Assembly: GCF_000607165.1 (NCBI RefSeq)
Contig: NZ_JFZG01000024.1
Coordinates: 434,001-498,000 of the forward strand
Direction of reading: 5' to 3'
DNA: 64,000 nt
DNA from: Ralstonia pickettii
Lineage (GTDB): Bacteria; Pseudomonadota; Gammaproteobacteria; Burkholderiales; Burkholderiaceae
How positions within the stretch are numbered: the first letter of the stretch is position 1; the number at the start of each line of letters is the position of its first letter. The position numbers and the translations under genes were made by a program. Under the pieces are notes generated by a model. It saw nothing but the letters and a program-made list of their open reading frames with translations. It did not search any database and was not told where the DNA came from. Below, piece by piece: positions 1-64,000 of this stretch.

Positions 1-2
1 CC

Positions 3-122
3 GCAGGCGATGCGACCACGACGCCGTACAAGCAGATCATCATCGCCACCGGCGATGGCGCGAAGGCCGCACTGTCGGCGTTCGATCATCTGATCCGCGT
101 GCCGCTGGCCGAAGCTGCTTGA
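3..122 (+). CDS. ahpF: Alkyl hydroperoxide reductase subunit F, C-terminal end (partial)
   Basis: Only the last 39 codons are inside the window; the gene enters from the left edge. The visible peptide contains [20 protein letters not shown] and ends [10 protein letters not shown]. This matches the conserved C-terminus of AhpF, the flavoprotein that passes electrons from NADH to the peroxiredoxin AhpC. The conserved ATG(D/E)GAKA segment belongs to the pyridine-nucleotide-disulfide oxidoreductase fold. A terminator-like hairpin follows 30 bp after the stop, so this is probably the last gene of an ahpCF unit. The catalytic CxxC and nucleotide-binding sites lie outside the window, so intactness of the whole gene cannot be judged. 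Confidence 0.85.
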
Positions 123-151
123 GGCCTGATCCAGGCTGAACCACGCTGTAC

Positions 152-188
152 AAAGCCGGACTTCGCGATCAGCGGGCCCGGCTTTTTT
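152..188 (+). terminator. Rho-independent terminator after ahpF
   Basis: An 8-bp inverted repeat AAAGCCGG / CCGGCTTT flanks a loop of about 17 nt. The right arm runs into a TTTTTT tract. It lies 30 bp downstream of the ahpF stop codon and before the convergent LysR gene. Confidence 0.65.
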
Positions 189-205
189 CTTGGGCGCTTT
201 GGCGC

Positions 206-1093
206 TCAGTCGGCCGCGGACTGCAGCACCTGCGCGCGCGCGGAGCACATGTCGACAAGGCGATCGCGCAACGCGCGCCCCGCGCTGTCGAGGTCGGGTC
301 GCGCAAAAAGCGCCAGCTCCAGCCCGCCGATCTCCGGAAAACCATCGGCAGCGCCGAGCACGCGATGTCCGGCCTGCACGGTGCTGGCCGGCAGCAGGCT
401 CACGCCCAACCCCGCGCTGACAGCCGCACACAGGCTCGCCAGGCTCGGGCTTGAATACGTGATACGCCACGGCTGGCCGATCGATTCCAGCGCGTGCAGC
501 ATCTCCTGCCGATACAGCGCGCCCACCGGAAACACCACCAGCGGCAACGCAGGTTGCGACGGCCCGAGCGGCAGCGTGTGCGGCCGCTCGGCGCTGTCGA
601 TCCAGCAAACTGGTTCAGCCCAGCGCGCATGGCAATCGCTATCGGTGCCCCATTGCTTGACGAGCAGCATGTCGAGATCGCCATTGCGGTACAGGCGCAG
701 CAGGTGGTGGGAGAGGCCGCTTTCTACTTCCAGACGCAGGCGCGGGCGCTCGCGCGCAAAGCTGGCAATGAGCGGCATCAGCGCGCCGCTGCCGAGGTCT
801 TCCGGCACGCCCAGGCGCAGCACGCCGCCGGTGTGTTCGGGGCTGAGCGCCTCGCTCGCTTCGTTGGCCAGGCGCAGCAGACGGCGTGCGTAGCCAAGCA
901 GGCGGTCGCCTTCTTCCGTCGGCAACACCTGGCGTTGGCTGCGGTCAAGCAGGCGGCAGTCCAACTGCTGCTCGAGCCGCAGGATCTGCTGGCTGACAGT
1001 CGATTGCGTCAAGTGCAAATGCTCGGCCGCACGCGTGAAGTTGCCTGTATCGACCACCGTGACAAAGCTGCGCAGCAACACAAGATCAATCAT
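206..1093 (-). CDS. LysR-family transcriptional regulator
   Basis: The protein has the LysR layout. An N-terminal winged helix-turn-helix (about residues 1-60) shows FTRAAEHLHLTQSTVSQQI, and a type 2 periplasmic-binding-like effector domain follows. Length (295 aa) is normal for the family. I chose the start at MIDLVLLRSF because LysR proteins usually begin a few residues before this stretch; an ATG four codons upstream is also possible. It is divergent from the deaminase gene at 1188, with 94 bp between them, the usual arrangement for a LysR regulator and its target. The effector is unknown. Purine-related control of the deaminase is inference from position only. Confidence 0.85.
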   Translation of the reverse strand: MIDLVLLRSFVTVVDTGNFTRAAEHLHLTQSTVSQQILRLEQQLDCRLLDRSQRQVLPTEEGDRLLGYARRLLRLANEASEALSPEHTGGVLRLGVPEDLGSGALMPLIASFARERPRLRLEVESGLSHHLLRLYRNGDLDMLLVKQWGTDSDCHARWAEPVCWIDSAERPHTLPLGPSQPALPLVVFPVGALYRQEMLHALESIGQPWRITYSSPSLASLCAAVSAGLGVSLLPASTVQAGHRVLGAADGFPEIGGLELALFARPDLDSAGRALRDRLVDMCSARAQVLQSAAD

Positions 1094-1187
1094 TTGAAAA
1101 CCCACTGAATCTCATTCCATTATTTAATTTCAACATGTTTAGGGGCGCAACCATAATCGACCCGCAATTTCGTCTGCGGAGAACCCG

Positions 1188-1661
1188 ATGTCCGATGAGC
1201 CATACATGCGTGAGGCAGTGGAGCTTGCGCGCGATAACGTCAGCGCCGGCGGGCTGCCGTTTGGGGCTGTGTTGGTGCGCGACGGCAAGATCGTGGCCCG
1301 TGCCGTGAACGAGGTGCTCGCCACCAATGACCCCACAGCGCATGCCGAAATGCAGGCCATCCGCCAGGCAAGCCAGGCGCTGGCCACGCCCGACTTGCGC
1401 GGTGCGGTGATGTACGCCAGCGGCCATCCGTGCCCGATGTGTTTTGCGGCCATGCGCCGCTGCGGCATTCGCACGGCGTACTTTGCGTATTCCAACGAAG
1501 ACGGCGAGCCTTTCGGTATGTCGACCGCCGCCTTGTATGCCGAAATGCGTCGCGCGCCGGCGGACGGTGAACTGCAACTGCATCCGTCCAGGCCAACGGG
1601 CGAGCATGGCCTTTACGAAGCTTGGCAGGCCCGTCGCGCTCGGGCTGAACTTGCGCCCTGA
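1188..1661 (+). CDS. Nucleoside/guanine deaminase-like zinc enzyme
   Basis: A 157-residue protein of the cytidine/deoxycytidylate deaminase superfamily. The zinc signature is complete: H52-A-E54, with E54 as the proton shuttle, and P81-C-P-M-C85, giving the His and two Cys ligands. The order of conserved blocks (LPFGAVLVRDG, NDPTAHAE, PCPMC) and the C-terminal tail resemble the small bacterial guanine deaminase GuaD, which converts guanine to xanthine and ammonia. tRNA adenosine deaminase TadA shares the fold but normally has a different C-terminus. The gene stands alone, divergent from a LysR gene. Assignment to guanine rather than another base is probable, not certain. Confidence 0.75.
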   Translation: MSDEPYMREAVELARDNVSAGGLPFGAVLVRDGKIVARAVNEVLATNDPTAHAEMQAIRQASQALATPDLRGAVMYASGHPCPMCFAAMRRCGIRTAYFAYSNEDGEPFGMSTAALYAEMRRAPADGELQLHPSRPTGEHGLYEAWQARRARAELAP

Positions 1662-1738
1662 GATTCACCGAACTAGCCGCCGTTGCTTCAAAAGCGAGCG
1701 ATTTCCCGGTCAGTCACGCGAAGGTTATCGAAGCCGGC

Positions 1739-2602
1739 TCACGCAGTTAGCTCAGCCACAATCCGCTCGGCCAGGAAATCGCAGGGTTGACGGTTGGAAG
1801 TGACGCTACGCGCCAAGACGATCTCCAACGTACCGATCTCAGGCAGGCCGTGCGTGGATCCGAGCAACGTAAAGTCGGAGGGCACGGCACATCGCGCCAA
1901 TGGGGTGATGGCAAGGCCCGCGCGGGCCATCGTCAGCAAGCCCAGCAGGCTCGGGCTTTCGTACGAAGTCCGGTAGGCGATCTTTGCGCGCTCGAGACTG
2001 CGAATCGCTTTTTCCCGCGCGACGCTGCCCGGCAGAAACACCGCAATGGGCAATGGCCGCTCACGCCAGATTTCCGTCGCCCCCGGGCCCGCTGCCCACA
2101 CCATCGGCTCGTGCCGCAAAAATTCGCCGGTCAGCCCTTTGACGCGTGTGGCGCAGACGAGGTCCACCGTGCCATCACGCAACATCGGCGCCAACGCCAC
2201 GCTGGGCAAGCCGATCACCTGGATCTCGACCTTCGGATAGCTGGCCGAGAATTTCTTGAGAATCGGCGGGAACAGCGACGACGCGTAGTCGTCCGGCACA
2301 CCGATCACCACCCGGCCCGTCACGTCCGGCCGCACGACCGCTGCCCAGGCTTCATCACGCAGCGCAATGATCCGGCGCGCATACGCCAGCAGCACCTCGC
2401 CGTCTTGTGTTGGTATCACGCTACGCGGCTTGCGCACGAACAGCGCCTTTCCGAGCGCCGATTCCAGCGTCTTGATCTGCATGCTTACGGCTGATTGCGA
2501 GCGGTGCACGAGATCTGCCGCCCGGCTGATCGTGCCTGTGTCGGCAACGGCGACGATCATGGTGAGAACGTCGACGTCCAGGGCTTTCATCTCGGTACTC
2601 AT
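1739..2602 (-). CDS. LysR-family transcriptional regulator
   Basis: A 287-residue LysR protein. The N-terminal helix-turn-helix carries ISRAADLVHRSQSAVSMQI (about residues 24-43). The substrate-binding domain begins near GRVVIGVPDDYA, and the sequence VPD followed by LPEIG near the C-terminus resembles the regulator at 206-1093. The two are therefore paralogues of the same LysR subgroup. It is divergent from an alpha/beta hydrolase gene with 111 bp between start codons, so control of that hydrolase and of itself from this intergenic region is likely. The inducer is unknown. Confidence 0.85.
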   Translation of the reverse strand: MSTEMKALDVDVLTMIVAVADTGTISRAADLVHRSQSAVSMQIKTLESALGKALFVRKPRSVIPTQDGEVLLAYARRIIALRDEAWAAVVRPDVTGRVVIGVPDDYASSLFPPILKKFSASYPKVEIQVIGLPSVALAPMLRDGTVDLVCATRVKGLTGEFLRHEPMVWAAGPGATEIWRERPLPIAVFLPGSVAREKAIRSLERAKIAYRTSYESPSLLGLLTMARAGLAITPLARCAVPSDFTLLGSTHGLPEIGTLEIVLARSVTSNRQPCDFLAERIVAELTA

Positions 2603-2713
2603 GCGCGCTCGCTTGCGAGGATGTATCAGAAAAACTGAAAGATTCCATCAATATTATGCGATTTTCTTTTCAATTGCGGTGCAGCAAAGTCTCGGGAAAA
2701 CGGAGTTTCAACA

Positions 2714-3577
2714 ATGAATGCGCGAACGCCCCTGACGACGCTGGCTCTTGCCGGTGTCTGGCCACAACCCGCTTTTGCTGCCACCGCCTCGGGCACCTCA
2801 GTGCCCTACGTGGAAGCCGGAAGCGGCGAGCCGATGGTCTTTGTTCACGGGTCGTTGTGCGATTACCGCTATTGGGATCCGCAGCTCGCCGCGCTGTCGA
2901 AGCAGTTCCGTTGCTTCGCGCCCAGCCTGGGCCACTATTGGCCGGAAACCCACGCATTCGGTCACGGCGATTTCAGCTGGGAAGCGCACGTTGTTGAGAT
3001 GGCAGAGTTCATCGAAGCGCTCGGGCTGGGCCCGGTGCACCTGGTTGGCCATTCGCGCGGCGGTTGCGTTGCGTTCCATCTGGCGCGGCAGTACCCGCAC
3101 CTGGTGAAGACGCTCACGCTGGCCGATCCGGGCGGCCCGTTGCAGGCAGCGCCGCAAGCAGCCACTGGCGCCTTGCCGCCCGCGGTCCAGGCATTGAGAG
3201 CGCAAGCTGCCGACCTGATCGAACAGGGTGAATTTGACGCAGGCCTGAACCTGTTTGTGGACTCGGTCACCATGCCCGGCTTCTGGAGCAAGAGCACGCA
3301 GAGCTTCCGCAGGATGGCGCTGGACAATGCGCTCACGCTGCCCAAGCAGCTGCGTGATCCACTACCCGCCTATACGCCTGAGGCGGCCAGCGAAATCCAG
3401 TGCCGTACGTTGCTGATCGACGGGCAAAAGAGCCCGCGCATGTTCCGGAACACCGTCGACAAACTCCATGCGTGGATTCCACAGGCTGAGCGTCAAACCA
3501 TCGCCGGGGCGTCGCATGGCATGAACATCGCCAACCCGGGCGCGTTCAACCGGGCGCTTAGTCAATTGGCCGCCTAG
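2714..3577 (+). CDS. Alpha/beta hydrolase, probably exported
   Basis: A 287-residue alpha/beta-hydrolase fold protein. The nucleophile elbow is G112-H-S114-R-G, the oxyanion region is FVHGSLCD (about 43-50), and the expected acid and base are D236 (LLIDGQ) and H268 (GASHGM). The N-terminus (TPLTTLALAGVWPQPAFAA) looks like a short signal peptide with an AFA-A cleavage site, although it has few positive charges. Family members include esterases, haloperoxidase-like enzymes and C-C bond hydrolases; the substrate cannot be read from the sequence. The divergent LysR gene at 1739-2602 is the likely regulator. Confidence 0.75.
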   Translation: MNARTPLTTLALAGVWPQPAFAATASGTSVPYVEAGSGEPMVFVHGSLCDYRYWDPQLAALSKQFRCFAPSLGHYWPETHAFGHGDFSWEAHVVEMAEFIEALGLGPVHLVGHSRGGCVAFHLARQYPHLVKTLTLADPGGPLQAAPQAATGALPPAVQALRAQAADLIEQGEFDAGLNLFVDSVTMPGFWSKSTQSFRRMALDNALTLPKQLRDPLPAYTPEAASEIQCRTLLIDGQKSPRMFRNTVDKLHAWIPQAERQTIAGASHGMNIANPGAFNRALSQLAA

Positions 3578-3941
3578 TCGTCCCGTACGTTAGCCATCTG
3601 CAGTTCGAAGGACAAACCGACAATCAATCTGGTCTCATTGTTCTTCTTGGAGGCCGCGCGCTGACTTGCGGAGGCGCAGGTGAATTGTTGCCGGGGAGGG
3701 CATCTCTCAACGTCCACGCAGCCCTTTGCTTGCAACCAACATGACCAGCAGCACGCCCATCTGCTGAATGGCAGTCAGGTCGATGCCGTACGCCTGCAGT
3801 CAGCAAACGCCTGATACACCAGACCGTCAGCATTGAGAGAGTAGGCGGCTACGCCCGCGCTATCGGGCCCCTGTGATGCCACTTGTGCTGCCGGGTAGCC
3901 GCACTCGGATCGGGGTCTTCAACAGTTCGCAAAGAAAACCC
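3578..3941. other. Intergenic stretch with no recognisable gene
   Basis: About 360 bp between the alpha/beta hydrolase and the Fur-box promoter. Short open frames exist on both strands, but none has a convincing start, ribosome binding site or recognisable peptide. I see no clear terminator or repeat. Confidence 0.5.
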
Positions 3942-3970
3942 TTGTAATGCGAATCATTCGCATTTATAGT
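3942..3970 (+). promoter_or_regulatory. Sigma-70 promoter overlapped by a perfect Fur box
   Basis: AATGCGAATCATTCGCATT (3946-3964) is a perfect 9-1-9 inverted repeat of the Fur-box type. It sits between a -35-like TTGTAA (3942-3947) and a -10-like TATAGT (3965-3970). The spacing is exactly 17 bp, so bound Fur would block RNA polymerase. The predicted start is near 3977. The first downstream gene on this strand is fur itself, about 350 bp away, which fits autoregulation. Confidence 0.75.
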
Positions 3971-3976
3971 GTGTCC

Positions 3977-4195
3977 ATCGACGGCGCTGCAGCCGATGGA
4001 TCTGCCCCCAGGGCACATCCCCCAAGGCACAGCACATCGAACTGAATTTCGCTGCGTGTGCTCGCTGCTTCATGGGCCGGCGCCCGGCAACCGATCTTTT
4101 GTGGGGACCGCTCTGACACACAGAGCGTTTGGCAGTAGCAAGCCGCCCGACAGTCGGGAAAGCACTCAGACCCCGCTTTCCCGACTGCGACTTTT
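3977..4195 (+). ncRNA. Candidate iron-regulated small RNA or long structured fur leader
   Basis: Downstream of the Fur-box promoter there are about 220 nt without a credible coding frame before two strong hairpins. The first is CGCTCTG / CAGAGCG with a 5-nt loop at 4109-4127, followed by TTT. The second is a perfect 12-bp stem at 4151-4187 followed by CTTTT. Two readings are possible: a Fur-repressed small RNA ending near 4195, or an attenuated 5' leader of fur. The sequence does not decide between them. I do not recognise a known RNA family here. Confidence 0.35.
4151..4195 (+). terminator. Terminator or attenuator hairpin upstream of fur
   Basis: CAGTCGGGAAAG (4151-4162) pairs perfectly with CTTTCCCGACTG (4176-4187) across a 13-nt loop. 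A short CGACTTTT tail follows. The T-run is only four bases, so termination may be partial. That would suit attenuation upstream of fur. Confidence 0.5.
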
Positions 4196-4328
4196 CCGGG
4201 CTGCCAGCCATGCCGTTTTTTTTCGGAACGCATCGACCCGGCCTGCATGCTTGGTGCCCGGTCGTTTCTGGTTCTCGCCCGCTGTAGTGCCCCGCCTGCT
4301 GTACCCAAATCTCGCCCCAACGAACGCC

Positions 4329-4784
4329 ATGCCAAACTCGACCGACCTGCACAGGGCGGGGCTCAAAGCCACGTCGCCGCGCGTCAAGATTCTGGAAATC
4401 CTCACCGCCGGTACGGAACACGGCCGCCACCTGAGCGCAGAAGATGTGTACCGTCAGTTGCTCACGTCGGAACTCGACGTCGGCATCTCCACGGTCTATC
4501 GCGTGCTCAATCAGTTGGTGGACGCCGGCGTGCTGTTGCGCCATACGTTCGAGGCCGGCCATGCGGTGTATGAGCTGAACGAGGGCGCGCATCACGATCA
4601 CCTGATTTGCCTGTCGTGCGGCCGCGTGGAGGAGTTTCACGACGACGCCATTGAGTCGCGGCAGGAGCGTGTGGCCAACGAGCGCGGCTTTGTGCTGCGC
4701 GATCACGCGCTGGCGCTCTACGGCGTATGCCCCGCGTGTCAGGCTGTTGCGGGGGTGTCCGGCGCGATTGGGTTGAACGCGTGA
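4329..4784 (+). CDS. fur: Ferric uptake regulator Fur
   Basis: A 151-residue Fur-family repressor. The N-terminal winged helix shows AGLKATSPRVKILEIL and ISTVYRVLNQL. The metal-binding dimerisation domain carries the HHDHLICLSCG motif, giving the His-rich regulatory site and the first CxxC. A second CPAC motif lies near the C-terminus, as in structural-zinc Fur proteins. The sequence is closer to Fur than to Zur or PerR. I start it at the ATG preceding PNSTDLHRAGLKATS, where the Fur alignment begins; the frame stays open upstream to 3969 but that part has no Fur similarity. Its promoter carries a Fur box, and feoABC-like genes follow nearby. Confidence 0.9.
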   Translation: MPNSTDLHRAGLKATSPRVKILEILTAGTEHGRHLSAEDVYRQLLTSELDVGISTVYRVLNQLVDAGVLLRHTFEAGHAVYELNEGAHHDHLICLSCGRVEEFHDDAIESRQERVANERGFVLRDHALALYGVCPACQAVAGVSGAIGLNA

Positions 4785-4880
4785 TGTGATCCGGTAACTT
4801 GCTGAAACAGTATCGGCGGAATCATGGCGAAACTCACTGCGCGCTCGGTGTTCCAACTCCCTGTTATTCAGGAGATGCCG

Positions 4881-5132
4881 ATGCAACGCCGTCTGAAGTC
4901 CGAACATGAACTCAAGACCTTGCTGGCCCGCTGCGTCCAGCAACATCCGGAATGCGCGCAGTGCCAACTACGGGCGATGTGCATTCACCGCCCAGATCAC
5001 ACCGGCTGCAACTGGAGCGCCGAGTTTGATTTTCCGGTCGACGACGATGACGCCGCCATTCGCGGTCTGTCCGTCGCCAAGCGCCTACTGACGCGCGCCC
5101 GCACGCAGTACAACGTGGTGCCGGCCCAGTAA
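4881..5132 (+). CDS. Small Cys-containing conserved hypothetical protein
   Basis: An 83-residue protein starting at an ATG with a clear GGAG ribosome binding site 6 nt upstream. An in-frame ATG at 4824 would add 19 residues but has a weaker binding site. Five cysteines are spaced C-x6-C-x2-C-x5-C-x8-C within about 26 residues (numbered from 4824: C37, C44, C47, C53, C62), followed by an acidic stretch VDDDDAA. The pattern could bind a metal or an iron-sulphur cluster. I recognise no family. It lies 96 bp after fur on the same strand and near feoAB, so an iron-related role is plausible but unproven. Confidence 0.6.
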   Translation: MQRRLKSEHELKTLLARCVQQHPECAQCQLRAMCIHRPDHTGCNWSAEFDFPVDDDDAAIRGLSVAKRLLTRARTQYNVVPAQ

Positions 5133-5142
5133 CCTGCGTCGC

Positions 5143-5448
5143 TTATCCCTTCGCCTGGCGAGAGATCCGCTCCAGCAGCGCGCGTGCGCTTTCACCGTGC
5201 CCCTGCTGTGCCAGCAGGCGCGCATTCAGCACAAGATTTTCGAGTACCAGCTTGGCGATGCTCGCCGTGAGCGACACGATCACCTCGTCCTGGCTGAAGT
5301 GGGCATCTTCCATTTGCGTCAGCTGGCGCGACACCAGCTTGCAGACCAGGTCGCGCAACATCTGCTCGTCAAAGGGCAGGTTGGCGAAATCCACTGGGTC
5401 TTCCTTCTCGACTTCCGCAATCAACTGGACCAGCAACTCTTCGGTCAT
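5143..5448 (-). CDS. Small acidic helical hypothetical protein
   Basis: A 101-residue protein with a GGGGGA ribosome binding site before MTEELLVQ. It is predicted to be almost entirely helical. A Glu/Asp-rich start (EVEKEDPVDF) precedes Leu/Val-rich helices, and one cysteine is present. No membrane segment, signal or known motif is seen. It is convergent with the small protein at 4881-5132 and lies downstream of the feo operon terminator on the same strand. I do not recognise a function. Confidence 0.55.
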   Translation of the reverse strand: MTEELLVQLIAEVEKEDPVDFANLPFDEQMLRDLVCKLVSRQLTQMEDAHFSQDEVIVSLTASIAKLVLENLVLNARLLAQQGHGESARALLERISRQAKG

Positions 5449-5493
5449 GACGCGTCCCCCGTTCAGGTTTGGACCAGTCTACGCCTGCGCTGG

Positions 5494-5529
5494 ACAAAAA
5501 CAAAACGGGCCCGCGTCATGCGAGCCCGT
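5494..5529 (-). terminator. Rho-independent terminator of the feo operon
   Basis: Read on the minus strand, ACGGGCTCGC pairs with GCGGGCCCGT around a 5-nt loop, with one mismatch. The stem is followed by TTTTGTTTTTG. It is placed 26 bp after the last gene of the feo operon. Confidence 0.75.
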
Positions 5530-5554
5530 CGGTGTTGTGACGTTGCGTCGGCCG

Positions 5555-5875
5555 TTATTTGCGCCGCACGAAGTGGATCGGCTGTTCAACCGCCGCGGAT
5601 GATGACGACTCACCCGATGCGCAACCGCTGCAACCGCTGCCGCATGCGCTGCCTGAAAGCGGATCGGAGTGGCACGAAGGCGACTCGCCCGGCGTGAGCA
5701 ACCGCTGCCCGAAGGCGCGCATCCAGCCCGGCCGCGACGGTCGATCACACCAGCCCGCCACGCGTGCGGCCGTGCGGGCACGCATTGCCGGCGCATAGCG
5801 GCCGGTCAGCGACAAGGCGCTCAGCGCCACGACCGTGGCGACAACACCGGTTTCGACAACGTGGTACATGCTCAT
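5555..5875 (-). CDS. FeoB-associated Cys-rich small membrane protein (FeoC-like position)
   Basis: A 106-residue protein whose ATG overlaps the feoB stop codon by 4 nt (ATGA), implying translational coupling. One N-terminal hydrophobic segment (about residues 5-24, ETGVVATVVALSALSLTG) is followed by a basic region. A cysteine cluster CHSDPLSGSACGSGCSGC comes next, with a serine-rich tail. E. coli FeoC is a winged-helix protein; this one is not, so it is an analogue by position only. Similar FeoB-linked Cys-rich membrane proteins occur in other bacteria. The CGxGCxGC cluster suggests metal or Fe-S binding at the inner membrane. Confidence 0.7.
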   Translation of the reverse strand: MSMYHVVETGVVATVVALSALSLTGRYAPAMRARTAARVAGWCDRPSRPGWMRAFGQRLLTPGESPSCHSDPLSGSACGSGCSGCASGESSSSAAVEQPIHFVRRK

Positions 5876-7737
5876 GTCAGCACCCGTGCGATCTGGTAGG
5901 TGGCAAACGCGGCCAGGTAGGCCAGCGCGAAGAGGTAACCGGCGGTGCCCGCCATGACCTTCCACGAGTTGGTCTCGCGGCGGATGGTGGCCAGCGTCGA
6001 GATGCACTGGGGCGCGTAGACGTACCACGCCAGGAAGGCTAGCGCCGTGGCCAGCGACCATTGCTGGGAGATGATCGGCGCCAGTTGCGCAGCCGCATCT
6101 TCATGCGTGGCCGAGAGCGAGTACACCGTCGCCAACGCGCCCACGGCCACTTCACGTGCAGCCATGCCGGGAATCAGCGCAATACACATCTGCCACGTGA
6201 AGCCAATTGGCGCGAACACGACTTCGAGCGCGCGGCCGATCATCCCCGCAAAGCTGTAATCGATGGCTGGCAGCGTGGCGTTGGCCGGCGGCGAGGGGAA
6301 CGTCGAGAGGAACCACAGCACCACCATCATCTTCAGGATGACCGTGCCGATGCGGCGCAAGAAAATGCGTGCACGTTCGATCAGGCCGACGATCAGGTTG
6401 CGCGCGCTGGGCAGCCGGTACGACGGCAGTTCGAGAATGAGCGGGTGCTCGTTGCGATCGCGTTTCAGATACTTGAGCACGTAGGCCACGACCAGTGCCG
6501 ATACGATGCCCGCCATATACAGCCCGAACAGCACCAGCCCCTGCAAATTGAACAGGCCCCACACCTGCCGTACCGGGATGAACGCACCGATCAGCAGCGC
6601 ATACACCGGCAGCCGCGCCGAGCACGTCATCAGCGGCGCAACGAGAATCGTCACCAGCCGGTCGCGCGGGTCCTGAATCGTGCGCGTGGCCATCACGCCC
6701 GGGATTGCGCACGCAAAGCTCGACAGCAGCGGAATGAACGAGCGGCCCGACAGCCCCGCGCCCGCCATCAACCTGTCGAGCAGGAAGGCCGCGCGTGGCA
6801 GATAGCCCGATTCCTCCAGCGAGAGGATGAAGAGGAACAGGATCAGGATCTGCGGCAGGAACACCAGCACGCTGCCCGTGCCGGCGATGATGCCGTTCAC
6901 CAGCAGGCTCTTGAGCATGCCGTCGGGCATGACGTTGCCGACCCACACGCCAACGGCTTCCACAGCGCCCTGGATGCCGTCCATGAGCGGCTGCGCCCAC
7001 GAGAACACCGCCTGGAACATCAGGAACATCAGCACCGCCAGCAGCACCAGGCCCAGTACCGGGTGCAGCACGATGCGGTCGAGCCGGTCGTCCAGCTCGG
7101 CCGTGCTGCGCGGCATGGTGACGGCGGTATCGAGCAGGCGCTTCACTTCGACGTGCGGATCGGCGTCGGCCGGCAGCCCAACCGGCACGGCCGGCAGTTG
7201 TTCGTGATCGATATGCGCGACGAGGTCGGCTGCGCCGTTGCGTTTGATGGCCACGGTTTGCACCACCGGCACGCCCAGGGCGGCTTCCAGCTTGGCACGG
7301 TCGATGCGGATGCCGCGCCGCTCGGCCGCATCCACCATGTTCAGGGCTAGCACCATGGGCAAGCCCAGGCGTTGCAGCTCCAGAACGAAGCGCAGGTGCA
7401 GCCGCAGGTTGGTGGCGTCGACCACGCAGATCAGCAGGTCGGGGCGGGACTCACCACGGAACGTGCCGAGGCAGATATCGCGCGTAATGGCTTCGTCCGG
7501 GCTGGTGGCGATCAGGCTGTAGGCGCCGGGCAGATCGAGGATCTGCACATACCGGCCCGACGGCGAGGTAAAGCGGCCTTCCTTGCGCTCGACCGTCACG
7601 CCCGCATAGTTGGCGACCTTCTGACGGCTGCCCGTCAGCAGGTTGAATAGCGCCGTTTTGCCGCAGTTGGGGTTGCCGACCAGGGCGACGCGCAATGCGG
7701 GTGTGGAAGCGGAGGAGGAAGAAGCGTGCATCTGCAT
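5872..7737 (-). CDS. feoB: Ferrous iron transport GTPase FeoB
   Basis: Imports Fe(II) across the inner membrane. The N-terminal G domain shows G1 GNPNCGKT (residues 21-28), a G2 region around NYAGVTVE, G3 DLPG (68-71) and G4 NMVD (133-136). The rest is a polytopic membrane domain with two gate-like blocks. The protein is about 621 aa, shorter than E. coli FeoB. I start at MQMHASSSS because the open frame upstream encodes Pro/Arg-rich sequence that overlaps feoA and has no FeoB similarity. feoA lies 46 bp upstream, and the 4-nt overlap with the next gene supports one feo operon controlled by the Fur box at 8136. Confidence 0.92.
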   Translation of the reverse strand: MQMHASSSSASTPALRVALVGNPNCGKTALFNLLTGSRQKVANYAGVTVERKEGRFTSPSGRYVQILDLPGAYSLIATSPDEAITRDICLGTFRGESRPDLLICVVDATNLRLHLRFVLELQRLGLPMVLALNMVDAAERRGIRIDRAKLEAALGVPVVQTVAIKRNGAADLVAHIDHEQLPAVPVGLPADADPHVEVKRLLDTAVTMPRSTAELDDRLDRIVLHPVLGLVLLAVLMFLMFQAVFSWAQPLMDGIQGAVEAVGVWVGNVMPDGMLKSLLVNGIIAGTGSVLVFLPQILILFLFILSLEESGYLPRAAFLLDRLMAGAGLSGRSFIPLLSSFACAIPGVMATRTIQDPRDRLVTILVAPLMTCSARLPVYALLIGAFIPVRQVWGLFNLQGLVLFGLYMAGIVSALVVAYVLKYLKRDRNEHPLILELPSYRLPSARNLIVGLIERARIFLRRIGTVILKMMVVLWFLSTFPSPPANATLPAIDYSFAGMIGRALEVVFAPIGFTWQMCIALIPGMAAREVAVGALATVYSLSATHEDAAAQLAPIISQQWSLATALAFLAWYVYAPQCISTLATIRRETNSWKVMAGTAGYLFALAYLAAFATYQIARVLT

Positions 7738-7783
7738 GGAGCCGGATAAGCGGAGCCGGAAAGCGGCAGCAATGGGAGGCGGG

Positions 7784-8092
7784 CTATGCCGCCTCGCGCA
7801 CCTTTGCGGGTGGCGCGGTTTCGGGGGCGGCAATGGCGGCGGCGGGCTGCGTGGCGGATTCGGCGCGCACACGCACGCGGGCGGCCTCCTGACGACGTAG
7901 CGCAAAGCGGGTAAAGCCGACCTGCACGACGAGCGGATCGCCGCCGAACGGGCCGACGGCCACCACGCGGACCTCTTCGCCCGTCACGAACCCGAGTTCG
8001 CGCAGGCGTTGACTGATGGGATCGGCGGATTCACGGTCTTCAACGTGATCCACCACCGCCGTCGCCCGGCGGGAAAGCTCGGAAAGGCGCAT
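7784..8092 (-). CDS. feoA: Ferrous iron transport protein A FeoA
   Basis: A 102-residue cytosolic SH3-like protein that assists FeoB. The core (about residues 1-75) matches FeoA: RLRELGFVTGEEVRVVAVGPFGGDPLVVQVGFTRFALRR is split here into the conserved segments LRELGFVTGEEV and DPLVVQVG. The last 25 residues are an Ala/Pro-rich tail (AAPETAPPAKVREAA) not typical of short FeoA proteins. It is the first gene of the feo operon, 44 bp downstream of a Fur box. Confidence 0.9.
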   Translation of the reverse strand: MRLSELSRRATAVVDHVEDRESADPISQRLRELGFVTGEEVRVVAVGPFGGDPLVVQVGFTRFALRRQEAARVRVRAESATQPAAAIAAPETAPPAKVREAA

Positions 8093-8135
8093 CGTGCGTG
8101 ATCGCTAACGTAACGTGGTAAATGCAATGAGGCTA

Positions 8136-8154
8136 AATGCGAATCGTTTTCATT
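8136..8154 (-). promoter_or_regulatory. Fur box upstream of feoA
   Basis: On the plus strand it reads AATGCGAATCGTTTTCATT, a 9-1-9 imperfect palindrome with 6 of 9 positions symmetric. Its left half is identical to that of the Fur box before fur. The AT-rich CATTATAA beside it may hold promoter elements. It fits iron repression of feoAB. Confidence 0.7.
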
Positions 8155-8330
8155 ATAACGCAACAACCCGCGTCACGGGCTGCGGCACCCGGTCGCCAGG
8201 ATGGATATTTCGGAGGACGGGTTGTTACGGAGTCGGGCGTTGCGCAGAAGGCACACGCGCAACGGGTGCGCTGGCCAAAACCGCTGCCCATGCAGGGTTT
8301 TTCCTAAATTACCCTATCCTGGGTATTGGC

Positions 8331-8427
8331 CTGAACGGGGACCATTGCCTATCCTTCAACTGCGCTGAACTTCCCCGTTCAAAGCGTATTCTTGAAGCCA
8401 CCGGATACCGCTATCCGGTGGCTTTTT
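8331..8427 (+). ncRNA. Candidate structured non-coding RNA
   Basis: The stretch has no credible gene but is highly structured. TGAACGGGGA (8332-8341) pairs perfectly with TCCCCGTTCA (8372-8381), enclosing about 30 nt. Fifteen nt later comes a strong intrinsic terminator. A further perfect 8-bp stem CGTTGCGC / GCGCAACG lies upstream at 8238-8264, so the transcript may begin earlier. No gene on the plus strand ends just before the terminator, so something else must be transcribed into it. I found no good promoter and recognise no RNA family. Confidence 0.4.
8397..8427 (+). terminator. Strong Rho-independent terminator
   Basis: A perfect 11-bp stem GCCACCGGATA / TATCCGGTGGC with a 4-nt CCGC loop is followed by TTTTT. 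It lies in a 690-bp gap between the divergent feoA and the GGDEF/EAL gene, and is an orphan with respect to coding genes. Confidence 0.8.
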
Positions 8428-8780
8428 CTATTGGCATCTGCCCAGTTGGGCGATCTGCGCCAAAGACTGCCGACGCGATGACAGCGGGCTCGCAACGCCT
8501 CCGATCCAGGGTAGCGGCAACGGTGCTCCGGGCGCCACATCGCACGCACGGTTATGACGCTTCGTGCCGCCTGCCACGCCGATTTGCGGCCGGGTCACCT
8601 ACAGACTATCCACAAGTTGCGTGCGATAGGAATTGCAAGCAAAATGCTCGCGCACTGCGTCAGCCGTCAGCCGGCACGATGCCGCAACTGCATCGTGCGC
8701 CGGAGGGATGGTCCTTGAGCCGCGCATCGTGCAACCGCAGAGTGCATTCGCTCTCCATATAGGCTCTACCGGTCATTCAA

Positions 8781-11700
8781 GTGCCGAAGCACGCTTTCTT
8801 TCCCACCACGCTGCGCGGCCGCTTGCTTGCCCTGGCTGCGGTGGCCGCCTTGCCGGCCATCGTCGTGGCGATTGCCGGTGTGGCGCTTTACCGTGACCGG
8901 CTCAATGATCACCTCGCACAGCACCTGACCCACGAAACCGAGGCCGCCGCTGCGCGCGTCGGCATGGTGCTGTCCAACGCCAACATGCTCCTGTCGGTGC
9001 TGCTGGCCGACGATTCGGCGCTGCGCATGGAGCAGAAAGAGTGCAGCAGTTTCGTCAACCGCGTCTTCCATAACCAGAGCGAACTCGCGAACCTCGGCAT
9101 CATCGATGCGCGTCGCAAGCTGGTATGCACACCCGACACGGCGAAGCTTGGCATCGATCTGTCTGACCGACCGTATATCAACGAGATCATGGCGACGGGC
9201 CGGCCGTCTCTGTCGACGTTCGTGACCGGACGCGCCTCCAGCCAAGCCGTCTTGATTTCGGCGCGGCCGATGGCAGGCAGCGACGGCGCCATCCGCGGCG
9301 TGGCGTACGCGGCGGTGCGGCAGAGTGCGCTGATTGCGGCGGCCGTTGATGGCATGCCGGAAGCGCCCGTCTATCTGGTGGATGCCGAGGGCAACGTGTT
9401 GTCGAACCACGGTGCCCTGGCGGCTGCCGAGGTGCCGGCCATCATGCGCGGGCCGCTGGTGGCTGCCGCGGCCCAACAGCCGGGCGAACCCCTGCTGGTG
9501 GACGACACCGACGGCGTGCGCCGTGCCTACGCCGCCATGGTGGTGCCGCATGCGGCCGGGGGGCATTTGCGCATCGTGCGCGGCGTGGACGCAACCGACA
9601 TCGTTCGCCAGCAGCGCGACGTGACACTGGCCGGCGGCGGCGCCATCCTGCTGATGGTCGTGATGCTGCTGGCGCTGATCCAGATGGCGCTGCGGCGGAT
9701 GGTCATGCCACGCATCGATGCGCTCGTGGATGCGGCACGCCACTACGCAACGGGTGATTTTTCTGCCCGCGTGCCCGAGCACGGCACCTCGCGCGATGAA
9801 CTCTCGCTGCTTGAGCGCACCTTCAACGAAATGCGTGCCTCCATCCAGCGCCACGACGCCACCGTCCACCGCCTGACCGAACGCTTCCAGCGCGTGGCGC
9901 GTGCCACCAATGACTGGATCTTCGACTGGGATATCGCCACGGGCGAGTCCTGGGCCAACGCCAGCCTGCATCGGCTGCTTGGCAGCGACGCGCTGCTGAG
10001 CCGGGGCGACGACGACGGCACAGGTGGAGGTACCTCGCGCACGCTGACCTTCCACCAGTTCGTACACCCGGACGACGTCGATGCCTTCGGTCACGAGCTG
10101 CGCGCCGTGCTGAATTCAGACCGCGACAGCTGGCAGCACGTCTGCCGCGTGATCGATGCCAACCGCGCCACGCGCACGGTGGAAATTCGTGCGAGCCTGT
10201 ATCGAGACCAGGCTGGCCGCGCCGTGCGCATGGTCGGCGGGGTGACCGACATCTCGCAGCGCTCGGCCATTGAGCAGGAACTGCGCAGCAGCGAAGCGAA
10301 CCTGCGCGTGGCGGAGCAGATTGCGCTTCTGGGCAGTTGGCGCTGGGACGTGCTGCGCGACTCGACCACGTGGTCGTCGGGCATGTATGTGTTGACTGGC
10401 ATGCCGCTGGGCATGCCCCCGGCCTTTGCGCAGCAGGCGCAGTTCTTTACCGCCGACAGCTATAACCGCCTGCGTGAAGCCGCCAGCCGCGCCGTGACTG
10501 AAGGCGAACCGTACTCGCTGGACCTGGAGATGATCCGCCGCGACGGCGAGCACCGCTGGGTGCTCTCGCGCGGCAACATCGAGCGCAATGATCGCGATGA
10601 GGTGGTCGCCCTGTTCGGCACCATGCAGGACATCACCGAGCGGCGCGATTCCGACGAGCAACTGCGGCTGCTGCGCCGCGTGGTCGAATCGGTGCCGTCC
10701 GGCATTACCGTGGCCGACGCGCAGCAGCCCGACCTTCCGATCGTGTACGTGAACCCGGGCTTCGAGCGCATGACGGGCTATCGCGCAGAAGAAGTGCTGG
10801 GCCGCAATGCACGCTTCCTGCACTCGTCCGAGCCGGGGCAGCCTGCGCTCAACGAAGTGCGTGCCGCCCTGCGTGACGAGAGCGAGATCCGCGTGCTGCT
10901 GCGTAATTTCCGCAAGGACGGCCACGCGTTCCTGAACAACTTCCTGCTCTCGCCGGTGCGCGATGCCAAAGGTGCGGTCACGCATTACGTCGGCATTCAG
11001 GACGACGTGACGGAGCAAGAGATGACGCGCACGCGCCTGGCGCAGCACGCCACCATCGATTCGCTCACGGGCCTGCCCAACCGCACGCTGCTGGCCGATC
11101 GCGTGCAGCAGTCGGTGGAGATGGCCGCGCGCCAGCGAAGCCGCTTCTATGTGGCGCTGGTCAACATTGACCGTTTCAAGGTCGTCAACGACAGCCTTGG
11201 CCACCTGCTGGGCGACGAGGTGCTGCGCCGTGTGGCCGAGCGCCTGCGCGATGCCGCCGATACGGTAGACACCGTGGCGCGTTTTGGCGGCGACGTGTTT
11301 GCACTGGTGATCTCGCACGCGGGTTCGCGCGGTGTCGATTTCGGCTTCGACCTGTTTGCCGAGCCGGTGCGCGTGGAAGGGCACGAGGTGTTCGTGACCG
11401 CAAGTATTGGCGTGGCCGAATACCCGGCGCACGGCGCAGACGCCGATAGCCTCATCCGCCATGCCGAGATGGCGATGTATTACGCCAAGCAGAACGGCCG
11501 TAACCGCCTGGAGTTCTTCGCGCCCGAGATGGATATCGGCGTGTCGTACCGGCTGAACCTGGAACACCAGATTCGGGCGGCACTCGAGCAGGGCCAGTTC
11601 CGCTTGCTGTATCAGCCGCAGATCGACACCAAGACGGGCCGCGTGTGCGGGCTGGAAGCGTTGATCCGCTGGATTCATCCGACGCGGGGGTTGCTGCCGC

Positions 11701-12332
11701 CGGCGGCGTTCATTCCGGTGGCCGAAGAGAGCGGGCTGATTGTCGAGATCGGCAACTGGGTCTTGACCGAGGCTGCGCAGCAGCGCGCCGAGTGGCACAA
11801 ACGCGGCCTGGCCGATGACCTGACGCTGGCAGTGAACGTGTCGCCGTTGCAGTTCAAGCGCGGCACCGTGCTGCCGACACTGCTCAAGCTCCAGCGCCAA
11901 TACGGCCTCGGCTCGGGCTTCCTTGAACTGGAAGTGACGGAGTCGATGCTGATGGAGGGCACCGAGCGCACCATCGAAGACCTCACGGCCATTCGCCAGC
12001 TTGGCGTGCGCATTGCCATCGACGACTTCGGCACGGGCTATTCGAGCTTGGCCTATTTGAAGCGCTTACCGATCGACCTCATCAAGATCGACCGCGCGTT
12101 CGTCAAGGACATCGACCGCGATTCCAACGATGCCGCCATCTGCACGACGGTCGTGGTGCTCGCGCACAACCTGGGCGTAAAGGTGTGCGCGGAAGGCGTG
12201 GAAGATGCCGCGCAGTCTGCCTTCCTGACGTCACACCAATGCGACGTGCTGCAGGGTTATTACTTCAGCGAGCCGCTGTTGCCCGAGGCGGTGACGGCAC
12301 TCCTGGAACGCGACACGCGCTTCACGCTGTAA
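8781..12332 (+). CDS. Membrane PAS/GGDEF/EAL cyclic-di-GMP signalling protein
   Basis: An 1183-residue inner-membrane sensor starting with GTG. Order: transmembrane helix (about 15-35), periplasmic sensor region of cache type, second helix (about 285-305), HAMP, three PAS/PAC blocks (the first ends near VGGVTDIS, the last near YVGIQDDVTE), GGDEF domain, EAL domain. The GGDEF signature is degenerate, G836-G-D-V-F840. The EAL domain keeps L958-E-A-L961, EVTES and DDFGTGYSSLAYLKRLP. The likely activity is therefore cyclic-di-GMP phosphodiesterase, with the GGDEF part as a possible GTP-sensing module. No partner gene is adjacent. Confidence 0.88.
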   Translation: MPKHAFFPTTLRGRLLALAAVAALPAIVVAIAGVALYRDRLNDHLAQHLTHETEAAAARVGMVLSNANMLLSVLLADDSALRMEQKECSSFVNRVFHNQSELANLGIIDARRKLVCTPDTAKLGIDLSDRPYINEIMATGRPSLSTFVTGRASSQAVLISARPMAGSDGAIRGVAYAAVRQSALIAAAVDGMPEAPVYLVDAEGNVLSNHGALAAAEVPAIMRGPLVAAAAQQPGEPLLVDDTDGVRRAYAAMVVPHAAGGHLRIVRGVDATDIVRQQRDVTLAGGGAILLMVVMLLALIQMALRRMVMPRIDALVDAARHYATGDFSARVPEHGTSRDELSLLERTFNEMRASIQRHDATVHRLTERFQRVARATNDWIFDWDIATGESWANASLHRLLGSDALLSRGDDDGTGGGTSRTLTFHQFVHPDDVDAFGHELRAVLNSDRDSWQHVCRVIDANRATRTVEIRASLYRDQAGRAVRMVGGVTDISQRSAIEQELRSSEANLRVAEQIALLGSWRWDVLRDSTTWSSGMYVLTGMPLGMPPAFAQQAQFFTADSYNRLREAASRAVTEGEPYSLDLEMIRRDGEHRWVLSRGNIERNDRDEVVALFGTMQDITERRDSDEQLRLLRRVVESVPSGITVADAQQPDLPIVYVNPGFERMTGYRAEEVLGRNARFLHSSEPGQPALNEVRAALRDESEIRVLLRNFRKDGHAFLNNFLLSPVRDAKGAVTHYVGIQDDVTEQEMTRTRLAQHATIDSLTGLPNRTLLADRVQQSVEMAARQRSRFYVALVNIDRFKVVNDSLGHLLGDEVLRRVAERLRDAADTVDTVARFGGDVFALVISHAGSRGVDFGFDLFAEPVRVEGHEVFVTASIGVAEYPAHGADADSLIRHAEMAMYYAKQNGRNRLEFFAPEMDIGVSYRLNLEHQIRAALEQGQFRLLYQPQIDTKTGRVCGLEALIRWIHPTRGLLPPAAFIPVAEESGLIVEIGNWVLTEAAQQRAEWHKRGLADDLTLAVNVSPLQFKRGTVLPTLLKLQRQYGLGSGFLELEVTESMLMEGTERTIEDLTAIRQLGVRIAIDDFGTGYSSLAYLKRLPIDLIKIDRAFVKDIDRDSNDAAICTTVVVLAHNLGVKVCAEGVEDAAQSAFLTSHQCDVLQGYYFSEPLLPEAVTALLERDTRFTL

Positions 12333-12353
12333 GGCCCCGCACCCGCGGCGGCG

Positions 12354-13943
12354 CTACGCGCGGAACACCGCGATGGCGTGCTTCAGATCTTCCGATTGGC
12401 GCGCCAGCACCGACGTGGCCGCCGCAGCTTCTTCCACCAGCGTGGCGTTCTGCTGCGTCACCCCATCGAGCTGCGAAACCGACGCGTTGATCTGCGCAAT
12501 GCCGCTACTCTGCTCGCGCGAGCTGGCCGAGATTTCCGACATGAGCTGCGTGACGGTCTGCACGGATTGCACGATCTGCGTCATGGTCGCCCCGGCCTTG
12601 TGAACCAGATCCACGCCGTCGCGCACGGATTGATCGGATGCGCGGATGATCTCCTTGCTCTGCGCTGCAGCCTGGGCGCTGCGTTGCGCGAGGCTGCGCA
12701 CCTCGCCCGCCACAACCGCAAAGCCGCGGCCTTCTTCGCCCGCGCGGGCAGCTTCCACCGCCGCGTTGAGCGCAAGGATGTTGGTCTGGAACGCGATGCT
12801 CTCGATGGTGGCAATGATCTCGGTTACACGCTGGCTGTCGGCCCGGATGGCGTCCATGGTGTGTACGACGCGCTGCACGACCTGGCCGCCGTCGGCCGCG
12901 ATCGTGGAGGCCTCCTCGGCAAGGGCGCTGGCCGCACGGGCGTGGTCGGCATTCTGCGCGACCATCGACGTCAGCTCTTCCATGCTCGATGCGGTTTCTT
13001 CCAGCGCGGCGGCTTGCTGCTCGGTGCGGGCAGAGAGGTCATGGTTGCCGGCCGAAATCTGCAGCGTGCTGTGTGCGACGCTGGCGGCACCGTCCTGGAT
13101 GTCGCGCACGATGGACGACAGACTCGCGCGCATGGTGGCCATGGCGCGCATGACTTCGCCCAACTCGTCGCTGGAGCGGGCTTCAACCACGGTGGTCAGA
13201 TCGCCGGCTGCCAGGCGCGTGGCCAGCATGGCGGCTTCTTCCAGCGGGCGGATGAGCGTGCGCGCAAGCAACACACCTGACATCGTCGCCAGTCCGGCGC
13301 AACCCACGCCGGTGAGCCATAGCCAGTCGCGGCTGAAAACGAGCCACGCTGCGCCATGCAGATCGGCGGCTTCCAGCGCGATATGCGCCCACAGCGTACC
13401 GATCAGGATGGCCGACGCAATCAGCGTTTGCAGGCCGATCACCTTGAAGCGCAGGCTGTCGCGCTGGAACAGATTCACTGCGCGCCGCCAGCCGGTGCGC
13501 AGAATGCGGCCTGCGCGCACGGTGTACGACGTGTCGCCTTCGTTGATGGCGGTATAGGCGCGTTGCGCGCGCGCGATTTGCGCAGGCGTGGCCATCGAAC
13601 GCACGGACGTATAGCCGACCACCGCATTGTTCTGAAACACCGGCGTCACGTTGGCCAGCACCCAGTAGAAGCCGCCGTCCTTGCGCCGGTTCTTGACGAA
13701 GCCGCGCCACGGCTTGCCGGCTTGCAGCGTGGCCCACAGGTCGGCGAAGGCGGCTTCGGGCATGTCTGGGTGGCGCACGAGGTTATGCGGCGCACCCACC
13801 AGCTCCTCCAGCAAATAGCCGCTGATGCGCACGAACGCCGGGTTGGCGAAGACGATGCGGCCTTTGAGATCGGTGCGGGAGATGAGGTAGTCCGTCGGGT
13901 TGAGGGCGGTTTCGGCTTGGGTGACCGGCAGATTCTTGCGCAT
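12354..13943 (-). CDS. Aer-like methyl-accepting chemotaxis protein with PAS domain
   Basis: A 529-residue chemoreceptor. An N-terminal PAS domain (about 10-115; [18 protein letters not shown], then [15 protein letters not shown]) resembles E. coli Aer, which senses redox state through FAD. Two hydrophobic segments follow (about 170-190 and 205-230), then HAMP and the signalling domain. The hairpin tip block carries [20 protein letters not shown], which binds CheA and CheW. No C-terminal NWETF-type CheR tether is present. I start at MRKNLPVTQ, where the Aer alignment begins; an upstream in-frame ATG would add 26 Arg/Ser-rich residues. It is convergent with the GGDEF/EAL gene, 21 bp away. Confidence 0.88.
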
Positions 13944-14156
13944 GGTTGTGCCGCGCTTCGTGGGCGCAGATGGACGGAAGGAAGGGCGCGAGAGACGCGC
14001 TGTCCTCCTTTGCATCGGCACACCGGCGACGGGCTAAAGGTGATGTGGGCGCCGGCAGTTGATCTCGATCAAATCACAAGGCCCTGCATAGATGGGCATG
14101 GCCGTTGCTACGTCGCTGGCAATGCGCCGTTCAGGCGCTGCAGACGGAGGAACGAG

Positions 14157-14408
14157 GTGCACAAGATCTGTGGAGACGTCGAGATCGTCCCGCGTGTGGT
14201 TCCCGCCGGCGGGCGGGGTTGGGAGGCGCGTGTCGAGGTGGTGTTCCGCGGCGCGGAAGGGCAATCGTTGTCTGGCTCGCAACCGGTGCGGCCCGGATGC
14301 ACGTTTGGCTCGCCGCGCGAAGCGATGGACGCGGCGCTGCTTTACGGGCAGCGCCTGCTGCGCGATTGGGTGCGGGGTGCCACGCCCGGTGCAGAAGTTG
14401 CCACCTGA
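14157..14408 (+). CDS. Small conserved-looking hypothetical protein
   Basis: An 83-residue protein with a GTG start and a GGAGG ribosome binding site 6 nt upstream. The peptide has a regular alternating pattern (DVEIVPRVVP, EARVEVVFRG) ending in a helix (SPREAMDAALLYGQRLLRDW), suggesting a compact alpha/beta domain. No signal or membrane segment is seen. It lies between an oppositely oriented chemoreceptor and siderophore reductase, and ends 13 bp before the latter. The function is unknown. Confidence 0.6.
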   Translation: MHKICGDVEIVPRVVPAGGRGWEARVEVVFRGAEGQSLSGSQPVRPGCTFGSPREAMDAALLYGQRLLRDWVRGATPGAEVAT

Positions 14409-14421
14409 GGCGACGCGAAGA

Positions 14422-15213
14422 TCAACGCGCCTCGGCCGCCTTGCGTTCTTCGCGCGAGAGCCCGGCCGTCCAGTAGCCCTTGGCGTCGATGGCGTCGCGG
14501 GGCACCGCCCAGGCGCCTTCGAGCAGCGTGCGGACCTGCTTGAGCAAGGACGCCTCGCCGGCCAGGAACACCTGTGGCGTGCCGGTCGGCATGGATTGGG
14601 CACTGAGTGCGCCGACCATCATGGCACCGGCGTGCGCCGTATCGCTCTCCACCCAATGGATGCTGCGGCTGCGCGGGTGCCCGGCCAAGGCGCCTTCCAG
14701 GGGCAGTCTGGCGCGGGCGTCGCCAATGGCGATATAGGTCAGCACCTGCGCGTGCGCGGGTAAGGTTTCCAGAATCGCGAAGATGGCGGGCAACGCAGTT
14801 TCATCGCCGATGAGCAGCGTCCACGGTGCAGCAGGGTCGGCACGGAAGCCGCGCTTGGGGCCGGCAAATTCCACTTCATCGCCGGGGGCGGCGTGTTCGA
14901 GCCAGCGTGCGGCAGGGCCGTGCTGCGCGGCGGGCGTTTCGTCGTGCACGACAAAATCGATTTCGAGTTCATCGCGCGCCGCGTGATAGCGGCGGATGGT
15001 GTAAGCGCGCCCCAGCGTGCGCCCGGTGCCTGCGGCATCGTGCGGAAACATCAGCTTGATGGCTGCGCCCGGTGCAGCACCCGCCAGATCGGCGAGATCC
15101 GCAGCGGCTACGCCGGTAAACACGACGCGGCGCATGCGCGGGGACAGCGTATGGATGGCGCGCACACGCATGCGGCGTGTGGCGGGTTTGACAGAACTGA
15201 GCAGCTGCGACAT
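14422..15213 (-). CDS. Siderophore-interacting FAD-dependent ferric reductase (YqjH/ViuB-like)
   Basis: A 263-residue flavoprotein of the siderophore-interacting family, which reduces Fe(III)-siderophores in the cytosol using NAD(P)H. The FAD motif is RAYTIRRY. The N-terminal barrel begins near RRMRVRAIHTLSPRMRRVVF, and the NAD(P)H domain carries LLIGDETALPAI and a C-terminal KGYWTAGLSREER. I start at MSQLL because an AAGG ribosome binding site lies just before it; an ATG 10 codons upstream is possible. The next gene upstream on this strand is a His-rich PadR regulator like YqjI, which in E. coli is paired with yqjH. The same pairing is likely here. Confidence 0.85.
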   Translation of the reverse strand: MSQLLSSVKPATRRMRVRAIHTLSPRMRRVVFTGVAAADLADLAGAAPGAAIKLMFPHDAAGTGRTLGRAYTIRRYHAARDELEIDFVVHDETPAAQHGPAARWLEHAAPGDEVEFAGPKRGFRADPAAPWTLLIGDETALPAIFAILETLPAHAQVLTYIAIGDARARLPLEGALAGHPRSRSIHWVESDTAHAGAMMVGALSAQSMPTGTPQVFLAGEASLLKQVRTLLEGAWAVPRDAIDAKGYWTAGLSREERKAAEAR

Positions 15214-15343
15214 GAGACCTTGTGTGCGATTGAAGGCAAACATAGATGGCTGCGAAGTGGCCCGAGGCTGTGACCCGGGGACCGAGGCGGTGGCCCGGAC
15301 GACGAAACGTCCCCCGGGCGGCTGAACGGCTGCTGCTTGCTGC

Positions 15344-16012
15344 TTACCGCTCGCCGGTAATTTCCTTCAAAGCGCGTAGCAGGATGTCTGCCACGCGCTG
15401 CTGTTCTTCGCGCGAGGCGAAGCGTTTTTCCATGAGAGCGAACTTCAGGCGCCAGCGCGCCGTGCGTAACGGGTCGTGCCCTGTGTCCGTCCATTCGGCG
15501 GCGTTGTCGGTTTCGCGGTCGAACGCCATGGCTTCGTTCATGCGCTTCATACGCTCGCCCATGGCGCGCAGTTGCGCGAGGATGGCATCGGCGCTGTGCT
15601 GGCGTTCGGCCAGCCATGTTTCGCCGTCGGGCGTGATGCCGTAGCGCTTCTTGTTGCCTTCGACCGTGACGGAAGCAAAACCGTGGTCTTCCAGATACGA
15701 CAGCGCCGGGTACACCATGCCCGGGCTTGGCGTGTAGAAGCCGAGCGAATGCTCTTCCACTGCCTTGATCAATTCATAGCCGTGGCGGGGCGTGCCCTTG
15801 AGCATCGCCAGCAGCACGAGCTGCAGGTCGGCCGAGCTGAGCCGGCGGCCGCGCCACGGGCTGCCGCCTTCGTCATCGCCTTCGCCGTAGCCCCCGGGGC
15901 CGCCAAAGCCGCCCATGCCTCGCCCGAAACCGTGTCCGCCATGGCCATGGCGACCCATCATGAAGTGTTTTTGAATCCACATTTTGTGGTGATGTCCAAA
16001 CCATCCGCGCAT
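15344..16012 (-). CDS. PadR-family metal-responsive repressor (YqjI-like)
   Basis: A 222-residue PadR regulator with an extended His/Gly-rich N-terminus (HHH, then GRHGHGGHGFGRGMGGFGG) and a winged helix from about residue 60 (LSSADLQLVLLAMLKGTPRHGYEL). A helical dimerisation tail follows. E. coli YqjI has the same build, binds nickel or iron and represses itself and the siderophore reductase YqjH. The start follows a GGAG site with 7-nt spacing; a second ATG two codons upstream is too close to that site. Starting further upstream, at 16057, would run the coding region through the palindrome at 16039. The reductase gene follows on the same strand. Confidence 0.85.
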   Translation of the reverse strand: MRGWFGHHHKMWIQKHFMMGRHGHGGHGFGRGMGGFGGPGGYGEGDDEGGSPWRGRRLSSADLQLVLLAMLKGTPRHGYELIKAVEEHSLGFYTPSPGMVYPALSYLEDHGFASVTVEGNKKRYGITPDGETWLAERQHSADAILAQLRAMGERMKRMNEAMAFDRETDNAAEWTDTGHDPLRTARWRLKFALMEKRFASREEQQRVADILLRALKEITGER

Positions 16013-16038
16013 TGCCATTCTCCTGAAGAGCATCATCA

Positions 16039-16058
16039 GATATATCTTAAGATACATC
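16039..16058 (-). promoter_or_regulatory. Palindromic PadR operator
   Basis: GATATATCTTAAGATACATC is symmetric at 9 of 10 half-site positions, with a perfect core TATCTTAAGATA. It is 26 bp upstream of the padR start codon. Its AT-rich composition suits an operator overlapping the promoter, consistent with autorepression by the YqjI-like protein. Confidence 0.65.
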
Positions 16059-16116
16059 GCATGATAGTGGCGGCGATCCAGAAGTCAAGGACAGTCGAGA
16101 AAAAACGACGTGAGGA

Positions 16117-16635
16117 TTACGGAGCTGGTTTGTCGCTACTGAGTTTGGCGACGTGTACAAGCCAACGCCGCACGACCTCTTCTTCCTTGGGCGAGAACCC
16201 TTCCAGCAAGTCCTGCTCGATGCCGCCCGAGCGTTCTCGGCACGCGGCAAGCAGGGCCGATCCTTCCGGTGTGACGTCGATGTGCTGGATACGGCCGTGC
16301 ACGGCGTGGGGCCGGCGCGTGATAGCGCCGCTGCGCTCCAGGTTGGTAACGATCACGCTCACCGTCTGGGGCGTCAGCATGGTCAGCCGGGCGAGGTCGG
16401 CGTTCGAGATGCCGGGGTAGGCGCGGAGCATCGTGAGCACTAGGAATTGCGGGAGGGTGACGCCTACATCGGCCATGGCGCGCTCCATGCGTAGCCGGTG
16501 GGCGGCGCTGGCCTGGCGCAACAGGTAGCCGAGATAGCCTTCTTCACCGCGCTTGCCCTGTCCGGGCTCGGGGATGGCGGGCGAGTTGCGTGGCGTGTCG
16601 TTTTCCTTGCCGGCGGCAGGGGTGCGCTTGCTCAT
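16117..16635 (-). CDS. MarR-family transcriptional regulator
   Basis: A 172-residue MarR protein. After a polar leader of about 30 residues, the winged helix-turn-helix shows LPQFLVLTMLRAYPGISNADLARLTMLTPQTVSVIVTNLERSG, here quoted only by its parts LPQFLVLTML and TPQTVSVIVTNLE. The wing then carries HAVHGRIQHIDVTPEG. I start at MSKRTPAAG, immediately beside an inverted repeat that looks like its operator. The gene is divergent from a three-gene redox operon, the common layout for MarR regulators of stress or quinone/azo-compound resistance. The inducer is unknown. Confidence 0.85.
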   Translation of the reverse strand: MSKRTPAAGKENDTPRNSPAIPEPGQGKRGEEGYLGYLLRQASAAHRLRMERAMADVGVTLPQFLVLTMLRAYPGISNADLARLTMLTPQTVSVIVTNLERSGAITRRPHAVHGRIQHIDVTPEGSALLAACRERSGGIEQDLLEGFSPKEEEVVRRWLVHVAKLSSDKPAP

Positions 16636-16639
16636 GATG

Positions 16640-16670
16640 TCAGAGTTCGAATATGATGTTCGAGCACTGA
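16640..16670. promoter_or_regulatory. MarR operator in the divergent promoter
   Basis: The inverted repeat TCAGAGTTCGAA - 7 nt - TTCGAGCACTGA matches at 10 of 12 positions. It begins 5 bp upstream of the marR start and ends 44 bp before the first gene of the divergent operon, so it could control both directions. Confidence 0.6.
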
Positions 16671-16713
16671 TATTACCACTCCTCCCACCCGGACCCCTCA
16701 ACAGGAGCCAGAC

Positions 16714-17211
16714 ATGGAAGATCTCTCCCCTCGCATGGATTACTCGGAATTTGTCGATACCGTCGTCGGTGTGGCGCCGGCGTTGCAGGCGCTCGGCAAG
16801 GCAGTCGATGCCTCAGGGCTGGAAAAGCCGCTGACCGAACTCGTCAAGCTGCGCGCTTCGCAAATCAACGGCTGCGCGTTCTGTGTGCAATTCCATCTGA
16901 ACCTGGCGCGCAAGCTGCGCGTGGTGCCGGCCAAGCTCGATCTGGTGGCGGTCTGGCGCGACACGCCGGCGGTGTTTACGCCGCGCGAGCGTGCCGCGCT
17001 GGCGTGGACGGAAGCGCTGACCACGCTGGCCCGCGCCTCCGACCACGGCGTGGAAGATGGCGAATACGACGCCGTGCTTGAGCATTTCTCCAGGACGGAA
17101 GTCGCGTTCCTCACGGCCGCCGTCGCTAACATCCAGGCGTGGAACCGTATTGCCGTTGCGATGCGCTTTGCGCCGCAGGTGCCCGCCGCCGTGGCCGCAG
17201 AGGAAGCATGA
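16714..17211 (+). CDS. Carboxymuconolactone decarboxylase/AhpD-family peroxidase-like protein
   Basis: A 165-residue all-helical protein of the CMD/AhpD family. The redox motif C54-A-F-C57 with H61 in INGCAFCVQFH is the AhpD-type catalytic set. The fold blocks LVKLRASQINGC and ERAALAWTEALT are typical. Such proteins act as alkylhydroperoxidases or redox partners; gamma-carboxymuconolactone decarboxylase itself lacks this CxxC. It is the first gene of an operon under the MarR operator, and its stop overlaps the next start (ATGA). Confidence 0.85.
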   Translation: MEDLSPRMDYSEFVDTVVGVAPALQALGKAVDASGLEKPLTELVKLRASQINGCAFCVQFHLNLARKLRVVPAKLDLVAVWRDTPAVFTPRERAALAWTEALTTLARASDHGVEDGEYDAVLEHFSRTEVAFLTAAVANIQAWNRIAVAMRFAPQVPAAVAAEEA

Positions 17212-17657
17212 CCATGGACACGATCCGCCCCATCGAAGACGAAGCCGCGTTGCGTGCGTGCTTTCCCGTCATGCACCAACTGCGGCCGCATCTTGCCGAC
17301 GCCGACGAGCTGGCCGCGCGCTGGCGCCGGCAGGTGGAAGACGGCTATCGCCTCATCGCCGTCTGGCGCGATGGCGTGCCAGTTGCGCTGGCAGGTTATC
17401 GGCAGCAGGAGAATCTCGTCTACGGTTCGTTCCTGTATGTCGACGATCTGGTGACCGATACCAACCTGCGCAGCAGCGGCCTCGGCAACGTGCTGATGGA
17501 CCACCTCAAGGTTGAAGCCGAGCGCCTGGGCTGTGCACGGCTCGTGCTCGACACGCCGCTGTCCAACGTGCTCGGCCATCGCTTCTACTATCGCAACGGG
17601 CTGCTCGCAGGTGCCTTGCGCTTTGGCATGAACACGCAACGTGGAGCGTCCCGATGA
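17208..17657 (+). CDS. GNAT-family N-acetyltransferase
   Basis: A 149-residue GNAT protein. The acetyl-CoA binding region is near VDDLVTDTNLRSSGLGNVLMDHL (motif A: L-R-S-S-G-L-G-N), followed by a C-terminal HRFYYRNGL block. The start codon overlaps the previous stop by 4 nt, and the gene's own stop overlaps the next start, so translation is coupled. The substrate is not evident. Its place between two redox enzymes suggests detoxification of a small amine-bearing compound, which is inference. Confidence 0.8.
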   Translation: MTMDTIRPIEDEAALRACFPVMHQLRPHLADADELAARWRRQVEDGYRLIAVWRDGVPVALAGYRQQENLVYGSFLYVDDLVTDTNLRSSGLGNVLMDHLKVEAERLGCARLVLDTPLSNVLGHRFYYRNGLLAGALRFGMNTQRGASR

Positions 17658-18280
17658 CGACACTGCTGCACGTGACCGTGAGCCCGCGCGACGATCGCTC
17701 GCACAGCCGGCGTGGCGCGAAATTGGTGATTGCACAATTGGCCGAAGCCGTCGGTGGCCTGCGCATCATCGAGCGCGACCTGGCGGCGACACCGCTGCCG
17801 CATCCCGACGCCGGCTTTGTCGAGGCCAGCCTCATGCCCGATGCCGACCGCACTGCAGCGCACCGCGCAGCGCTTGCGTTGTCGGAAACGCTGATCGGCG
17901 AACTGGAAGCGGCGGATGCCGTGCTGATCTCCACGCCGGTGCACAACTACACAGTGCCTTCGGCGTTGAAGGCGTGGATCGACTTGGTGGTGCGGCCCGA
18001 ACGCACGTTCCGGCGCACGCCGACGGGCAAAGTGGGCATGCTGACCGATCGTTCGGTGCTGGTGGTGTCTGCCTCCGGCGGCAACTTTGATGGCGCCCAC
18101 GCGCAGACCGATTTTCTGATGCCGTATCTGCGTTATGTGTTTGCCACGGTGGGCATCCATCAGGTGGAAGGCATCCGCTTGCAGAACACTGCGCGCGGTG
18201 CCGATTCCGCCGTGCGGGCGTTGGAAGGCTTCCGACAGGAACTGGCTGCGCGGATGTTGCTCATGCCGCTGGTGGCTTGA
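17654..18280 (+). CDS. azoR: FMN-dependent NADH-azoreductase/quinone reductase (AzoR-like)
   Basis: A 208-residue flavodoxin-fold protein. The N-terminal phosphate loop SPRDDRSHSRRGAKL fits the AzoR FMN site. TPVHNYTVPSALKAWID is the conserved P-x2-N-x-x-x-P flavin loop, and SASGGNF lies before the C-terminal helices. AzoR reduces azo dyes and quinones with NADH. It is the last gene of the overlapping three-gene MarR-linked operon. With the AhpD-like protein it suggests a response to electrophiles or quinones. Confidence 0.85.
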   Translation: MTTLLHVTVSPRDDRSHSRRGAKLVIAQLAEAVGGLRIIERDLAATPLPHPDAGFVEASLMPDADRTAAHRAALALSETLIGELEAADAVLISTPVHNYTVPSALKAWIDLVVRPERTFRRTPTGKVGMLTDRSVLVVSASGGNFDGAHAQTDFLMPYLRYVFATVGIHQVEGIRLQNTARGADSAVRALEGFRQELAARMLLMPLVA

Positions 18281-18328
18281 GGGTTGTCGCGCGAAAGAAG
18301 CAGTGTCAGTGCTGCTTAAAGTCTGGCG

Positions 18329-19927
18329 CTAAGGCGCCGCTTCTGCCGTGTGCGTAAGCTGCTTCAGCGCCTGGACGAAGTACGCGCGATCGTGCGGCGC
18401 CAGGTCCTGCATGGTTTGCGAGAGGCGGTCCATCGTCGTGCGAGCGGTGATGTGATCGCCGTCGGCGTGGGCAAACCATGCCAGCTCCAGCAGTAACCCG
18501 CTCACTTGCACGTGGCCGTAGCGATGCCGGCCGCTGTCGTGTTCGCGCAGGCGCAGTGCGGCCACGTCGGTCCAACGCTGCGGCCAGTAGCGCGCGTCAA
18601 AGGCTTCGGCAAATGGGCCGGCCTGCGTGCGGATGTCGGTCAACGTGAGCGCCGCGCGGCGCGTGTCGGCGCGTGCTATCCGCATCAGCGCGATGGCGTT
18701 CCACGCCGATTGCAGCGGCCCACCGTTACGCAGCGCCTGCCATTCGCTCATGGCCAGCCAACGGACGGCGTCGACCGTGCCGTCGGCATGCGTTGAGTCG
18801 CCGAGCACATCGCGCAGCAGCCAGCAAGTCATGCCGAGATTGGCGGCAACCTGCTGCACAGCGTCCGACGCCTGGCTCTCCAATGCGGCAGCCAGCGCGG
18901 TTTCGAATTGCGCGACGATGCGCTGTGCGGCCTGGGCGCGTACGTCCAAAGCAGTGCCGTCTGAGTCGGCATAGAGCAGGCGGGCACGCTCGATGAGGGC
19001 GTTGAGGTTGTTCCACTCGAAGCGGATCTGCGGGTGGTAGCGCAGCAGGCTGCGGCCGGACTCGGCATCGGCCAGGCGTGCAAGCAGGCCGGCGGCGAGG
19101 TCGAGGTCGCGGCGGTCATACGCACACCATGCGGTGACGATGCGCTCCATGGCGGCGAGGTAATCGTTGCCGAGCACGTGGCGTTGCCGGCGGTGCGCGC
19201 GCAGTTGCGAGAGCAGGGCGCTGGCGCGTGTGGAATCGCCCAGGCGGCGAGCGGCCATCGCCTCGCCCAGAGTGACGAGGGCGCGCTGGAAGTCGTTGTC
19301 GGCGGCGTCACTGGCGTGGCGCAGCGCGAGCAGGGCACCGCCGCGCTCGGTATCGGACGCGCTTGTGCTGGCGCCCAGTGCATGCAACAGGCGGCCTTCG
19401 CGCATGGCGTGGCGCGCGGTCAGAAAGGCGTGCCAGAACGCGGGGTTGGGCGTGCCAGGCGCCGGGCCGGACAGCGCGCTGGCGTTGGTATCGGTGCTGT
19501 TGTCCGTGCTGCCATCTGGGGCGGCAATCCCGAGGAAGGCGCGCACATCGGCGTCATCGGCAATCCGTCCTTCAACCACGCAGACCACGCGTGCCGCGTC
19601 TTCGGGTGTGAGCCAGAAGGGCCCTTGGCTGCGCTTATCTGCGTTGAGGAAGCGCGGCTCGCGGTCGCGCTGTTCACCCCAGCCAGCTTGCACGCCCCAG
19701 TTCTGCCAGTCGCGAAACGCGCGGCTGATCATCATGCGCTGCGTGCTGGCGTCCGACACGGCGCCGCGCAGGTCGGCCAGGCGCACCAGCGGTTGCTCCG
19801 GCGACAGACGATGCGCGTATGCCAGCCGCACCAGCAACCACAGGCTCTGGAACGGCGCGCGCCGGCCATCCACGGTTTGCGGGGTGGTCAGCTCGACATG
19901 GAGGGCGGGCAGGGCAGGCGGCGTCAT
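18329..19927 (-). CDS. RP3-like regulator of class D beta-lactamase expression
   Basis: A 532-residue protein divergent from the beta-lactamase gene. In R. pickettii a divergent gene called RP3 upstream of blaOXA-60 is known to be needed for beta-lactam induction of the oxacillinases; the position and orientation here match. The N-terminus (about 1-110; DLRGAVSDASTQRMMISRAF, then WQNWGVQAGWG) may be a winged DNA-binding domain. The rest is Ala/Leu-rich and helical, possibly TPR-like repeats. No signal peptide or membrane segment is seen. I start at MTPPALPAL; another ATG lies 13 codons upstream. Identity with RP3 is inferred from context. Confidence 0.7.
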   Translation of the reverse strand: MTPPALPALHVELTTPQTVDGRRAPFQSLWLLVRLAYAHRLSPEQPLVRLADLRGAVSDASTQRMMISRAFRDWQNWGVQAGWGEQRDREPRFLNADKRSQGPFWLTPEDAARVVCVVEGRIADDADVRAFLGIAAPDGSTDNSTDTNASALSGPAPGTPNPAFWHAFLTARHAMREGRLLHALGASTSASDTERGGALLALRHASDAADNDFQRALVTLGEAMAARRLGDSTRASALLSQLRAHRRQRHVLGNDYLAAMERIVTAWCAYDRRDLDLAAGLLARLADAESGRSLLRYHPQIRFEWNNLNALIERARLLYADSDGTALDVRAQAAQRIVAQFETALAAALESQASDAVQQVAANLGMTCWLLRDVLGDSTHADGTVDAVRWLAMSEWQALRNGGPLQSAWNAIALMRIARADTRRAALTLTDIRTQAGPFAEAFDARYWPQRWTDVAALRLREHDSGRHRYGHVQVSGLLLELAWFAHADGDHITARTTMDRLSQTMQDLAPHDRAYFVQALKQLTHTAEAAP

Positions 19928-19991
19928 GCAGGCAATCAGGCGAGGCGAAACGAAACGTGGCGCCATTGTGCGCCAAGCCCCTTGTTACAGG

Positions 19992-20007
19992 CGTTACGCG
20001 CGTGACG
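19992..20007. promoter_or_regulatory. Inverted repeat in the bla/RP3 intergenic region
   Basis: CGTTACGC directly abuts GCGTGACG, symmetric at 7 of 8 positions, with an extra GTTAC just upstream. It is the clearest dyad in the 196-bp divergent region between the RP3-like gene and blaOXA, so it is a candidate site for the inducer protein. Confidence 0.4.
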
Positions 20008-20123
20008 TGCGGCGTGTCCTGCACGCTGGCGGCGGCACGGCGCGCTCCCTACGATGCGCAGCGCCGGCTCATCTGCGCGTTGATGGTTGCCGGCAGCAAT
20101 CCACTCAATTCAAGGAGCTTTCC

Positions 20124-20939
20124 ATGTTCTCTCGCTGGTCGAAGATCTTCGCGCTTGCCCTCACGGCCTGCACCGTTGCCATGAGCACCGCCACTGCCCA
20201 TGCCGAGCTGGTCGTGCGCAATGACCTCAAGCGCGTGTTCGACGCCGCCGGCGTCTCCGGCACCTTTGTGCTGATGGACATCAGCGCTGATCGCACGTAC
20301 GTCGTTGACCCGGCGCGGGCCGCGCGGCGCATCCACCCGGCATCCACGTTCAAGATTCCGAACAGCCTGATCGCCTTCGACACCGGAGCCGTGCGCGACG
20401 ATCAAGAGGTGCTGCCTTACGGCGGCAAGCCGCAGCCTTACAAGCAGTGGGAGCACGACATGGCGTTGCCCGAGGCGATCCGCCTGTCGGCCGTGCCGAT
20501 CTACCAGGAGGTGGCGCGCCGCGTGGGCTTTGAACGCATGCAAGCCTACGTCGATGCGTTCGACTACGGCAACCGGCAACTCGGCAGTGTGATCGATCAA
20601 TTCTGGCTACGCGGCCCGCTGGAGATTTCCGCATTCGAAGAAGCGCGCTTCACCAGCCGCATGGCGCTCAAGCAGTTGCCGGTGAAGCCGCGCACCTGGG
20701 ACTTGGTCCACCGCATGCTGTTGATCGAGCAGCAGGGCGACGCCGCGCTGTATGCCAAGACGGGCGTTGCGACGGAGTATCAGCCGGAGATCGGCTGGTG
20801 GGTCGGCTGGGTGGAACGTGCCGGGCGCGTCTATGCCTTCGCACTGAACATCGACATGCCGCGTGAGGGCGACATGGCCAAGCGTATTCCGTTGGGCAAG
20901 CAGTTGATGCAGGCGCTGGAGGTGTGGCCGGCGCCGTAA
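20124..20939 (+). CDS. blaOXA: Class D beta-lactamase, OXA-60 family
   Basis: A 271-residue serine beta-lactamase with a signal peptide (cleavage near THAHA-E28), acting in the periplasm. All class D motifs are present: S74-T-F-K77 (nucleophile and carboxylated lysine), S122-A-V124, Y148-G-N150 and K212-T-G214. An AAGGAG ribosome binding site lies 6 nt before the start. Length and sequence style fit OXA-60, the chromosomal, inducible oxacillinase of Ralstonia pickettii. The exact variant number cannot be read by eye. The divergent RP3-like gene is the likely activator. Confidence 0.92.
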   Translation: MFSRWSKIFALALTACTVAMSTATAHAELVVRNDLKRVFDAAGVSGTFVLMDISADRTYVVDPARAARRIHPASTFKIPNSLIAFDTGAVRDDQEVLPYGGKPQPYKQWEHDMALPEAIRLSAVPIYQEVARRVGFERMQAYVDAFDYGNRQLGSVIDQFWLRGPLEISAFEEARFTSRMALKQLPVKPRTWDLVHRMLLIEQQGDAALYAKTGVATEYQPEIGWWVGWVERAGRVYAFALNIDMPREGDMAKRIPLGKQLMQALEVWPAP

Positions 20940-21088
20940 GAGTTGCGTCTGCAGGCTCCGCCGTCTGATTCGCAATCAGGGATGCCAGCAATCCACAATG
21001 AGATCGATCCCGAGGACGATGCAAATCGTTAAAAACTATTGCGCCGGCCCGTACGGAAACGGACGGATGCAACACATCGGGGGCCCTC

Positions 21089-21532
21089 ATGTTCAAGGTC
21101 TACAAGGCAATGGCCGTCGCCGTGGCAGCGGCCGTCGGAGCAGGTGGTGCGCTGGCGGGCGGCAGCCAGAGCGGCGTGATCCATTTCAGCGGCACCATCG
21201 TCGAGGCTGGGTTCCACGTGCAGGCTGCGCCCCAGCGCACCGGTGCGGAGAACCTCTTGAAGGCGAGCCCGTCGTCGTCCGGCGACCAGGTGGTGTTGGA
21301 CTTTCGCTCGTCTGCGGTGCGCGTGGTGCCGCTTGATGTGTCGGTGGAGGCACGCGCGGCGTCATCGCTCCGGCCTCTGCGGGTGGGTGATGTGCGCAGC
21401 AACGCCGAGGTTCTGCTCAAGTACGCAGGCTTCAAGGCCAACTTGCTGACCGCAAACAACGGCACGCTGACCTTGTCGCGCGCGCCGGGAGTGGAATCAG
21501 CGCTTGCGGTGGTGACACTCGCCTACCAGTAA
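21089..21532 (+). CDS. Secreted fimbrial-subunit-like protein
   Basis: A 147-residue protein with a clear signal peptide (KAMAVAVAAAVGAGGALAG). The mature start GSQSGVIHFSGTIVEAGF resembles the first strand of type 1 fimbrial subunits, and the C-terminal VVTLAYQ is like a donor-strand-type beta end. No usher, chaperone or other pilin gene is nearby, and it lacks the usual cysteine pair of fimbrial subunits. It is therefore an orphan exported beta-rich protein. A terminator follows immediately. Confidence 0.6.
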   Translation: MFKVYKAMAVAVAAAVGAGGALAGGSQSGVIHFSGTIVEAGFHVQAAPQRTGAENLLKASPSSSGDQVVLDFRSSAVRVVPLDVSVEARAASSLRPLRVGDVRSNAEVLLKYAGFKANLLTANNGTLTLSRAPGVESALAVVTLAYQ

Positions 21533-21537
21533 TGAAA

Positions 21538-21560
21538 AAAGGCGGGAATCTCCCGCCTTT
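21538..21560. terminator. Bidirectional terminator
   Basis: A perfect 10-bp stem AAAGGCGGGA / TCCCGCCTTT with a 3-nt loop, flanked by A and T runs on the two sides. It separates the fimbrial-like gene from the convergent opgD, and can serve both. Confidence 0.75.
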
Positions 21561-21584
21561 GTTTGCTGGCCGCCGCGATGGCGT

Positions 21585-23198
21585 TTACGACGCCACCGGC
21601 CCCACCGGCGATTGGAACGGGTGGTATTGGTAAAGCCAAGTCTCAGACAGCGGCTTGCCATCCACACGCAAAAACAATCGCATGTCCACCGGTTCCTTCC
21701 CATCGACCGTCAGATCGAATTGCGCACGCCAGTGGCCCGGCACGCCGTTCGGCACGGCTTCGGTAAACACGTACGAGAACGTGCCGCGTGAGGTGCTGAG
21801 CACAGCCTCCGGCTTGGTGCCGAAGGGCAGCTTCTCCAGCGGGCCGCCCTTGAACTCGACCATGAACTTGCGCACGCCGTGCGGGCGCGGCTGGCCCGGC
21901 TGGCCGCCGTTGCCCATGCGCGTGGCCACGCAGCGCGCCAGTTGCGTCGGATACGGCTCATCGGCCAGCCAGTGCAGGCGATAGCGCAGCCGATACTGGC
22001 TGCCCGCGCGTGCCGGTGCCTTCGGCACCCACATGGCGACGATGTTGTCGTGGATCTCGTCGTCGGTCGGGATCTCGATGAGCTGCACGGCGCCTTCGCC
22101 CCAGCCCTCCAGCGGCTCGACCCACAAACTCGGGCGACGCTCGTAGTGCACGCCGTCCTGGTAGTTGTTGAAATCGCGATCGCGCTGCAGCAGGCCGAAG
22201 CCGCGCGGGTTGTTGTCGCCAAAGGCAGACGCCATCGTGCGCGGCGGATCGTTCAGCGGGCGCCAGATACGCTCGCCTGTGCCGGTCCAGAGCGCCAGGC
22301 CGTCGGAGTCGTGCACTTCGGGGCGCCAGTCGGTGGCGGTGCCCTTGGCGGTTTCCGAGAACCAGTACATCGACGTGGCAGGCGCGATGCCGAAACGGTC
22401 CACGTCCTTGCGCAGGAAGATGGCCGTATCGATGTCCATCACTACGCCCTTCGTGCGGTGCATGACGAAGCGGTATGCACCCGTGATGCTCGGCCCGTCG
22501 AGCAGCGTGTAGATCGTCACGGAATCTGCGCGGTTGTCTGCCGGCGTGTCGAACCACACGTGCGTGAAATTGGGGAATTCTTCCGGCTTGCCGGCCTGCG
22601 CAACGTCGAGCGCGATCCCGCGTGCGGAGAGCCCGTACTGATACAGCTCACCGATGGCGCGGAAGTACGATGCGCCCAGGAAGGCAACCCAATCGTTCTT
22701 TTTCCAGTCGAGTTTTTTCTGATCGCCCAGACGGCTTTCCTGAAAGCGGAAGCCGGAAAAGCCGCTGCCGCGCGGCAGCTTGCGCGCCGGGCTGTCGGCG
22801 GGCATGTCGAAGTACGACTCGTCGTAGACGATCTCGCGTGCGGCGGCTTTTTCCACCACATGCATGCGTACCGGCGCGCGGAAGAACGTGCCCAGGTGGA
22901 AGAACGTCACCGGAAATTGGCCCGGACCGTCAGCAAAGAGCGCGTGGGCGGTGTCGAACTTGATCTTGCCGTGCGCTTCGTAGTCGATCTTGGCCAGGAT
23001 GTCGGCCGGCGCCGTGGCGGGCGGCGTGTACGGCTTGGCGGCCATTGTGCGGGCGCGTTCGATCAGCGCATCGAAAGAAAACGGCGCGGCATCGCCCAGC
23101 TTGACGCGATTTGCGGCCAGCGCCTCGGGCGTGATGCCGAGTGCCGCCAGCGTGGCGGTAACGGATGCGGAGGCAAGAAGGGTTCGACGTGTGACCAT
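21585..23198 (-). CDS. opgD: Periplasmic glucan biosynthesis protein OpgD/MdoD
   Basis: A 537-residue periplasmic protein of the OpgG/OpgD family, which modifies osmoregulated periplasmic glucans. The N-terminus VTRRTLLASASVTATLAALG is a Tat signal, as in OpgD but not OpgG. The body holds the conserved family blocks RGSGFSGFRF, FLGASYFRAIG, RGFGLLQRDRDFNNYQD and EGWGEGAVQLIEIPT. I start at MVTRRTLL, giving a normal short Tat n-region; an ATG 14 codons upstream (23240) is possible. No opgH glucosyltransferase gene is adjacent. It is divergent from a serine hydrolase gene. Confidence 0.88.
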   Translation of the reverse strand: MVTRRTLLASASVTATLAALGITPEALAANRVKLGDAAPFSFDALIERARTMAAKPYTPPATAPADILAKIDYEAHGKIKFDTAHALFADGPGQFPVTFFHLGTFFRAPVRMHVVEKAAAREIVYDESYFDMPADSPARKLPRGSGFSGFRFQESRLGDQKKLDWKKNDWVAFLGASYFRAIGELYQYGLSARGIALDVAQAGKPEEFPNFTHVWFDTPADNRADSVTIYTLLDGPSITGAYRFVMHRTKGVVMDIDTAIFLRKDVDRFGIAPATSMYWFSETAKGTATDWRPEVHDSDGLALWTGTGERIWRPLNDPPRTMASAFGDNNPRGFGLLQRDRDFNNYQDGVHYERRPSLWVEPLEGWGEGAVQLIEIPTDDEIHDNIVAMWVPKAPARAGSQYRLRYRLHWLADEPYPTQLARCVATRMGNGGQPGQPRPHGVRKFMVEFKGGPLEKLPFGTKPEAVLSTSRGTFSYVFTEAVPNGVPGHWRAQFDLTVDGKEPVDMRLFLRVDGKPLSETWLYQYHPFQSPVGPVAS

Positions 23199-23393
23199 AG
23201 GTGCCTGTGATGTGACTGATGAATAAGAAGGGTCCGACATGGTAACGCGGGCCCAGGTTCCGGCGCGGGCTGGAAGCTCCCCCGGATGGCCGATCCGCTG
23301 CCGTTCGGACGCCCAAATCGACAGTTCATCGCAGCGGGTTTGCACCTGCAAGTGCCGGTTACGATACTTGGTGACACATCAACGGGGGCTGGG

Positions 23394-24536
23394 ATGACGC
23401 TACGACTGCGCAGCATCGGCATCGCTTTGGCATTGGTTTGCGCGGCATGCGGCGCCCGGGCGGCACCCTGCGAGTCGCCCGCCCAGTTGAATGATGGCTG
23501 GCAGACCGAAGCCGACCCTGCCGCAGCCGGTTTCGAAGCCGGCCGCCTTTGCGCCGTCCTGCGCAATTTTGCCGAAGCCGATATCAACTTCCACAGCCTG
23601 CTCGTGGTGCGTCATGGCCATCTGGTGGCGGAGGTCTATCACGCCGGCAAGGATGAGCGTGTGAAGGATCTGTTCCGCACCACGCGCACGTTCGACGCCA
23701 GCACACTTCACGACATCCGCTCGGTCAGCAAATCGGTGACAAGCCTGCTGTGGGGCATTGCGCAAGGGCAGGGGAAGATGCCGCCGCTCGAAACACCGGC
23801 GTTGTCGCTGTTTCCGGGGCTGGCCGACCTGAATCGCGACGGCCGTGAGGCGATTACGCTCTCGCAGATGCTGTCGATGTCCAGCGGCCTTGCCTGGAAC
23901 GAATGGCGTGCGACGAGCCTGTTCAACAACGACGAGTTCGGACTGTTCTGGCACACCTCTCAGGCGCACTACGTGTTCGACCGCCCGATGGCGGCGCCGG
24001 CTGGCACGCAGTTCAACTACAACGGCGGCAACACGGCGGTACTGGCGCTGCTGTTGGCAGAGCGCGTCGGCATGTCGTTGCCGGAGTACGCGCGCACGCA
24101 ACTGTTCGAACCGCTGGGCATCACCGATTGGGAATGGGTAGACGACTACCGTGGCCGCCCCCTGGCGTTTGCCGGCGTGCGCCTGCGCCCCCGAGACCTG
24201 GCGCGCATCGGTCAGCTCGTGCTGCAGCACGGCCAATGGAATGGGCGGCAAGTCGTGCCAGCCGCGTGGATTGCCGAATCAACGCGCCCGCACATCGACA
24301 CCGGCATGGGCCTGCAGTACGGCTATCAGTGGTGGCTCGGCAAGGTGGTGGCCGGCGGCACCGAACACGCGTGGATCGGCGGCATCGGCAACGGTGGCCA
24401 GCGCCTGTGGATCGTGCCCGGGCTCGACATGGTGATCGTCACCACGGCGGGCGACTACAACCAGCGTGCAACCTGGAAACAGGCCGAAAACCTGCTCGAC
24501 CAGGTCATGGCGGCCGTGCAGCCGTCGCTCTGGTAA
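23394..24536 (+). CDS. Exported serine hydrolase of the beta-lactamase (class C/penicillin-binding) fold
   Basis: A 380-residue protein with a signal peptide ending ARA-A. The catalytic S110-V-S-K113 motif (in DIRSVSKSVTSLL) and the NYNGGN segment match the beta-lactamase-related serine hydrolase family, which includes esterases, D-aminopeptidases and 6-aminohexanoate-dimer hydrolase relatives. HAWIGGIGNGGQ takes the place of the third KTG-like motif. These enzymes seldom hydrolyse beta-lactams, so it should not be read as a resistance gene. Located in the periplasm; substrate unknown. The ATG chosen starts the signal sequence; the frame is open further upstream. Confidence 0.8.
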   Translation: MTLRLRSIGIALALVCAACGARAAPCESPAQLNDGWQTEADPAAAGFEAGRLCAVLRNFAEADINFHSLLVVRHGHLVAEVYHAGKDERVKDLFRTTRTFDASTLHDIRSVSKSVTSLLWGIAQGQGKMPPLETPALSLFPGLADLNRDGREAITLSQMLSMSSGLAWNEWRATSLFNNDEFGLFWHTSQAHYVFDRPMAAPAGTQFNYNGGNTAVLALLLAERVGMSLPEYARTQLFEPLGITDWEWVDDYRGRPLAFAGVRLRPRDLARIGQLVLQHGQWNGRQVVPAAWIAESTRPHIDTGMGLQYGYQWWLGKVVAGGTEHAWIGGIGNGGQRLWIVPGLDMVIVTTAGDYNQRATWKQAENLLDQVMAAVQPSLW

Positions 24537-24568
24537 CGACGGCTGCGCGGTTGCGTGGCTGCGCGGGC

Positions 24569-25048
24569 TTAAAGGAACCGGTCGAGGATCTTGCGGCTGT
24601 GCTTGTCCAGCGCAAGCAGGTCGCGGATCAGGTAGTGGATGCCGTGGCTGTCGGAAATGAGCAGCGTGGTGCCGGTCAGGCGCCGGATGTCTTCTTCGCC
24701 GCGCAGCACGAGGTCGGTCTGGCCGCGGTCGGTCTGCACCGTCCACGTGCTGGGCGTGGCGTAGGTCGATACGCCGACGATCTTGCGGATTTCGGGCATG
24801 AATTCACGCGCACCGAGTTCAGCTTCGATCAGTGCGCGCATTGGCGCGGGTAGGGCATCGGGCTGCGTGATCCACGCCAGCTCGCGGCCGTCGGTGCTCA
24901 TCAGGCTCAAGCCCTCGCCGGCGGCGGAGATCGGAAACGCGCGCACGGGCACCACGCCTTCATGCATGGTGCCGTCGGCCAGGGTCATCACAAGCTTGCC
25001 GAAGCCATTGCGGCTTAGGGTGAAATCGGGCGTTTGCATCGCAGTCAT
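24569..25048 (-). CDS. Cyanophycin-locus DUF1854 protein
   Basis: A 159-residue soluble protein of the DUF1854 type that recurs next to cyanophycin synthetase genes. Beta-rich N-terminus (DFTLSRNGFGKLVMTLADG), central region with ELAWITQPDALP, and C-terminal RLTGTTLLISDSHGIHYLIRDL. No signal or membrane segment. It lies 13 bp downstream of the ABC gene on the same strand, so the two form an operon, divergent from cphA'-cphA. The molecular role is unknown; association with cyanophycin is by gene neighbourhood. Confidence 0.8.
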   Translation of the reverse strand: MTAMQTPDFTLSRNGFGKLVMTLADGTMHEGVVPVRAFPISAAGEGLSLMSTDGRELAWITQPDALPAPMRALIEAELGAREFMPEIRKIVGVSTYATPSTWTVQTDRGQTDLVLRGEEDIRRLTGTTLLISDSHGIHYLIRDLLALDKHSRKILDRFL

Positions 25049-25061
25049 TTCAAATAGGGGA

Positions 25062-27368
25062 TCACTGCGCGTAAGCCGGCGCGGCGGCGTCCACGCGCTC
25101 GCCGTCGCTGGTCAGATCGGTGTCGGCATCGACATTGCGGGCCTGCGCCTGATAAAGCTTGTAGTACGCCCCTTCGCGCGCGAGCAGCTCATCGTGGTTG
25201 CCCACTTCGACGATCTGGCCGCGATCCATGACGACCAGGCGATCCGCCTTGCGCAGCGTCGACAAACGGTGCGCGATGGCAATGGTTGTGCGGCCCTGCA
25301 CGAGGTTGTCGAGGGCCTTCTGGATTTCCTTCTCGGTGGTCGTATCCACGGAAGACGTGGCCTCGTCCATGATCAGGATGCGCGGGTTGATGAGCAGCGC
25401 CCGCGCAATCGAAATACGCTGGCGTTCGCCGCCCGACAGCGCCTGGCCGCGTTCACCCACCAGCGAGTCGTAGCCGTGCGGCAGGCGCAGGATGAACTCG
25501 TGGGCGTGGGCGGCACGCGCGGCGGCAATGATCTCTTCGCGCGTGGCGCCGGGTTTGCCGTAGGCAATGTTGTCGGCGATCGTGCCGAAGAACAGGAACG
25601 GCTCCTGCAGCACCAGGCCGATGTTGCGACGGAATTCCGAGACGGGCAGCGATCGGATATCAGTGCCATCCAAGCGGATCGCGCCTTCCGACACATCGTA
25701 GAAGCGGCAGATCAGGTTCACGAGCGTGCTCTTGCCCGAGCCGCTATGCCCCACCAGCCCGATCATCTCGCCCGGCTGGATCGACAGGTTCAAGCCGCGG
25801 ATCACCGCTCGGTTGCCGTAGCGGAAGCCCAGGTCGCGCAACTCGATTGCCCCGTCCACCTTCTCGATGTGCACAGGCTTGACCGGTTCCGGCACGCTCG
25901 ACACGTGGTCGAGAATGTCGAAGATGCGCTTGGCGCCCGCCGCCGCCTTCTGCGTGACGGACACGATGCGGCTCATGGAATCCAGGCGCGTGTAGAAGCG
26001 GCTGATATACGTCAGGAACGCCACCAGCACACCGACGGTAATGGCGTCATGGCTGACCTGCCAGATCCCGAAAATCCATACCACCAGCAGGCCGACTTCG
26101 GTCAGCAGCGTCACGGTCGGGGTAAACAGCGACCACACAGCGTTGACGCGATCGTTGATCGCCAGGTTGTGCTTGTTGGCCTCGGCAAAGCGTGTCACCT
26201 CGCGCTTTTCCTGGGCAAAGGCCTTGACCACGCGGATGCCGGGGATCGTATCGGCCAGCACGTTGGTGATCTCCGACCAGATTCGGTCGATCTTCTCGAA
26301 GCCATGGCGCAGGCGGTCGCGCACCAGGTGGATCATCCACGCGATGAACGGCAGCGGCACCAGCGTGACCAGCGCAAGCCAGGGGTCGATCGAGACCAGG
26401 ATGACGGCCGTCATCGCAATCATCAGCACGTCGGTCGCGAAATCGAGCAGGTGCAACGACAGGAACACGCTGATCCGGTCGCTTTCCGAGCCGATGCGCG
26501 CCATCAGGTCGCCGGTGCGCTTACCGCCGAAGTATTCGAGCGACAGCTTGAGCAGGTGCTCGTAGGTGGTCGTGCGCAGGTCGGCACTGATGCGCTCGGA
26601 CACGCGCGCCAGCAGATAAGTGCGCGCCCAGCCCAGCACCCAGGCCACCAGCGCGGCGCCAAACAGGCCGGAAAGGTAGAGCGTGACCAGGTGGTAATCG
26701 ACCGGTTGCCCGTTCTGATAGGGGATCAGCACCTTGTCCATCAAGGGCATCGTCAGGTACGGCGGCACCAGGGTGGCGGCTGTGCCGATCAGCAGCAGGG
26801 CGAAACCGGCCAGCAATTCCCACCGATACGGCTGGGCGAAGCGCCACAGGCGCAGCAGCGCCCAGGTCGAAGGCGGCTGCTCCTGTTCGCGGCTGCATTG
26901 CGGGCAGTTGTCTTCACCGGGCGGGAGGGGCGCCTTGCAGGTCGGGCAGATGTCCGCGGCGGGCTGTGCGGCTTGGGCGCCAGTGGCCAGGGCGTTGCGC
27001 TGCGCATCGAAGGCGTCGGCCAGCCGCAGGGCGTCGGTGTTGTGGCCCAGCGTGTAGCGCCAGCTTGCCAGCCTGCGCTGGCCGTCCGCCAGCTCCAGCG
27101 TGCCAACGCCGGCGTGGTCGCTGTGGGCAAGCGTCATGCCAGGGCCGATGTCCCAGCTTTGCAAATCCTTTTCGCCAGGGGCTTGGCCGATCAGGCGCCG
27201 GTTCGTAACAACCAGCCACCCTTGGGTAAAATGCAACCTTGCGTCCAAATCCAGCTGCAGCCCGGCCAGGACGGTTTCTTCTGGAGCGAGGCTCGGGGCC
27301 AGCACGACACTCCAGGGTTCCTGAGCGCGGGCGAGGGTGGGGGCGGACGTTGGGGAGGACTGGGTCAT
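25062..27368 (-). CDS. Cyanophycin-locus ABC transporter (fused permease-ATPase) with zinc ribbon
   Basis: A 768-residue half-transporter. Residues 1-135 form a soluble domain with WLVVTNRRLIG. A zinc ribbon C141-x2-C144...C155-x2-C158 follows. Six transmembrane helices (about 180-470) make an exporter-type membrane domain. The ATPase carries Walker A GHSGSGKST (about 540), signature LSGGERQR (about 645) and Walker B ILIMDEATSSVD. The start is the ATG at MTQSSPTS; the upstream open frame is not conserved-looking. Exporter-like ABC proteins with this extra N-terminal part recur beside cphA genes, but the cargo is unknown. Divergent from cphA', 292 bp away. Confidence 0.82.
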   Translation of the reverse strand: MTQSSPTSAPTLARAQEPWSVVLAPSLAPEETVLAGLQLDLDARLHFTQGWLVVTNRRLIGQAPGEKDLQSWDIGPGMTLAHSDHAGVGTLELADGQRRLASWRYTLGHNTDALRLADAFDAQRNALATGAQAAQPAADICPTCKAPLPPGEDNCPQCSREQEQPPSTWALLRLWRFAQPYRWELLAGFALLLIGTAATLVPPYLTMPLMDKVLIPYQNGQPVDYHLVTLYLSGLFGAALVAWVLGWARTYLLARVSERISADLRTTTYEHLLKLSLEYFGGKRTGDLMARIGSESDRISVFLSLHLLDFATDVLMIAMTAVILVSIDPWLALVTLVPLPFIAWMIHLVRDRLRHGFEKIDRIWSEITNVLADTIPGIRVVKAFAQEKREVTRFAEANKHNLAINDRVNAVWSLFTPTVTLLTEVGLLVVWIFGIWQVSHDAITVGVLVAFLTYISRFYTRLDSMSRIVSVTQKAAAGAKRIFDILDHVSSVPEPVKPVHIEKVDGAIELRDLGFRYGNRAVIRGLNLSIQPGEMIGLVGHSGSGKSTLVNLICRFYDVSEGAIRLDGTDIRSLPVSEFRRNIGLVLQEPFLFFGTIADNIAYGKPGATREEIIAAARAAHAHEFILRLPHGYDSLVGERGQALSGGERQRISIARALLINPRILIMDEATSSVDTTTEKEIQKALDNLVQGRTTIAIAHRLSTLRKADRLVVMDRGQIVEVGNHDELLAREGAYYKLYQAQARNVDADTDLTSDGERVDAAAPAYAQ

Positions 27369-27660
27369 CAGTGGCGCAAAGAATTCAAAAAGCGCGTCCA
27401 AATGGCCAAAAAACAGCCCAAAACGGGAAAAGGACGAACATAAATCGAGGCAAGAGTGCGGCGTCGCAAGTGTTGCGGCCTGCAAATTTTGCTCGCAAGT
27501 ATACATAGCCACGCGAGCCAGGCGTTTGGTGCGCTGCACAACGCACTTCGGGCTCAAGACGTCAACGCCGAAGCCGTTGTAACGTTATTGAAAGGTAACG
27601 GTTCGATTCCACGGACCAATTCACGCGTACATCGCCCCCCCTGCTTTCCAAGCAAATTCA

Positions 27661-30333
27661 ATGAAGAAGAAGGACATTGAGATTCTCGATGTCATGTCGC
27701 TGCGCGGCCCGAATATGTGGACATATCGGCCAGTGCTGGAGGCATGGGTCGACATTGGTGAACTGGAGGATTTTCCCTCCAACACGATTCCGGGCTTCTA
27801 CGAGCGCCTGTCGACATGGCTCCCGACGCTGATCGAGCACCGCTGCAGCCCCGGCGTGCGCGGTGGCTTCCTGATGCGCTTGAAGGAAGGCACCTGGCCC
27901 GGCCACATCCTGGAACACGTCACCCTGGAACTGCAGAACCTGGCCGGCATGCCCGGCGGCTTTGGCAAGGCGCGCGAGACCCCGGTGCGCGGCGTCTACA
28001 AGGTGATCGTGCGTGCCTGGCATGAAGACGTGACGCGCGCTGCCCTGCTGGCCGCCCGTGATCTGGTCATGGCGGCCATTGAAGACCGCCCGTTCGACGT
28101 GGACGCGGCCGTCGAAACGCTGCGCGACTTGGTCGATGAGCACTGCCTCGGCCCCAGCACCGCTTGCATCGTCGATGCAGCCGATGACCGCAATATCCCC
28201 TCCATCCGCCTGTCGGACGGCAACCTCGTGCAGCTCGGCTACGGCGCACGCCAGCGCCGCATCTGGACGGCCGAGACCGACCGCACCAGCGCCATTGCTG
28301 AATCGATCTCGCGCGACAAGGACCTGACCAAGAGCTTGCTGCAGTCGTGCGGCGTGCCCGTGCCCGAAGGCCGCATGGTCGACAACGCTGAAGACGCCTG
28401 GGACGCGGCCGAAGACATCGGCGTGCCGGTGGTGGTCAAGCCGTACGACGGCAACCACGGCCGCGGCGTGTTCACGAACCTGATGACGCGCGAAGAGGTG
28501 GAAACCGCTTACGCCGTGGCCATCGAGGAAGGCAACGGCGTGATTGTTGAGCGCTTCGTCTCCGGTAACGAACACCGCCTGCTGGTCGTGGGCGGCCGTG
28601 TGGCGGCGGTGGCGATGGGCGAAACCGCGTCGGTGATCGGCGATGGCACCTCGACCATCGAAGAACTGATCGAATCGCAGATCAATTCCGACCCGCGCCG
28701 CGGCAGCACCGAAGAGCACCCGCTGAACTGCGTGCGCCTGGACTCTGCCGCACTCCTCGAACTCAAGCGCCAGGGCTATGCCGACGGCAGCGCCGTGCCG
28801 CCCGCTGGCCGCAGCGTGCTGATCCAGCGCAATGGCAACGTCGCCTTTGACGTGACCGATCGCGTGCACCCGAGCGTGGCCGCGCACGCATCGCTGGCGG
28901 CGCGGGTGGTCGGGCTCGACATTGCCGGCGTGGACCTGGTGGCCGACGACATCTCGCGCCCGCTCGATGAGCAGCGCGGCGCCATTGTGGAAGTCAACGC
29001 CGGGCCGGGTTTGCTGATGCACATTCGGCCGGCCCAGGGCGAACCACGCCCTGTGGGCCGCGCGATTGTGGATCACCTGTTTTCCGACAAGGACGGCGTG
29101 CAGGACGACGGCCGCATTCCCATCGTCGGCATCACGGGTACCAACGGCAAGACCGTTGTCGCGAAGCTGGTTGCGCAGTTGCTGCAGCTCTCGGGCAAGC
29201 ACACGGGCCTGGGCTGCAGCGATGGCCTGTTCCTGGACCGCCGCCAAGTCGAGGCGAGCAACAATCGCGGCGGTCACGGCGACCGCGCTGCGTGGGACGC
29301 CTGCCACCGCATCCTGATGAATCGCGCGGTGGAAGCCGCCGTATTCGAGAGCGACAGCGGCATGATCCTCTCGCAAGGATTGCCGTATGACCGTTGCCAG
29401 GTCGGCGTGGTCACCAACTTCGGCAAGCCCGATCACCTGGGCGACTTCTACGTCGAAGACGAAGACCGGATGTACAGCGTTCTGCGCACGCAGATTGACG
29501 TTGTGCTGAAGTCTGGCGTGGGCGTGCTCAATGCCGCCGATGCGCGCCTCGTTGAAATGGCCGACCTGTGCGACGGCGATGTGATCTTCTTCGCGTTGTC
29601 GGGCGATCTGGAGGCGATTGCCGCGCACCGCGCCGCTGGCAAACGGGCCGTGTTCGTGCGTGACGGCAAGGTGGTGCTCGCCACCGGCTCGACCGAACTG
29701 GCTCTGGCCGATGTGGCGGCCATTCCGCTGACCTACGCTGGCCGCGTGCCGTTCCAGCTTGAGAACGTGCTGGCCGCTGTAGCCACCGGCTGGGCGCTGG
29801 GCATTTCCAACGACCTGATGCGCGCCGGTATCGTCACCTTCGATGTGGGCCAGGTGGATGTGCCGGGCCGCTTCACGCTGTTCCAGCACCACGGCGCCAC
29901 CATCGTGGTAGATGACGCGCACAACGCCTCGGCGCTGGACGCCCTGGCCGCTGCGCTGGACAACTTCCCGGCCGAGCGCCGCACGCTCGTATTCGGTGCC
30001 GGCCTGCAACGCCGCGACGAAGACCTGGTGGCGCAAGGCACCGTCATCGGCCAGACGTTCGATCGCGTGCTGCTATGCGAAGACGCCAGCGTCAAGCGCA
30101 CCGATGCCGAGTTCGATCGCCAAGCACGCGCGCTGCTCAAGCAAGGGTTGCAGGCAGGCGGTCGCGTGGCTGAAGTCGTCGTCGAAGGGGCCAAGCGCCG
30201 GGATGTCGTGGATGCGGCGCTCTCGCAGCTCACGGCAGGCGACCTGCTGGTCCTGCAATGCGACGAGTGCGCCATCGAGGGCACCGTCGAGCAGGTACAC
30301 CAGTGGATGGGCCGCGCCGAATCCCAGAACTGA
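27661..30333 (+). CDS. cphA': Cyanophycin synthetase-like protein, first copy (CphA')
   Basis: An 890-residue paralogue of cyanophycin synthetase, which builds the Asp-Arg polymer from ATP, aspartate and arginine. N-terminal domain (about 1-160), ATP-grasp domain (about 200-470; VVVKPYDGNHGRGVF, VIVERFVSGNEHRLLV, IVEVNAGPGLLMHI) and a Mur-ligase-like domain with P-loop GITGTNGKT. The Mur part departs from the usual CphA: FESDSGMILSQGL replaces the ETARGGLLREGL form and GTNGKTVV replaces GTNGKTTT. It is followed 53 bp later by the canonical cphA, as in Ralstonia/Cupriavidus, where two copies are known. Its separate role is unclear. Confidence 0.88.
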   Translation: MKKKDIEILDVMSLRGPNMWTYRPVLEAWVDIGELEDFPSNTIPGFYERLSTWLPTLIEHRCSPGVRGGFLMRLKEGTWPGHILEHVTLELQNLAGMPGGFGKARETPVRGVYKVIVRAWHEDVTRAALLAARDLVMAAIEDRPFDVDAAVETLRDLVDEHCLGPSTACIVDAADDRNIPSIRLSDGNLVQLGYGARQRRIWTAETDRTSAIAESISRDKDLTKSLLQSCGVPVPEGRMVDNAEDAWDAAEDIGVPVVVKPYDGNHGRGVFTNLMTREEVETAYAVAIEEGNGVIVERFVSGNEHRLLVVGGRVAAVAMGETASVIGDGTSTIEELIESQINSDPRRGSTEEHPLNCVRLDSAALLELKRQGYADGSAVPPAGRSVLIQRNGNVAFDVTDRVHPSVAAHASLAARVVGLDIAGVDLVADDISRPLDEQRGAIVEVNAGPGLLMHIRPAQGEPRPVGRAIVDHLFSDKDGVQDDGRIPIVGITGTNGKTVVAKLVAQLLQLSGKHTGLGCSDGLFLDRRQVEASNNRGGHGDRAAWDACHRILMNRAVEAAVFESDSGMILSQGLPYDRCQVGVVTNFGKPDHLGDFYVEDEDRMYSVLRTQIDVVLKSGVGVLNAADARLVEMADLCDGDVIFFALSGDLEAIAAHRAAGKRAVFVRDGKVVLATGSTELALADVAAIPLTYAGRVPFQLENVLAAVATGWALGISNDLMRAGIVTFDVGQVDVPGRFTLFQHHGATIVVDDAHNASALDALAAALDNFPAERRTLVFGAGLQRRDEDLVAQGTVIGQTFDRVLLCEDASVKRTDAEFDRQARALLKQGLQAGGRVAEVVVEGAKRRDVVDAALSQLTAGDLLVLQCDECAIEGTVEQVHQWMGRAESQN

Positions 30334-30386
30334 CGATCGGGCCTGAATCCAAAAGAACGCCCAAAGCACAACGGAAAGCTGATTGC

Positions 30387-32954
30387 ATGGAAGTCTCTCG
30401 TATCCGGGCCTTGCGCGGCCCAAATCTCTGGTGCCGCCATACGGCCATCGAAGCCATCGTGGCCTGCTCGGATCAATCCCAACTGCTGGCCGAACTGCCG
30501 GGCTTTGAAGACCACCTGCGCGCGCGCTTTCCGGCGATTGGCCCCTTGCGCCCGGATGACGAAGCCGATGCACCGTCGATTGCGCACGCGCTGGAAGCCG
30601 CCGCGCTGGGCCTGCAAGCCGCCGCCGGTTGCCCGGTGACGTTCAGCCATACCGAGCCCACGCTCGAACCCGGCACGTACCAGGTCGTCGTCGAATACAG
30701 CGAAGAGGAAGTGGGCCGACTGGCATTTGAGCTGGCCTGCCAACTTTGCCTGGCCGCACGCGACGACCAGCCGTTCGATCTGGACGACGCGCTGCACCGC
30801 CTGCGCGAGTTGGACGAAGACGTGCGCCTGGGGCCCAGTACCGGTTCCATCGTCTACGCTGCCGTGGCGCGCGGGATTCCGTACCGCCGTCTCACGCAGG
30901 GCTCGATGGTGCAGTTCGGCTGGGGCAGCAAGCAGCGCCGCATCCAGGCCGCCGAAACCGATATGACCAGCGCCGTGGCGGAATCCATCGCCCAGGACAA
31001 GGATCTGACCAAGACCCTGCTGCACGCGGCCGGCGTGCCGGTGCCGCTGGGCCGTTCGGTGCGCAGCGCCGAGGAAGCCTGGGAAGCCGCGCAGGAAATC
31101 CACGGCCCGGTCGTGGTCAAGCCGCGCGACGGCAACCAGGGCAAGGGCGTGGCCGTGCGCATCCGTACGCGCGAAGAAGTGATGACCGCCTATGAAGTGG
31201 CGGCCGACATTTCGTCGGACGTGATCGTCGAGCGCTACATTCCGGGCCACGATTTCCGTCTGCTGGTGGTGGGCAAGCACCTGGTGGCGGCTGCGCGCCG
31301 CGATCCGCCGCAAGTCATCGGCGACGGCAAGCACACTGTGCGTGAGCTGGTCGACGAGGTAAACCGCGACCCGCGACGCGGCGAAGGGCATGCCACGTCG
31401 CTCACGAAAATCCGCTTTGACGACATTGCGCTGGCCACGCTCGCCAAGCAGGGCCTGAGCGCCGACGCCGTGCCGCCCAAGGGCACGCGCGTGGTGTTGC
31501 GCAATAACGCGAACCTCTCCACGGGCGGCACCGCCACCGACGTGACCGACGACGTGCACCCCGCCATCGCGGCGCGTGCCGTGGCGGCAGCGCAGATGGT
31601 CGGCCTCGACATCTGCGGCGTGGACGCCGTGTGCGAAACGATGCTCAAGCCGTTCGAGGACCAGGCCGGCGGCATTGTGGAAGTCAACGCCGCGCCCGGC
31701 CTGCGCATGCACCTGCAGCCGTCGTACGGCAAGGGCCGCGCCGTGGGCGAGGCGATCATCTCCACGATGTTTGCCGACGGCGACGACGGCCGTATCCCCG
31801 TGGTGGCGGTGTCCGGCACCAACGGCAAGACGACGACGGTGCGCCTGATCACACATCTGCTCGCCACCAGCGGCCTGCGCATGGGCATGACCGGCACCGA
31901 CGGCGTGTACATCCAGGGCCAGCGCATCGACACCGGCGACTGCAGCGGCCCGCGCAGCGCGCGTAACGTGCTGCTGCATCCGGACGTCGACGCCGCCGTC
32001 TTCGAGACCGCGCGCGGCGGCCTGCTGCGCGAAGGTCTCGCGTTCGACCACTGCGACGTGGCAGTCGTGACGAACGTGGGCGAGGGCGACCACCTGGGCC
32101 TGAACTACATCAGCACGGTGGAAGACCTGGCCGTGCTCAAGAGCGTGATCGTGCAGAACGTGGCACCGCGCGGCATGGCGGTGCTCAATGCCGCCGACCC
32201 GATGGTCGCGCGCATGGCTGACGGCTGCCCGGGTTCAGTCACCTTCTTCGCGCACGATGCCAGCCTGCCGACCATGGCCCTGCACCGCGCACAAGGCAAG
32301 CGGGTGGTGTTTGTCGACGGCGCCGAGATTGTGGCCACCGAAGGCGCCAACGAAACGCGCATCGCACTGGCCGACATTCCGCTCACGCGCAACGGCACCA
32401 TCGGCTTCCAGGTTGAAAACGCGATGTCGTCGGTTGCCGCTGCGTGGGCGCTTGGCATCGACTGGGCGATCATCCGCCGCGGCCTCGCCACCTTTGTGAA
32501 CGACGCCGCCACCGCGCCCGGCCGCTTCAATGTATTCGACTACAAGGGCGCCACGCTCATCGCCGACTACGGCCACAATCCCGACGCCATCCAGGCGCTA
32601 TGCAACGCCGTGGCCACCATGCCGGCCCAGCGCCGCTCGGTGGTGATCAGCGGGGCGGGCGACCGCCGCGATGAGGATATCCGCCGCCAGACGCAGATTC
32701 TGGGCGGCGTGTTTGACGACGTTGTGCTGTACGAAGACCAGTGCCAGCGTGGGCGTGAGGATGGCGAGGTGTTGGCGCTGCTGCGTGAAGGGCTGCAGGG
32801 TGCGTCGCGCACGAGCCGCGTTGATGAAATCCGTGGTGAATTTCTGGCGATCGACACGGCGCTGGGGCGGTTGCAGCCGGGTGATCTCTGCCTGATTTTG
32901 ATTGATCAGGTGGAGGAGGCGTTGGGGCATATTGCTAAGCGGGTTGCTGAGTGA
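30387..32954 (+). CDS. cphA: Cyanophycin synthetase, second copy (CphA)
   Basis: An 855-residue cyanophycin synthetase. N-terminal domain (about 1-165), ATP-grasp domain (VVVKPRDGNQGKGVAV, VIVERYIPGHDFRLLV, IVEVNAAPGLRMHL) and Mur-ligase-like domain with the canonical P-loop VSGTNGKTTTVRL and FETARGGLLREGLAFDHC. It thus looks fully active for both arginine and aspartate addition. I start at MEVSRIRALRGPNLW, which aligns with the first copy. Together with cphA' it forms one operon for intracellular nitrogen storage granules. No cyanophycinase gene is in the window. Confidence 0.92.
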   Translation: MEVSRIRALRGPNLWCRHTAIEAIVACSDQSQLLAELPGFEDHLRARFPAIGPLRPDDEADAPSIAHALEAAALGLQAAAGCPVTFSHTEPTLEPGTYQVVVEYSEEEVGRLAFELACQLCLAARDDQPFDLDDALHRLRELDEDVRLGPSTGSIVYAAVARGIPYRRLTQGSMVQFGWGSKQRRIQAAETDMTSAVAESIAQDKDLTKTLLHAAGVPVPLGRSVRSAEEAWEAAQEIHGPVVVKPRDGNQGKGVAVRIRTREEVMTAYEVAADISSDVIVERYIPGHDFRLLVVGKHLVAAARRDPPQVIGDGKHTVRELVDEVNRDPRRGEGHATSLTKIRFDDIALATLAKQGLSADAVPPKGTRVVLRNNANLSTGGTATDVTDDVHPAIAARAVAAAQMVGLDICGVDAVCETMLKPFEDQAGGIVEVNAAPGLRMHLQPSYGKGRAVGEAIISTMFADGDDGRIPVVAVSGTNGKTTTVRLITHLLATSGLRMGMTGTDGVYIQGQRIDTGDCSGPRSARNVLLHPDVDAAVFETARGGLLREGLAFDHCDVAVVTNVGEGDHLGLNYISTVEDLAVLKSVIVQNVAPRGMAVLNAADPMVARMADGCPGSVTFFAHDASLPTMALHRAQGKRVVFVDGAEIVATEGANETRIALADIPLTRNGTIGFQVENAMSSVAAAWALGIDWAIIRRGLATFVNDAATAPGRFNVFDYKGATLIADYGHNPDAIQALCNAVATMPAQRRSVVISGAGDRRDEDIRRQTQILGGVFDDVVLYEDQCQRGREDGEVLALLREGLQGASRTSRVDEIRGEFLAIDTALGRLQPGDLCLILIDQVEEALGHIAKRVAE

Positions 32955-33018
32955 GTTTTGGCCCGGTTGATGGGGTTCGCTGGGGTTTTGTTTTTTGTGG
33001 TGCATCCCTTGTTTCATC

Positions 33019-33491
33019 CCCTGCCGGGGCTGACTCACTTTCTTTGGTCTTGCCCAAAGAAAGTAAGCAAAGAAATGCGCGCCCGAGATGGCGAAAGATT
33101 CCTTGAATTTATGTCGCAGGGAGGGGAAGGGAAAAACTCGCTGCGCTCGGACAGTTTCCCTTCCTTTTTCCTCCCTGCAACAGAAATTCAAGGCGCCATC
33201 TAGGGCAGGGAAAGTCAAAAGACAAAAGCCACACCATCTGGGCACAAGCCCAAACGACAAGGCCAACCGCGCGATGGGTTGGCCGTTCTCTTTTGACGTT
33301 GAGCCCTTGATGGCGCCTTGAATTTTTGTGAGCGGGCGGAAAAAGGAAGGAGGCCTGTTTGAGCGCAGCGAGTTTGCCTCCTTCCCCGCACGGTCACACA
33401 AATTCAAGGGGAAGTCGCCATCTCGGGCGCGCCTTTCTTTTGCTTACTTTTCTTTTGCAAGACAAAGAAAAGTGAGTCGTGCCCGGCAGGG
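33019..33491. repeat. Nested palindromic intergenic repeat element, about 470 bp
   Basis: Outer arms 33019-33113 and 33395-33491 are inverted copies: ACTCACTTTCTTTGG... with GTAAGCAAAGAAA and GCGCGCCCGAGATGGCGA on the left, and their reverse complement on the right. Inside each arm is a hairpin built on GGAAGGGAAA or GGAAGGAGGC with a CTCGCTGCGCTC-type loop. A further inner pair AAATTCAAGGCGCCATC (33184-33200) / GATGGCGCCTTGAATTT (33309-33325) encloses a central hairpin GGCCAACC / GGTTGGCC (33261-33284). No protein is encoded. From memory, such elements are common between genes in Ralstonia-type genomes. Confidence 0.8.
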
Positions 33492-33598
33492 TACGAAAGG
33501 GGGATGGACCACCAACAAAAGAACAGCACAAAAACCACCCCCAACACTTCCAACCCCATTGACCTATGATGACGCCTCCCCTCAGTCCCCGCGCCATC

Positions 33599-34180
33599 AT
33601 GCCCAATCCCCCCACACTCGCCCCAGTAGAACTGGCAAAGTCCTACCGCCTCCTGAACCACGGCCCGACCACGCTGGTCACCAGTGCCCACAACGGTGTG
33701 CGCAACGTCATGGCAGCCGCCTGGGCGATGCCACTCGACTTTGACCCGCCCAAGGTGCTTGTCGTGGTCGACAGCCGCACCCTCACTCGCGAGCTGATCG
33801 AAGCTTCCGGTGTCTTCGCACTGAACATTCCCACCCGCGCCATCGCCGAAACCACACTCGCGGTCGGCACGCTCTCGGGCCGCGACGGCGACAAGTTCGA
33901 TGCGCTCGGCCTTGCCACCATGCCCGCCCGCACGATCGACGTGCCGCTGGTAGCCGGTTGCGCAGGGTGGCTGGAATGCCGCGTCATTCCCGAGCCGCAC
34001 AATGAGAAGCGCTACGACCTGTTCATCGCTGAAGTGACAGCCGCGTGGGCGGACCCAGCGCTGTTCAGCAACGGCCGCTGGCACTTCACCGATGCGAGCA
34101 GCAAGACCGTGCACTACCTTGCAGGCGGTGCATTCTTTGAGACCGGCGATGCGTTCACCGTGGAGGCCAAACAGCCATGA
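33599..34180 (+). CDS. Flavin reductase-like FMN-binding split-barrel protein
   Basis: A 193-residue protein of the flavin reductase-like family. Recognisable blocks are GPTTLVTSAHNGVRNVMAAA, the central VLVVVDSRTLTRELI and the mid-region LSGRDGDKFDALGL. These bind FMN and often reduce flavin for a partner monooxygenase or act on their own. I start at MPNPPTLAPVELAKSY; an ATG 11 codons upstream exists, and neither start has a clear ribosome binding site. The stop overlaps the next start by 4 nt. No monooxygenase partner is seen nearby. Confidence 0.8.
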   Translation: MPNPPTLAPVELAKSYRLLNHGPTTLVTSAHNGVRNVMAAAWAMPLDFDPPKVLVVVDSRTLTRELIEASGVFALNIPTRAIAETTLAVGTLSGRDGDKFDALGLATMPARTIDVPLVAGCAGWLECRVIPEPHNEKRYDLFIAEVTAAWADPALFSNGRWHFTDASSKTVHYLAGGAFFETGDAFTVEAKQP

Positions 34181-34689
34181 GCGACATCGCCATCCGCCCG
34201 TTGACCGACGACGATGCCGAAGCCTTCAAGGCGCTGCGCCTGAAGGCCATTCAAGACGCGCCCACCGCCATCTGGCCGACGCACGATGAAGAGTCGGGGC
34301 GCACGCTGGAAGAAACCTGCAACCGCATCCGGGCGACTGCGCATCAGATCGTGTTTGGTGCCTTTGCGGGGCACGAACTGATCGGTATTGCCGGGTTGCG
34401 GCGTGAAGCGCTCGCGCAAGTCGCACACAAGGCCGTGCTGTGGGGCGTGTTTGTTGACCCCGCGCATCGGCGGGGCGGTATTGCCAGCCGTCTGCTGAAT
34501 GCCGCCATTGCGCATGCGCGTGCTGCGCAGGTGCTGCAGATCCATCTCTGCGTCAACGCTGAAAACCCGCGTGCGCAAGCGCTGTATCGCAACGCGGGTT
34601 TCGAGACCTTCGGCATCGAGCGCCGCGCCATGCGTGTCGGTAACCGCTTCTACGACGAAGAACACATGGCGCTGCGGCTCGACGCCTGA
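34177..34689 (+). CDS. GNAT-family N-acetyltransferase
   Basis: A 170-residue GNAT protein. Motif A is WGVFVDPAHRRGGIASRLL (acetyl-CoA pyrophosphate loop R-R-G-G-I-A), and motif B contains NAENPRAQALYRNAGFE. The start overlaps the flavin-reductase stop (ATGA), so the two are co-translated. The substrate is not evident from the sequence. Confidence 0.85.
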   Translation: MSDIAIRPLTDDDAEAFKALRLKAIQDAPTAIWPTHDEESGRTLEETCNRIRATAHQIVFGAFAGHELIGIAGLRREALAQVAHKAVLWGVFVDPAHRRGGIASRLLNAAIAHARAAQVLQIHLCVNAENPRAQALYRNAGFETFGIERRAMRVGNRFYDEEHMALRLDA

Positions 34690-34690
34690 A

Positions 34691-34876
34691 CCGTCAGGCG
34701 CACGCCATCAGGTCCGCCACACCTTCGCGCTGCCAGCCGTGCCGCTGTACGTGCACTATCGCGTGGACGATCACTCGCCGGTGCTGAAGGCCTTTCTGGA
34801 GACGCTGCGCGAAGTCAGCGGCACGAGCGAAGACGCCGTCGCTGCGCAGCCTCAGTCTGCGCTGGCCAGCCGATAG
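34691..34876 (+). pseudogene. Remnant of a LysR-type regulator C-terminus
   Basis: Directly after the acetyltransferase stop, a different frame encodes FALPAVPLYVHYRVDDHSPV followed by LKAFLETLREV, then a stop at 34876. This resembles the last 40 residues of LysR effector domains (hydrophobic PLYxHYR strand and final helix). There is no start codon, no helix-turn-helix and no upstream part, and the remnant overlaps the convergent AraC gene by 25 bp. It looks like a deletion scar. Similarity is judged by eye only. Confidence 0.45.
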
Positions 34877-35868
34877 TCCGTCGGCCGCATGCCCGTCCAC
34901 TTGCGGAAGGCGCGGTGGAAGGCGCTCGGTTCTGCAAAGCCCACAGCGATGGCAATGTCGGCGATCGTGCGGCGCGTGTCCTGCAACTGGCCGATGGCAA
35001 TGTCGCGCCGCAGGTCATCCTTGATGGACTGATACGTGTGGCCTTCGAGCTTCAGGCGCCGGCGCATCGTCGCTTCGGCCACGTTCAGTTTGAGCGCCAT
35101 TGCGTCAGACGCCGGCCAACTCGCGACCGGCAGGTTGCGCAGCATTTTGCGCACGCGCGCCGCAAATGAATCCGGGTTGCGGTACTTGACGATGAAGTTG
35201 CCCGGCGCATCGCGCAGGAAGGTCTTGATGGACGCTGCCGTCTGGATGACAGGCAGTTCCAGGAAGCCCGGCGAAAGATCGACGTACGAGGCGTCCTGCT
35301 TGAACGCCATGTCGTCGCAGAACATCAGGCGGTATTCCTGCGCATCTTGTGGCGCCGCACAACGGAAGCGCGCGGCAATGAACGGAATGCGCCGCCCCAC
35401 CAGCCAGCACACCAGGCCGTACACCATGATGAGCCACGTGGCGTAGGTGAACATGGGCGGCACCCGAGTGCCCTTGCGGTGCACGAAGACGAGGCGCACG
35501 CGATCCGGGCCTTCTTCGATCTGCACATGCAGGTCGTCCAGCACCAGCCGCAGAAAACCGACGGCCCGCGCCAGCGCCTGCCGGCCGGTGCGCGCCGTGA
35601 GCGCCGCTTGCGTCATCGCCACGAAGCTGCCCCAGCGCATGGGGTGCGCATCCTGCCCGAAGAACTCGTCGTCCATGGCCTGCGCAATGCCGGCCCACAG
35701 CGCGCCGTACTGTGCAGACGACACGCGGCTGCGCGGCTGCGCCAGCATCTGCGGTGTGATGCCCGCAGCCGCCATGATGGGCTGCATGTCCACACCATGC
35801 GCGCGCGCACGTGTCACGGCCTCGTTGACGAGGCTGACAGAGACGGTTCCCTTTTCGTTGTTTTTCAT
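34852..35868 (-). CDS. AraC-family regulator (arabinose-binding-like N-terminal domain)
   Basis: A 338-residue AraC/XylS protein. The N-terminal two-thirds resemble the OruR/ArgR-type sensor domain (AHGVDMQPIMAAAGITPQML, then HPMRWGSFVAMTQAAL). The C-terminal double helix-turn-helix carries LKLNVAEATMRRRLKLEG and VGFAEPSAFHRAFRKWTGMRP. I start at MKNNEKGTVS. It is divergent from the six-gene isobutyryl-CoA operon. In Pseudomonas an AraC protein, MmsR, controls mmsAB, so control of the neighbouring operon is likely. Confidence 0.85.
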   Translation of the reverse strand: MKNNEKGTVSVSLVNEAVTRARAHGVDMQPIMAAAGITPQMLAQPRSRVSSAQYGALWAGIAQAMDDEFFGQDAHPMRWGSFVAMTQAALTARTGRQALARAVGFLRLVLDDLHVQIEEGPDRVRLVFVHRKGTRVPPMFTYATWLIMVYGLVCWLVGRRIPFIAARFRCAAPQDAQEYRLMFCDDMAFKQDASYVDLSPGFLELPVIQTAASIKTFLRDAPGNFIVKYRNPDSFAARVRKMLRNLPVASWPASDAMALKLNVAEATMRRRLKLEGHTYQSIKDDLRRDIAIGQLQDTRRTIADIAIAVGFAEPSAFHRAFRKWTGMRPTDYRLASAD

Positions 35869-36039
35869 CGGTATGGCAAATCCGCTCACGCAAGTTGATC
35901 GTGACGGGCATCGAAGCCGCCCAGCCGCGTGCCTACACTTTTTCCCCATCGAACCCAAGCGCCGCAGGCTGCACAGTGTAAGGCGCCTGCAGAGGCAGCG
36001 TCACGCGGCGCCGGTCAGCAACCAAGCAAGAGCCAAGCG

Positions 36040-37173
36040 ATGGACGACTTCTATACCGAAGAGCAGCGGATGATCCACGACGCTGCGCGCGACTTTGCCA
36101 CCGAGCGCCTGGCGCCCAACGCTGCGCAGTGGGACCGCGATGCTGCACTGCCGGATGACGTGGTGCGCGAGATGGGCGAGCTGGGCCTGCTGGGCATGAT
36201 CGTGCCGGCGGAGTGGGGCGGTTCGTACACCGACTACGTAGCCTATGCGCTCGCGCTGGAAGAGGTTGCCGCCGGGTGCGCTGCCAGCGCGACGATGATG
36301 AGCGTGCACAACTCGGTCGGCTGCGGCCCCATCCTGAAATTCGGCACCGAGGCGCAGAAGGCGCGTTACCTGCCGGATCTGGCCACGGGCCGCGCGATTG
36401 GCGCGTTTTGCCTGACCGAGCCGCACGCCGGCTCCGAAGCCAACAACCTGCGCACGCGTGCCGTGCTGCGCGATGGCAAGTGGGTGCTCAACGGCAACAA
36501 GCAGTTCGTGACAAACGGTGCGCGGGCAGACATCGCCATCGTATTTGCCGTGACTGACCCCGAAGCCGGCAAGCGCGGCATCTCCGCCTTCATCGTGCCG
36601 ACCGATACCCCGGGCTTCCATGTTGGGCGGCCGGAACACAAGCTCGGCATTCGCGCGTCGGATACGTGCCCGATCACGCTCGAAGACTGCGCCGTGCCCG
36701 AAGAGAACCTGCTGGGCGAGCGCGGCGAAGGCCTGAAGATCGCGCTGTCGAACCTGGAAGGCGGGCGCATCGGCATTGCCGCGCAGGCCGTGGGCATTGC
36801 CCGCGCCGCATTCGATGCCGCGCGCAACTACGCCAATGAGCGCATCCAGTTCGGCAAAGCGCTGCGCGAGCACCAGACCATCGCCAACATGCTGGCCGAC
36901 ATGGCCACGCGTCTGAACGCGGCGCGCCTGCTCGTTCACCACGCGGCGCGCCTGCGCAGCGCAGACAAGCCGTGCCTGTCGGAGGCCTCGCAGGCCAAGC
37001 TCTATGCGTCCGAGTTGGCCGAGGAAATCTGCTCTAACGCCATCCAGATCCACGGCGGCTATGGCTACCTGGCCGACTACGCCGTCGAGCGCCATTACCG
37101 CGACGCACGGATTACCCAGATCTACGAAGGCACCAGCGAAGTCCAGCGGATGGTGATCGCGCGGCACGTCTAG
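36040..37173 (+). CDS. Acyl-CoA dehydrogenase, probable isobutyryl-CoA dehydrogenase
   Basis: A 377-residue FAD enzyme. FAD/substrate blocks [14 protein letters not shown] and [15 protein letters not shown] are present, and the predicted catalytic base is E363 in [15 protein letters not shown]. Context sets the substrate: it is followed by enoyl-CoA hydratase, 3-hydroxyisobutyryl-CoA hydrolase, mmsB and mmsA, so it most likely oxidises isobutyryl-CoA to methacrylyl-CoA in valine breakdown. I start at [12 protein letters not shown], where acyl-CoA dehydrogenase similarity begins. Confidence 0.87.
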
Positions 37174-37234
37174 CACGCACCGCGCACATCGACCGAATAC
37201 GAAAGAGCGCAGACGCGCCGACCAGGAGACGACG

Positions 37235-38929
37235 ATGAACCAAGCGGTATCTGCAGCACAGGGTTTTGTGGAAGCGCGCGATTTTCTGCTGCGCCATCGC
37301 ACCGACTACGACCGCGCGTATCGCGAGTTCGCGTGGCCGACGCTGGACACGTTCAACTGGGCGCTCGATTACTTCGATGTGATGGCGCGCGGCAACGACA
37401 ACCCGGCGCTGTGGATCGTTGATGACCCGCAAAGCGGCGGGTTGAAGCTTTCGTTTGCGCAGATGTCGGAGCGCTCGTCGCGCATGGCGAATTTCCTGCG
37501 CGGGCTGGGCATCGTGCGGGGTGACCGCCTGCTGCTGATGCTGCCCAACCGCGTTGAACTGTGGGACGTGATGCTCGCGGCGATGAAGCTGGGCGCGGTG
37601 GTGCTGCCGGCCACCACGCAGCTCTCGCCAGACGACGTGCGCGACCGCGTGGAACTCGGCGGCGCCACATGCGTGGTGGTCGACGCGGCGGAGCTGCACA
37701 AGTTCGACGGTGTGGATGCGAGCGTCAAGCGCATCGCGGTGGGCGCGCAGCGTGATGGCTGGGTCGACCTGGGCGCAGCCTACGAGGCGCCCGCGCAGTT
37801 TGTTCCCGACGGCCCGACCAAGGCGACCGACCCGCTGCTGCTGTACTTCACCTCTGGCACCACGTCTAAGCCGAAACTGGTTGAACACACGCACCAGAGC
37901 TATCCGGTCGGGCACCTGTCGACGATGTACTGGATCGGGCTGCAGCCCGGCGATATCCACTGGAACATCAGCTCGCCCGGCTGGGCCAAGCATGCGTGGA
38001 GCTGCTTCTTCGCACCGTGGAATGCGCAGGCCTGCGTGTTCGTCTACAACTACGCGCGCTTTGTGCCGAAGGATACGCTGGATGTGCTGGTGCGCTTTAA
38101 CGTGACCACGCTGTGCGCGCCGCCCACCGTGTGGCGCATGCTGGTGCAGGAGCCGCTGGCGTCGTATGCCGTCAAGCTGCGCGAGATTGTCGGTGCGGGC
38201 GAGCCGCTGAACCCGGAGATCATCGAGCGCGTGCGCAGCGCCTGGGGCGTGACCATCCGCGACGGCTTTGGCCAGACCGAAACCACCTGCCAGATCGGCA
38301 ACACCCCCGGGCAGCCGGTGGTGCCGGGCTCGGTCGGGCGCCCGCTGCCGGGCTACCGCGTCGAACTCGTCGACCATGACGATCAGCCGGCCAGCGAAGG
38401 TGAGATCGTGCTGCCGCTCTCGCACCGCCCGCTCGGCCTGATGCAGGGCTACGCCAACAATGAACGCGCCACGGCCGAGGCGATGCGCAACGGCTACTAC
38501 CACACGTCCGATGTCGCCATGCGCCGCGACGATGGCTACTTCGTCTACGTGGGCCGCACCGATGATGTGTTCAAGTCGTCGGACTACCGCCTGAGCCCGT
38601 TCGAGCTGGAAAGCGTATTGATCGAGCACGAAGCCATTGCCGAGGCGGCCGTGGTGCCGAGTTCCGACCCGCTGCGCCTGTCGGTGCCCAAGGCGTTCGT
38701 GACGGTGCGCCAGGGCTACGAAGCCGGCCCTGAACTGGCGCGCGCCGTGTTCCTCTTCTCGCGCGAAAAGCTGGCCCCCTACAAGCGCATCCGCCGCCTG
38801 CAGTTCAGTGAGCTGCCCAAGACCATTTCCGGAAAGATCCGGCGTGTGGAACTGCGCCGCCTGGAACTTGAACGCACCCCCCAGCCCGCCCGCATGCCCG
38901 GCGAGTACTGGGAAGAAGACTTCGCCTGA
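37235..38929 (+). CDS. AMP-forming acyl-CoA synthetase (medium/branched-chain type)
   Basis: A 564-residue ANL-superfamily ligase. The ATP motif is YFTSGTTSKPKLVEHTH, the second core motif DGFGQTETTC, and the hinge and C-domain hold YVGRTDDVFKSSDYR and the catalytic lysine in LPKTISGKIRR. The sequence style is that of medium-chain acyl-CoA synthetases. An AGGAG site precedes the ATG. Within the operon it could activate isobutyrate or a related branched acid to its CoA ester, feeding the adjacent dehydrogenase; this is inference. Confidence 0.85.
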   Translation: MNQAVSAAQGFVEARDFLLRHRTDYDRAYREFAWPTLDTFNWALDYFDVMARGNDNPALWIVDDPQSGGLKLSFAQMSERSSRMANFLRGLGIVRGDRLLLMLPNRVELWDVMLAAMKLGAVVLPATTQLSPDDVRDRVELGGATCVVVDAAELHKFDGVDASVKRIAVGAQRDGWVDLGAAYEAPAQFVPDGPTKATDPLLLYFTSGTTSKPKLVEHTHQSYPVGHLSTMYWIGLQPGDIHWNISSPGWAKHAWSCFFAPWNAQACVFVYNYARFVPKDTLDVLVRFNVTTLCAPPTVWRMLVQEPLASYAVKLREIVGAGEPLNPEIIERVRSAWGVTIRDGFGQTETTCQIGNTPGQPVVPGSVGRPLPGYRVELVDHDDQPASEGEIVLPLSHRPLGLMQGYANNERATAEAMRNGYYHTSDVAMRRDDGYFVYVGRTDDVFKSSDYRLSPFELESVLIEHEAIAEAAVVPSSDPLRLSVPKAFVTVRQGYEAGPELARAVFLFSREKLAPYKRIRRLQFSELPKTISGKIRRVELRRLELERTPQPARMPGEYWEEDFA

Positions 38930-38989
38930 TTTGCCCATCCCGCATTGAACCCGCCACCGCTACCGATACCGATTCGCCAGGAGACCCTC

Positions 38990-40537
38990 ATGAGCGCCGT
39001 TGCCTCTCTCGCTTCCGCCAAGCCTGCCGCACAGCAGGACACCCCGCCCACCGTCAAGCTGCTGATTGGTGGCGAGTTTGTCGAATCGCAGTCGGAGGAA
39101 TGGCGCGATATCGTCAACCCCGCCACGCAGGAAGTGCTGGCCCGTGTGCCGTTTGCCACGGCGGATGAAGTGGATGCGGCCATCCGCTCGGCGCACGCCG
39201 CGTTCGCCAAATGGAAGAACACGCCGGTGGGCGCACGCATGCGCATCATGCTGAAGTTCCAGGCGCTGATTCGTGAGCACTCGCCGCGCATCGCGCGCAC
39301 GCTCACGGCCGAGCAGGGCAAGACGCTGCCCGATGCAGAAGGCGACATCTTCCGCGGGCTGGAAGTGGTGGAACACGCCTGCTCGGTGGGCTCGCTGCAG
39401 CAGGGTGAATTCCTGGAGAACGTGGCCGGCGCGGTCGATACCTACACGCTGCGCCAGCCGATTGGCGTGTGCGCTGGCATTACGCCGTTCAACTTCCCGG
39501 CCATGATCCCGCTGTGGATGTTCCCGATGGCGATCGTGTGCGGCAACACGTTCGTGCTCAAGCCTTCGGAGCAGGACCCGCTGTCGACCATGCAACTGGT
39601 GGAGCTGGCGCTGGAAGCCGGTGTGCCGCCGGGCGTGCTGAACGTCGTGCATGGCGGCAAGGACGTGGTGGATGCACTGTGCACACACGAACACGTCAAG
39701 GCGATTTCGTTTGTGGGTTCCACCGCGGTCGGTACGCATGTGTATCGACTTGGCAGCGAGCACGGTAAGCGCGTGCAATCGATGATGGGCGCGAAGAACC
39801 ACGCCGTGGTGCTGCCCGATGCGAACCGCGACCAGGCCATCAATGCGCTCGTCGGCGCGGGCTTTGGCGCGGCTGGGCAGCGGTGTATGGCGACCTCCGT
39901 GGTCGTGCTGGTGGGCGCAGCGCAGCAGTGGCTGCCAGACCTGGTGCAGAAAGCCAAGGCGCTCAAGGTGAACGCCGGTGTGGAGCCGGGTACCGACGTC
40001 GGCCCGGTGGTCTCGCGTGCGGCCAAGCAGCGCATCCTCGGCCTGATCGAGTCGGGCGTGCAGCAGGGCGCCACGCTGGCGCTCGATGGCCGCAACGTGC
40101 GCGTGACCGGTTACGAAGACGGCAACTTCATCGGCCCGACGATCTTCACCGACGTGAAGACCGACATGGACATCTACACCAACGAAATCTTCGGCCCCGT
40201 GCTGCTGGTGCTGACTGTGCCCACGCTGGACGACGCCATTGCGCTGGTCAACGCCAACCCGTTCGGCAACGGCGTGGGGCTGTTCACGCAGAGCGGCGCA
40301 TCGGCACGCAAGTTCCAGAGCGAGATCGACGTCGGGCAGGTCGGTATCAACATTCCCATTCCGGTGCCCGTGCCGTACTTCAGCTTTACCGGCTCTCGCG
40401 GCTCCAAGCTGGGCGACCTGGGCCCGTACGGCAAGCAAGTCGTGCAGTTCTACACGCAAACGAAGACGGTGACGGCGCGCTGGTTTGATGACGCGGTCGA
40501 CGCCGGCGGCGTGAATACCACCATCAGCCTGCGCTGA
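38990..40537 (+). CDS. mmsA: CoA-acylating methylmalonate-semialdehyde dehydrogenase
   Basis: A 515-residue aldehyde dehydrogenase. The catalytic C299 lies in GAAGQRCMATS, and the MmsA-type blocks TPFNFPAMIPLWMFP and FVGSTAVGTHVY are clear. It converts methylmalonate semialdehyde to propionyl-CoA with NAD and CoA, the last step of the valine branch. The start is the ATG after CCAGGAGACC. It is preceded by an acyl-CoA ligase and followed 19 bp later by mmsB. Confidence 0.93.
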   Translation: MSAVASLASAKPAAQQDTPPTVKLLIGGEFVESQSEEWRDIVNPATQEVLARVPFATADEVDAAIRSAHAAFAKWKNTPVGARMRIMLKFQALIREHSPRIARTLTAEQGKTLPDAEGDIFRGLEVVEHACSVGSLQQGEFLENVAGAVDTYTLRQPIGVCAGITPFNFPAMIPLWMFPMAIVCGNTFVLKPSEQDPLSTMQLVELALEAGVPPGVLNVVHGGKDVVDALCTHEHVKAISFVGSTAVGTHVYRLGSEHGKRVQSMMGAKNHAVVLPDANRDQAINALVGAGFGAAGQRCMATSVVVLVGAAQQWLPDLVQKAKALKVNAGVEPGTDVGPVVSRAAKQRILGLIESGVQQGATLALDGRNVRVTGYEDGNFIGPTIFTDVKTDMDIYTNEIFGPVLLVLTVPTLDDAIALVNANPFGNGVGLFTQSGASARKFQSEIDVGQVGINIPIPVPVPYFSFTGSRGSKLGDLGPYGKQVVQFYTQTKTVTARWFDDAVDAGGVNTTISLR

Positions 40538-40556
40538 TCGCACCAGGAGCGTTGTC

Positions 40557-41450
40557 ATGAAAATCGCATTCATCGGCCTGGGCAACATGGGCGCCCCGAT
40601 GGCGCACAACCTGCTCAAGGCGGGCCACGCGCTGACCGTGTTTGATCTGAACACGCAAGCGGTGGGCGCGCTGGTGGAAGCCGGCGCCACGGCAGCGGCA
40701 TCGCCCAAGGAGGCAGCGGCGGGTGCCGAAACCGTCATCACCATGCTGCCTGCCGCGGCGCATGTGCGCCATGTACTGACGGCAGAAGACGGCGTGCTGG
40801 CCGGCATTGCCAAGGGCGTGCCGATCATCGATTCCAGCACCATCGACCCTGCCAGCGCCAAGGCGCTTGCCGCGCTGGCAGCCGAGCATGGCAACCCCTT
40901 CGTCGATGCGCCAGTTTCCGGTGGAACGGGCGGTGCAGCCGCTGGCACGCTGACCTTCATGGTAGGCGGCAGCGCGGCGGCATTCGAGCAGGTGCGCCCC
41001 GTGCTGTCGGCCATGGGTAAGAACCTTGTGCATTGCGGTGACACGGGTGCAGGGCAGGGTGCGAAGATCTGCAACAACCTCGTGCTCGGCATCACCATGG
41101 CTGGCGTGGCTGAAGCCATGTCATTGGGCGAGGCGCTCGGCATCGACCCGAAGGTGCTCGGCGGCATCATCAACACATCGACGGGGCGCTGCTGGAGTTC
41201 CGACACCTACAACCCGTTCCCGGGCGTGATCGAGACCGCGCCATCCTCGCGCGGCTACACGGGCGGCTTCGGCACCGACCTGATGCTCAAAGACCTGGGC
41301 CTGGCCGGCGACGCGGCAAAGTCCGTCCGTCAGCCCGTCTACCTTGGGGCGCTCGCGCAGCAGCTTTACCAGACCGTGAGCAGCAAGGGCGATGGCAAGC
41401 TGGATTTCTCCGCTGTCATCAAGCTCTATCGGAAAGACGGAGCGGCGTGA
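40557..41450 (+). CDS. mmsB: 3-Hydroxyisobutyrate dehydrogenase
   Basis: A 297-residue beta-hydroxyacid dehydrogenase. NAD loop IGLGNMGAPM (6-15), substrate motif DAPVSGGTGGA (about 119-129), and catalytic K170 in GQGAKICNN. Oxidises 3-hydroxyisobutyrate to methylmalonate semialdehyde. A CAGGAG site precedes the ATG. Its stop overlaps the next start (TGATG). Confidence 0.93.
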   Translation: MKIAFIGLGNMGAPMAHNLLKAGHALTVFDLNTQAVGALVEAGATAAASPKEAAAGAETVITMLPAAAHVRHVLTAEDGVLAGIAKGVPIIDSSTIDPASAKALAALAAEHGNPFVDAPVSGGTGGAAAGTLTFMVGGSAAAFEQVRPVLSAMGKNLVHCGDTGAGQGAKICNNLVLGITMAGVAEAMSLGEALGIDPKVLGGIINTSTGRCWSSDTYNPFPGVIETAPSSRGYTGGFGTDLMLKDLGLAGDAAKSVRQPVYLGALAQQLYQTVSSKGDGKLDFSAVIKLYRKDGAA

Positions 41451-42247
41451 TGATCGAACTGGAAACGCTGCATCAGGGCACCATTGCCCTGCTGACGCTC
41501 AAGCGTCCGCCGGCCAACGCCTTCACGCCGGAAGGTCTGCTGCAACTGCAAGCCACCGTCGAACGATTGAACGCCGACGCACGCGTGCGCGCCATCGTCA
41601 TCACCGGCGACGGGCCGAAGTTCTTCAGCGCGGGCGCTGACCTCAACACCTTTGCCGATGGCGACCGCGATGTGGCTCGCGAGGCTGCTGCGCGCTTCGG
41701 CGCCGCGTTTGAAGCGCTGCAGAATGCGCGGCCCGTGGTGATCGCAGCCATCAACGGCTTTGCAATGGGGGGCGGGCTAGAGTGCGGGCTGGCATGCGAC
41801 ATCCGCATCGCCGAAGCGCACGCCAAGCTGGCCGTGCCCGAGACGGCTGTCGGTCTGCTGTGCTGCGGTTGCGGCACCCAGACGCTGCCCTGGCTCGTGG
41901 GTGAAGGCTGGGCCAAGCGCATGATCCTGACTGGCGAGCGCGTCGATGCGCAGACCGCCCTGCGTATCGGCCTGGTCGAGGAGGTCGTGGAAACCGGAGC
42001 CGCACGCGAAGCCGCCATTGCCATGGCGCTGCGTGTAACAACGTTGAGCCCGCAGGCCGTCACGTTCAGCAAGCAACTCATCCACCAGGCGCGCAACGGC
42101 GTGCCGCGCGGCGCGGCGCTGGCCGTGGAGCGCGAGCGCTTTGTCGATCTGTTTGACCATCCGGACCAGCGCGAAGGCGTGAACGCCTTCCTTGAGAAAC
42201 GCGCGCCGCGCTGGCATTCCGCACATGAATCGGAGACGCTGCAATGA
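41450..42247 (+). CDS. Enoyl-CoA hydratase, probable methacrylyl-CoA hydratase
   Basis: A 265-residue crotonase-fold protein. The oxyanion-hole regions are KFFSAGADLNTF and AAINGFAMGGGLECGLACDIR. The glutamate expected in the second active-site block is supplied by PETAVGLL. By context it hydrates methacrylyl-CoA to 3-hydroxyisobutyryl-CoA. The start overlaps the mmsB stop; a GTG one codon upstream is also possible. The stop overlaps the next ATG. Confidence 0.87.
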   Translation: MIELETLHQGTIALLTLKRPPANAFTPEGLLQLQATVERLNADARVRAIVITGDGPKFFSAGADLNTFADGDRDVAREAAARFGAAFEALQNARPVVIAAINGFAMGGGLECGLACDIRIAEAHAKLAVPETAVGLLCCGCGTQTLPWLVGEGWAKRMILTGERVDAQTALRIGLVEEVVETGAAREAAIAMALRVTTLSPQAVTFSKQLIHQARNGVPRGAALAVERERFVDLFDHPDQREGVNAFLEKRAPRWHSAHESETLQ

Positions 42248-43395
42248 GTGCCGTCCAACGTCGGGCGACGCTGCCCGAGACTGGCGCTGCCGAACCCGAG
42301 GTGTTGATGCGCGTGGTGAACCGCGTTGCCGTCATCACCTTGAACCGGCCGGCAGCCCTGAATGCGCTGTCGCACGGCATGGTGCGCCAGTTGGCGACGC
42401 TGCTGGAGCAATGCCGCCACGATGACGGCATCGTCGCGCTGGTGCTGCGCGGTGCAGGCCAGAAAGGCTTCTGCGCGGGCGGCGACGTGCGCTCGCTCTA
42501 TCAGCTTGCGCAGCAGGGCCGCATGGATGGCGACGACGGCTGGCTGCAGTTCTTTATCGACGAATACCGGCTCGACTACGCGCTGCATCAATTCCCGAAA
42601 CCCATCGTGGCGCTGATGGACGGCATCACCATGGGCGGGGGCATGGGCCTGGGGCAGGCCGCACGCCTGCGTGTCGTGACCGAGCGCACGAAGATGGCGA
42701 TGCCGGAGACGCGCATCGGCTTTCTGCCCGACGTGGGCGCCACGCGCTTTTTGAGCGTGATGTCGCCCGAGCTTGAGCTGTATGTCGGGCTGACGGGCGT
42801 GACGCTGACGGGTGCTGACGCGCTGCATTGCCACTTGGCCGATGTGTGCGTGCCGGCCGAATGGCTCGCCTCCTTCGAAGAGCGCCTGCAGCGCATGCCG
42901 CACGATGGCGACCTCATGCAGGCCCTGCGCCGCGTGTTCGAACCGCCGTGCAACGTCGTGCCGCACGCGCCGCTGGCACAGGCAACGCCGTGGGTGCTGC
43001 GCTATTTCGATCGCCGTTCGTCGGTCGATCGCATTGTCGCCACGCTGCGCGAGAGCCTGGAGCGCGAGCAGGCCCGCGAGCCGCGCCAATGGCTGCAATC
43101 CACGCTTGATGCAATGACTTCACACTCGCCGACGATGCTGCACGTCACACGCGAAGCGCTGCTGCGCGGTCGGCAGCTGTCACTGGCCGAGTGCTTCCAG
43201 ATGGAGTTGGGCATCGTGGCGCGCGGAATCCAGGACGGCGATTTCTGTGAAGGCGTGCGTGCGCATCTGGTAGACAAGGATCACCGCCCCGGCTGGGCGC
43301 CGGCAACGCTGCCACAGGTGCGGCCGGAGCGGGTGCGGCATTTTCTGACGTCGCCTTGGCGGACGCAGGCGCATCCGTTGGCGGGGCTTGGTTGA
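42244..43395 (+). CDS. 3-Hydroxyisobutyryl-CoA hydrolase
   Basis: A 383-residue crotonase-superfamily hydrolase, longer than hydratases. Blocks GFCAGGDVRSLYQLA, GITMGGGMGLGQAA and MPETRIGFLPDVGATRFLS are those of 3-hydroxyisobutyryl-CoA hydrolases, including the conserved Glu and Asp (PETxIGFxPDVGA). It releases free 3-hydroxyisobutyrate for MmsB. It is the last gene of the operon; a GGCGCATG / CATGCGCC hairpin lies at 43412-43432 but has no T-run. Confidence 0.9.
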   Translation: MSAVQRRATLPETGAAEPEVLMRVVNRVAVITLNRPAALNALSHGMVRQLATLLEQCRHDDGIVALVLRGAGQKGFCAGGDVRSLYQLAQQGRMDGDDGWLQFFIDEYRLDYALHQFPKPIVALMDGITMGGGMGLGQAARLRVVTERTKMAMPETRIGFLPDVGATRFLSVMSPELELYVGLTGVTLTGADALHCHLADVCVPAEWLASFEERLQRMPHDGDLMQALRRVFEPPCNVVPHAPLAQATPWVLRYFDRRSSVDRIVATLRESLEREQAREPRQWLQSTLDAMTSHSPTMLHVTREALLRGRQLSLAECFQMELGIVARGIQDGDFCEGVRAHLVDKDHRPGWAPATLPQVRPERVRHFLTSPWRTQAHPLAGLG

Positions 43396-43603
43396 GCGTG
43401 GCAAGTGAAGGGGCGCATGGGTGACATGCGCCGCGCTGGAGACGACGCATCCAGTTGCAGACGCATACGCAGATCGGGTTGAAGCCGGGTTGAATTCTCC
43501 GCCTGCCAACCCGCATGGCAGCTAGGTTTGGTGCCGTGCGTCAGATGGTTGTCACAATCGCCGTGCTTACTGGATGGATGCTTTGCCACCCCAGGAGGCT
43601 TCC

Positions 43604-45373
43604 ATGGCGACATCCGTCGATTCATTTCAGGTGAAGGTGTATCAGGGCGACAGCGCGGTGCTGTTCGCCTTTGATGTGGCCGATGCAGACCGCGCCGATC
43701 TGGCCGGTTTTGCCATCCAGTGCACACCGCAGGGCGGGGCGCCATATTGGGTGCCCAACCGCTTGACGTTCGACACGCCCATCCATGCAGATGCGCCGCT
43801 GAAGGCCGGCAAGTATGCCGATTCCATCGACGCGCCGTTTCAGTCGTTCCACTGGGTTCACTTTCCGCCGCATGAGGCTGCTCAGCTCAGCTACACCGTG
43901 CACGCGCGTTACTTTGCGTCGGCGAACCCCGTGCAACTGGAGACGCGCGCCACGCGCACGGTGGCTGTAACGCTGCAGCAGCCAATGAGCGATTGGGCCA
44001 CCGTGGGCATGGTGCGTGGCTATGTGTCGTCGCAGGCGTTCATCGATCACTACGGCGGCAACACGGCGCTGGCGCCAGAGAAGCGCGCGCAGACAAAATC
44101 GCCGCTGCTGTACGACACGCAGCCGTATCAGAACAAGTACGCCTACCTGGGCGCCACGGGCCGCCGCCTCATCATCGATCTACTGAACCAGTGCAAGGCA
44201 TCCGACGGCTACGGCATCGACGTGCTGGCCTATGACCTGGACGAGCCGGACATCATCCGTGCCATTGCGTGGCTTGCGCAAAACGGCCGCAAGGTCCGCG
44301 TGATTCAGGACAACTACGTCAGCACCGGCGCCAACCCGGCGGGCCACGGCACCGACAACGCGTTTGAGACGCAGGCCGCTGAATACTTCACGCAGGCTGG
44401 CGCGGAGGTCCGCCGCACGCACCTTGCACGCTTCCAGCACCACAAGGCGATCCTGCTGCGCGATGCTGGCGGCAAGCCGGTGCGCGTGCTTGCGGGCTCG
44501 GCCAATTTCTCGCTGCGCGGGTTGTACGTGCAGGCCAACAGCGTGCTGGTGTTCGGGCAAGACGCCGCGCAACTCTACGCGCAGGTGTTCGAGCATCTAT
44601 GGGGGTTGATCGGCCAGCATGGTGAAGACGCCGCCGGCAGCCGCAAGGTGGCGGCTGCCTTCCGTGCCGATGCGCTGGCTGCCAACTGGAAGGCCGTGCC
44701 GCAAGGCAGCACGCCGCGTGCGCGCTTCGGCTTCTCGCCGCATCAGACCGACGCGTTGCTGACGGAGGCGGCTGACCGCGTGAAGGGCGCGCTGTCCTCC
44801 GTGCTGTTTGCGGTGATGGCTACCGACGGCGGCGGCGAGATGCTGACCACGCTCGAACAGGTGGTGCCGCACAAGGCTGGGCTGCTCTCGCTGGGCGTGA
44901 TCGACAAACAGGGCGGTGTGGATGCCTTCGCCCCCGGCCGCGACGTGCCGTCTCAAACCGTGTCGTTCGCGTATTTGAAGGACGAAGCGCCTGCGCCGTT
45001 CAAGCAGGAGGTGGATGCCGGCACCGGCCAGCACATCCACCACAAGTTTGTCGTGTGCGATTTCAATGGCGACGAGCCGGTCGTGTTCTGCGGCTCGTCC
45101 AACCTGTCGAAGGGCGGCGAGGAACAGAACGGCGACAGCCTGATCGCCATCTATGACCCCGCCATCGTCACGGCCTATGCGATCGAGGCCATCCGCCTGT
45201 TCGACCATTACCGGTTCCGCGCAGGGGAATCCAAGGCCACAGCCGACAAGCCGCTGGTGCTGAAGACGACCAGCGCATGGGCCGACCCGTACTACGATCC
45301 GCAGAACATCAAGTTCACGGAGCGCACGCTGTTCGCCAAGTCCGGCACGGCCCAGGAGGCTGCTGTCGCGTGA
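43604..45373 (+). CDS. Phospholipase D-fold protein with two HKD motifs
   Basis: A 589-residue cytoplasmic-looking protein starting after AGGAGG. The first HKD motif is H279-x-K281...D287 (HHKAILLRD) with GSANFS downstream; the second is H479-x-K481...D486 (HHKFVVCD) with GSSNLSKGGEEQNGDS. Both catalytic sets are complete. The first 130 residues (VYQGDSAVLFAFDVADADRA, then WVHFPPHEAAQLSYTVHARY) look like a separate beta-rich domain. The family contains phospholipases, nucleases and transphosphatidylases. No signal peptide or partner gene is seen. Substrate unknown. Confidence 0.82.
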   Translation: MATSVDSFQVKVYQGDSAVLFAFDVADADRADLAGFAIQCTPQGGAPYWVPNRLTFDTPIHADAPLKAGKYADSIDAPFQSFHWVHFPPHEAAQLSYTVHARYFASANPVQLETRATRTVAVTLQQPMSDWATVGMVRGYVSSQAFIDHYGGNTALAPEKRAQTKSPLLYDTQPYQNKYAYLGATGRRLIIDLLNQCKASDGYGIDVLAYDLDEPDIIRAIAWLAQNGRKVRVIQDNYVSTGANPAGHGTDNAFETQAAEYFTQAGAEVRRTHLARFQHHKAILLRDAGGKPVRVLAGSANFSLRGLYVQANSVLVFGQDAAQLYAQVFEHLWGLIGQHGEDAAGSRKVAAAFRADALAANWKAVPQGSTPRARFGFSPHQTDALLTEAADRVKGALSSVLFAVMATDGGGEMLTTLEQVVPHKAGLLSLGVIDKQGGVDAFAPGRDVPSQTVSFAYLKDEAPAPFKQEVDAGTGQHIHHKFVVCDFNGDEPVVFCGSSNLSKGGEEQNGDSLIAIYDPAIVTAYAIEAIRLFDHYRFRAGESKATADKPLVLKTTSAWADPYYDPQNIKFTERTLFAKSGTAQEAAVA

Positions 45374-45400
45374 TCGGTTCGGGCAGCGGTTCGTGCGCCG

Positions 45401-46894
45401 TCATACGCGCCGCTGCCGGTCGCCCCACCAGGCATCGCGCAGGCGGCGCTTGGCGATCTTGCCGTTGTCGTCGCGCGGCAGCGCTGTGGTGAACTCGATC
45501 TGGCGCGGGATCTTGAAGCCGGCAATCTGGCCGCGCAGCCACTCGATCACGGGCTCGGCCAGCAGGTCTTGGCGTTCGGTCTGGACCACCGCGACAAGGC
45601 GCTCGCCGTACTCGTCGTCGGGCACGCCAAAGACAGCGCAGTCGACCACATCGGGGTGTCGCAGTAGCGCATGTTCGATCTCGGCCGGGTAGATGTTCAC
45701 GCCGCCCGAGATGACCATGTCCGATGCGCGGTCGCACACATACAGATAGCCGTCCGCGTCGAGGTAGCCCATGTCGCCGAGCGTAACGAGGCCATCGCGC
45801 TCTATCTTGCCGCGTGCTTCGTCGTTGCCGCGGTAGGTGAAATCGGGGTAGGCGGGCTGGTGGCTGTAGATCAGGCCGATCTCGCCGGTGGGGCAGGGCG
45901 TGCCGTCTTCGCGCAGGATGCGCACGCGCGCGTCGCACACCGGGCGGCCAGCGCTGCCGGGGCGGGCGGCGGCGTCGCGCGGGTCCATCACGGTGATCAT
46001 GCCGGTCTCGCTCGATGCATACGTTTCGTATATGACGGGGCCGAGCCAGTCGATCATCTTGCGCTTGATCTCGGGCGCGCATGGGGCGCCGGTGGAGGCC
46101 ACGAAGCGCAGTGAAGACAGGTCGTACCGGCTGCGTTCTTCGTCCGTCAACTTGAGCAGGCGCACATACATGATGGGCACGAGGTAGACGGTGTCGATGC
46201 GGTAGCGCTCGATCTGCTCCAGCACGCGCAGCGCGTCAAAGCGCGCGTTCAACACCAGCAGCTCCGCCATCTGCGCGGCTTGCTGAGCGAAGAGGCTCGG
46301 CGCGCTGTGATAGAGCGGCGCGGGCACCAGCGCACGGCAGCCCGGCACGATACCGAACGTGGCGGCCACCACGGCCCGTGCCTTCTGCAGGTGCGCGTCG
46401 AGCTGATCGAGCGGCACGGCCTGGCGCACGACACCCTTGGGCCGGCCGGTGGTGCCCGACGTATAGGCCATGTGCCCCCGCGGAGAAACCAGTGGCCCGT
46501 CGTACGGCGTCTGCAGCGCGAGCCAGTTGGCATAGCCGTCAGCGCGGTCGGTGCCTTCGGCATCCACGCGAAGCAGTTGCACGTGGGCCGGCAGCATCGG
46601 TTCCACCGCATCCACGAGGTCGCGATGGCCGATCAACACCTTGGCGCCGGAATCGCGCACGAGAAACTCCACCTCGGCCGGCGTGAAGTGCCAGTTGATG
46701 GGGCAGAAGTAGCACCCGGCGATGCGGCAGGCGTGCATCACGTCGATGTAGGCAGGCGCATTGCGCAGCAGCACGCCGATCACGTCGCCCTCCTGCACGC
46801 CCATGCGGCGCAGGCCACCCGCAAGGGCGGAACCCCGAGCGAGCAGCGTATCGGCATCGGTCGGGCGATCGTCGAAGATCAGGCTGGCGGTCAT
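45401..46894 (-). CDS. AMP-forming acyl-CoA synthetase
   Basis: A 497-residue ANL-superfamily ligase. ATP motif MAYTSGTTGRPKGVVR, core YETYASSETGMITVMD, hinge GDMGYLDADGYLYVCDRASD and C-domain lysine region in ALPRDDNGKIAKRRLRD. It resembles fatty-acyl or crotonobetaine/carnitine-type CoA ligases; the acid is not evident. The start follows a CAGGAG site. Its 3' end is 27 bp from the convergent phospholipase D-like gene. No pathway partners are adjacent. Confidence 0.85.
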   Translation of the reverse strand: MTASLIFDDRPTDADTLLARGSALAGGLRRMGVQEGDVIGVLLRNAPAYIDVMHACRIAGCYFCPINWHFTPAEVEFLVRDSGAKVLIGHRDLVDAVEPMLPAHVQLLRVDAEGTDRADGYANWLALQTPYDGPLVSPRGHMAYTSGTTGRPKGVVRQAVPLDQLDAHLQKARAVVAATFGIVPGCRALVPAPLYHSAPSLFAQQAAQMAELLVLNARFDALRVLEQIERYRIDTVYLVPIMYVRLLKLTDEERSRYDLSSLRFVASTGAPCAPEIKRKMIDWLGPVIYETYASSETGMITVMDPRDAAARPGSAGRPVCDARVRILREDGTPCPTGEIGLIYSHQPAYPDFTYRGNDEARGKIERDGLVTLGDMGYLDADGYLYVCDRASDMVISGGVNIYPAEIEHALLRHPDVVDCAVFGVPDDEYGERLVAVVQTERQDLLAEPVIEWLRGQIAGFKIPRQIEFTTALPRDDNGKIAKRRLRDAWWGDRQRRV

Positions 46895-47549
46895 GCGTGG
46901 CTCCTGGGGCAAGGTCTGGGTGTCTCGATTGAGCTGCGGCTCTTCATCGAGCATGCCGGACGAATCCATAGTGAACAATCCGCCTCGGAATCGTCACACT
47001 GGTGAATGCCATTGAACAACGAAGAGTCTTTTGTCGATCCGCGCCGACGTGGCTATCCTCGCTCGGTGCGATCTCCTCTCCACATATCCCTTGCGGCTGT
47101 GGGGTCGAATGTGTAGCCTATGCCACAAAATTACACATGCCTATAAGAAGAAGTCGATTGAAGACGGGGGAAGCCGGGCGTTGACGGGCCGGCTGATCGC
47201 TCCTCTCACCTACGCCAATCCGATTGCCCGGCGTAAGGGCATCACCCGAAGGTAAGGGCCGATGGCCGGGCAGCCCTCACTGGGCGTGCTTCACGCATGC
47301 GCCAGACCGAGTTCGACGCGCTGCGGCACAACGGCCGTCGGCCGCAAGTGCTGACGCGTGAGGTGTCTCCAGACGCTGCTTCCGGCGGCGAATTGGCGCA
47401 GTGTGTCGAGCCTCTCCGGACTCCACTTCAATGGCTTCCTTGTGGTTCATCCCCAACGGCGGACAGCCGCAGGCGGGATGTGGCCTTGCCGCGCGCCGTG
47501 CATGTCGTCGCGGGCATCGTTCTGAATGCGGTCACCCGCTAGGCTCCAA
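46895..47549. other. Long intergenic region without a supported gene
   Basis: About 650 bp between the divergent acyl-CoA ligase and lipoprotein genes. Short open frames occur (for example around 47031-47255 and 47297-47542) but have no ribosome binding site or recognisable peptide. A short palindromic stretch GGCCGATGGCC lies near 47258. I see no transposase, tRNA or riboswitch. Promoters for both flanking genes should lie here. Confidence 0.5.
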
Positions 47550-48914
47550 ATGAGCGTGTCGAAAAAGTTGTCATGCAGGCTCCTGGCTTGCTGTGTTGTC
47601 CTGGGTCTGTCCGGTTGCGGCGGAGGGGATGGAGGCAGCACGACCGGTGCGGCCTCTGTCGGGTCTACGGGGCCTGCAGCACCTGCGGCGCAGGGCTACT
47701 CCATTGGTGGTTCGGTGACGGGCCTATCCGGAACCTTGGTGCTCCAGAACAATGCGGGCGATGATCTCGCCATCGGCGCCAACGGCACGTTCACCTTTGC
47801 GACCAGCGTATCGAACGGCGCGGCGTATCACGTCATCGTATCGACGCAGCCGGCCACGCAGACGTGCACGGTGACCAATGGCGCCGGTACGGTTTCGGCC
47901 GCCAATGTCGGCAACGTGTCGGTGGTCTGTGCAACGAATGCATTCAAGGTTGGCGGTTCGGTTTCAGGGTTGAACGGCACCGTTGTCCTGCAGAACAACG
48001 GCACGGATAGCCTGAGCCGTTCCGCCAACGGCGCTTTCGCTTTTGCTACGCCGGTGGCAGAAGGCGGTGGATTCTCAGTCACGGTGCAGACCAATCCGGC
48101 TGGGCAGAGCTGCAGCATTGCCAACGGCGCCGGCTCCATGGGCGCGGGCGACATCAGCACCGTTGCGGTCACCTGCACGACCAACGCCTATACCGTGGGC
48201 GGAACGCTCTCGGGTTTGAGCAGCGGCACGGTCGTGCTCAAGAACAATGGCGGGGACAGCCTCTCGCGCAGCGTCAACGGCGCCTTCACGTTTCCATCGG
48301 CGGTGGCCTACGGCAATCCCTACGTCGTGACCGTATCGAGCCAGCCCGCCAATCTGAGCTGCCCGGTGGTGAATGGATCAGGAACCGTCAGCGGCAACGT
48401 GACGAACGTCTCCGTGTCCTGTTCGTGCGCGTCGGGGTATAGCGCTTGCAGCGGTGCATGCGTCGATACCGCAACGGATTCGAACAATTGCGGAGGTTGC
48501 GGCGTGGTCTGCCCCGCCAACTTCGCCTGCAGTTCCGGCGGCTGCGTTGCCGCAGCTTGCACGACGACTGCCGACTGTACAGGCGGGGATGTCTGCCTGG
48601 GCGGCACATGCCAGGCGCCCACCTGCACCGATGGCGTGCGCGATGGTCAGGAAACCGACGTGGATTGCGGGGGCGGAACCTGCACAACATGTGCGGTGGG
48701 CCAACATTGCGCCGCGCCGGGCGATTGTGGGTCGGGCGTGTGCACGTCGGGCATCTGCCAGGGGCCGACGTGTTTCGATGGCGTCAAGAACGGTGTTGAA
48801 ACGGACGTGGATTGCGGTGGAGGCGGATCCTGCCAAAAGTGCGCCGCCGGCCAGACCTGCCTGGTTTCAAGCGACTGCCAGTCCGGCGTGTGCACGGCCG
48901 GGTTCTGCCACTGA
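47550..48914 (+). CDS. Repeat-containing, cysteine-rich lipoprotein
   Basis: A 454-residue lipoprotein: signal with lipobox LSGC (C23), then a Gly/Ser/Thr linker. Three tandem repeats of about 80 residues (50-130, 131-212, 213-291) each have GGS-GL-GT-VLQNN, D-LS-S-NG-F-F and two cysteines about 20 apart. A C-terminal region (291-453) holds 29 cysteines: a [19 protein letters not shown] block, then two repeats of the type [16 protein letters not shown]...C..C...GQxC. Such ETDVDCGG modules are best known from myxobacterial surface proteins. Likely outer-membrane anchored and exposed. The DsbA-like gene 38 bp downstream is probably its folding partner. Confidence 0.8.
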
Positions 48915-48952
48915 CCCGCGAGTCCTCCATCCACCTGTATGCAAGGAAAGAC

Positions 48953-49687
48953 ATGAAGTTCTGGTCAGCCATCTCCGTTTGCGTCGGCAGCGCGCTCTTT
49001 TCCTGCGCTGCGTATGCCGATGCGCCCATGACCCAGCAACAAGGCGAGGCCATCCTCAACGAGTTGCGAGAGATCCACCAACTGTTGGCCCGCCAGGCCG
49101 CGCCTGCAGCCCCGGGCACTGCCGCGCCGGCACGCACGCTGTCCGTCAAGGCGCCGGCAAAGCATGTGTTGGGTAAGGCGAATGCGCCGATCACGTTGGT
49201 CGCCTTTACCGATTTCCAGTGCCCGTCCTGCGCGCGCTTTGAAGCCACCACATTTCCCGAGCTCAAGAAGAAGTACATCGATACGGGCAAGATGCGCTAC
49301 GTCTTGCGAGACGTCCCGCTCGACTTCCATCCCTTCGCGATCAACGCGGCGCAGTCGGTGCGCTGCGCGGGTGATCAGAGCAAGTATTGGGAAATGAAGG
49401 ATCTGGTGTTCAAGAACCAGAGCCGGATCGACACCGCTGCACTGGCGTCATACGCCCAAGACCTGGGGCTCGACGCCGGCCAGTATCAGAAGTGCATGGC
49501 GGACAACAAGTATCTTCCAGAGATCAACGCGGATAACCAGTACGCGCATTCCGTGGGCATTTCCGGCACCCCGTCGTTTGTGGTCGGCAGGGTGGTGGAT
49601 GGCATGGTGCAGGGTCGGCTGATCGTCGGCGCGCAAGGTCTGAGTGTGTTCGAGCACGCGATCGAGGAGATGCTCGCCAAGCCGTGA
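48953..49687 (+). CDS. DsbA-family periplasmic thiol:disulfide oxidoreductase
   Basis: A 244-residue exported protein: signal peptide ending CAAYA-D, a helical/Ala-Pro linker (25-65), then a thioredoxin fold with active site C90-P-S-C93 in TDFQCPSCARFE. The cis-proline loop is SGTPSFVVG. The order of helices and FRDVPL-type blocks (RDVPLDFHPFA) fit DsbA/DsbG-like proteins of the DSBA family. It follows the Cys-rich lipoprotein gene on the same strand by 38 bp, so a dedicated role in oxidising that substrate is likely. A housekeeping DsbA is expected elsewhere in the genome. Confidence 0.85.
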   Translation: MKFWSAISVCVGSALFSCAAYADAPMTQQQGEAILNELREIHQLLARQAAPAAPGTAAPARTLSVKAPAKHVLGKANAPITLVAFTDFQCPSCARFEATTFPELKKKYIDTGKMRYVLRDVPLDFHPFAINAAQSVRCAGDQSKYWEMKDLVFKNQSRIDTAALASYAQDLGLDAGQYQKCMADNKYLPEINADNQYAHSVGISGTPSFVVGRVVDGMVQGRLIVGAQGLSVFEHAIEEMLAKP

Positions 49688-49762
49688 GGCGGCGGGCAGC
49701 GCGCCAAGCGAGGCCCAGGCCGGCTTGTGCCCCTGGGCCGCCTTCAGGCACAATGCCCAACC

Positions 49763-49858
49763 TTGTGGAGATGGCATGCCTCCCTTAACCGCCGGTCTGC
49801 GGATCACGAAACCGGCTGATGATGCCTACAAGTTCCTGAACGAAGGAAGTTGTAGGCA
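49763..49858 (+). promoter_or_regulatory. Fluoride riboswitch (crcB RNA) with anti-aptamer hairpin
   Basis: The aptamer consensus is visible: GGAGATGGCATGCCTCCC (49767-49784), TTAACCGCC, a stem ACCGG-type pairing, and CTGATGATGCCTAC (49816-49829). The 3' aptamer strand TGCCTACAA (49823-49831) is exactly complementary to TTGTAGGCA (49850-49858), and TTCC / GGAA pairs inside. This gives an alternative hairpin that cannot coexist with the folded aptamer. The next gene is a CLC-type fluoride exporter, 54 bp downstream. Confidence 0.88.
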
Positions 49859-49912
49859 CACGCCCAAACGACGTTCTGTCGCTCAGGTTTGAGTTCTTCG
49901 AATCTGGTCATC

Positions 49913-51193
49913 ATGAAGAAAATGCTTACACGCTCCGAGCCGCTGCTCATGTTCGGGTATCTGCTGCGCTGGCTCTCGCTGGGATCGCTCGTCGGCATGC
50001 TCGCTGGACTGGGCTCTGCGGTGTTGCTGCTGGCGCTGGATTGGGCGACCAACACGCGCACCGCCCACCCCTGGCTGCTGTGGTTTCTGCCCGTGGCGGG
50101 GCTTGCCGTCGGCTTGCTCTACCACTACATGGGGCGCTCGGTGGAAGGCGGCAACAACCTGCTGATCGACGAGATCCACGACCCCAAGCGTGTCGTGCCC
50201 AAGCGCATGGCGCCGCTCATCCTGCTGGGCACCGTTGTTACCCACATCTTTGGTGGTTCAGCGGGGCGCGAGGGCACGGCTGTCCAGATGGGTGGCAGCT
50301 TTGCGGATTATCTGACGCGGCTGTTTTCGCTGGCCCCGGCGGACCGGCGCATCCTGCTGATGGCGGGCATCAGCGCAGGTTTCGCATCGGTCTTCGGCAC
50401 GCCGCTCGCCGGTGCCGTCTTCGGGCTGGAGGTGCTCGCGATCGGGCGTCTGCGTTATGACGCCATCCTGCCGTGCTTTATCGCGGCCATCGTGGGTGAC
50501 CTGGTTCCGCCGCTGCTAGGCGTGCACCACACGCCGTACGCGATTCCTTTTGTGCCGCATCTCACGCCGGTCGCGATCGGCCTGGTGGTCGTGGCCGGCA
50601 TCGTCTTCGGTGTGGCAGGGATGACGTTTGCGGCGCTCACGCACCGGCTCAGCCGACTGTTGAAGCATCACATTGCGTTTGGCCCGCTGCGCCCCGTGCT
50701 GGGCGGCAGCGTGGTCGTGGCTGCGGCCATGGCGCTGGGTACCGACAAGTACCTGGGCCTCGGCATTCCCGTCATCGTGGATGCTTTCCACAACCCGCTG
50801 CCGGCCTACGACTTTGCCGGCAAGGCGGCTTTCACCATCGTGACGCTGGCCTCGGGTTTCAAAGGGGGCGAAGTCACGCCCCTGTTTTACATCGGTGCCA
50901 CGTTGGGCAATGCGCTCGGTTATGTGTTGCCGCTGCCGTTCCCGTTGCTGGCCGGCCTTGGGTTCGTTGCGGTGTTTGCGGGCGCCGCCAATACGCCCAT
51001 CGCGTCGACCCTCATGGCGATGGAGCTTTTTGGCCCCGAAGTCGGCACGTTTGCCGGCATCGCGTGCGTGGTGAGCTATCTCTTCTCAGGCCACACCGGC
51101 ATCTATCACGCGCAGCGCATCGGCCATGCGAAGCGCCCCGCCGAAGCGGCGACGGCAGAGCAAACCTCGGTTGAATCTGCGGGGCGCCCTTAG
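49913..51193 (+). CDS. CLC-F type fluoride/proton antiporter
   Basis: A 426-residue polytopic CLC protein of the fluoride-exporting branch. GREGT at 118-122 replaces the GREGP of chloride CLCs, and GGNNLL (79-84) replaces GSGIP; both mark CLC-F. A further conserved stretch is LASGFKGGEVTPLFYIG. It exports fluoride from the cytoplasm. I start at MKKMLTRSEP; a TTG eight codons upstream and an ATG three codons downstream are alternatives, and no site has a strong ribosome binding sequence. The fluoride riboswitch just upstream confirms the role. Confidence 0.9.
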   Translation: MKKMLTRSEPLLMFGYLLRWLSLGSLVGMLAGLGSAVLLLALDWATNTRTAHPWLLWFLPVAGLAVGLLYHYMGRSVEGGNNLLIDEIHDPKRVVPKRMAPLILLGTVVTHIFGGSAGREGTAVQMGGSFADYLTRLFSLAPADRRILLMAGISAGFASVFGTPLAGAVFGLEVLAIGRLRYDAILPCFIAAIVGDLVPPLLGVHHTPYAIPFVPHLTPVAIGLVVVAGIVFGVAGMTFAALTHRLSRLLKHHIAFGPLRPVLGGSVVVAAAMALGTDKYLGLGIPVIVDAFHNPLPAYDFAGKAAFTIVTLASGFKGGEVTPLFYIGATLGNALGYVLPLPFPLLAGLGFVAVFAGAANTPIASTLMAMELFGPEVGTFAGIACVVSYLFSGHTGIYHAQRIGHAKRPAEAATAEQTSVESAGRP

Positions 51194-51232
51194 CCCGGAG
51201 GGGCGAGCTTAGCTTCAGGCAGCGCCTTCACG

Positions 51233-51949
51233 TCAAACACCGTAGACGCGTTCGCACAATGCCGCACTTGCACCAAGCTTGCGCGACAGGTCGGACGCGG
51301 CCTGCAATTGCTTCGTGACGAAATCGCCAGTGGTGCGCGCAGCTTCGAGCCGAGAGGCTGCGCCCGATAGCGTCAGCGCGGCCATGAACTTGTCGCTGGA
51401 GCCGAAGACGGGCGTGGCAAATGCCGCCGTGTGTTGGTCGCGCGCGCCGGAGGTGAACAGCGGCAACGCCGGTGCTTCGTCATACAACGCTTCACCCAGC
51501 CCCCAGTAGCGCAGCACGTGGCTGATGGCCGTATCGTCCAGCGGAAGAGACGTGCCGGGCAGGCGTGTCTCGCGCAGGCCTTCCGACGGTTCAGCGCGGA
51601 ACAGGCATAGCCGCCGGCCGTGATCGATGACGTAGTACGATGCGCTCTCTTGCGTGGCTGCCGCCAGCGCGTGCAGCACCGGTTCCACCACGGAAGACAA
51701 GTGGAACGACTGCTCATAGAGCTTGCCGAGATACAGCAGGCGCGGCCCGAGCGAGTACGCACCAGACTCGGAGCGAATGACATAGCTCATGCGCTCCAGC
51801 GAGTTCATCAGCCGATACACCGTGGTCTTGTGCATGCCCGACGCCTGCGCCAGGGCCGCGAGTGACAGGGCTTCCGCCCCTGGCTTGAAGCAATCCAGCA
51901 AGGCCAGCGCCTTTTCTACTGCGGCAACGCCGTCATTCCCCATTCCCAA
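51233..51949 (-). CDS. IclR-family transcriptional regulator
   Basis: A 238-residue IclR protein. The winged helix carries LSLAALAQASGMHKTTVYRL (about 29-48), and the C-terminal effector domain ATQESASYYVIDHGRRLCLF. A GGGAG site precedes the ATG. It is divergent from the RraA-like catabolic operon, and TTGTAC half-sites lie in the 164-bp gap. It probably controls that operon in response to a pathway metabolite. Confidence 0.87.
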   Translation of the reverse strand: MGMGNDGVAAVEKALALLDCFKPGAEALSLAALAQASGMHKTTVYRLMNSLERMSYVIRSESGAYSLGPRLLYLGKLYEQSFHLSSVVEPVLHALAAATQESASYYVIDHGRRLCLFRAEPSEGLRETRLPGTSLPLDDTAISHVLRYWGLGEALYDEAPALPLFTSGARDQHTAAFATPVFGSSDKFMAALTLSGAASRLEAARTTGDFVTKQLQAASDLSRKLGASAALCERVYGV

Positions 51950-51974
51950 CTCCCCGAACGCATGTACGGCAGGA

Positions 51975-51989
51975 TTGTACTATGTACAA
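51975..51989. promoter_or_regulatory. IclR operator TTGTAC-N3-GTACAA
   Basis: A perfect 6-3-6 palindrome, 26 bp upstream of the iclR start. A second arrangement of the same half-sites, GTACA-N7-TGTAC, occurs at 52063-52079, 35 bp before the rraA-like start. Two sites in one divergent gap suit autoregulation plus operon control. Confidence 0.65.
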
Positions 51990-52113
51990 CGCTGTTGTAT
52001 CTGGCGGAAGGGTAAACGCTACTGGATCGCTCCGCTCGCCCTGGCTATAGTGATTTCACTGAGTACACCATTGTTGTACAGAGTAAAACATCACAGTCTG
52101 AGGTAGGTTTTTC

Positions 52114-52812
52114 ATGAGTACCCCTTCGCACACCCCTTCCGCCATCGTTCGCGATATCGAGCGCGTTTCGCCCGCGCTGGTCGACGCTGCTGCCCGCTTT
52201 CAGGCAGCCATCCTGGCCGACGTTGCCGGGCGCCGCGGCACCCTCAACGGCCGCGTCAAACCGCTCGCGCCGACGATGAAAGTGGTCGGCCCCGCCGTGA
52301 CGGTTGAAGTTCGCCCGGGCGACAACCTTGCCATCCACGCCGCCATGGCCGTCGCCAAGCCCGGCGATGTGATCGTGGTGGACGGCAAGGGCGACCAGAG
52401 CTGCGCGCTGATCGGCGAGATCATGGCCACGCAGGCGCACGCCACGGGTATTGCCGGGTTTGTCATCGATGGCGCGGTGCGCGATTCGCACGAACTGGCC
52501 AACGGCACGTTCCCGATTTTTTCTGCGGGCCTGAACCCATGCGGGCCGACCAAGAGCGTGGCCGGCCGCGTGAACCTGCCGGTCTCAGCCGCCGGGGCGA
52601 CGGTGCATCCGGGTGACCTGGTGGTGGGCGATGCGGATGGTGTGGTCGTCATCCCGCGTGCGGAGGTCGAGCGCATTCTCGTGCTCGCGCAAAAGAAGGT
52701 CGAGGCGGAAGCTGCCCGCATTGCTGCCATCCAGAAGGGCGACACGCGCCCGGGTTGGCTTGAGAAAGAACTGCGCGCTGCGGGCATGCTGGCTGAAGGC
52801 GAGGCACTGTAA
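52114..52812 (+). CDS. RraA-like aldolase/decarboxylase
   Basis: A 232-residue protein of the RraA/HMG-CHA aldolase fold. Core motifs are GDNLAIHAAMAVAKPGDVIVVDG, GIAGFVIDGAVRDSHEL (G-x-R-D metal/substrate site) and DLVVGDADGVVVIP. Members cleave 4-hydroxy-4-methyl-2-oxoglutarate or 4-carboxy-4-hydroxy-2-oxoadipate to pyruvate plus an oxo acid, or decarboxylate oxaloacetate. It is the first gene of an operon whose next start overlaps its stop. The exact substrate is unknown. Confidence 0.82.
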   Translation: MSTPSHTPSAIVRDIERVSPALVDAAARFQAAILADVAGRRGTLNGRVKPLAPTMKVVGPAVTVEVRPGDNLAIHAAMAVAKPGDVIVVDGKGDQSCALIGEIMATQAHATGIAGFVIDGAVRDSHELANGTFPIFSAGLNPCGPTKSVAGRVNLPVSAAGATVHPGDLVVGDADGVVVIPRAEVERILVLAQKKVEAEAARIAAIQKGDTRPGWLEKELRAAGMLAEGEAL

Positions 52813-53759
52813 TGAGCACGACGGCAACCAAGCCGGTCTTGCTCGTCACGGCGGCTGATCTGGCACCCCAGGCGTTGGACATGCTGGGCGATTTCGAAGT
52901 CGTGTTTGCCGGCAAGCAGCCCACCGAAGACGACATCGTTGCCTTGTGCGCGCGGTACAAGCCGGTGGCAATCATCGTGCGCTATGGCAAGGTCAACGCC
53001 CGCATCATGGACGCGGCCGGCAACCTGCAGGTGATTTCCAAGCACGGCAGCGGCATCGATGTCATCGATCAGGACGCCGCTGCGGCGCGTGGCATTGCGG
53101 TGCGTGCCGCGGCGGGTGCCAACGCCGCCGCCGTGGCCGAGCATGCGTGGGCGCTGATCCTGGCGTGTGCAAAGTCCGTCCCGCAGCTCGACGCGCGCAT
53201 GCGCGCCGGACACTGGGACAAGGCGACGCACAAGTCGATCGAACTGGACGGCCGCACGCTCGGCCTGGTCGGCCTGGGAGCGATCGGCCGCCGGGCGGCT
53301 GCCATCGGGCTGGCGTTCGGTATGAATGTTCTCGCCTTCGATCCGTACGCCAAGGAGGCGCCGGCCGGCGTGAAGCTGACGAGCCTTGGTGAGTTGTACG
53401 TGCAGTCCGACGTGGTCTCGCTGCACTGCCCGTTGACCCCGGAGAACCGCAAGATGCTGAACCGCGACGCGTTCGACTGCTTCAAGCCCGGTGCGATTCT
53501 GGTCAACACGGCGCGTGGCGGCTTGATCGACGAACCGGCGCTGGTGGAAGCGCTGGCCAGTGGCCGGCTCCGTGCGGCCGGGCTCGATAGCTTCGACGTG
53601 GAGCCGATGACCACGCCACACCCGTTCCAGGGCGTTGCGAACATCATCCTGTCGCCGCATATCGGCGGCGTGAGCGATGCGGCCTACGTGAACATGGGCA
53701 AGGGCGCGGCGGCCAATGTGCTCGCGGTGATCGAGGAACGCTCGCGCACGGCGGCGTGA
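52812..53759 (+). CDS. D-2-hydroxyacid dehydrogenase
   Basis: A 315-residue NAD-dependent dehydrogenase. The nucleotide-binding motif GLVGLGAIGRRAA (about 146-158) and the catalytic Arg/Glu/His region (NTARGGLIDEPAL, LSPHIGGVSD) are present. The family reduces or oxidises 2-oxo/2-hydroxy acids, including glyoxylate/hydroxypyruvate and phosphoglycerate. Starts on the last base of the RraA-like gene's stop and overlaps the next start, so it is tightly coupled. It may act on the oxo acid made by the aldolase. Confidence 0.88.
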   Translation: MSTTATKPVLLVTAADLAPQALDMLGDFEVVFAGKQPTEDDIVALCARYKPVAIIVRYGKVNARIMDAAGNLQVISKHGSGIDVIDQDAAAARGIAVRAAAGANAAAVAEHAWALILACAKSVPQLDARMRAGHWDKATHKSIELDGRTLGLVGLGAIGRRAAAIGLAFGMNVLAFDPYAKEAPAGVKLTSLGELYVQSDVVSLHCPLTPENRKMLNRDAFDCFKPGAILVNTARGGLIDEPALVEALASGRLRAAGLDSFDVEPMTTPHPFQGVANIILSPHIGGVSDAAYVNMGKGAAANVLAVIEERSRTAA

Positions 53760-54709
53760 TGTCCATGTTCCAGCTCTCGCCACCGGCGGTGCGTGAAGCT
53801 GAAGTCTTCACACGCATGCCAGCCAGGTTCCGCAAGCCCGATGTGCAGACGGAATGGGCGCGCGCCAATCGCGGCGGGCAAGCTACCGATTCCTTTCTCG
53901 AAGGGCCGGTGTGGAGCCCGGGCGGCCAAGGCTATCTGTACGTGACCGACATCCCGCATGGCCGCGTCTTCCGTATTTCGCCCGCAGGTGAGTGGGAGTT
54001 GGTGACCGAGTACGACGGCGAGCCCAACGGCATGAAGTTCGTCGACGATGCGCACCTGCTCATCACCGACTATCGCAACGGGCTGATGCTGCTCGACATC
54101 CAGCGCGGCGAAGTCACGCCCTATCTGGAGCGCCGCAACTCGGAACGCTTCAAGGGCGTGAATGATCTGACGTTCGATTCGCGCGGCAACCTGTACTTCA
54201 CTGATCAGGGGCAGACCGGGCTGCATGACCCGACCGGGCGCGTCTATCGCCTGTCGGTGGAGGGCAAGCTCGACATGCTGCTCGGCAATTGCCCCAGCCC
54301 GAACGGGCTTGTGCTGTCGCCCGACGAGAAGGTGCTGTACGTCGCCATGACGCGCGGCAACTGCGTATGGCGTGTGCCGTTGCAGGCGGATGGCTCGGTC
54401 AGCAAGGTCGGACAGTTCTTCACATCGCACGGCCCGAGCGGCCCCGATGGTTTGACGATCGATACGGCGGGGCGGCTGTTCGTGGCCAACCCCGGACTCG
54501 GCCGCGCATGGGTGCTCAACCACCGTGCCGAGCCCGAGGTGATTGTGACCAGCCCCGAAGGTGCATCGCTCACGAACTTGTGCTTCGGCGGCCCCGAAAT
54601 GAAGACGCTTTTCATGACCGAATCGGTGTCCGGCACGGTGCTCAAAACCGAGATGGACATCGCCGGCCCGCTGCCGCATCGGGCAAAACAGACAAAGCCC
54701 ACGCCCTAG
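53759..54709 (+). CDS. SMP-30/gluconolactonase-family lactonase
   Basis: A 316-residue six-bladed beta-propeller. Metal-site blocks: FLEGPVWSPGG (first Glu), EPNGMKFVDD, GVNDLTFDSRGNLYFTD (Asn, Asp) and GPDGLTIDTAGRLFVAN (Asp). These coordinate Ca or Zn in lactone hydrolases. TGATG overlap with the previous stop. In this operon it likely opens a lactone formed from the pathway sugar acid or ring-cleavage product. No signal peptide is seen. Confidence 0.85.
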   Translation: MSMFQLSPPAVREAEVFTRMPARFRKPDVQTEWARANRGGQATDSFLEGPVWSPGGQGYLYVTDIPHGRVFRISPAGEWELVTEYDGEPNGMKFVDDAHLLITDYRNGLMLLDIQRGEVTPYLERRNSERFKGVNDLTFDSRGNLYFTDQGQTGLHDPTGRVYRLSVEGKLDMLLGNCPSPNGLVLSPDEKVLYVAMTRGNCVWRVPLQADGSVSKVGQFFTSHGPSGPDGLTIDTAGRLFVANPGLGRAWVLNHRAEPEVIVTSPEGASLTNLCFGGPEMKTLFMTESVSGTVLKTEMDIAGPLPHRAKQTKPTP

Positions 54710-54765
54710 CTCATCGATACGCAACCCCTAGCGCTCATAGAAGCGCGATGGAGGAGACCCTGCAA

Positions 54766-56130
54766 ATGTCCCAGACCTTGAGTGCCACCACGCCACCGCA
54801 CGGCGCGGATGTGCGCGCCGCCACCACGCTGCCCGATGCCGACTACCACGCGAGCGAACGCACGCTGGCCAAGGCATTCCGCCGCATCCTGCCGTTCATC
54901 TTTGCCTGCTATGTGATCAGCTATCTCGATCGCACCAACGTAGGGTTTGCCGCGCTCACCATGAACAAGGACATTGGCCTGACGGCCGAGCAGTTCGGGT
55001 TCGGGGCGGGGCTGTTCTTCATCGGCTATTTCCTGTTCGAGATCCCCAGCAACCTCATCATGCAGAAGGTGGGCGCGCGCATCTGGATCGCGCGGATCAT
55101 GATCACGTGGGGCCTGTTCTCGATGGCCACGGCATTTGTGGTCGGGCCCAAAAGCTTTGCGGCAGCGCGCTTTCTGCTGGGTCTTGCCGAAGCGGGCTTC
55201 ACGCCAGGCATCTACCTGTACTTCACGCACTGGTTTCCGGGCAAATGGCGCGCCAAGGTGACGGCGGCATTCCTGGTGGGGATTCCGGTGGCGAACATGA
55301 TCGGCTCGCCGATATCGGGTGCGTTGCTGGAGCTCGGTGGCCTGCATGGGCTGCGCAGCTGGCAATGGCTGTTGCTGATCGAAGGGCTGCCGGCGGTGCT
55401 GCTTGGTATCGCGTGCCTGTTCGTTCTGGCAGACCGGCCGGAAAAGGCCACCTGGCTCAGCGACGATGAAAAGGCCGTGCTCGCGCGCCGCCTCGCCATG
55501 GAGCAACGCGACATCGCCAGCAAACACGGCACGACCCTGCGCGATGCAATGACCAACTGGCGTGTCTTCGTGCTGGCGTTCATCAACTTCTGCGGCATCG
55601 TCGGCTCCATCGGCGTGGGGCTCTGGATGCCGCAGATCATCAAGCAGTTTGGTGTCGAGCACGCGGTGGTCGGCTGGCTGACTGCCATTCCGTACGCGAT
55701 CGGGGCGGGGGTCATGCTGTGGTGGGCCCGCGTGGCGAACCGCGCGCAGAACCGCATCCCCTATGTGGCCGGTGCGCTGGTGGTTGCAGCGGTCGCGCTG
55801 GCGGCCAGCACCGCCGTTGATGTACCGGCACTCAAGCTGACGGCGCTGTGCCTGACGGTGAGCGGCATCCTGGCGTTCCAGGCTACGTACTGGGCGATTC
55901 CCTCCAGCTTCCTCACGGGCCGCGCGGCCGCGGGCGGCCTGGCGCTGATCGTTTCCGTGGGCAATCTTGGCGGCTTTGTCGGCCCGTCGATGATCGGTGC
56001 CATCAAGCAGTTCTCGCATGGCTTTACTGCGCCGCTGCTGGCGGTGTCGACCGTGCTGCTCATCGGTGCGTTGTCCATCGCTTGGCTGGGCGACCCCGGC
56101 GCCGATGCCGGTGAAGCCATAACCCGCTGA
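54766..56130 (+). CDS. MFS transporter, anion:cation symporter type (first of two)
   Basis: A 454-residue, 12-helix major facilitator carrier of the phthalate/tartrate/hexuronate (ACS) type. It shows YVISYLDRTNVGFAAL in helix 1, the GARIWIARIMITWGL block, and the RFLLGLAEAGFTPGIYLY motif. GGAGGAGA precedes the ATG at MSQTL. It follows the lactonase gene by 56 bp and should import an organic anion for this pathway. Confidence 0.88.
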   Translation: MSQTLSATTPPHGADVRAATTLPDADYHASERTLAKAFRRILPFIFACYVISYLDRTNVGFAALTMNKDIGLTAEQFGFGAGLFFIGYFLFEIPSNLIMQKVGARIWIARIMITWGLFSMATAFVVGPKSFAAARFLLGLAEAGFTPGIYLYFTHWFPGKWRAKVTAAFLVGIPVANMIGSPISGALLELGGLHGLRSWQWLLLIEGLPAVLLGIACLFVLADRPEKATWLSDDEKAVLARRLAMEQRDIASKHGTTLRDAMTNWRVFVLAFINFCGIVGSIGVGLWMPQIIKQFGVEHAVVGWLTAIPYAIGAGVMLWWARVANRAQNRIPYVAGALVVAAVALAASTAVDVPALKLTALCLTVSGILAFQATYWAIPSSFLTGRAAAGGLALIVSVGNLGGFVGPSMIGAIKQFSHGFTAPLLAVSTVLLIGALSIAWLGDPGADAGEAITR

Positions 56131-56206
56131 TCGAGCGATCGCAGTACCTTTCTTCCTAGACATTCAAACAGCGCCGCGCAGCACACGACGGCGCCAGGAG
56201 ACACAC

Positions 56207-57532
56207 ATGCAAGTGACGGGCAGTACCGGTGTCACCGAGATCGAGCAGCGGACCCTACGCAAGGTGGTCTGGCGGCTCGTGCCATTTCTCATGCTCTGCT
56301 ACCTGCTGGCCTTCATCGACCGCGGCAACGTAGGCATGGCCTCGCTGCAGATGAATCATGACCTCGGACTGTCAGCCCGTGTGTTCGGGTTTGGCAGCAG
56401 CCTGTTCTTTGTGTCGTACTTCTTCTTCGAGGTACCGAGCAACCTGGCGCTGCAACGCTACGGCGCGCGCATCTGGATTGCGCGGATCATGATCACGTGG
56501 GGGCTGATCTCTGCCGCGACGGCACTGGTGCAAGGCCCGGCATCGTTCTATGCGCTGCGCTTCCTGCTGGGTGCTGCGGAGGCCGGGTTCTTTCCCGGCG
56601 TGCTGCTGTATCTGTCGTACTGGATTCCGGCAACGCACCGCGCCCGCATTGTGGCGACGTTCATGGTGGCGATTCCGGCGGCAAGCTTCATCGGCTCGCC
56701 CATCTCGGCTGCGCTGCTGCAGATGGATGGGTTTGCCGGCCTGCGCGGCTGGCATTGGCTGTTCATCCTCGAAGGCATTCCGACGGTGCTGCTCGGCATC
56801 GCCTGCCTGCGCCTGCTGACCAATCGGCCAGAAGACGCGAAGTGGCTGTCGAGTGAGGAGCGCCAGTGGCTCACGAATACGTTGGCCGGTGAAGCGCGCG
56901 GGCCGAAGAAAGTTGCGCAGATGCCGCTGGCGAAGCTGTTCTGCAATCGCTATGTGCTGTGCCTCGCGCTGGTGGACGTGTGCGCTTCGGCCGCCGGCAG
57001 CACGCTGTCGGTGTGGCAGCCGCAGCTCCTCAAATCTTTCGGGTTGACCGTCATGCAGACGGGGCTGCTCAACTCGGTGCCGTATGCCGTGGCTTCGGTG
57101 CTGATGGTGTTCTGGGGACGCCGCTCGGATCGTCTGAAGGAGCGCCGCTGGCACACCGCCATTCCCATGCTGCTGATCGGCCTCGGCCTGTTTGGCACAT
57201 CGCTGAGCGGGTCTCTCGTGCCCACCATGGTGATGCTGTGCGGGGTGCTGGTGGGGGCCTATTCGTTCAAGGGACCTTTCTGGGCGCTGGCCTCCGGCAT
57301 GCTCTCGAACAGTGCGGCTGCTGCGGGGCTGGCCACCATCAACGCGATTGCCAACCTCATTGGCGGCGGCCTGATGGTGAACGTGTACGGCTGGGTCAAG
57401 CAGGCCACCGGCAGCTACGCGTTGGCGCTGATGCCGTTGGCGCTGCTGACGCTGGTGAGCGTGACGACGCTGCTGCTGTTGAGCCGCTCGACGCCGGAAG
57501 CGCCGGTACTGAACAAGACGGAGACCGCCTGA
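56207..57532 (+). CDS. MFS transporter, anion:cation symporter type (second of two)
   Basis: A 441-residue carrier clearly paralogous to the preceding one (AFIDRGNVGMASLQM, GARIWIARIMITWGL, RFLLGAAEAGFFPGVLLY). A CAGGAG site precedes the ATG. The 3' end is 2 bp from the amidohydrolase start. Two similar carriers in one operon may import two related substrates, or one may handle a product of the exported amidohydrolase. Confidence 0.88.
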   Translation: MQVTGSTGVTEIEQRTLRKVVWRLVPFLMLCYLLAFIDRGNVGMASLQMNHDLGLSARVFGFGSSLFFVSYFFFEVPSNLALQRYGARIWIARIMITWGLISAATALVQGPASFYALRFLLGAAEAGFFPGVLLYLSYWIPATHRARIVATFMVAIPAASFIGSPISAALLQMDGFAGLRGWHWLFILEGIPTVLLGIACLRLLTNRPEDAKWLSSEERQWLTNTLAGEARGPKKVAQMPLAKLFCNRYVLCLALVDVCASAAGSTLSVWQPQLLKSFGLTVMQTGLLNSVPYAVASVLMVFWGRRSDRLKERRWHTAIPMLLIGLGLFGTSLSGSLVPTMVMLCGVLVGAYSFKGPFWALASGMLSNSAAAAGLATINAIANLIGGGLMVNVYGWVKQATGSYALALMPLALLTLVSVTTLLLLSRSTPEAPVLNKTETA

Positions 57533-57534
57533 CG

Positions 57535-58467
57535 ATGCGCGCACTCAGCAGAAGGCAGTTCCTGCAGATGGCAGGTGCCGGTGCCGTGGCGGCGAGCGTT
57601 TCCGCGCTCACGGACGCGGAAGAGTTGTGGTCCAGCGGTAGCGACACGCCGACGTTCAAGCTGCCCGCCGGCACGGTGGATTGCCACATGCACATCTACG
57701 ATGACCGATTCCCCAGTGCCCCGGGCACCACGCTACGGCCGCCCAACGCGAGCATCGAGCAGTACCGCAAGGTACAGGCGCGCTCGGGCGCGCAGCGCAA
57801 TGTGGTCGTCACGCCGTCGACATACGGAACGGACAACCGCTGCACGTTGGATGCGCTGAAGCGTTTCGGGCCGAATGCGCGCGGTGTCGCGGTGATCGAT
57901 ATCTCCGTGACGGATGCCCAGCTTGCGGAGATGCACGCAGCAGGTGTGCGGGCCATCCGCTTCAATCTGAGCTATCCGGGCGCCACTACCGTCGAGATGC
58001 TGGCGCCGCTGGCGTCTCGCATCGGCGCACTTGGGTGGCATATCGAGCTTGTCGTGCAAGGCGCGAAGCTACCCGCGCTGGAGTCGCATCTGCTTGCGCT
58101 GCCATGTCCGCTCGTGATCGATCACATTGCGCATGTCCCGCAACCAGGCGGCATGCAGTCCGACGCCATGCGCACAGCGCAACGCCTGGTCGACAAGGGA
58201 AACACGTGGATCACGCTGTCCGGTCCGTACGTCGATACCAAGACCGGTGCACCGGCCTATGCCGACGTAGAGCCCGTTGCCAAGGCATTCATCAACATGG
58301 CGCCCGAGCGGATGCTCTGGGGCACTGACTGGCCGCATCCGACCGAGAAGGCGCACAAGCCCGACGATGCCGCGCTGCTCGACACGATTGCCGCGTGGAT
58401 CGGACGTGCGGATTGGCAACAGATGATCTTTGTCGCCAATCCGGTGAAGCTTTACGGCTTCGGTTGA
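57535..58467 (+). CDS. Tat-exported amidohydrolase (LigI-like metal-dependent lactonase/hydrolase)
   Basis: A 310-residue TIM-barrel amidohydrolase. The N-terminus SRRQFLQMAGAGAVAAS is a textbook Tat signal, so it should act in the periplasm after folding with metal. Metal-site blocks are TVDCHMHIYD near the start, the central PLVIDHIAH and the late LWGTDWPHP. The family contains 2-pyrone-4,6-dicarboxylate hydrolase (LigI) and other lactonases, which are normally cytosolic. It is the last gene of the IclR-linked operon. Substrate unknown. Confidence 0.83.
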   Translation: MRALSRRQFLQMAGAGAVAASVSALTDAEELWSSGSDTPTFKLPAGTVDCHMHIYDDRFPSAPGTTLRPPNASIEQYRKVQARSGAQRNVVVTPSTYGTDNRCTLDALKRFGPNARGVAVIDISVTDAQLAEMHAAGVRAIRFNLSYPGATTVEMLAPLASRIGALGWHIELVVQGAKLPALESHLLALPCPLVIDHIAHVPQPGGMQSDAMRTAQRLVDKGNTWITLSGPYVDTKTGAPAYADVEPVAKAFINMAPERMLWGTDWPHPTEKAHKPDDAALLDTIAAWIGRADWQQMIFVANPVKLYGFG

Positions 58468-58501
58468 CTGATCCCTGTTCGGCTCAGCAGCCTCCGTTCG
58501 G

Positions 58502-59917
58502 TCAAATCGCCCGGGCCGCCGTCACCGCACGCGGCTGGGCCAGCATGTCCGGTTGCAGAATCTCGTCCAGCGCCTCGCGGCTGAGGAGGCGCTTGTCCAG
58601 CACGAGCTGATACACGCTGGTGCCGCTGACGAGCGCCTCCTGCGCAATCGCTGTCGCATTCGCATATCCAATGTGCGGATTGAGCGCGGTGACGATGCCG
58701 ATCGAGTGTTCCACGTTGGCACGCAGGTGCGCTTCGTTGGCTGTAATGCCGTCGACGCACTTTTCTGCCAGCGTCAGGCACCCGTTGCGCAGGTGCGAGA
58801 CGCTCTTGAACAGGCTGTGCGCAATGATGGGCTCGAAGGCGTTGAGCTGAAGCTGCCCGGCCTCAGCGGCAAAGGTGACGGTCAGGTCATTGCCGATCAC
58901 CTCGAAGGCAATCTGATTGACGACTTCCGGAATCACCGGGTTCACCTTGCCGGGCATGATGCTCGACCCCGCTTGCATGGGCGGCAGGTTGATCTCGCCC
59001 AGCCCCGCGCGCGGGCCGCTGGAGAGCAGCCGCAGGTCGTTGCAGGTCTTCGACAGCTTGACCGCCGTCCGCTTGAGCACGCCCGAGAGCTGAACGAACG
59101 CGCCCACATCCTGCGTGGCCTCCACCAGGTTGTGCGACGTCACCAGCGGAATGCCCGTGATTCGTGCCAGATGCCGGCAGACCGCGGCCGCATAGTCCGG
59201 ATGCGTGTTGATGCCCGTGCCGATGGCCGTGGCGCCCAGGTTGATCTCGCGCATCAGTGCGGCGGCTTCGGTCAGGCGTTCCTGGTCTTCGCCCAGCATG
59301 ACGGCATAGGCGCTGAACTCCTGGCCGAGTGTCATCGGTACGGCGTCCTGGAGCTGCGTGCGGCCCATCTTGAGCACACCGCGGAATGCCTCGGCTTTGC
59401 GCTCGAACGCTTGCCGCAACACGCCCATGGCATCGATCAGGGCCAGGACGCCCTCGTGCGCGGCAATCCGCAGCGCGGTCGGGTAGACGTCGTTCGTGCT
59501 CTGGCTCAGGTTGACGTGTTCGTTCGGGTGCAGGTGCTGGTAGTCGCCGCGCGCGTGGCCAAGAGACTCCAGCGCCAGGTTGGCAATGACCTCGTTGGCG
59601 TTCATGTTGGTGGACGTGCCTGCGCCACCCTGGATGACATCGACGACGAAATGCGCGTGTGCTTCGCCCGCCCGCACACGCTCGCATGCGTGGACGATTG
59701 CGTTGGCATGCAGGCTGTCCAGCAGCCCCAGCTCATGGTTGGCCAGCGCTGCCGCAGCTTTCACGCTGGCCAGCGCGCAGAGCAATTGCGGATAGACAGA
59801 AATGGGAGTGCCGGTAATCGGAAAGTTCTCCAGCGCGCGCAGCGTGTGGACGCCGTAGTAGGCATCACTGGGGATTTCGCGGTCGCCGAGCAGGTCGTGT
59901 TCGATACGGTGGGTCAT
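58502..59917 (-). CDS. aspA: Aspartate ammonia-lyase
   Basis: A 471-residue fumarase/aspartase-superfamily enzyme converting L-aspartate to fumarate and ammonia. The catalytic loop G317-S-S-I-M-P-G-K-V-N-P327 and substrate blocks GGAGTSTNMNANEV and HPNEHVNLSQSTNDVYP identify it as AspA rather than class II fumarase. The start overlaps the stop of the upstream racemase gene (ATGA). Last gene of the dctA-racemase-aspA operon. Confidence 0.93.
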   Translation of the reverse strand: MTHRIEHDLLGDREIPSDAYYGVHTLRALENFPITGTPISVYPQLLCALASVKAAAALANHELGLLDSLHANAIVHACERVRAGEAHAHFVVDVIQGGAGTSTNMNANEVIANLALESLGHARGDYQHLHPNEHVNLSQSTNDVYPTALRIAAHEGVLALIDAMGVLRQAFERKAEAFRGVLKMGRTQLQDAVPMTLGQEFSAYAVMLGEDQERLTEAAALMREINLGATAIGTGINTHPDYAAAVCRHLARITGIPLVTSHNLVEATQDVGAFVQLSGVLKRTAVKLSKTCNDLRLLSSGPRAGLGEINLPPMQAGSSIMPGKVNPVIPEVVNQIAFEVIGNDLTVTFAAEAGQLQLNAFEPIIAHSLFKSVSHLRNGCLTLAEKCVDGITANEAHLRANVEHSIGIVTALNPHIGYANATAIAQEALVSGTSVYQLVLDKRLLSREALDEILQPDMLAQPRAVTAARAI

Positions 59918-61395
59918 GTCGTTTGTAATGAAGCGTTGGAATGCGATGGAGAAGGGTGGGCGAGGGCGCGCGCAACGCAGTGCTGCGCCAGAACATCGGT
60001 CGGGTCGATCAGCGTGACGAGCCGGCCTTGAGTTGTGTTGACGCTGGCGTGCGGCAGCAGCAGCGGCAGTTCCGTGCAGCCGAGAACCACCACTTCGACG
60101 CCGCGCGCTGCCAACTCGTCGATGGCGGCCATCAGATCGTCAACGCAGGCGCCTGCGGTGAAGCCCGCTTTCACGCCCTGCGGGCCATAGATGGCGTTCA
60201 TCACACGGGCTTGCCGCTCGGTGCTGGGTATCACTTGTTCAAGGCCCGCCGCCTCCAACGCCTTGCGGTACACACCGCTGGCCACGGTGCCAGAGGTCGC
60301 CAGCAGGCCGACCTTTCGCAAGGCCGGAAGCGTGCTGCGGATATGCTCGGCCGTCACGGTCAGCATGTTGACGATCGGGATGCCGAGATACGGCTGTACG
60401 CGCTCAACGTACGCATGTGCCGTGTTGCACGGAATGGCGATGATGTCGGCGTCGCCCGCCTCCAGCTTGCGGCACGTGGCGTACAGCGAGATGGTCGGGT
60501 CCGGCCCTTCACCGATGAGGTTTTCGGTGCGGTCGGGAATCTGCGGGTTTTGCTCGACCAGCAGCTTGATGTGGTCCTGATCGCGCGTGGCCGGCGTGTT
60601 GCGCACGATCTTCTGCATGAAGTCGACCGTAGCGGCGGGCCCCACGCCGCCCACCACACCCACCTTGAACAGCTTGCCGGGCGCATCGTGTTGCCCCGAC
60701 ACCACGTACTGCGCGTAGGCCAGGTTCGAATCGACGATGGGCACGCCAAGGGGCCCAAGCTCGCCGAGCACCAGGGCGATCTCGGTCAGCCCGGGCAGGA
60801 TCAGGTCGACACGCTGGTCAACAAGATCCGCGCAGGCGTCGCGCAACAGCCCGATGGGGCGCCCCCGCAGGTTGCCGCTCTTGATTCCGTCAGGGGCGTA
60901 CACCGCTTCGGTCACGCGATCGATGCCGTCAACGCGCGGGTGGACGACGTCGAACTCCGGCGCATTGAAGTAGTGCTCGAACAAACGCTTGCTGCGCGTG
61001 GTGTCCGAAGCGAGTACCCCGATGCGGCGCGCGGCCGGAAACTTGCGCCGCACGTGGCTACGCAGCCCCGCCATCATGTCGATGATCGGCAACGGCGAAT
61101 TGGCGGTCAGTTCGTCAATGAAGGTGTGGCTCAAAAAGCAGGGCAGCACCACCGCCCCGATGCCGCGCCGCTGGAAGTCGCGGATCAGGTCGAAGATGTA
61201 GAGCTTGCGCTCCGTGGTGGCTGCCGTCGTGTGGCCTGCCTGAGAAAACGGATGCTGCTCGAACACGATGTCGAGGTGCTCCGCATCGGTGCTGGCCGGG
61301 GTGGACTGGATCAGCTTGAAGAACACGTCTGCGCTGGCCAGCGCCCCCAGCCCACCGATCACGCCCAGCGAGCGACGCGCGTGCGGTGTTGTCAT
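59914..61395 (-). CDS. Double-domain aspartate/glutamate racemase-family protein
   Basis: A 493-residue tandem fusion; single racemases are about 230-250 aa. Domain 1 (about 8-235) begins LGVIGGLGALAS; domain 2 (about 243-475) begins VGVVGGVGPAAT. Racemases use two cysteines. Domain 2 has both: C323 in PCNTAH and C440 in LGCTELPLLL. Domain 1 keeps C86 (PCFLSH) but has L203 where the second Cys belongs (PGLTEIALVL), so it should be inactive or altered. Start and stop overlap dctA and aspA by 4 nt. It probably converts D-aspartate to L-aspartate for AspA. Confidence 0.88.
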   Translation of the reverse strand: MTTPHARRSLGVIGGLGALASADVFFKLIQSTPASTDAEHLDIVFEQHPFSQAGHTTAATTERKLYIFDLIRDFQRRGIGAVVLPCFLSHTFIDELTANSPLPIIDMMAGLRSHVRRKFPAARRIGVLASDTTRSKRLFEHYFNAPEFDVVHPRVDGIDRVTEAVYAPDGIKSGNLRGRPIGLLRDACADLVDQRVDLILPGLTEIALVLGELGPLGVPIVDSNLAYAQYVVSGQHDAPGKLFKVGVVGGVGPAATVDFMQKIVRNTPATRDQDHIKLLVEQNPQIPDRTENLIGEGPDPTISLYATCRKLEAGDADIIAIPCNTAHAYVERVQPYLGIPIVNMLTVTAEHIRSTLPALRKVGLLATSGTVASGVYRKALEAAGLEQVIPSTERQARVMNAIYGPQGVKAGFTAGACVDDLMAAIDELAARGVEVVVLGCTELPLLLPHASVNTTQGRLVTLIDPTDVLAQHCVARALAHPSPSHSNASLQTT

Positions 61396-62699
61396 TTCAC
61401 TTCGCCCGAAATGCCCGAAACGCCCGGAATGTTGGAGAGGCCGTCGAAACCTGGCGTTTGCTCACGCGCGGCCCGGCGTGCTTCCCACTTGGCGATGGCC
61501 GTGGTGGCGATGCTGTTGCCGACCACGTTGGTGGCAGTGCGGCCCATGTCCAGGATCTGATCGATGGCCAGGATCAGCACCACGCCCGAGGGCGGCAGAT
61601 GGAACATCGGCGCCACCGCTGCCACCACCACCACCGAGCCGCGTGCCACGCCTGCCATGCCCTTGCTGCTGAGCATCAGCACCAACAGCATGAGGATCTG
61701 CTGCGACAGCGGCATCTCTACGCCAAACGCCTGTGCGATGAAGAGGGCAGCAAACGTCTGATACATCATCGAGCCATCAAGGTTGAACGCGTAGCCCAGC
61801 GGCAGCGTGAAACCGACGACCTTCTTGTCGACGCCAAAGGCCTCGAGCTTTTCGGTCAGGCGCGGGTAGGCCGCTTCGCTGCTGGCGGTGGAGAACGCCA
61901 GCATGGCCGGCTCGCGAATCGCCTTGAGCAGTGCCCACGTCTGGCGCCCCAGGAAGATGCGGCCGATGCCGATCAGGATGGTCAGCAGCAGCGCCAGCCC
62001 CAGGTAGAAGCTGCCGACCAGCTTGCCGTAAGTCGCCAGCACATCCAGCCCATGCAGCGTAATGGCCGAGGCAATGGCGCCGAACACACCGATGGGCGCC
62101 AGCGCCATGACGTAGTCGGTCAGCTTGAGCATGGCCGGCACGAGGGCATCGATGGCGCGCGACAGCGGCGCGACACGTTCGTCGCCCTTGAGCACGCCCA
62201 GCACCACGCCAAAGAACACCGAGAACACCAGGATCTGCAGGATGTCGTTGCGTGCCATGGCATCCAGCACGCTGGTGGGGAACGCGTGGGTGATGAAGTC
62301 CTTGAAGTTCAGGCCGGCGGTGTTCAGACCGGTGGCAACGTCCGCCGCGTTGGGCGTCATGTTCAGACCCGCCCCCGGCTGCAGCACGTTGGCCAGCACC
62401 AGCCCGAGCGCCAACGAGATGAGCGACGCGCAAAGAAACCACGCGACCGACCGCAAACCGATGCGGCGTACGGCCTGCGTGCCGTCCATGCCGGCCAGGC
62501 CCGACACCAGCGTGGCGAATACCAGCGGCGCGATGATCATCTTGATCAGCCGCAGGAAGATGTCCGTGATGATGGAGAAATAGCCGGCGATGGCTTTGGC
62601 CGCATTGGCGTCGGGTGCGAGCTTGTGGCACGCATAGCCCACGGCGATGCCCAGCAGCATGCCTGCCAGGATGGTTGCGGTAAGGCGATTCTTTTTCAT
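61392..62699 (-). CDS. Dicarboxylate/amino acid:cation symporter (DctA/GltP family)
   Basis: A 435-residue DAACS carrier. Hallmarks are the serine-rich re-entrant loop FSTASSEAAYPRLTEKL, the GYAFNLDGSMMYQ block and the C-terminal IDQILDMGRTATNVVGNSIA. MKKNRLTATILAG is taken as the start; the upstream frame is Pro/Arg-rich. It is the first gene of an operon with an aspartate racemase and aspartase, so aspartate or a related dicarboxylate is the probable cargo. Confidence 0.9.
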   Translation of the reverse strand: MKKNRLTATILAGMLLGIAVGYACHKLAPDANAAKAIAGYFSIITDIFLRLIKMIIAPLVFATLVSGLAGMDGTQAVRRIGLRSVAWFLCASLISLALGLVLANVLQPGAGLNMTPNAADVATGLNTAGLNFKDFITHAFPTSVLDAMARNDILQILVFSVFFGVVLGVLKGDERVAPLSRAIDALVPAMLKLTDYVMALAPIGVFGAIASAITLHGLDVLATYGKLVGSFYLGLALLLTILIGIGRIFLGRQTWALLKAIREPAMLAFSTASSEAAYPRLTEKLEAFGVDKKVVGFTLPLGYAFNLDGSMMYQTFAALFIAQAFGVEMPLSQQILMLLVLMLSSKGMAGVARGSVVVVAAVAPMFHLPPSGVVLILAIDQILDMGRTATNVVGNSIATTAIAKWEARRAAREQTPGFDGLSNIPGVSGISGEVK

Positions 62700-62907
62700 G
62701 GTGCTCCGTCCAGTGAGGTCTCTTGCCGGAATCGGAGAACACCGAATCCGTGGCCTTTCGCACGACGCCGGCCGGTTATTCGGCTCGGCTTTCATTGCGT
62801 GGACGGAGTGTAGGAACGGCAGCGTGCGTTGTGATGCGGCTCCCGCAAGGGCTCATGCGAGCGCCGCATAGTTCGGGTAAACGAGCAAACGGCTCACCAA
62901 GGCAAGT

Positions 62908-63807
62908 TCAGGGCAGGCTGAGATGGCGCCAGAGTTTTTCCAGCAGCTCGTTGCGCGTGTACTGGTTGCGATACACACGCAGGTCCAGATCGAGCGACCA
63001 CGTCGGGCCGCCGGCCGGCACCAATACGCCGGCGGCAAGTTCCGCCTCGATCGAACTTTTTGGCAGCCACGCAATGCCTTCACCGGCAAGCAGCATCTTC
63101 TTGAGCATTTCGGCCATGTCGGATTCATAGTCGAGCCGGAGGAACGGTTGCGCATCGGCCTGGCTCAACAGCAACGCCAGGCAACGGCCAAAGTAGCTCG
63201 TGGGGGTGTAAGAGATGAGCGGCAGGGGCCGGTTGGCCGTGCCGGGCAGGCGGTGCATCGGCCCTAGCCGCGCGTTGGGCTTGCTGACCGGCATGAAGGT
63301 GTCGCGCCCGACTGTCAAGCTGGGGTACTTGATCGGGTCAAGATGCAGCGGCAGGCTGGGGTGGTCGTACGCGAACATCAGATCGCAGGTGCCGTTGACC
63401 AGCATGAGCACCGAGTCGTGCACATTGCCCGGAATGATGCGCGCGCGCAGGTTGCCGATGTGCTTGCCGACCGTTGCCAGCCAGGCGGGCAGGCAGTTCA
63501 ATGAGATGGTGTGACCCGCTGCAATCTGCAGCCCCGGCCCGGGCATGCGGTGCTCGGAGCGAATGATGGCGCGTGTGTCGATCAGCTTGCTCAGCACGTC
63601 ATCCGCTGCCTCTTCAAACAGGCGGCCCGCTGCCGTCAATGTGGGCGGATAGGTGCTGCGATCCACCAGCTCGGCGCCCACCCACTGCTCAAGCGCCTGG
63701 ATACGCCGGCTGAAGCCGGATTGGGTGACATTGCGGATTTCCGCCGCCCGCGAAAAGCTCTGGTGCTGCGTGAGGGCAATAAAGTCCTCGATCCATTTGA
63801 CTTCCAT
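62908..63807 (-). CDS. LysR-family transcriptional regulator
   Basis: A 299-residue LysR protein. The helix-turn-helix is FSRAAEIRNVTQSGFSRRI (about 18-36) and the effector domain starts near GPGLQIAAGHTISLN. It lies 208 bp upstream of the dctA-racemase-aspA operon on the same strand, a position that suggests control of that operon. Two palindromic sites lie 81-116 bp upstream of its start. The effector may be aspartate or fumarate, which is inference. Confidence 0.87.
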   Translation of the reverse strand: MEVKWIEDFIALTQHQSFSRAAEIRNVTQSGFSRRIQALEQWVGAELVDRSTYPPTLTAAGRLFEEAADDVLSKLIDTRAIIRSEHRMPGPGLQIAAGHTISLNCLPAWLATVGKHIGNLRARIIPGNVHDSVLMLVNGTCDLMFAYDHPSLPLHLDPIKYPSLTVGRDTFMPVSKPNARLGPMHRLPGTANRPLPLISYTPTSYFGRCLALLLSQADAQPFLRLDYESDMAEMLKKMLLAGEGIAWLPKSSIEAELAAGVLVPAGGPTWSLDLDLRVYRNQYTRNELLEKLWRHLSLP

Positions 63808-63887
63808 GTCCCCTCCAGCGCGGTGCGTTCAATGCTGTGGAGGCTATCCGTTCGGCTCACGCCAGATGGCACGTGTTTACCCTAGGT

Positions 63888-63923
63888 ATGCGATATCCGC
63901 ATGACCATATGCGGCCTCCGCAT
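63888..63923. promoter_or_regulatory. Tandem LysR-type operator sites
   Basis: ATGCGATATCCGCAT (63888-63902) and ATGCGGCCTCCGCAT (63909-63923) share the form ATGCG-N5-CGCAT. They are exactly 21 bp apart, two helical turns, so a LysR tetramer could bind one face of the DNA. They lie upstream of the lysR start and possibly before a divergent gene beyond the right edge. Confidence 0.65.
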
Positions 63924-64000
63924 CGTGCCGTTTCACGCATAACCAAAGGCAAAAACGGTCGTTCCTCCAACCGCAGGGCTGGCCATATGCTCGCCGGACC

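Follow-up and report, generated by a model that had tools for sequence, protein, structure and literature searches.

On the forward strand of a 64,000-nucleotide stretch of Ralstonia pickettii DNA (hereafter the window), two neighbouring genes appear, on balance, to form a folding cassette, in which a stalked, oligomeric oxidase/isomerase of the DsbA fold would serve a very Cys-rich lipoprotein. What can be read from the sequence is the anatomy of the two proteins, their fixed adjacency in four genomes and the recurrence of the pairing in other lineages. Accessory Dsb enzymes encoded together with their substrate are already familiar (SrgA, DsbL, BcfH), and the new element is that, in three phyla, one stalked lineage recurs next to exported proteins that are very rich in Cys and differ in architecture. 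No description of such a pair was found in the open-licence full-text literature (most subscription papers lie outside this scope, and the negative result accordingly carries little weight).

The first gene (ATG at 47550 to stop at 48914, + strand), described from its open reading frame, Pfam, a structure model and PDB fold matches, encodes 454 residues laid out as a signal peptide, a low-complexity linker of Gly, Ser, Ala and Pro, three repeats and a Cys-rich tail. The lipobox, read by eye rather than called by a predictor, is LSGC at residues 20-23 and ends in Cys23. Three tandem repeats of 80 residues had been claimed in the original prediction, of which the number stands and the spacing does not, the repeat motifs (at 52, 134 and 216) being 82 residues apart. 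Every repeat has one Cys pair separated by 20-21 residues (106/127, 188/209 and 271/291), and for this reason C291 most likely completes the pair of repeat 3 rather than being the first Cys of the tail. The Cys-rich tail itself was likewise recovered, with a corrected count: 29 Cys fall in the last 164 residues and 28 in the last 163, instead of 29 in 163. The tail proper, delimited by Cys positions and alignment (residues 293-454; 48426..48911, + strand), holds 28 Cys, from C293 to C453, within 162 residues. In our own division these are distributed as 8+4+8+8, that is, an 8-Cys module resembling by eye the Stig1/MXAN_6577 types, a 4-Cys module and two 8-Cys ETDVDCGG modules. Once the signal-peptide Cys (9, 14 and 15) and the lipidated Cys23 are removed, 34 Cys are left, an even number, so that up to 17 disulfides are possible.

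DUF4369 (PF14289) matches the repeats in two stretches with 34.3 bits against a curated cut-off of 25. The lipoprotein has no Stig1 match in Pfam and stays under the cut-off of the MXAN_6577-like NCBIfam model NF041328 (18.3 against 100 bits). The style of the tail modules is like that of the MXAN_6577-like proteins, and of Cys-rich proteins with a 12-letter protein motif, but the lipoprotein differs from the former in its stalk of DUF4369-type repeats and in a score far below their cut-off. Structure prediction, which had been proposed with the original prediction, was performed from 9 sequences and gave three confident beta-sandwich repeats (block pLDDT 88-96) and a less certain tail (48-85). 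The PDB matches of this model are mostly pilin and Cna-B-type surface-protein stalk domains, with low whole-chain TM-scores, and a sequence search against solved structures returned a single, meaningless match (E 0.053).

The lipoprotein had been said to be followed, 38 bp later, by a DsbA-family gene with a CPSC active site, and these coordinates hold exactly. The gap (48915..48952, + strand) carries a Shine-Dalgarno-like AAGGAAAG ahead of the DsbA ATG and shows neither a stable hairpin (fold z-score 0.64) nor a terminator-like site; the two genes would be co-transcribed, as far as this arrangement indicates. Sigma-70-like promoters were not found between 47000 and 49900 (0 against 0.5 expected), and a hairpin 3' of the DsbA gene (49688-49760) is not clearly above shuffled sequences (z -1.12, 29 of 200 as good). 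The pair is flanked by genes for an AMP-binding enzyme and a chloride channel (Pfam), and its composition is unremarkable, with 64.2% and 61.4% GC for the two genes and 64.8% for the window.

The second gene (ATG at 48953 to stop at 49687, + strand; described from Pfam, a model and column counts) encodes a thiol-disulfide oxidoreductase of 244 residues, composed of an apparent signal peptide, a heptad helix (28-48), a linker (49-60) and a Thioredoxin_4/DSBA domain. Its membership in the DsbA-fold family is given by curated cut-offs (PF13462, 112.4 bits against 23.2; PF01323, 59 bits against 25.6), by the CxxC site and by the Thr-Pro loop; the enzyme scores below the cut-off of NF041057, the Rcas_1661 family thioredoxin-like (seleno)lipoprotein, which among the named NCBIfam families is nearest to it (130.7 against 190 bits), as do 8 of its relatives (114.9-128.3 bits). 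The residues concerned are the active site C90PSC93, a second Cys pair (C138/C181) and Thr206 followed by Pro207, which we take from the fold to be in cis. Across 80 family rows, namely the window and 79 loci (L050, with a stop inside the matched stretch, was left out here and from the tree below), C90, C93, T206 and P207 are present in 80/80, C138 in 80/80 and C181 in 79/80. The Ser of CPSC is private to the window enzyme, that position being Phe in 60/80 rows and Tyr in 19/80, and the three nearest orthologues read CPYC. The amphipathic character of the N-terminal helix is conserved as well: hydrophobic residues occupy position 34 in 76/76 rows, 38 in 70/76, 41 in 74/77 and 45 in 70/78, which is the 4-3-4 spacing of a heptad. 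The monomer model (mean pLDDT 80.9) shows this helix at 28-48 with moderate confidence (block pLDDT 53, 69 and 57), followed by a low-confidence linker and a confident DsbA domain.

This layout suggests, in place of a simple oxidase of the DsbA type, an oligomeric isomerase/foldase like ScsC. The ScsC proteins of Proteus mirabilis and Caulobacter (4xvw, 5id4, 5idr, 7rgv) have a helical stalk, a flexible linker and a DsbA-type domain, a layout that the helix and low-confidence linker of the enzyme model may share; they match this model, in some cases over nearly the full length, at 16-21% identity. ScsC belongs to the Scs copper-tolerance locus, whose partners are absent beside the enzyme, the neighbours here being the lipoprotein, the AMP-binding enzyme and the chloride channel. 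In PmScsC, the stalk trimerises three heads via the flexible linker, its removal turns the isomerase into an oxidase, and the isomerase activity needs both stalk and linker (PMC5524982). An oligomeric oxidase/isomerase is judged the most likely identity of the enzyme because the presumed substrate has 28 crowded Cys.

A monomeric DsbA-type oxidase, recycled by DsbB, might instead merely introduce the disulfides of the lipoprotein and leave the correction of their pairing to a housekeeping isomerase; we regard this as possible but doubtful. The best fold and profile matches of the enzyme point that way, since they are led by Wolbachia alpha-DsbA1 (3f4r) and C. diphtheriae DsbA/TsdA (7unn), the closest solved catalytic domains (27-31% identity), with ScsC ranked behind and BcfH also included. 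So do the CPxC site and the second conserved Cys pair, which alpha-DsbA1 likewise has and in which C138/C181 would correspond to the C97/C146 named in the title of PDB 3f4t. Two features speak against it, however: the heptad helix, conserved in nearly all 80 rows, has no evident use to a monomer, and a Thr precedes the cis-Pro in 80/80 rows, as in DsbC/ScsC-type enzymes. For alpha-DsbA1 and TsdA we know of no Cys-rich neighbour.

The coupling of the two genes was evaluated in 398 Burkholderiaceae genomes, using the lipoprotein tail at E <= 1e-6 and the enzyme at E <= 1e-30. The tail was matched in 6/398 genomes and the enzyme in 4/398; the four full-length lipoproteins (G000, G015, G002 and G086) are found in exactly the four enzyme-bearing genomes, with the DsbA gene directly downstream in 4/4, and the pair is retained across about 70-95% identity. 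The two-gene unit that had been predicted is thereby upheld, and the situation that would have spoken against it, a lipoprotein mostly without a neighbouring DsbA, was not found, nor does any of the 398 genomes have the enzyme (at that cut-off) without a full lipoprotein. The other two tail matches (G245 and G117) belong to proteins of another kind, which carry one or two ETDVDCGG modules and repeats resembling, by eye, YVTN beta-propellers; 1.5 kb was read on both sides of each, and no DsbA lies there. Within the genus the close enzyme is present in 3/16 genomes (a fourth match, in G011, is remote, with E 6e-7), and the cassette occurs in 1 other of the 398 genomes outside it. As G086 has nearly the same sequence as locus L010 of Paraburkholderia kururiensis, a non-pathogenic soil species, it was not counted as an additional lineage, and neither was G002, which probably is L009. 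Outside the family, the Cys tail at E <= 1e-6 recovers the window genome alone among 398 Pseudomonadota genomes, so this reverse search yields no statistics.

How did the pair come to be there? The stretches beside the chloride-channel gene in 13 sister genomes of the genus set the extent of the cassette between conserved flanks at 47022..49735. Four of the 13 (G014, G007, G003 and G012) have an empty site, the flanks at 47021 and 49736-49740 being only 121-185 bp apart; five (G001, G006, G008, G005 and G009) carry 5.0-5.9 kb of other DNA there (read in G001 and G009), which in G001 encodes a molybdopterin-dependent oxidoreductase, its [2Fe-2S] subunit and a cytochrome c (Pfam); two (G015 and G002) have the cassette at the same site, within a single alignment that takes in the flanks (90.2% and 83.5% identity); and in the remaining two (G010 and G004) the upstream flank is unmatched. 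In P. kururiensis (L010) the cassette aligns and its surroundings are unmatched to the window, save for 395 bp that correspond to a distant part; two more matches are repeats inside the cassette. Because of the same-site alignment with flanks in the genus, the variable locus and the other surroundings in P. kururiensis, the cassette is old in the genus and has a history of horizontal movement or repeated loss, not of recent capture. The acquisition from another lineage that had been suggested is supported in part, by the variable locus, the patchy occurrence and the different setting in P. kururiensis, but within the genus the cassette is old. Plasmid origin was considered and rejected: of 72,556 plasmid records 1792 match, all at less than 60% identity and 12 over 80% of the query length, and there is no plasmid-borne orthologue among them.

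To sample the wider lineage, 23 enzyme sequences were searched against species genomes; this gave at least 572 confirmed stretches, the best 80 of which were used. Genes at these loci were called as longest open frames, not by a gene finder, and a gene was considered Cys-rich if it had at least 14 Cys in some 160 residues, a threshold set after a first look and then complemented with 10 and 18. An upstream gene was called at 78 of the best 80 loci (none at L019 and L052) and is co-directional in 54. It is both co-directional and Cys-rich at 12/78 (L009, L010, L011, L034, L038, L039, L042, L045, L046, L057, L060 and L068), against 4/890 for the other genes of the same loci, one of these four being a second Cys-rich gene of L034. 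With thresholds of 10 and 18 there are still 12 Cys-rich genes among the 54 co-directional upstream ones, against 15/890 and 2/890 elsewhere. Two borderline loci (L023 and L041, with 9 and 10 Cys per 160 residues) and L025, whose Cys-rich upstream gene lies on the other strand, were left out of the 12. The Fisher p of 4.6e-11 is not to be taken literally, because the rows are related and the threshold was chosen after the first look; even so, a pairing by chance is unlikely. The 12 loci belong to Pseudomonadota (7, namely two Burkholderiaceae, Sideroxydans, Thiodiazotropha, Granulosicoccaceae and two alphaproteobacteria), Nitrospinota (2) and Acidobacteriota (3).

On a quick tree of the enzyme, with SH-aLRT support only, the Cys-rich-neighbour label needs at least 9 changes, 5 of them forced by starred branches, so the pairing has been gained or lost repeatedly, although it is clustered (shuffle mean 12.2, 2 of 500 shuffles as low). 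The word dedicated suits this cassette but not the lineage as a whole, in which 66/78 upstream slots were not counted as Cys-rich. In the Gallionella clade, the nearest to that of the window, 7/8 loci have an upstream gene, none of them Cys-rich and four ABC-transporter-like by eye; at least 11 acidobacterial loci share, as a pattern, one common kind of Cys-poor upstream protein; and, again by eye, the upstream gene is PEP-CTERM-like at two loci and encodes giant, Cys-poor, surface-like proteins at two Nitrospinota loci. With so many relatives lacking a Cys-rich neighbour, the enzyme must have work without such partners.

The partners themselves were compared by Pfam for 9 of the 12 upstream proteins plus that of L023, which had no match (L057 was left out; the partners of L046, L057 and L068 are apparently incomplete at the N-terminus). 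At L009 and L010 the partner is orthologous to the window lipoprotein. The others present cadherin-like domains (L011), collagen, TSP1 and MopE (L034 and L042), MopE and Stig1 (L039 and L045), EGF and TSP1 (L046), collagen, CBM96 and Stig1 (L060) or MopE (L068, and only below cut-off in L038), and no N-terminal architecture is common to the partners across loci. In Nitrospina, L034 has two tandem Cys-rich genes, 53% identical, between a chlorite dismutase gene and the enzyme gene, while four related loci (L056, L037, L064 and L059) lack Cys-rich genes at this place, so that the chlorite dismutase gene adjoins the enzyme gene. This DsbA locus of Nitrospina hence occurs in two states, and its Cys-rich genes have been inserted or lost ahead of a standing enzyme gene.

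These comparisons also bear on whether the two genes are neighbours by history, the DsbA being a general periplasmic enzyme beside which Cys-rich surface genes merely land or survive in variable loci. Most of the DsbA lineage without a Cys-rich neighbour, the Nitrospina locus in its two states and the variability of the window locus within the genus would fit such an account. We consider it unlikely, given that the enrichment is confined to the co-directional upstream slot (12/78, against 1/73 for the downstream slot), that the partner architectures differ between lineages and that the pair is kept in all four Burkholderiaceae despite their divergence.

An additional locus came from searching 398 Pseudomonadota genomes with a wide profile built from 17 diverse relatives, which at E <= 1e-30 gave 88 matches in 87 genomes; the best 30 loci were fetched. 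The only strong match apart from the window is G572 (304 bits, the next having 178), where the gene directly upstream of the enzyme has 28 Cys and matches collagen and MopE. At the DNA level this locus matches none of the 80 loci, and it is a single locus, not a statistic; within the order of G572 the enzyme is found at E <= 1e-55 in 1/78 genomes, G572 itself. Among those best 30 of 88, 28 further loci encode more distant DsbA proteins, nearly all of them longer and with a different N-terminus; at none of these is the upstream gene Cys-rich, the highest content being 5 Cys per 160 residues. No fusion of the enzyme to a Cys-rich protein is apparent by length in 120 of 362 homologues, all of them of at most 300 residues. 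Against the folding cassette stands the fact that the window genome has nine other PF01323 (DSBA-family) matches, which could do the job; no gene with at least 14 Cys per 160 residues occurs in the regions round these nine (maximum 13).

In the folding cassette that we favour, Sec would export the lipoprotein, which would be lipidated at Cys23 and whose three-domain beta-sandwich stalk would present the Cys-rich tail, putatively at the cell surface. The tail would be a string of compact modules with about 14 disulfides, in addition to one disulfide per stalk domain. Its partner would be a soluble periplasmic DsbA-fold oxidoreductase, probably joined into an oligomer by the N-terminal heptad helix, with flexible linkers between the stalk and the catalytic heads. 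This enzyme may oxidise and, chiefly, reshuffle the disulfides of the lipoprotein in transit, a task for which an ordinary vectorial DsbA would serve 28 Cys crowded in 162 residues badly. It is very improbable that copper or zinc is bound by the thiols of the Cys-rich protein and that the partner is a DsbD-fed reductase keeping these thiols reduced, as a metal-resistance or metal-scavenging pair, since, although P. mirabilis ScsC acts in copper tolerance (PMC5524982) and some partners carry the 'putative metal-binding motif' PF11617, the window lipoprotein has no PF11617 match in Pfam, the Cys count per module is even, other partners carry the classical disulfide domains EGF and TSP1, and the flanking genes encode an AMP-binding enzyme and a chloride channel.

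Several known systems are related to this arrangement. SrgA and DsbL/DsbI are accessory DsbA enzymes encoded beside an exported substrate and, like here, the gene of the DsbA paralogue adjoins that of the exported protein served; they are, however, oxidases for substrates with few disulfides, whereas here there are dozens of Cys and interchangeable partners. BcfH of Salmonella (7jve), reportedly a trimer with oxidase and isomerase activity encoded in the bcf fimbrial operon, is also a Dsb-family enzyme of a surface-structure operon, but a fimbrial one, and is 16-18% identical to the enzyme.

The presence of some enzyme relatives beside differently built Cys-rich proteins in distant bacteria hints at a portable cassette of the "protein plus folding helper" kind. 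As a tentative generalisation, in which we place limited though not negligible confidence, there may be a stalked, probably oligomeric DsbA-fold lineage, spread over at least three phyla, many members of which act as folding partners for animal-like surface proteins that are rich in disulfides and interchangeable (with TSP1, EGF, collagen-like, MopE, Stig1 and ETDVDCGG modules); the enzyme gene would stay while the substrate gene is swapped, inserted or duplicated, making up a portable cassette for the Gram-negative display of disulfide-built extracellular modules. To our knowledge, the bacterial folding of extracellular proteins with dozens of crowded Cys has been little studied, and the pair offers a directly testable case, in which the presumed isomerase is encoded next to its substrate in a soil species that can be cultured. 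If this reading is true, the neighbourhood alone would predict the substrates of unnamed Dsb enzymes, the enzyme might be used as a folding helper for disulfide-rich recombinant proteins, and the cassette would help to explain how TSP1-, EGF- and collagen-like proteins are made in the periplasm.

The Cys-rich lipoprotein gene (47550-48914, forward strand) and the DsbA-fold gene downstream of it (48953-49687, forward strand) lie in a locus that is variable in the genus (47022-49735), with a gene for an AMP-binding enzyme on one side and one for a chloride channel on the other, as seen in a comparison with 13 sister genomes. Among the sister genomes read, the interval between these two flanking genes is empty in four of the 13, is occupied by the Cys-rich pair in two and is filled in five by 5.0-5.9 kb of other DNA, which in the two of these five inserts that were read is a molybdopterin oxidoreductase/cytochrome c operon; the upstream flank has no match in the remaining two. 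Further upstream, a gene for a PLD-like protein (43574-45373, matching PF13091) is found in four sister genomes for which the DNA compared extends over that place, and it is missing there from G015 and G002, both of which carry the cassette at the same site as the window and whose alignment jumps from about 43395 to 45401.

The active site of the DsbA is CPSC (49220-49231), with a Ser that is private to the window sequence, that position being held by Phe in 60 and by Tyr in 19 of the 79 other aligned family members; three orthologues have CPYC. Regarding the lipoprotein, its repeat part is matched by three more open frames in the same genome (L003, L004 and L005, on contigs C8 and C24), in which the Cys-rich tail found no match at the thresholds used.

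At the locus L081, some 2 kb downstream from where the DsbA match starts, a 163-aa open frame has 53 cysteines within a span of 160 aa; this frame may have arisen by chance in repetitive sequence. The gammaproteobacterial locus L055 shows a PEP-CTERM-like gene upstream of its DsbA and a 3270-aa frame downstream, the latter with partial likeness (28% over 360 aa, L055:12233-13246) to a Cys-rich protein of the Nitrospina locus L034. Two tandem Cys-rich genes, missing from four other Nitrospina loci, stand in the L034 cluster (L034:5004-10738) between a chlorite dismutase gene, which includes a PCP_red domain, and the DsbA gene; both are of the collagen/TSP1/MopE type, and one of them has EGF domains.
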